The position numbers and the translations under genes are program-made. 16,327 nucleotides of DNA, taken from the NCBI GenBank assembly GCA_017883345.1, contig JADGNT010000016.1:1-16327 (forward strand), read 5' to 3'. How positions within the stretch are numbered: the first letter of the stretch is position 1; each line of letters begins with the position of its first letter. Below are positions 1 to 16,327 of the stretch, piece after piece. The notes below the pieces were generated by a model. The model saw nothing but the letters and a program-made list of their open reading frames with translations. It had not been told where the DNA came from and did no database searches. Origin of the DNA: Candidatus Solibacter sp. Lineage in GTDB: Bacteria; Acidobacteriota; Terriglobia; Bryobacterales; Bryobacteraceae.

Positions 1-7
1 GTTTGTT

Positions 8-52
8 CCCATGGCTCGCGCCATGGGCTACTTTCTCGCGCCCCTCCGGGGC
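8..52. repeat. Paired palindromic hairpins (intergenic repeat)
   Basis: Two adjacent inverted repeats lie downstream of the hydrolase gene. The first (8-27) has 8-bp arms CCCATGGC/GCCATGGG around the 4-nt loop TCGC. The second (40-52) has 5-bp arms GCCCC/GGGGC around TCC. They are joined by a short spacer, GCTACTTTCTC. I recall paired elements of this sort being dispersed in Acidobacteriota genomes, but cannot confirm copy number here. There is no T-tract, so an intrinsic terminator is not clear. Apart from these hairpins and the one at 93-116, positions 1-117 hold no gene that I can see. Confidence 0.65.
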
Positions 53-92
53 TGATGCCCATGAAAGTTACCAGCAAAATGTAGAAACTCCA

Positions 93-116
93 GGGACAGG
101 CCTCCTGGCCTGTCCC
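93..116. repeat. 10-bp palindrome with TCCT loop, copy A
   Basis: A perfect inverted repeat with 10-bp arms (GGGACAGGCC at 93-102, GGCCTGTCCC at 107-116) and a 4-nt loop, TCCT. It starts one base after the TAG stop of the hydrolase, so it would form a hairpin at the 3' end of that mRNA. A near-identical element, one arm starting GACAGGCC, lies at 10559-10578 next to the fadE stop codon. This shows it is a dispersed family and not a unique terminator. Confidence 0.75.
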
Positions 117-117
117 A

Positions 118-906
118 CTACCAACTGGGGGTCTTGCGCGCCAGGCGGTGGGCCACCAAGTCGTAGACAATCGGGTTGAACACCAGGCCGAGGTGCGTTG
201 CCGAAACTTCGAAATCGACTTCGGGATTGCCGGTCCGGCAGACGCGCCAGTCTACGATTCCATCGGACTTGGTGTAGATGGCGGTCTCAAAGACGGATTT
301 CGGCAATTTGACCACCAGCGATTCCAGAAAACTGCAGGTGCAACTGGCCGTGTAGCACGCCGGCAACACATTGTTACCGTGACGTTCCAGAATCTGCCCG
401 CGCACCATTTGGACGGCGCGGAGTATGGAATGGTGCACCGAAATACCCCGGAACGGCGACCCCATGGTGATCACCGAAGCGATGCGGCCGGGCATCTGGG
501 AGGCCACCGCGCGGGCGATGACGCCTCCCAGGCTATGCCCCACCAGGTGGATCTTCTTACCGGTCTCCTTGTAGGCCTTCTGGATGGTCGCTTCCAGCTT
601 ATGCTTGATCAGCAGATTCGGGCACTCGGCATTCATGCCGATTCCCGAAAAGTAAGCCTTGTACCCGATCCGGTTGATCCAGGAGCGGAACTCCGTCAAA
701 TACAGATCGGTCAGCAGGAAGCCTGGAATGACGACTACCGCCGATCCATCTCCCGGCGGTATGCCGAAACCCCAATACACGGGGGACAGGCGCAGGTAGA
801 CCATCTCGATGCCGACCAACATCTCCTGCCAGATGGGCAGGGGAACGGCTTCGTCTGGTTTGCGGACCTCGGAGGGTTTACTGGTGCCGGAGCGGCGGGC
901 GCCCAT
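118..906 (-). CDS. Alpha/beta-hydrolase (lipase/esterase-like)
   Basis: A 262-residue protein with an alpha/beta-hydrolase fold. It shows an oxyanion-side segment VVVIPGF (57-63), a nucleophile elbow GHSLGG with Ser125, a likely acid Asp215 in SDGIVDW, and His238 in the C-terminal SATHLG. The triad order and spacing fit lipases and esterases of about 260 residues. No signal peptide is evident, so it should be cytoplasmic. It lies 38 nt downstream of the phasin-like gene on the same strand, so the two are probably co-transcribed. That placement suggests, but does not prove, action on PHA granules or their oligomers, or on a lipid. The start is uncertain: the first ATG has only a distant AGGG, and Met30 or Met36 are alternatives. 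There is no lipobox. The substrate is unknown. Confidence 0.85.
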   Translation of the reverse strand: MGARRSGTSKPSEVRKPDEAVPLPIWQEMLVGIEMVYLRLSPVYWGFGIPPGDGSAVVVIPGFLLTDLYLTEFRSWINRIGYKAYFSGIGMNAECPNLLIKHKLEATIQKAYKETGKKIHLVGHSLGGVIARAVASQMPGRIASVITMGSPFRGISVHHSILRAVQMVRGQILERHGNNVLPACYTASCTCSFLESLVVKLPKSVFETAIYTKSDGIVDWRVCRTGNPEVDFEVSATHLGLVFNPIVYDLVAHRLARKTPSW

Positions 907-944
907 TGGGATCAGTGTACCCTAGTCCGAAAGCAGGCGCGGCC

Positions 945-1871
945 TCACGTGGTGGCGGGAACGGGCTTGCGCCGGGCGGCGGCGGGGCGCTTCCGGGCCG
1001 GTTTCGGGGGGGCCTGCGCCGCCTGCGCTTTGGGCGCTTCGCGCGGCGGCTTGACGATCACGTTGAGCAAGTCCTGTTCGGATTCAAACAAGCCCTCGAT
1101 GGTATGCTTGGCCAATTCCCCCAGGGTCTCGGCCGGAAGCGGGTTCATGGCGCCGATGGCTTCGCGGGCCGTCTTCACGTTCACCTTGAGTTGCTGGGTG
1201 GCCACGTCGAGCAGTTTCTTCTGGGCATCGATGTAGGCCTCGGCGCTCTGCCGCGCCAACTCGGTCAATTCGGTCTTCTTGGACGCCGCGTGGGCCTTGC
1301 CGTTGGTTTCCTTGCCGGTGGCATGGGCGGTTTCCTCCGCCAAGACGTCCAGGAACTTCTTCTGGCTGCGCACGAAGGTTTCCATGCTCTCGCGCGCCAG
1401 GGCGGTCAACTGAATGCCTCCAAACGGCTCGCCGCTCTTGGTGGCATCGATCCACTCATCGGCCTGCCGCGCCGCCAGGGTCAGGAAATGCTGGTGCATG
1501 CCGATGACCGTATCGACACCGCGGCTGAACAGATCTGTCAGAGCGGCAACGGGCGCCGGTCCGCCAATGCGTTCCTTCACCGCGGTAGTGAGGATTTCGT
1601 TCTCGCGCTGCGCCAGGTTCAACAGCACGCGCTGCGCGGCGATGAAGTTCGAAATGCCCTCGCCGGCCATTTCGGTGGCCGCCGTGCCCGCAATGTGGCG
1701 TGCCTCGGTCAGCCGCCCCTGGAAGGCACTGATTGTGTGGGCGTTTTGGCGCATCACCAGATCCAGCAGGATCCGCTGAGAGGCGAAGAAGCTTTCAGTT
1801 CCCTGCTTCAGCCAGCCCGCCAACATGGATATGGAGGAAGGCTCGCGAGCCGGAACGGTTTTCTCTGGCAT
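945..1871 (-). CDS. Phasin-like granule protein, six repeats plus basic tail
   Basis: A 308-residue, largely helical protein. The start is the ATG at 1869-1871, which has an AAAAAGGAG ribosome site 8 nt upstream; an upstream in-frame ATG lacks one. A ten-residue core recurs six times with 44-48-residue spacing: FFASQRILLD (28), FIAAQRVLLN (76), VIGMHQHFLT (122), FVRSQKKFLD (166), YIDAQKKLLD (213) and LFESEQDLLN (261). Most copies are preceded by an amphipathic L-x-x-L-A/F segment. Residues 276-308 form a Pro/Ala/Lys/Arg-rich, probably disordered tail. Phasins coat PHA granules through amphipathic helices, and some (PhaF of Pseudomonas) carry a basic DNA-binding tail. Divergence from phaR, with a PhaR-type operator in the promoter, supports a phasin role. 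Family membership is inferred from features and context, not from a search. Confidence 0.78.
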   Translation of the reverse strand: MPEKTVPAREPSSISMLAGWLKQGTESFFASQRILLDLVMRQNAHTISAFQGRLTEARHIAGTAATEMAGEGISNFIAAQRVLLNLAQRENEILTTAVKERIGGPAPVAALTDLFSRGVDTVIGMHQHFLTLAARQADEWIDATKSGEPFGGIQLTALARESMETFVRSQKKFLDVLAEETAHATGKETNGKAHAASKKTELTELARQSAEAYIDAQKKLLDVATQQLKVNVKTAREAIGAMNPLPAETLGELAKHTIEGLFESEQDLLNVIVKPPREAPKAQAAQAPPKPARKRPAAARRKPVPATT

Positions 1872-1887
1872 GAAAATTACTCCTTTT

Positions 1888-1902
1888 TGCTGCAATGCAG
1901 CA
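1888..1902. promoter_or_regulatory. Predicted PhaR operator (CTGC-N3-GCAG palindrome)
   Basis: A perfect palindrome, TGCTGCAATGCAGCA, with 7-bp arms (1888-1894 and 1896-1902) around one central base. Inside it is CTGC-AAT-GCAG (1890-1900). As I recall, this is the CTGC-N3-GCAG form described for PhaR binding in Rhodobacter, and TGC-rich sites are known in Paracoccus. It would span about +4 to +18 of the predicted phasin transcript, between the -10 box and the ribosome site, a classical repression position. GCAG/GCAG and CTGC half-sites also occur at 1959-1967 and 1979-1982, just before phaR, and could serve autoregulation. Confidence 0.72.
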
Positions 1903-1911
1903 TATACCTTC

Positions 1912-1941
1912 AATATAGACCTAAAGGCCTTTTTATGTCAA
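1912..1941 (-). promoter_or_regulatory. Sigma70-type promoter of the phasin-like gene
   Basis: Read on the minus strand, a perfect TTGACA (1936-1941) is followed after 18 nt by TATATT (1912-1917). Predicted transcription starts near 1905 and gives a leader of about 34 nt. The spacer contains a perfect 10-bp palindrome, AAAGGCCTTT (1923-1932), which might be a second regulator site. This is one of the closest matches to consensus in the window, as expected for an abundant granule protein held off by a repressor. Confidence 0.75.
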
Positions 1942-1995
1942 GATGAAGTGAATTGAACGCAGCGCAGCAAGGGTTCGACTGCAAAATAGGCTACC

Positions 1996-2484
1996 GTGCT
2001 GATCAGAAAATACCCCAACCGCCGCCTTTACAACACATCCTCCCGAGCTTACGTAAACTTGAACGATCTGGCGGGGCTGATCCGGCAAGGGGAAGAGATT
2101 CAGGTGGTTGACGCCAAGACCGGCGAGGATCTCACCCGGGTGGTGCTGACCCAGATCATCGTGGAAGATGCCAAGGATGCGCCCACCGGGCTGCCGCTCG
2201 AACTGCTGCGCCAGTTGATCATGGCGAGCGACCGGGCCGGCCAGGAATTCATTATGTGGTATCTGAAATCGGCTTTCGATACCTACGAAAAAGTACAGGA
2301 TGCGGTGCAAAACCGGCTGAAGGATGTGCGTTCGGCCGCGCTCTCGCCGCTCAACCTGATGAAAAGCCTGCTCACCCCTCCACCGGGCCCGAAGGCGGAG
2401 GATGAACTGGAGCAACTGCGGCGGCGCGTGGCGGAACTGGAACAGCGCCAGCAAAAACCGAGAAAAACAAATGGCCGCCGATAA
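1996..2484 (+). CDS. phaR: Polyhydroxyalkanoate synthesis regulator PhaR
   Basis: A 162-residue protein starting at GTG; an in-frame stop 9 nt upstream fixes the start, and the ribosome site is weak. Residues 3-25 (IRKYPNRRLYNTSSRAYVNL) are the signature of the PHA accumulation regulator DNA-binding domain. DLTRVVLTQIIVED (45-58) and a second helical region, LRQLIMASDRAGQEF, follow. The C-terminus is a short coiled coil (EDELEQLRRRVAELEQRQQ) ending in a basic segment. In known systems PhaR represses phasin genes and itself, and is titrated off DNA by nascent PHA granules. The divergent phasin-like gene with a matching palindrome fits this. Its last codons and TAA lie inside an intergenic repeat that begins at 2473. 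Confidence 0.93.
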   Translation: MLIRKYPNRRLYNTSSRAYVNLNDLAGLIRQGEEIQVVDAKTGEDLTRVVLTQIIVEDAKDAPTGLPLELLRQLIMASDRAGQEFIMWYLKSAFDTYEKVQDAVQNRLKDVRSAALSPLNLMKSLLTPPPGPKAEDELEQLRRRVAELEQRQQKPRKTNGRR

Positions 2485-2547
2485 ACGCCGATTAACGCGG
2501 ATGAAAAGACATGGCTTATCTGTGTTCATCAGCGTTCATCGGCGGCC
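2473..2547. repeat. Imperfect palindromic repeat at the phaR 3' end
   Basis: GGCCGCCGAT (2473-2482) is repeated in inverted form as ATCGGCGGCC (2538-2547). Between them lie related words: AACGCCGATTAACGCGGATGAA on the left arm and TTCATCAGCGTTCATC on the right. The left arm encodes the last Gly-Arg-Arg residues and the stop codon of phaR. The element fills nearly the whole gap before the kinase gene. I recall similar GATTAACGC/GCGTTCATC words in intergenic repeats of several bacterial phyla. It could fold in the mRNA between the two genes. Confidence 0.7.
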
Positions 2548-2568
2548 CAAAATGATTTGAGGAGTGCG

Positions 2569-4143
2569 ATGGGATTGTCGTTCTTGGCCGGAATCGATCC
2601 GGGGCCGCTCGCATTATGGGCAAGCCTGTCTGCCGGCGGCGATTCGGCCGGCCGCATCTCCACGGTGGAGGCCGCGCTCAAAGGCCGGCGCGGCGCCTAC
2701 TGGCGGGGCGAAATCGGCAAGTGGATCGGCCGCCTGGTTCCGGTCGAAATCCTGGTCCCCGATTCCGCCCAGCGATGGCGTCCCCTGGTTCGGGACGCTT
2801 TCCAATTCGTTTTCGAGCGCCTCTCGGACCGGCGGCTGGCCACCAAGGTGGTGCAGCAATTCGAACTTTCCGCCGACACGGCGCCGGAGCAACGCCTGCT
2901 GCGCCTGGTCAATAAGATGCCGGGCTTGCAGAAGGTGGGGCAGGTGCTGGCGCGCAACCGCCGCCTGGCGCCGAAGCTGCGGCGCGCCCTCTCGGAGTTA
3001 GAAAACGGCATGTCGGACGTGACCCTGGAGGAGGTCCGGGGCCTGATCCAGGAGCGATTGGGGCAGCGGCTGACCGCCTACGCCGTCGAACTGGCACCCG
3101 CCATCCTCTCCGAAGCCAGCGTCAGCACGGTCATCCGCTTCACCTGGAATCAGCCCGGACGGGAGCGCGAACAGGGAGTGTTTAAAGTCCTCAAGCCCTA
3201 CGTGCCGGAGTGCTTCGGCGAAGACATGACGCTGCTCCAGGACCTGGGAGAATTCCTCACTTCCCCCGAACGCGGCTATGGATTCGCCATCCACGACGTG
3301 AAGGATATGCTTGCCGAGGTGCTGCTGCTGCTGGCTCACGAGCTGGATTTCCGGCGCGAGCAGGCCACCCTGTTGGAAGCCGTGAAGATGTATCGCGCCA
3401 GCATCGGAATTCGCGTCCCCCGCCTGATTGAGCCGCTGTGCACCAGCGACATCACCGCGATGAGCGCGGAGGCGGGCGTGAAAGTGACCGAGGCATTCCC
3501 GCGCTCGCCCGTCCGCCGCGCCCGGGTGGCCGAACAATTGATCGAAGCGCTGGTGGCCGTTCCGCTCTTTTCGCGCGAGGAGGACGCCATTTTCCACGCC
3601 GACCCGCATGCCGGAAACCTGCTGTACGACGAGACCAACCGCGAACTCGTGGTGCTCGACTGGGCCCTGGCCGAGAGGCTGAGCCTCGAATCCCGGCGCC
3701 AGCTCGTGCTGCTGTCGGTGATGATGACGCTGCGCAGCCCCGATGGCGTCCGCCAGGCAATCCGCGATCTCAGCCTCAGCGCCGACCGGCGGAATCGCGC
3801 GCGGCTCGGGGTGATCGATGGCTGCGTCAAACGGTTTTTCGACGAGATGTCCCCCGACGCCTCCCCGGGCACGCTGGACGCGATGCGGCTGCTGGACCGG
3901 ATCGCTCTCGAAGGCGTACACTTTCCGCCGCCCCTGTTCCTGTTCCGCAAGATCGTGCTGACGTTGGATGGCGTGCTCTACGATGTCGCCGGTCCCGGCG
4001 TGCGCATCGACGAGGTGATCGCCCGCGAGTTCCTGACGCGCTGCGCCGCCAGCCTGGGCGTATTTCACGCCCCTCTAGAATGGAAGGATTTCGCCGCCAT
4101 CGAGTGGAACGCGTTGCTCTATCCAGTCCGGAGACTTGGGTAA
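2569..4143 (+). CDS. ABC1/UbiB-family atypical protein kinase-like ATPase
   Basis: A 524-residue protein of the ABC1/ADCK/UbiB superfamily, whose members are mostly tied to isoprenoid-quinone or lipid metabolism. Visible motifs are the KxGQ motif KVGQ (122-125), the ATP-site Lys206 in VFKVLKP, the ELDF segment (258-261), the catalytic loop HADPHAGN (343-350) and the metal-binding Asp364. Two deviations stand out. The usual LDFG motif reads LDWA (363-366), and the Ala-rich loop is replaced by SEASVST (181-187). No C-terminal membrane helices are obvious. I chose the ATG at 2569, with GAGGAG 4 nt upstream; an in-frame TTG at 2557 overlaps that site. It follows phaR on the same strand across a repeat. 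The substrate is unknown, and the HMG-CoA reductase next door is only a weak hint towards isoprenoids. Confidence 0.88.
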   Translation: MGLSFLAGIDPGPLALWASLSAGGDSAGRISTVEAALKGRRGAYWRGEIGKWIGRLVPVEILVPDSAQRWRPLVRDAFQFVFERLSDRRLATKVVQQFELSADTAPEQRLLRLVNKMPGLQKVGQVLARNRRLAPKLRRALSELENGMSDVTLEEVRGLIQERLGQRLTAYAVELAPAILSEASVSTVIRFTWNQPGREREQGVFKVLKPYVPECFGEDMTLLQDLGEFLTSPERGYGFAIHDVKDMLAEVLLLLAHELDFRREQATLLEAVKMYRASIGIRVPRLIEPLCTSDITAMSAEAGVKVTEAFPRSPVRRARVAEQLIEALVAVPLFSREEDAIFHADPHAGNLLYDETNRELVVLDWALAERLSLESRRQLVLLSVMMTLRSPDGVRQAIRDLSLSADRRNRARLGVIDGCVKRFFDEMSPDASPGTLDAMRLLDRIALEGVHFPPPLFLFRKIVLTLDGVLYDVAGPGVRIDEVIAREFLTRCAASLGVFHAPLEWKDFAAIEWNALLYPVRRLG

Positions 4144-4270
4144 GGGTAGGGCGGACCCCCCGGTCCGCGCGGGTCCCCCTGGACTCGCTCTCCTCTCGAA
4201 GAATCAAGTGCTTGCCACCAGCGAAAAGCCGGCCAGGGGGCCGGCTGCGGACGAGGGCGTCCGCCCCACT
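4144..4270. repeat. Composite intergenic element of four hairpins
   Basis: The whole gap between the two convergent stop codons is made of palindromic modules with 4-nt loops. These are 4151-4168 (GCGGACC, loop CCCC), 4169-4188 (GCGGGTCC, loop CCCT, one mismatch), 4228-4245 (GCCGGCC, loop AGGG) and 4247-4264 (GCGGACG, loop AGGG). The outer ends mirror each other: GTAGGGCGGAC at 4146-4156 against GTCCGCCC...CTAC at 4259-4274. It lies directly between the kinase TAA and the reductase TAG. It could work as a bidirectional 3'-end structure or be a non-autonomous mobile repeat. There is no T-run. Confidence 0.78.
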
Positions 4271-5809
4271 CTACCGGTTCCGCCCGTGCTTCTCGTGGCT
4301 GGAGACCCAGTCGGAAGCCGAAATCGCCGCCCCGAGCGAAATCTCGCCGGCCAACGCCACCCCGCCGACAATCTCCGCCAGCCGCTTGACCTTGTCGCGG
4401 CCGTAGCATTGCAGAATCTCCAGGCACTCGCGCTGCGTGGCGAGGCCCGTCCCGCCGCCGTAGGTGGCCACGATCAGGGAGGGAATCGTCAGCGAAACAT
4501 ACAGGTCGCCCTGGCTGGTCAGCTCTGTGTACAGAACTGCCGCCGAGGATTCGGCCACATTGGCCGCGTCCTGCCCGGTGGCGATGAACATGGCCGCGAT
4601 CCCGTTGGCCGATTGGCCGCCGTTGTTGTTGGCCCCCGACAGGAGAGCCCCCACATTGGCCACGCCGTAGTGGTACGTGAGCTTCTCCGGCTGCACCCGC
4701 AGATGGCGGATCAGGACTTCGCGGCGGATGACCGCTTCCGCGGTGACCCGCTTGCCGCGCGTGCGCAGCCGGTTGATGTCGGAAGCCTTCTTGTCCGTGG
4801 CGAAGTTCGATTCCAGGTAGAAGTTGACGACGCCCGGGTGGTGATCCAGAATCCACTGGCAAGCCGCCAGTGTCGCGCGCCCCACCATGTTCTGTCCGGC
4901 GGCGTCCCCGGTGGAGAAGTTAAAGCGCAGATAAACGAACTTGCTGGCGAGGAATGTGTCGATATACTGCAGCTTGGCCACCGACGAGGTAGCTTCGGCT
5001 TGCTGGCGGATGGCCGCCAGATTGGCTTGCACCCAGAGCGCAAAATCGCGGCCGGCGCGGGCATCCTGGAAGATGAAGGCCGGCGCCCGCTGCATGGCGT
5101 CGCCCACCACGGTTACCTTCACGCCGCCACAAAGGTTCAGCACTTTCATGCCGCGGTTGTAGGATGCCACCAGCGTGCCTTCGGAGGTCGCCAGCGGAAT
5201 CAGGAAGTCGCCTTGCGCGTGCTCACCGCACACGTGCAGCGGGCCGGCGAGGCCGATGGGAACTTGCGCCACCCCGACGAAATTCTCGCAGTTGCCCTTG
5301 GCCGCATGCGGATCGAGCGAATGGTGAACCACGTGCTTTAACCGAACGCCGGTTTCCTTTTCGATGAGCGCGCGGCGCCGGCCGATGATCTCAGGGCTGT
5401 AATCGTCGTCGTCGGCGCGCGGAATCGAGTGCGCACCTTGTCCGTCTTCGGCAACGGCATCCTCGGCGTGCAGCTTCAGTTTTCCAAACGGGCGGGTATC
5501 GAACGCAAGCTCGATCTGGTGGCTGGTTGGGCGCAAGGCCTGGCCGCCCACGTAAACCTTTACCGTGCAGCGCAATGGAAAGGAAATCGGGTGGGCCGCG
5601 CTGATCTCGAATGGGGCCAGCCCCCGGCCGTCTTCCAGGTCGAGGCGCACATGATCCATGGCCACCGGCTGCCCGTCGATCGCGATGCCTGAAATGCCGA
5701 TGACTTCCGCGTCCGCCAGCCGGTTCTTGATGGCGAACTCGACGCCGCCATCGGTGTTCTTCAGGCTGCCCGCCGTGTAAAGCGAGTTGAGCATGGCTGT
5801 AGGGATCAT
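4271..5809 (-). CDS. hmgA: HMG-CoA reductase with extra N-terminal domain
   Basis: A 512-residue protein. HMG-CoA reductase reduces HMG-CoA to mevalonate, committing carbon to isoprenoids. The catalytic region spans about 135-512 and looks class I. It has ENFVGVAQVPIGLAGPL (175-191), catalytic Glu210 in ATSEGTLVAS, the GDAAGQNM substrate/cofactor loop (301-308), Lys340 in TDKKAS, Asp414 in ATGQDAANV, GGGTGLATQ (451-459) and a C-terminal His505 in SSH. All four catalytic residues are therefore present. Two features are odd: about 125 residues of soluble, beta-strand-like sequence at the N-terminus instead of a membrane anchor, and SGANNNGGQSANG (391-403) where class I enzymes have a GGFNAHA-like segment. 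GAGGG lies 9 nt before the chosen ATG; Met6 is an alternative. It runs divergently from the beta-barrel gene. NADPH use is expected but not shown. Confidence 0.9.
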   Translation of the reverse strand: MIPTAMLNSLYTAGSLKNTDGGVEFAIKNRLADAEVIGISGIAIDGQPVAMDHVRLDLEDGRGLAPFEISAAHPISFPLRCTVKVYVGGQALRPTSHQIELAFDTRPFGKLKLHAEDAVAEDGQGAHSIPRADDDDYSPEIIGRRRALIEKETGVRLKHVVHHSLDPHAAKGNCENFVGVAQVPIGLAGPLHVCGEHAQGDFLIPLATSEGTLVASYNRGMKVLNLCGGVKVTVVGDAMQRAPAFIFQDARAGRDFALWVQANLAAIRQQAEATSSVAKLQYIDTFLASKFVYLRFNFSTGDAAGQNMVGRATLAACQWILDHHPGVVNFYLESNFATDKKASDINRLRTRGKRVTAEAVIRREVLIRHLRVQPEKLTYHYGVANVGALLSGANNNGGQSANGIAAMFIATGQDAANVAESSAAVLYTELTSQGDLYVSLTIPSLIVATYGGGTGLATQRECLEILQCYGRDKVKRLAEIVGGVALAGEISLGAAISASDWVSSHEKHGRNR

Positions 5810-5829
5810 TGCGGCGTGCCCTCAAGAGC

Positions 5830-5858
5830 ATTGTAAAAGACAGCCTGCACACTAGCAA
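5830..5858 (-). promoter_or_regulatory. Predicted promoter of the HMG-CoA reductase gene
   Basis: On the minus strand, TTGCTA (5853-5858) and TACAAT (5830-5835) are separated by exactly 17 nt, a good sigma70-type match. Transcription would start near 5823 and give a leader of about 14 nt ahead of the ATG at 5809. The -35 box touches the palindrome that starts at 5858, so a bound regulator could contact or block RNA polymerase. Confidence 0.65.
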
Positions 5859-5915
5859 TCTTAAATTAAGATGCAAATATCCTCAAATTAGCTGCAAATA
5901 TCCACAACCTGTTGT
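5858..5915. promoter_or_regulatory. Dense operator-like block between divergent genes
   Basis: Three symmetric signals sit end to end in an AT-rich stretch. The first is a 7-bp inverted repeat, ATCTTAAATTAAGAT (5858-5872). The second is two identical 11-bp direct repeats, TGCAAATATCC, at 5872-5882 and 5893-5903, with 21-bp periodicity (two helical turns). The third is an ACAAC-CT-GTTGT inverted repeat (5904-5915). The block lies upstream of the reductase -35 box and ahead of the outer-membrane gene, for which TGTAAT (5913-5918) is a possible but unsupported -10 box. The regulator is unknown. Confidence 0.6.
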
Positions 5916-6034
5916 AATCTGTCTGTGATACGACGTTTTGCGCGGTGTCCGTCGAGACCACGAATCAAATCCGGGACGCCTCCCCCGGTCCAACAGCGAG
6001 ATTCGTGGATGCACCGCAGCCTGAGGAGGATTCT

Positions 6035-6754
6035 ATGCTCGACCAACGCCGGGTGATCGTCACCCTTGGTATTCTTTTCCTTCTGTCCTTCCCGCTCTCC
6101 GGTCAACAATCGTATGTTTCGCGCTTCGACGTGTACGGGGGCTACGGCTTTCTCGACAGCCCAAAGGTCAACCTCTTCGAGCATGGCTTTGCGGCCCAGA
6201 TCGGCGTCCGGCCGAAGACCTGGCTCTCTCTGGGTTTCGACTACACTTTCGCCGCTGGCGATCTGAAGATCACGCCCGACCAGTTGCTTCCCGCGTTGCA
6301 GACACAGTTGCAGACCGGGATAGTAGCGGGGGTCACGCACGGGTTACTCCCTCCCACCTATCCTTACAGCACCTTGTACGTTCCGGCGCATTCCACGACA
6401 CACACCTTCGCCCTCGGACCGGAGCTGGTCTACCGGCACTTCACCAGAGCGACGATTTTTGTGCGTCCGGTCTATGCGGGGATCATCCATGAGACCGCTA
6501 CCCCGAAACCGCAGGATCCAGTCGTCGCGGCCCTCGTGAGCGGCCTGATCACCGGGCCGAGCAAGACCGACCATGTCCTCTTCTTCGGTTTCGGCGGCGG
6601 CTTCGATATTAACTTCGGCCATCACTTCGCCTGGAGAACGCAGGCCGACCTGGTGCACGATCACCTGTTCAACGACCTGTTGAAGGATGCCCGCTTCACC
6701 GTGCGCTTTTCCATCGGCCCCTGCTTCAATTTCGGCCCGAACATCGTGAAGTGA
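6035..6754 (+). CDS. Outer-membrane beta-barrel-like protein
   Basis: A 239-residue secreted protein. The start is the ATG at 6035, preceded by AGGAGG with 5-nt spacing; in-frame sequence upstream of it looks non-coding. Residues 1-23 form a signal peptide with basic RR and a VIVTLGILFLLSFPLSG core, probably cut before QQ. The mature part has alternating polar and aromatic strands such as FDVYGGYGFL, WLSLGFDYTFAAG, TFALGPELVYRHF, VLFFGFGGGFDINF and RFTVRFSIGPCFNFGP. These are typical of small outer-membrane beta-barrels. It ends in Lys, not the classic terminal Phe. It probably functions as a channel or structural barrel, but no specific role can be read from it. It is convergent with the GMC oxidoreductase, with only 7 nt between the stop codons. 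Confidence 0.8.
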   Translation: MLDQRRVIVTLGILFLLSFPLSGQQSYVSRFDVYGGYGFLDSPKVNLFEHGFAAQIGVRPKTWLSLGFDYTFAAGDLKITPDQLLPALQTQLQTGIVAGVTHGLLPPTYPYSTLYVPAHSTTHTFALGPELVYRHFTRATIFVRPVYAGIIHETATPKPQDPVVAALVSGLITGPSKTDHVLFFGFGGGFDINFGHHFAWRTQADLVHDHLFNDLLKDARFTVRFSIGPCFNFGPNIVK

Positions 6755-6761
6755 GCCGCCG

Positions 6762-8420
6762 TCACGGAGCGTCGTTCCACTCCGTTTCCGCGGCGGGCCG
6801 GATGTAGCTCATCGCCCGCTCCGTGAGCGCGCAGATGGTCAGGCTGGGGTTAACCCCCAGGTTGGCCGCGATCACGGAGCCGTCGCAGACGTACAGGTTC
6901 CGATAACCGAACAGACGATTCCGCGAATCCACCACGCCGACCTCCGGCGCGACGGCCATCGGGCACCCCCCTAGTATGTGCGCCGTGCCCGGCACGTCGA
7001 AGAGGATCTCCGTTACCATGCTCATGGGTGTTCCGCCGACCGCTTGCGCTACCTTGCGCGCGAATTCGTTGGCCTGCGGGATGAAGGTGGGGATGCGCCG
7101 CCCCTGGCTGCGCAGCACTCGCCGGAACGGCCAGAACCACGGGCGTCCCAACCGCATCTCGATATGACCGTCCAGGGTCTGCATGCAGAGCAGGATGAGG
7201 GACTCGCGCGCCCAGCCAAACGGGTGCAGGCTGCGCAGGGTCCGGATGGGATGCCGCAAAAGCGAGCTCGCCAGCACCCACAGCCAGAGCAGGATGCGTT
7301 TCCGGCCGGGTTCCCCGCCCGTCAGCACGGTCGCCAGCAGCCCCATGGCGTCCGACCCCGCCGGGTAGCGCGTGGCCTCGATGTGCGTGTATTGATCCAG
7401 GTAGAAGCCCGAACCGATCGCAATCCCCTGCGACAAGTCCTCCCGGCTACCGGGCACGCGCACGCCGATCAGCGACTCGCAATTGGTGCGCACCCGGTTG
7501 CCCAGTTGCCCGCTGATCCCCGGCAGCGAGCCCTTTTCTTTCAGCCGGAAGAGCAGGTCCAGCGTGCCCAGCGCCGAGGCCGCGAATACCACGCCGCCGC
7601 AGGTGAAGCGGCGCCGGCCCCCAGGCATGACCGTGGAGGGAACCGTGAACACCTCGTAGCCTTTGCTTCCATCGGGGCTTCCATCGGGGCTTCCATCGGG
7701 GCTTCCATCGGGACTGCCGCCCAGAGGCCGTACATCTACCACCTTGGTTTCGGCGAATACCTGCGCCCCCGCCTTCTCCGCCAGGTAGAGGTAATTCTGG
7801 TCCAGCGAGTTCTTAGCGCGATAACGGCACCCCATCATGCAGCCGCCGCAGCCGATGCAACTGGCGCGCTCCGGTCCCTCGCCGCCGAAGTAGGGGTCGG
7901 GATAGGTAAGGCCCGGGGGTTCACCCTCCGGCCCTTCGAAGACGGCAACTCTGGTGCGATAGAAGGTCTCCCCTGTCCCGTGCGCTGCCGCCGCCCGCTG
8001 GAGGATGTGGTCCGCCGGACCCATGATCCGGTTTTCCGCCACGCCCAACATGCGCACCGCGGTTTCGTAGTGCCGCGGCATCTCCGCTTTCCAGTCCGCC
8101 AGACCCGCCCAAGATCCGTTGTCCCAGATCGCCTCGGGCGGCACCAACAGCGTGTTGGCGTAGGTGATGGACCCGCCACCCACGGCACAGCCATGCATAA
8201 TCAGAACGTGGCGGAAGGGCTCGATGTTGAAGAACCCGCGCAACCCCAGGCCCGGCCGCCAGATCCAGCGCCAAAATTTCCAATTCGTCGTGGGCAGGTT
8301 CTCCGGCGTCCACCGGCAGCCCATTTCCATCACGCCGACCCGGTAGCCCTTCTCGGTGAGCCGGTGGGCGGAGACACTGCCGCCGAATCCGGAGCCGATC
8401 ACGATGAAATCGAAGTCCAT
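6762..8420 (-). CDS. GMC-family oxidoreductase, cholesterol-oxidase-like
   Basis: A 552-residue FAD enzyme. The start is the ATG at 8418-8420, which precedes MDFDFIVIGSGFGG, the Rossmann FAD motif (GSGFGG 9-14); an in-frame extension upstream lies over another gene and is unlikely. It also has GGGSITYANTL (81-91), typical of GMC flavin binding, and a C-terminal HILGGCPM (481-488) with CDGSVIAANLGVNPSLTI (512-529), the GMC active-site and flavin-binding end. CIGCGGCMMGC (188-198) gives four cysteines, Cys188/191/194/198, in a ferredoxin-like CX2CX2CX3C pattern. I recall this in the ChoD-type sterol oxidase group. Residues 235-252 are a (GSPD)4 linker. It overlaps the upstream START-like gene by one base, so the two are coupled and may act on the same hydrophobic substrate. 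The true substrate is not established. Confidence 0.87.
   Translation of the reverse strand: MDFDFIVIGSGFGGSVSAHRLTEKGYRVGVMEMGCRWTPENLPTTNWKFWRWIWRPGLGLRGFFNIEPFRHVLIMHGCAVGGGSITYANTLLVPPEAIWDNGSWAGLADWKAEMPRHYETAVRMLGVAENRIMGPADHILQRAAAAHGTGETFYRTRVAVFEGPEGEPPGLTYPDPYFGGEGPERASCIGCGGCMMGCRYRAKNSLDQNYLYLAEKAGAQVFAETKVVDVRPLGGSPDGSPDGSPDGSPDGSKGYEVFTVPSTVMPGGRRRFTCGGVVFAASALGTLDLLFRLKEKGSLPGISGQLGNRVRTNCESLIGVRVPGSREDLSQGIAIGSGFYLDQYTHIEATRYPAGSDAMGLLATVLTGGEPGRKRILLWLWVLASSLLRHPIRTLRSLHPFGWARESLILLCMQTLDGHIEMRLGRPWFWPFRRVLRSQGRRIPTFIPQANEFARKVAQAVGGTPMSMVTEILFDVPGTAHILGGCPMAVAPEVGVVDSRNRLFGYRNLYVCDGSVIAANLGVNPSLTICALTERAMSYIRPAAETEWNDAP
7665..7712. repeat. Four perfect 12-bp tandem repeats inside the GMC gene
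   Basis: The unit GCTTCCATCGGG occurs four times without change (48 bp) and encodes (SPDG)4 on the minus strand, between the Cys-rich segment and the second FAD-fold half. As 12 is a multiple of 3, copy-number changes would vary the linker length without a frameshift. Confidence 0.9.
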
Positions 8421-9235
8421 CACTTCTTGCCAGGCGTAGCCGCGCATGCGGCCGGAGCAACGGGCGCCCCGCACGGCGGCAACCCCGCCGGCAGTTTGGG
8501 GATTTCGAGTCCCGGCTTTAATACGCTCTCGCGCATGGACGTCAGGGAGTGCCGGAGGGATTTCTCCGGGTTGATCCCCATCAAGGCGGACCCGAGTGCG
8601 CGCGTCATGGCCCCGAATTCGTCGCTCAGCGTGATGGTCTCCGCCTCCACATAGACGCCCTTTTCGGTTTCGGCAAAGCGCCAGTAGGAGTACAGGCGCC
8701 GCAGGTAGCCGTGGTCCTTGCCCACCTCGGCAACGCGCGTGGACAAAGAGCGACAACGCCAACGATGCGGGTCGACGCGCTCCCAGACCACGTCGCTTTC
8801 GACATCCAGGATGGCGGGTTCTTTCATGCGCATGGAATATTGAAAGCGGTCCGTTCCGGTAAGGCAGAGGAGCTTGGAGGCGGAGATGGTCTCGGGGAAA
8901 TACTGGGGGCGGTGGTCATAGTCCTGGAGCATGCGGATCAGCTTGTCCAGGGTGGCGCCGGGAATAAAGGCAGCCCCGATCCAGTCGTAGAGCTGACCGC
9001 CGGCCAGTTTGTGCGGGTTCGGGCCGTTGGCCTCAATGGTCCGGATTTTTTGGCCGCGAACCGTCTGCTCGTTGAGTGCGGTGTCGGTATCGGCCCGCAG
9101 GAAAGCCTTGCGTGCGTCCATCCGCGCTTCGGCGGCTTGGACGTAGCAATCGAATTGCTGGGCGGTTTCGGGCTTGAGCTGCTGCGCGGGGAGCCCGGCG
9201 GGAAATATCAGGCAACAGACAACGGCTAGTTTCAT
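8420..9235 (-). CDS. Secreted START/SRPBCC-like lipid-binding candidate
   Basis: A 271-residue protein with a signal peptide (MKLAVVCCLIFPAGLPAQQ, cut near AQ). Residues 75-235 resemble a START/SRPBCC-like helix-grip domain: a helix with LDKLIRMLQDYDHRPQYFP (96-114), strands ending in DVESDVVWERVD, and the closing YLRRLYSYWRFAETEKGVYVEAETITLS (177-204), then a C-terminal amphipathic helix with SLRHSLTSMRESV. Such domains bind hydrophobic ligands such as sterols or lipids. The C-terminus (243-271) is Pro/Ala-rich and low-complexity. Its TGA shares the A of the next gene's ATG (TGATG), coupling it to the cholesterol-oxidase-like GMC enzyme. No Shine-Dalgarno sequence is visible before the ATG. 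The fold assignment is by pattern only and should be read as tentative. Confidence 0.72.
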   Translation of the reverse strand: MKLAVVCCLIFPAGLPAQQLKPETAQQFDCYVQAAEARMDARKAFLRADTDTALNEQTVRGQKIRTIEANGPNPHKLAGGQLYDWIGAAFIPGATLDKLIRMLQDYDHRPQYFPETISASKLLCLTGTDRFQYSMRMKEPAILDVESDVVWERVDPHRWRCRSLSTRVAEVGKDHGYLRRLYSYWRFAETEKGVYVEAETITLSDEFGAMTRALGSALMGINPEKSLRHSLTSMRESVLKPGLEIPKLPAGLPPCGAPVAPAACAATPGKK

Positions 9236-9252
9236 AGGAAGACGTCCGATTG

Positions 9253-9280
9253 ATTATCGCTCCGGACGCGGCGGTTGCAA
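9253..9280 (-). promoter_or_regulatory. Promoter of the START-like/GMC operon, very short leader
   Basis: On the minus strand, TTGCAA (9275-9280) and GATAAT (9253-9258) are 16 nt apart. Transcription starting about 7 nt downstream would leave a leader of only some 10 nt before the ATG at 9235. That agrees with the absence of a recognisable ribosome site. Confidence 0.5.
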
Positions 9281-9358
9281 AGCGAGATTTTCAGACACGA
9301 ATCGGCTGGATTCCGGGCGCGATGTTGCGTAGTCTGGAAACAGGAACTGGTCTGTCCT

Positions 9359-9787
9359 ATGCATAAGCTTACCCCCGTGGAAGACGCGAAGACGTTGTTC
9401 AACGAAGCCAAGGACTGGTCAGTCTGGCGATGGCTCATCGAGAAGAAACACGCGCGGACCACCGCGGACGCTGCCTGGGAGGCCCTGGAAGCCTGCGAAG
9501 AGAAAGTGAGGGCCGGGTGGCCTGAGGAGTGGCGGCAAGCCTACGGCCATCCCAAGTCAAGACGCAATGCCGATCTCGATCCCGAAGTGAAGGCAGCGCT
9601 CGAACGCTTACACGAGGCCGACGAGGAAGCCCGCCAGGCCCACGACGCGGCCGAAGCCCAATTCGACGAGGCCGACCGCCGCATGAGCTCGAGCATGGCC
9701 TGCCAAGGGGCGCAGATGGCCATCGACGGCTGGGAACTGCGCGAAAAGTTCATCCGCAAAGCCGAGGCTTTGGCGCGGCGGAAGTGA
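9359..9787 (+). CDS. Hypothetical Trp-rich, charged helical protein
   Basis: A 142-residue soluble protein with no signal peptide or membrane segment. The N-terminus reads MHKLTPVEDAKTLFNEAKDW, followed by SVWRWLIEKK. Residues 34-60 carry further Trp (WEAL, GWPEEW). Residues 72-108 are an Ala/Glu/Asp-rich helix likely to form a coiled coil (LERLHEADEEARQAHDAAEAQFDEADRRM), followed by a basic end (KFIRKAEALARRK). I recall proteins beginning KLTPVEEAK with a DWSVW motif as conserved hypotheticals in Acidobacteriota; no function is known to me. The start ATG at 9359 is chosen because the conserved-looking part begins there; only a weak AGGAAC lies upstream. It stands alone between a divergent operon and the toxin-antitoxin pair. 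Confidence 0.7.
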   Translation: MHKLTPVEDAKTLFNEAKDWSVWRWLIEKKHARTTADAAWEALEACEEKVRAGWPEEWRQAYGHPKSRRNADLDPEVKAALERLHEADEEARQAHDAAEAQFDEADRRMSSSMACQGAQMAIDGWELREKFIRKAEALARRK

Positions 9788-9839
9788 TACTACAGCCGGC
9801 GTAACCGTATTCCATGCCGCCCATAATGGGACAACAAAA

Positions 9840-9886
9840 CGGGACGGCGCAAGCCCTGTTTTTGCGGGGGTTCCGTTCGCGTCCCG
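9840..9886. repeat. Inverted repeat in the 205-bp gap before the TA operon
   Basis: CGGGACG (9840-9846) pairs with CGTCCCG (9880-9886). Inside, CGCAA and TTGCG can also pair, giving a branched fold. It could terminate or protect the 3' end of the preceding gene, but no T-run follows. Apart from this element and the TA promoter and operator, the gap 9788-9992 shows nothing recognisable. Confidence 0.35.
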
Positions 9887-9928
9887 AAACTTACTCATTT
9901 TGAAACAAACGGCCCGCTGGTCCGGCGT

Positions 9929-9957
9929 TTGACTACCTGTCCCTGCAGCCTTACACT
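9929..9957 (+). promoter_or_regulatory. Promoter of the toxin-antitoxin operon
   Basis: TTGACT (9929-9934) and TACACT (9952-9957) are separated by exactly 17 nt, a good sigma70-type match. The predicted start is near 9964, about 29 nt ahead of the antitoxin ATG. Confidence 0.68.
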
Positions 9958-9965
9958 GAAAGAGA

Positions 9966-9980
9966 AATCGCATCGCGATT
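9966..9980. promoter_or_regulatory. Predicted antitoxin operator
   Basis: AATCGC-ATC-GCGATT is a perfect inverted repeat with 6-bp arms at the expected transcription start. AbrB-type antitoxins usually repress their own operon, so this is the natural candidate site. It replaces the region where a ribosome site would be expected, and none is visible. Confidence 0.55.
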
Positions 9981-9992
9981 GTAGCGTCTGCC

Positions 9993-10310
9993 ATGACCGT
10001 CACCGTCAACAACAAAACGCCCCTCGTGGTCCCTCCTGCCATTCGCCGGCAGGCCGGTCTTAAGAGTGGCCAAGAGATCGAGTTCAAGGTCTCCGGCGGT
10101 GTCATCAGCATTCATCCCAAACTCCCAACCGCGGACGGCGAATACACTGCCGAGCAGCGCCGCCTGATCGATGCCCAACTTGCCGACGGGCTGGCCGACG
10201 TCGACGCCGGGCGAGTGCACGGCCCTTTTTCCACCCACAAAGAATTCATCGCGTCGCTCCACAAGGAAGCCAAGAAGTTGAGCCGCAACAAGACCAAGCG
10301 CTCGGCGTAA
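9993..10310 (+). CDS. AbrB/MazE-fold antitoxin of a type II TA pair
   Basis: A 105-residue protein. Residues 1-42 (MTVTVNNKTPLVVPPAIRRQ, then AGLKSGQEIEFKVSGGVISI) match the swapped-hairpin AbrB/SpoVT DNA-binding fold, with the typical V-P-x-x-I-R-R and G-L-K-x-G-Q-E elements. Residues 49-97 are helical and hold VHGPFSTHKEFIASLHKEAK, resembling the toxin-binding tail seen in antitoxins paired with RelE-like toxins. The C-terminus is strongly basic. It should neutralise the following toxin and repress the operon through the palindrome at 9966-9980. Its TAA shares a base with the toxin ATG (TAATG), typical of TA operons. Confidence 0.85.
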   Translation: MTVTVNNKTPLVVPPAIRRQAGLKSGQEIEFKVSGGVISIHPKLPTADGEYTAEQRRLIDAQLADGLADVDAGRVHGPFSTHKEFIASLHKEAKKLSRNKTKRSA

Positions 10311-10555
10311 TGAAGCTCCTCCGAACCACCCATTTCGAGCGAAACTACGTCAGGGCACCACCGCAAATCCAGCGTGCCTTCGACAAACAGTCGGCGCTGC
10401 TCCTGCAGAATCTCCATCACCCGTCGCTGCGCGCCAAGAAATACGACGAACGGCGGAACCTCTGGCAGGCACGCGTCAACCAGGACTGGCGCTTCTATTT
10501 CCTGATCCAGAACGACGCGTACCTGATCGTGGACATCATTCCCCACCCGAAATAG
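10310..10555 (+). CDS. RelE/ParE-superfamily toxin
   Basis: An 81-residue protein of normal toxin size. The layout fits the RelE/ParE fold: an N-terminal strand (KLLRTTHFE), helices holding FDKQSALLLQNLHHPSL, then the strands LWQARVNQDWRFYFLIQNDAYLIVDIIPH. Candidate active-site residues are Arg55, Arg61 and His79, which would suit a ribosome-dependent or free mRNA endonuclease. The fold alone does not exclude a gyrase-type (ParE) target. Translation is probably coupled to the antitoxin through TAATG, with no separate ribosome site. The stop lies just before the palindrome at 10559, and fadE is convergent. Confidence 0.82.
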   Translation: MKLLRTTHFERNYVRAPPQIQRAFDKQSALLLQNLHHPSLRAKKYDERRNLWQARVNQDWRFYFLIQNDAYLIVDIIPHPK

Positions 10556-10558
10556 CTC

Positions 10559-10578
10559 GACAGGCCAGGAGGCCTGTC
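10559..10578. repeat. 8-bp palindrome with AGGA loop, copy B
   Basis: GACAGGCC (10559-10566), loop AGGA, GGCCTGTC (10571-10578). It is the same family as 93-116, with the loop read from the opposite strand. It directly abuts the fadE TAG (10579-10581) and starts 3 nt after the toxin stop, so it separates two convergent genes and could fold in either mRNA. Confidence 0.75.
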
Positions 10579-12378
10579 CTACAGCGCGTAGCGCCCGGCG
10601 GCCAGCACGTGTTTGGCGATCTGCCGGCCTAACGCGATGGTGTCCGCCGGCTCGTGCTTGGACAGGCGGCGCAGAATCGCCATCTGGGTCCTGAGCATAT
10701 CGCCTTCGGCCACCGTGGCGATCACCTTGCGCGACGAAAGCTCCACCGTCTGCGCCGCCTTGGCAGCGTAGTACCTGGTCATGGCAATCGCCTGCTTCGC
10801 CGCCCCTTCGCCCTTGGCGGCGATCAGTTTCTCGGCGCGCAGAATGCAAGATTCCAGCGCAAATACTTCCATGATGCAGTCGGCCAGGGCGCCCATCACT
10901 TCCTGCTGGTCCGCCAGACCCATCATGTACTTCTGCGACGCCGCGCCGGCCGCAAACAGGGCGAGCTTCTTGGCGTTGGCCAGCAACTGGTACTCGGCGC
11001 TTAAGGGGCCCTCGCGAACTGCCGCGGCGCTGGGACCGGCCATCACCTCATCCATCAGTTTCTTGATTGCCGCCAGCAGCGGCAACTGGCCGGCCACCGC
11101 GCGCTTCATCAGCCAGCCGGTGATGATCAGCCGGTTGATCTCGTTGGTGCCCTCGAAGATCCGGTTGATGCGCGAATCGCGGTACGCGCGCTCCGCCGGA
11201 TACTCCTCCACATAGCCGTATCCGGCGTAGATTTGCAGGACGTGGTCCACCACCATATCCAGCATCTCCGAGGCCCACACCTTGAGGATGGAGCACTCCA
11301 CCGCATACTCCTCGATCCGCTTCTGGATTTCCCGGGAGGCTCCGGCGGCGCCCGTATCCACATCGGCGAGGGCACTATCGATCATGCCGATAGTGCGGTA
11401 GACCATGGCTTCGCCGGCGTAAATTCCGGTGGCGGACTCGGCCAGCTTCTCCTGGATCAGACCGAATTCGGCGATTGCCTTGCCGAAGGCCTTGCGCTCC
11501 TTGGCGTAGCCGATGCCGTCCTGCAGGCTGTTGCGCGCCCCGCCGACACAAGCCGCTCCCAGCTTGAAGCGCCCGATGTTCAGAATGTTAAACGCGATGT
11601 GGTGCCCCTTGCCCACCTCGCCCAACAGGTTCTCCACCGGCACCTGGCAATCGGCCAGAATCAGAGGGCAGGTGGAAGAGCCGCGGATGCCGAGTTTGTG
11701 CTCCTCCGAGCCGATCGAGAAGCCCGGCGTATGGCGCTCGATCAGGAAGGCGGAAAACTTCTCGCCATCCACTTTGGCGAACACCGTGAACAGGTCGGCG
11801 AAACCACTGTTGGTGATCCACATCTTCTCGCCATTGAGGATGTAGTGCCGGCCGTCCGGCGAGAGCACCGCCCGCGTCCGGCAGTTCATGGCATCGCTGG
11901 CGGAGGAGGATTCCGAAAGCGCATAGGCGCCGATCCACTCGCCCGTCCCGAGCTTCGGCAGGTACTTCTGCTTCTGTTCCTCGGTGCCGTACCAGACAAT
12001 GGGCAGCGTGCCGATTCCGACGTGCGCGCTGAAGGCCACCGAAAAGCTGGCCAGCTTGCTGATGGACTCGGCAATCAGCGCCGAGGTTACCTTGTCCATT
12101 TCCAGTCCGCCGTAGGCTTCGGGGATGTCCACGCCCATCAGCCCGAGTTCGCCTGCCTTGCGCAGCAGGCCCCTGGTCACCTCGAAGTTCTTGGCCTCGA
12201 TCTCGGCCGCCGCCGGCATCACCTCATTTTGGGTGAAGTCGATTGCGGTCTTCGCAATCTGCCGGTGCTCCTCGGAGAGGTCCTCTGGTGTGAATACGTC
12301 TTGCGGGTCGCGTTCCTCGGTGAGGAAGCTGCCGCCTTTGACCCGTTTCGCCATCACTTGCACGTTGCTGGTTGCCAT
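10579..12378 (-). CDS. fadE: Acyl-CoA dehydrogenase FadE
   Basis: A 599-residue flavoprotein, close to the B. subtilis FadE length as I recall it. It catalyses the first, FAD-linked dehydrogenation of beta-oxidation. The acyl-CoA dehydrogenase core covers about 35-425: an N-terminal helical domain with GLMGVDIPEAYGG (79-91), the flavin strand AYALSESSSASDA (151-163), MWITNSGFAD (186-195), AKERKAFGKAIAEFGLIQ (292-309), and the catalytic Glu409 in RIFEGTNEI. An extra helical C-terminal domain (430-599) is typical of the longer very-long-chain type. Usual enzymes have LTEPxxGSD at the flavin strand; here it is LSESSSASD. AGAGG lies about 8 nt before the ATG. It starts 21 nt after the fadA stop, the last gene of the operon. 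An electron-transfer flavoprotein partner is not in the window. Confidence 0.93.
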   Translation of the reverse strand: MATSNVQVMAKRVKGGSFLTEERDPQDVFTPEDLSEEHRQIAKTAIDFTQNEVMPAAAEIEAKNFEVTRGLLRKAGELGLMGVDIPEAYGGLEMDKVTSALIAESISKLASFSVAFSAHVGIGTLPIVWYGTEEQKQKYLPKLGTGEWIGAYALSESSSASDAMNCRTRAVLSPDGRHYILNGEKMWITNSGFADLFTVFAKVDGEKFSAFLIERHTPGFSIGSEEHKLGIRGSSTCPLILADCQVPVENLLGEVGKGHHIAFNILNIGRFKLGAACVGGARNSLQDGIGYAKERKAFGKAIAEFGLIQEKLAESATGIYAGEAMVYRTIGMIDSALADVDTGAAGASREIQKRIEEYAVECSILKVWASEMLDMVVDHVLQIYAGYGYVEEYPAERAYRDSRINRIFEGTNEINRLIITGWLMKRAVAGQLPLLAAIKKLMDEVMAGPSAAAVREGPLSAEYQLLANAKKLALFAAGAASQKYMMGLADQQEVMGALADCIMEVFALESCILRAEKLIAAKGEGAAKQAIAMTRYYAAKAAQTVELSSRKVIATVAEGDMLRTQMAILRRLSKHEPADTIALGRQIAKHVLAAGRYAL

Positions 12379-12399
12379 ATGTATTTCCTCTGATCGCTC

Positions 12400-13581
12400 T
12401 TAGTTGAAATTTTCGAAGATTCCCGCGGCGCCCATGCCGCCCCCCACGCACATCGTCACCATACCGTACCTGGCCTTCCGCCGTTTCAGTTCCTGGAGCA
12501 GCCCGGCGGTCAGTTTGGCCCCGGTGCAGCCCAGTGGATGCCCCAACGCAATCGCGCCGCCGTTGACGTTCACGCGGTCCATATCGAGCCCCAAGGTCTT
12601 GATTACGGCGAGCGACTGCGACGCGAAGGCTTCGTTCAATTCGATCAGGTCGATCTCGTCCAGACTCAGGCCCGCCAGTTTGAGCGCCTTGGGGATGGCG
12701 TACACCGGACCGATCCCCATCTCCTCCGGCAGACAGCCCGCATAGGCGAAGGCCACGAAACGCGCCATCGGCTGGATTCCCAGCGCGCGGGCGCGTTCCT
12801 CGGACATCACCACCGCGGCCGCGGCGCCGTCGGAAGTCTGCGAGGAGTTACCCGCTGTGACCGTGCCCTTGGCGTGGAAGGCGGCCTTAAGCTTGCCTAG
12901 CGCCTCCATGGAGGTATCGCCGCGCGGCCCCTCATCCACCTGGAACACGACTTCGGTCTGGCGGATCTTCGACTTCGCGTCCGGCGCCGAAAAGGTAACC
13001 GGCACCGGCACGATCTCCTGCTTGAACTTCCCCGCGGCCTGCGCGGCCAGCGCCTTGGTGTGGCTGGCCAGGGCGAACTCGTCCGCCTGCTGGCGCGTGA
13101 TGCCGTAGTGCCGCGCCACCCGCTCGGCGGTCAGCCCCATCGACAGGTACGAATCAGGATAGTTCTGCTGCAGCCAGGGGTTGATGGAAATCTTGTTGCC
13201 GCCGAATGGGATAAAGGACATGGATTCCGTCCCGCCGGCCACGATCACCTCCGCTCCCCCACCGCGTATGCGCTCCGCCGCCAGGGCGATGGATTGCAGC
13301 CCGGATGCGCAATAGCGGTTGACGGTCATGGCGGAGGATGCAATCGGCATGCCCGCACGCAAGGCGGCGACCCGTGCCACGTTCATGCCCTGCTCGCCTT
13401 CCGGCATGGCGCAGCCGATAATCACATCCTCCACTTCTTTTTTATCCAGGCCGGGCACGCGCCCCAGCGCGCCCTGTATGGCTAGGGCCGCCAGGTCATC
13501 GGGCCGGGTGGCGCGCAACATACCTTTGGGAGCCTTGCCCACGGCCGTCCGCACGGCGCTCACAATCACTGCGTCTCTCAT
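12400..13581 (-). CDS. fadA: Acetyl-CoA acyltransferase (3-ketoacyl-CoA thiolase) FadA
   Basis: A 393-residue thiolase, the usual length for the family. It cleaves 3-ketoacyl-CoA with CoA to release acetyl-CoA, the last step of beta-oxidation. Catalytic Cys91 lies in [18 protein letters not shown], with the GGTESMS loop (116-122). NEAFA (316-320), His348 in [16 protein letters not shown] and Cys378 in [14 protein letters not shown] complete the active site. GAGGAG lies 8 nt before the ATG, and the palindromic element at 13596-13707 ends directly against it. Between fadN and fadE in one operon, it is more likely a degradative thiolase than a biosynthetic AtoB/PhaA enzyme. The sequence alone cannot fully exclude reverse use towards PHA precursors. 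Confidence 0.94.
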
Positions 13582-13595
13582 GGATATTTCTCCTC

Positions 13596-13707
13596 TGTGG
13601 CGCAGGCACTCCTGCCTGCCGCGTCGGCACTCATGCCGACGCTTGCCAGGCCGCGAACACGTGTCGAGACGAGTCTCGACACGGCAGGCAGGAGTGCCTG
13701 CGCCACA
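13596..13707. repeat. 112-bp nested palindrome between fadN and fadA
   Basis: Perfect 26-bp outer arms (13596-13621 and 13682-13707) enclose two perfect hairpins: 13621-13642 (GCGTCGGCA, loop CTCA) and 13661-13682 (GTGTCGAGAC, loop GA). Each outer arm is itself a hairpin, GCAGGCA-N4-TGCCTGC, at 13602-13619 and 13684-13701. The element can therefore fold as one three-way junction or as four small hairpins in a row. It fills the intercistronic gap between about 10 nt after the fadN stop and the fadA ribosome site. It could set a processing or stability boundary in the operon mRNA. Confidence 0.85.
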
Positions 13708-13717
13708 ACTGCATACT

Positions 13718-16147
13718 TTAATTCCTAAGCGGCTTCCCGCTCTTCAAGGTGAAGGCGATCCGCTCCTGGGTTTTCTTTTCGCCGCAAAGCGAGAGGAACG
13801 CTTCCCGCTCCAGATCCAGCAGATACTGCTCGCTTACCAGGGTGCCGGGCGTGACGGGCCCGCCGCACAGAACGTACGCCACCCAATTGGCTACCTTGGC
13901 GTCGTGGTCGCTGATGAACTCGCCCTGGCGCATCACGTGGACCCCAAGTTTGAGGGAGGCCAGCATGTTCTCCCCCGGCGCCGGAATATCGCTGCGCGGC
14001 ACCGGGGCGGAGTAACCGCTCGCCGCCAATTCGCGTGCCGACTGCTTGGCGTCGTTCAGCAGACGCTCGCGATTCATGGTGATGCGGTCGGCAGGCAGCA
14101 GCATGCCGATGTGGCGCGCCTCTACGGCCGAGGTGGATACCTTGGCCATGGCGATGGTTTCGAAGGTCCGCCGCAACGCTCCTAGCAATTCCGGCGACTC
14201 ATTGCGGGCGACGCCGTGAACCGCGGCCACCACATCCAGCGCGCGCAGCAGCATTTCCTTGCAGCCGCCTCCGGCGGGCACCACGCCGACGCCGGTCTCC
14301 ACCAGTCCCATGTACAACTCCGCGTGGGCCTGGCGCCGGGCGCCGTGAATCGCGATCTCCGCCCCGCCGCCCAGGCAGAAGGAGTACGGCGCCACCACCA
14401 CGGGACGCGGGCAGAACTTGATCGCCGCCGTCATGCGCTGGAATGCCCGCACGGCGAAATCGACGTCGTCCCACTCCTCTTCCTGGGCGCTCAACAGCAG
14501 TTGCATCAGGTTGGCGCCGACGGAGAAGTGCTCGGCGTCGCCAGAGATCACGAATGCCTCGAAATCCCGCACGGCGCTGCTCTGTGGCGCGAATGTTTCG
14601 GTCACCAGCCGTATGATGTCTTCGCCCACGGCATTTTTCTTCGAGTGCAGTTCCAGGCAGGCCACGCCGTCGCCCAGATCGACTAGAGACGCGCCCGGGT
14701 TGTGCCGCACCACACCGTTCGCCGCACGGAACTTGGCGATGCGCCCGATACCCTCGGCCTCGGTGACCGGCCGGTACGCCCCGCTGTTCACATCGAAACA
14801 CTCGCGGCCGTGGGCGCGGTACCAGCTCTCGGCTCCCGCGACTGCCAGTCGTTCGACAATCGGACTCACCGGTTCGCCAGCCGCCCGCATGCGCTGCACG
14901 GTGGTGTCCACGCCGGCCGCATCCCAGAGCTGGAACGGCCCCATTTCCCAGTTGAACCCGGCCCGCATGGCGCGGTCCACGCTCGACGCATCGTCGGCGA
15001 TCTCGGGCAAACAATCCGCCGCGTAGTTCCACAGGGCGCTCAACAGCCGCCAGTGGAAACGCGCCGCTTTATCCTTGCGCGCATCGCCGGCCAGCAGTTG
15101 GGCCAGGCGTTCGGGCAGCTTCTCGGCATTCTTCGCCATTTCGAGCGACGGGATCTTGGGCCGGATCGCCGGAACGTATTCGAGCGTCTTCCAATCCAGC
15201 ACCAGCCGGAGCTCCTTGCCCTCGGCGTCCTTCTCTTTCTTGTAGAAACCCTGTTTGGTCTTATCTCCCAGCCAGCGGCGCTCCAGCAACTCAGCGACGA
15301 ACGGCGGCATCGCGCCCGACCCCTCGAAGTTGGCGGCCACGTGCGCCAGCACATCGATGCCCACCATATCCGCCAGCCGGAACGTCCCCGTGCGCGGCCA
15401 GCCGATCGCGCTTCCGGTCAGGGCATCCACCTCTTCGATGGTCAGGTCCTGCTCCTGCATCAGGCGTACCGATTCCAACATGATGAAGACGCCGATCCGG
15501 TTGGCGATGAAGTTGGGCGTATCGCGGGCGAACACGACTTCCTTGCCCAGCAACACGTCGGCGAAGTGCGCGATGGCGGCGATTGCCGCCGGGTCCGCCT
15601 CCGGCGTGGGAATGATCTCCACCAGCCTCATATAGCGCGGCGGATTGAAAAAGTGAGTTCCAAACCAACGGCGCCGCACCGGCTCCGGCAGTTTGGCCGC
15701 AATCGACGCCACCGGCAGGCCGCTGGTATTGGTAGTCAGAATCGCGTCCCGCTTTAAGTGCGGCACGACTCTTTCCAGCAGGGCCTGCTTGATCGCCAGG
15801 TTCTCCGTGACCGCCTCGATCACCCAGTCGCAATCCGCCAGCAACGCCAGATCGTCATCGAAATTGCCCACGGACACGTGTGCCGCATACGCGGGGTCGT
15901 AAAACGCCGCCGGTTTGCTCTTCTTGAGGGCATCCAGTGCCTGCGACGCGATCGCGCTGCGCGCGCCTCCCGGTGCGGGGATATCCAACAGAACCACCGG
16001 CAACCCGGCGTTGGCCAGGTGCGCCGCGATCCGCGATCCCATGGTCCCCGCCCCCAGCACCGCCGCTTTGCGGATGACCGCGGCGGGCGCGTGGTCTGGC
16101 GAAGATACTCCGGCCGCGACCGGTTTGACATCTGCTTCAACGCTCAT
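13718..16147 (-). CDS. fadN: 3-Hydroxyacyl-CoA dehydrogenase/enoyl-CoA hydratase FadN
   Basis: An 809-residue bifunctional enzyme with the dehydrogenase first and hydratase last, the FadN order and the reverse of E. coli FadB. The NAD-binding domain is at 27-205, with GAGTMG (32-37), NTSGL (140-144), catalytic His165 in [10 protein letters not shown] and Glu177 in LVEII. The dehydrogenase C-terminal domain follows, with [11 protein letters not shown] and [21 protein letters not shown] sequence to about 480. The hydratase part (about 485-700) has HFSVGANL (540-547), Glu597 in [10 protein letters not shown] and Glu617 in [15 protein letters not shown], so both hydratase glutamates are kept. It hydrates 2-enoyl-CoA and oxidises the 3-hydroxyacyl-CoA. 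GAGGAG lies 8 nt before the ATG and sits inside the last codons of the regulator gene, 5 nt apart. Confidence 0.94.
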
Positions 16148-16152
16148 GCGAA

Positions 16153-16327
16153 TTACTCCTCTTTGGAAACTATGCGCAACTTGCTACTCCGCTTCCTGGC
16201 CCCCAGCCCCTGCGTCAAAGTACGCGCAAACTGACTGGCAATCTCTTCCGGGGACAGGGCGCCATCGGGTTCATACCACATGCAGATCCAGTTCAACGCT
16301 CCCGCGATGGAAAACGCGGCGATTTTG
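16153..16327 (-). CDS. TetR-family regulator, 3' end only
   Basis: The last 57 residues of a gene that runs off the window edge. They read KIAAFSIAGALNWICMWYEP, then DGALSPEEIASQFARTLTQG, LG and a basic tail ending SKEE. The segment ALNWICMWYEPDGALSPEEIASQF matches the C-terminal end of TetR repressors of the fatty-acid or steroid type (FadR/KstR2-like), where W-Y-x-P-D-G precedes a helix that begins LSPEEIA. Its TAA is 5 nt from the fadN ATG and the GAGGAG ribosome site overlaps its last codons, so it is first or early in the fad operon. An acyl-CoA-responsive repressor is likely by analogy. The DNA-binding domain is outside the window. Confidence 0.85.
   Translation of the reverse strand, partial: KIAAFSIAGALNWICMWYEPDGALSPEEIASQFARTLTQGLGARKRSSKLRIVSKEE

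Follow-up and report, generated by a model that had tools for sequence, protein, structure and literature searches.

A six-repeat phasin-like protein under a PhaR-type operator as a probable coat of neutral-lipid droplets in Acidobacteriota

RESULTS

Gene arrangement around the phasin-like gene

The window (the whole stretch of 16,327 nucleotides analyzed here) is contig C77 of a Candidatus Solibacter assembly of 5.4 Mb, which consists of 890 contigs and is 79% complete. It carries on the minus strand a reading frame (945..1871) that starts with an ATG at 1871, ends with a stop codon at 945-947, and encodes a phasin-like, putative coat protein of 308 amino acids with six repeats, designated P0001; the assignment is based on the ORF, self-comparison, a unit profile, and homologues. 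The named homologues come from Candidatus Solibacter, Bryobacterales, Terriglobia, and other acidobacteria. The one from G162, an assembly that is 98% complete, is 84% identical to P0001, and that of Solibacter usitatus Ellin6076 (P0103) is 78% identical. Gene arrangements were compared over 37 named loci from 36 carrier genomes (L100 and L113 are both in G284). The flanks are limited, and the neighbor counts over these loci are lower bounds because several of them lie on short contigs.

Divergent from the phasin gene, on the plus strand, is the gene of a PhaR-like regulator (1996..2484), identified by a profile match to PHB_acc_N (PF07879; 95.7 bits, cut-off 25); with the equivalog model TIGR01848 it scored 101.6 bits, below the cut-off of 109.45. 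PhaR is present in 35 of the 37 named loci and lies no more than 263 bp from the phasin gene in 33 of them, which supports a link between the protein and PhaR. On the minus strand, the phasin gene is followed after 38 bp by the gene of an alpha/beta hydrolase with a GHSLGG box (118..906; profile match and alignment), which is a candidate oil or wax lipase judging from its sequence. The hydrolase was found in 30 of the 37 named loci, the GHSLG box is kept in all 37 hydrolases aligned, and in G108 and G089 the hydrolase gene adjoins that of WS/DGAT. Beyond PhaR, a profile match on the plus strand (2557..4143) revealed an ABC1/UbiB-type atypical kinase, which recurs in 18 of the 37 loci. A gene for HMG-CoA reductase (4271-5809; PF00368, 411.7 bits) adjoins the kinase gene, and matches to HMG-CoA reductase were also seen in the PhaR loci of G015, G076, and G054. 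WS/DGAT is encoded in the flank of 18 of the 37 named loci, at a distance of 44 bp in the nearest case, and PhaC is encoded near the six-repeat gene in none of the 37.

Repeats, predicted structure, and family membership of P0001

An earlier sequence-only reading of this DNA had described six ten-residue cores recurring every 44 to 48 residues. The cores were found to start at residues 28, 76, 122, 166, 213, and 261, with spacings of 48, 46, 44, 47, and 48, and their recurrence is supported both by self-comparison, in which the best diagonals (47, 137, 48, 138, and 185 residues) were equaled by none of 300 shuffles, and by the unit profile. The ten-residue core, however, is only the center of a longer unit of about 39 residues. 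The unit profile, built from the long homologues, places the six units of P0001, all on the minus strand, at residues 14-52 (1716..1832), 62-100 (1572..1688), 108-146 (1434..1550), 152-190 (1302..1418), 199-237 (1161..1277), and 247-287 (1011..1133), the last being the weakest. When 43 long sequences were scanned with it, a survey that the sequence-only reading had called for, every intact one had six units; the three with fewer were L117 (four units, cut off at a contig end), L098 (five units, with a split reading frame), and the second paralogue of L097 (five units). Two to four significant units each were found in eight short proteins, of which seven come from PhaC loci and one, encoded near WS/DGAT, comes from G009. 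The second L097 paralogue (L097:4762-5529) shares its locus with another phasin relative and has a CTGCATTGCAG site of its own at 4757.

Two AlphaFold2 runs, with 16 and 62 sequences, gave models of very low confidence (mean pLDDT 38.4 and 38.7), in which one long helix is predicted for each repeat and none for the tail. With a turn of 98.2 degrees, one of three turn angles tried, five of the six helices were more amphipathic than shuffled sequences (p ≤0.0045), and the second helix gave p 0.08. A sequence search of solved structures with P0001 returned one match at chance level (E 0.53).

Phasins are usually shorter than P0001. The protein matched none of the curated phasin families (PF05597, PF09361, PF09650, and others), the only matches at E 1 being four unrelated ones below their cut-offs. 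Among 16 members of A1 searched at E 0.1, two matched PF09361 (best E 0.013) and three matched the PhaE model PF09712 (best E 2.3e-4). P0001 is, however, related to proteins of G195 and G084 whose genes lie between those of PhaR and PhaC (1e-16 and 7e-12 by phmmer with a small database; 6.9e-15 and 2.4e-10 as per-genome E values). Its description as a phasin-like modular protein is supported. The short phasin of G195 itself matched PF09361 with an E value of only 0.022.

The basic tail

The last 36 residues of P0001 (273-308; 948..1055, minus strand) form a Lys/Arg/Pro/Ala-rich basic tail, which is defined by its sequence and by the composition of the homologues and has no helix in the low-confidence AlphaFold2 models. 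The basic tail reported in the sequence-only reading is thus present, and it could bind DNA. Among the 120 homologues listed, 91% have a net charge of at least +5 over the last 36 residues (median +8), as do 35 of the 43 long sequences, and the seven short PHA-linked phasins have C-terminal charges of −2 to +3. The tail is absent from the phasin of G215 (L055 and L120, which are one genome), and the short phasin relative of G009 (L046) is tail-less as well (+1). The WS/DGAT of G009 (L046:8610-10220) has a histone-like Lys/Ala-rich end with a charge of +19 over 60 residues.

The fact that most homologues have a basic tail might suggest a histone-like nucleoid protein whose amphipathic repeats serve only to oligomerize, with no role in lipid storage. 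We consider this highly improbable. The G215 phasin lacks the tail, yet keeps six repeats and lies 0.65 kb from WS/DGAT; the histone-like tail of G009 sits on WS/DGAT and not on the phasin relative; and the family is syntenic with lipid-storage genes. A DNA tether remains a plausible role for the tail of P0001 on the evidence of its composition, although not one constant across the family, because the G215 phasin and the short G009 protein do without it.

Operator and promoter of the phasin gene

A 15-bp palindrome, TGCTGCRNTGCAGCA, which reads TGCTGCATTGCAGCA on the minus strand, lies at 1888..1902, just upstream of the start codon of P0001, and is predicted from its sequence to be a PhaR-type operator. 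It has the form of the PhaR sites published, in the parts of those articles available, for R. sphaeroides (CTGCNNNGCAG; PMC12542648) and R. eutropha (YTKNTGCRNYGCANMAR; PMC12849132). A predicted CTGCNNNGCAG-type operator is present at the promoter of the phasin gene, the putative PhaR target. It is the sole exact match in the 5.4-Mb assembly, for which about 0.1 matches are expected by chance from base composition. A CTGC-N3-GCAG site occurs at the equivalent position in 36 of the 37 named loci, and the exception, L117, starts inside the gene. The operator is preceded on the minus strand by a sigma-70-type promoter-like pair (1912..1941), in which TTGACA (1936-1941) and TATATT (1912-1917) are separated by 18 bp with 11 of 12 matches to the consensus, and which stops 9 bp before the operator.

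This arrangement is conserved. The exact operator box was found near the annotated start in 43 of 46 loci examined (all but L056, L091, and L117). Each of the 43 boxes is preceded by a promoter-like pair with at least 9 of 12 matches, which ends 5 to 11 bp before it. The pairs score 10.1 on average, compared with 6.7 for shuffled sequences, and the −35-like box is TTGACA in 41 of the 43 loci and TTGACT in two rows from one genome. Such a placement is compatible with repression at the predicted start of transcription.

The exact operator was also searched for in 60 genomes, in which a reversed control pattern occurred in 3. It was present in 25 of the 26 genomes with a phasin relative, which include the PhaC-type genomes G084 and G195 and also G216, where the sole match is at the PHA locus. 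It was found in 5 of the 14 WS/DGAT genomes with no long phasin detected, namely in five of five genomes of g68, a distant genus. Each of these five has a single exact operator, immediately upstream of WS/DGAT; in G089 the gene row at that operator is WS/DGAT, hydrolase, and a second WS/DGAT. It was further found in 5 of 20 phasin-less genomes, and in three of these (all but G061 and G147) the four sites present all fall within long open frames. No operator match was found at the WS/DGAT gene of the assembly studied here (contig C258). Some carriers have further exact operators, on C487 of G270, beside a 276-aa frame with no Pfam match, and on C32 and C148 of G302, the last beside a stress-protein gene. 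In L159 (G302) the site is upstream of a gene for a universal stress protein, and in L157 (G270) it is upstream of the 276-aa frame.

Partner synthase: WS/DGAT versus PhaC

In the assembly studied here (G000, 79% complete) no PhaC was detected by PF07167 or TIGR01836. It contains one WS/DGAT, on contig C258, which scored 353.5 bits with TIGR02946 (cut-off 309.95), matched PF03007 and PF06974, and keeps the HHxxxDG motif as HHALADG. Its gene row also contains a short-chain dehydrogenase gene and a patatin-like gene, and an aldehyde dehydrogenase gene adjoins. No overlap was found between the ends of C258 and C77, and the two contigs remain unjoined. In G162, WS/DGAT is encoded 7.2 kb from the phasin gene and is followed by two frames that match the frames of the C258 row in length; no PhaC was found in this 98% complete genome.

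The distribution of the synthases was compared in an order-level sample (n = 120) and a phylum sample (n = 149), in which the single-sequence searches may miss distant phasins. Relatives of P0001 occur in nine genomes of the order sample. PhaC above 300 bits was found only in G195 and G216, both carriers, and WS/DGAT above the cut-off was found in exactly the other seven carriers and in no non-carrier. The association of WS/DGAT with carriers (7/9 versus 0/111 in non-carriers) gave a Fisher p of 6e-10, kinship of the genomes being ignored. In G216 the six-repeat gene is accompanied by PhaR and ubiB, no WS/DGAT was found, and PhaC is on another contig. The sole other genome of the window's genus in this sample, G241, had no phasin, WS/DGAT, or PhaC. 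In the phylum sample, four of the five carriers (G000, G073, G121, and G009) have WS/DGAT without PhaC, and G084, which has a short phasin, has PhaC without WS/DGAT. A short phasin does not always point to PHA, because the relative in G009, a tail-less protein of 199 aa with four units, is encoded near WS/DGAT. PhaR was found in 31 of the 149 genomes, including all 18 with WS/DGAT and all 10 with PhaC_N above the cut-off, and 10 of the 31 have neither synthase.

Among the 36 named-carrier genomes, 32 have WS/DGAT (all but G269, G281, G285, and G290), and the five with PhaC above 300 bits have both synthases. Six of the loci lie on contigs equal in length to the phasin contigs of order-sample genomes (L084/G162, L090/G260, L092/G245, L107/G258, L109/G186, and L120/G215), so that the two sets of counts are not independent for these six. 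The PhaC calls rest on 320 to 351 bits, because no match reached the TIGR01836 cut-off of 365.3 bits (best 351). Weaker matches were left uncounted: WS/DGAT below the cut-off in G193 (order sample) and G110 (phylum sample), and PhaC at 19 to 27 bits in 11 further order-sample genomes and in the carriers G280 and G303, whose matches scored 20 to 27 bits.

The sequence-only reading had assigned P0001 to PHA granules. A PHA granule coat was rejected as the main reading, since PhaC does not follow the gene, being undetected in the assembly and in all 37 loci, and the family tracks WS/DGAT instead. It may be asked whether P0001 is nevertheless an ordinary PHA phasin whose PhaC lies in the missing part of the 79% complete assembly. 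The adjoining PhaR, the homology to the short phasins of G084 and G195, whose genes sit between those of PhaR and PhaC, and the presence of PhaC in five of the 36 named carriers and in G216 would all agree with this. However, the complement of G162, with its closely similar protein, the lack of PhaC above 300 bits in 31 of the 36 carriers, and the absence of PhaC from the surroundings of every six-repeat gene make it quite unlikely. It had also been said that homologues located away from PHA genes would speak against a granule protein. They do lie away from PhaC, yet they lie beside PhaR, and we therefore suggest a storage-granule coat for another lipid. Because the gene accompanies WS/DGAT, P0001 is most likely a coat of oil droplets.

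P0001 might instead be a scaffold or activator of WS/DGAT, or coat some other hydrophobic inclusion or membrane patch (isoprenoid, for example), rather than being the main coat of oil droplets. The HMG-CoA reductase and the UbiB-type kinase encoded close by would suit such a role, as would the four named carriers and G216 in which WS/DGAT was not found. The conserved promoter-like pair and PhaR-type operator, however, are the regulation expected for an abundant granule protein, and relatives of P0001 accompany WS/DGAT in 32 of 36 genomes, so that we regard this explanation as unlikely.

Genomes with both synthases and the PhaR tree

In the five genomes with both synthases (G302, G286, G301, G299, and G283), PhaC and the six-repeat gene are on different contigs, and the six-repeat gene is 1.4 to 5.9 kb from WS/DGAT in all five. 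The PhaC contigs of G302, G286, G301, and G299 share the gene row PhaR, short tail-less phasin (186 to 221 aa), and PhaC; on that of G283, which is only 5.7 kb long, no phasin was found. In four of the five, then, PhaC is accompanied by a short phasin of its own, which further argues against P0001 being an ordinary PHA phasin. The frame that separates the short phasin gene from that of PhaC in G195 and G286 is similar to the end of PhaE (PF09712; E 1.3e-4 and 5.4e-4, both below the cut-off).

A tree of 50 PhaR rows places seven PhaRs from PHA loci of Terriglobia-type genomes in one group (support 100/93), to which the PhaR of the G216 six-repeat locus is sister (95/92). With the exception of G216, this group is separate from the PhaRs of oil loci. 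The PHA-locus PhaRs of other families (G051, G063, and G108) fall outside it, and the G009 PhaR joins two of these. The tree requires at least three changes of label, and 11 of its forks are open. Judged from sequence, some genomes hold two parallel modules, because the PHA-locus and WS/DGAT-locus sets sit on separate contigs and their PhaRs are mostly separate; G216 and G009 blur the split. The PHA loci L121, L122, and L124 of these genomes have an operator-like site with TGTTGC in place of TGCTGC, whereas L125 (G299) keeps TGCTGC. This difference might keep the two PhaR modules apart.

DISCUSSION

Proposed function and regulation of P0001

The repeats noticed in the sequence-only reading were confirmed, also by the internal comparison it had proposed, and comparative genomics has moved their interpretation from PHA granules to neutral-lipid droplets. 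We consider it probable that P0001 is the surface coat of droplets of triacylglycerol and/or wax ester made by WS/DGAT, and that it evolved from PHA phasins. This proposal is founded on sequence, namely the repeats, the tail, the gene neighborhood, the co-occurrence with WS/DGAT, and the conservation of operator and promoter, from which we infer droplet binding, DNA binding, titration of PhaR, and hydrolase activity. Its six amphipathic helical repeats would be located on the surface of the droplet, which the basic tail could hold to DNA. The divergently encoded PhaR would bind the palindrome at the transcription start of the phasin gene and shut it off. As oil droplets arise, PhaR would become titrated onto them, allowing the coat protein to be made. 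The neighboring hydrolase may mobilize the oil. As to the origin of the system, we lean toward a duplication of the phasin, PhaR, and operator module in Acidobacteriota and its re-targeting to oil or wax droplets, with PhaR sensing neutral lipid and some species running both modules.

Comparison with known storage systems

P0001 resembles the PHA phasins PhaP, PhaF, and PhaI with their PhaR in that its gene adjoins that of PhaR and has a PhaR-type palindrome at its promoter, and in its predicted helical sequence. It differs from them in its length, its six clear repeats, and the lack of a match to a curated phasin family, and in that no PhaC was detected in its assembly, where the partners are WS/DGAT and a lipase-like hydrolase. 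The basic tail of most family members recalls PhaF, which, in the portion of the article available, is described as having a Lys/Ala/Pro-rich C-terminal DNA-binding domain with eight AAKP-like repeats (PMC5658603); the tail of P0001 is without such repeats.

The closest functional parallel to the proposed droplet role of P0001 and PhaR is MLDS and MLDSR of Rhodococcus jostii. According to the available sections of that report, MLDS is a major droplet protein that binds DNA, and the regulator MLDSR, which binds to a palindrome, is recruited to the droplets (PMC5504291). However, the two systems belong to different phyla, and the acidobacterial regulator is PhaR (PF07879), in contrast to MLDSR with its GNT(T/A)GCTNNTGCTANC operator (PMC5504291). 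Unlike MLDS/MLDSR, the parts of the P0001 system look, from their sequences, as if they were derived from the PHA world.

WS/DGAT genes clustered with fatty-acid genes have been described in sediment bacteria, where one scaffold, in the Pseudomonadota section, also carries a putative phasin gene, and WS/DGAT homologues are reported in Acidobacteriota (PMC10351704). The likeness extends to WS/DGAT and that one phasin gene; the portion of the study available describes no link to PhaR or its operator, no exchange of PhaC for WS/DGAT, and no six-repeat protein (PMC10351704). Among the papers listed in literature searches, judged from their titles and abstract openings, none connects WS/DGAT droplets in Acidobacteriota with PhaR or a phasin.

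Oil droplets and plastic granules of bacteria are generally regarded as distinct systems whose coats differ. In the genomes compared here, both appear to be served by one coat family and one regulator family. The two kinds of locus occur together in four genomes, which offers a clean test of what the coat protein and its sensor recognize. The P0001 system may also open the carbon storage of Acidobacteriota to genetic study, a phylum whose neutral-lipid storage was called unexplored in 2023, in the available text of that study (PMC10351704).

Other features of the window

Positions 8-53, next to the hydrolase gene at the end of the contig, match the Acido-Lenti-1 RNA (RF01687; 50.8 bits, cut-off 37). 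An AbrB-like gene (TIGR01439, below the cut-off) is followed by an 81-aa frame with no family match (9993-10555), and the two might form a toxin-antitoxin pair. Within a GMC oxidoreductase gene, a 12-bp unit is repeated four times perfectly (7665-7712), giving the protein an SPDG run.
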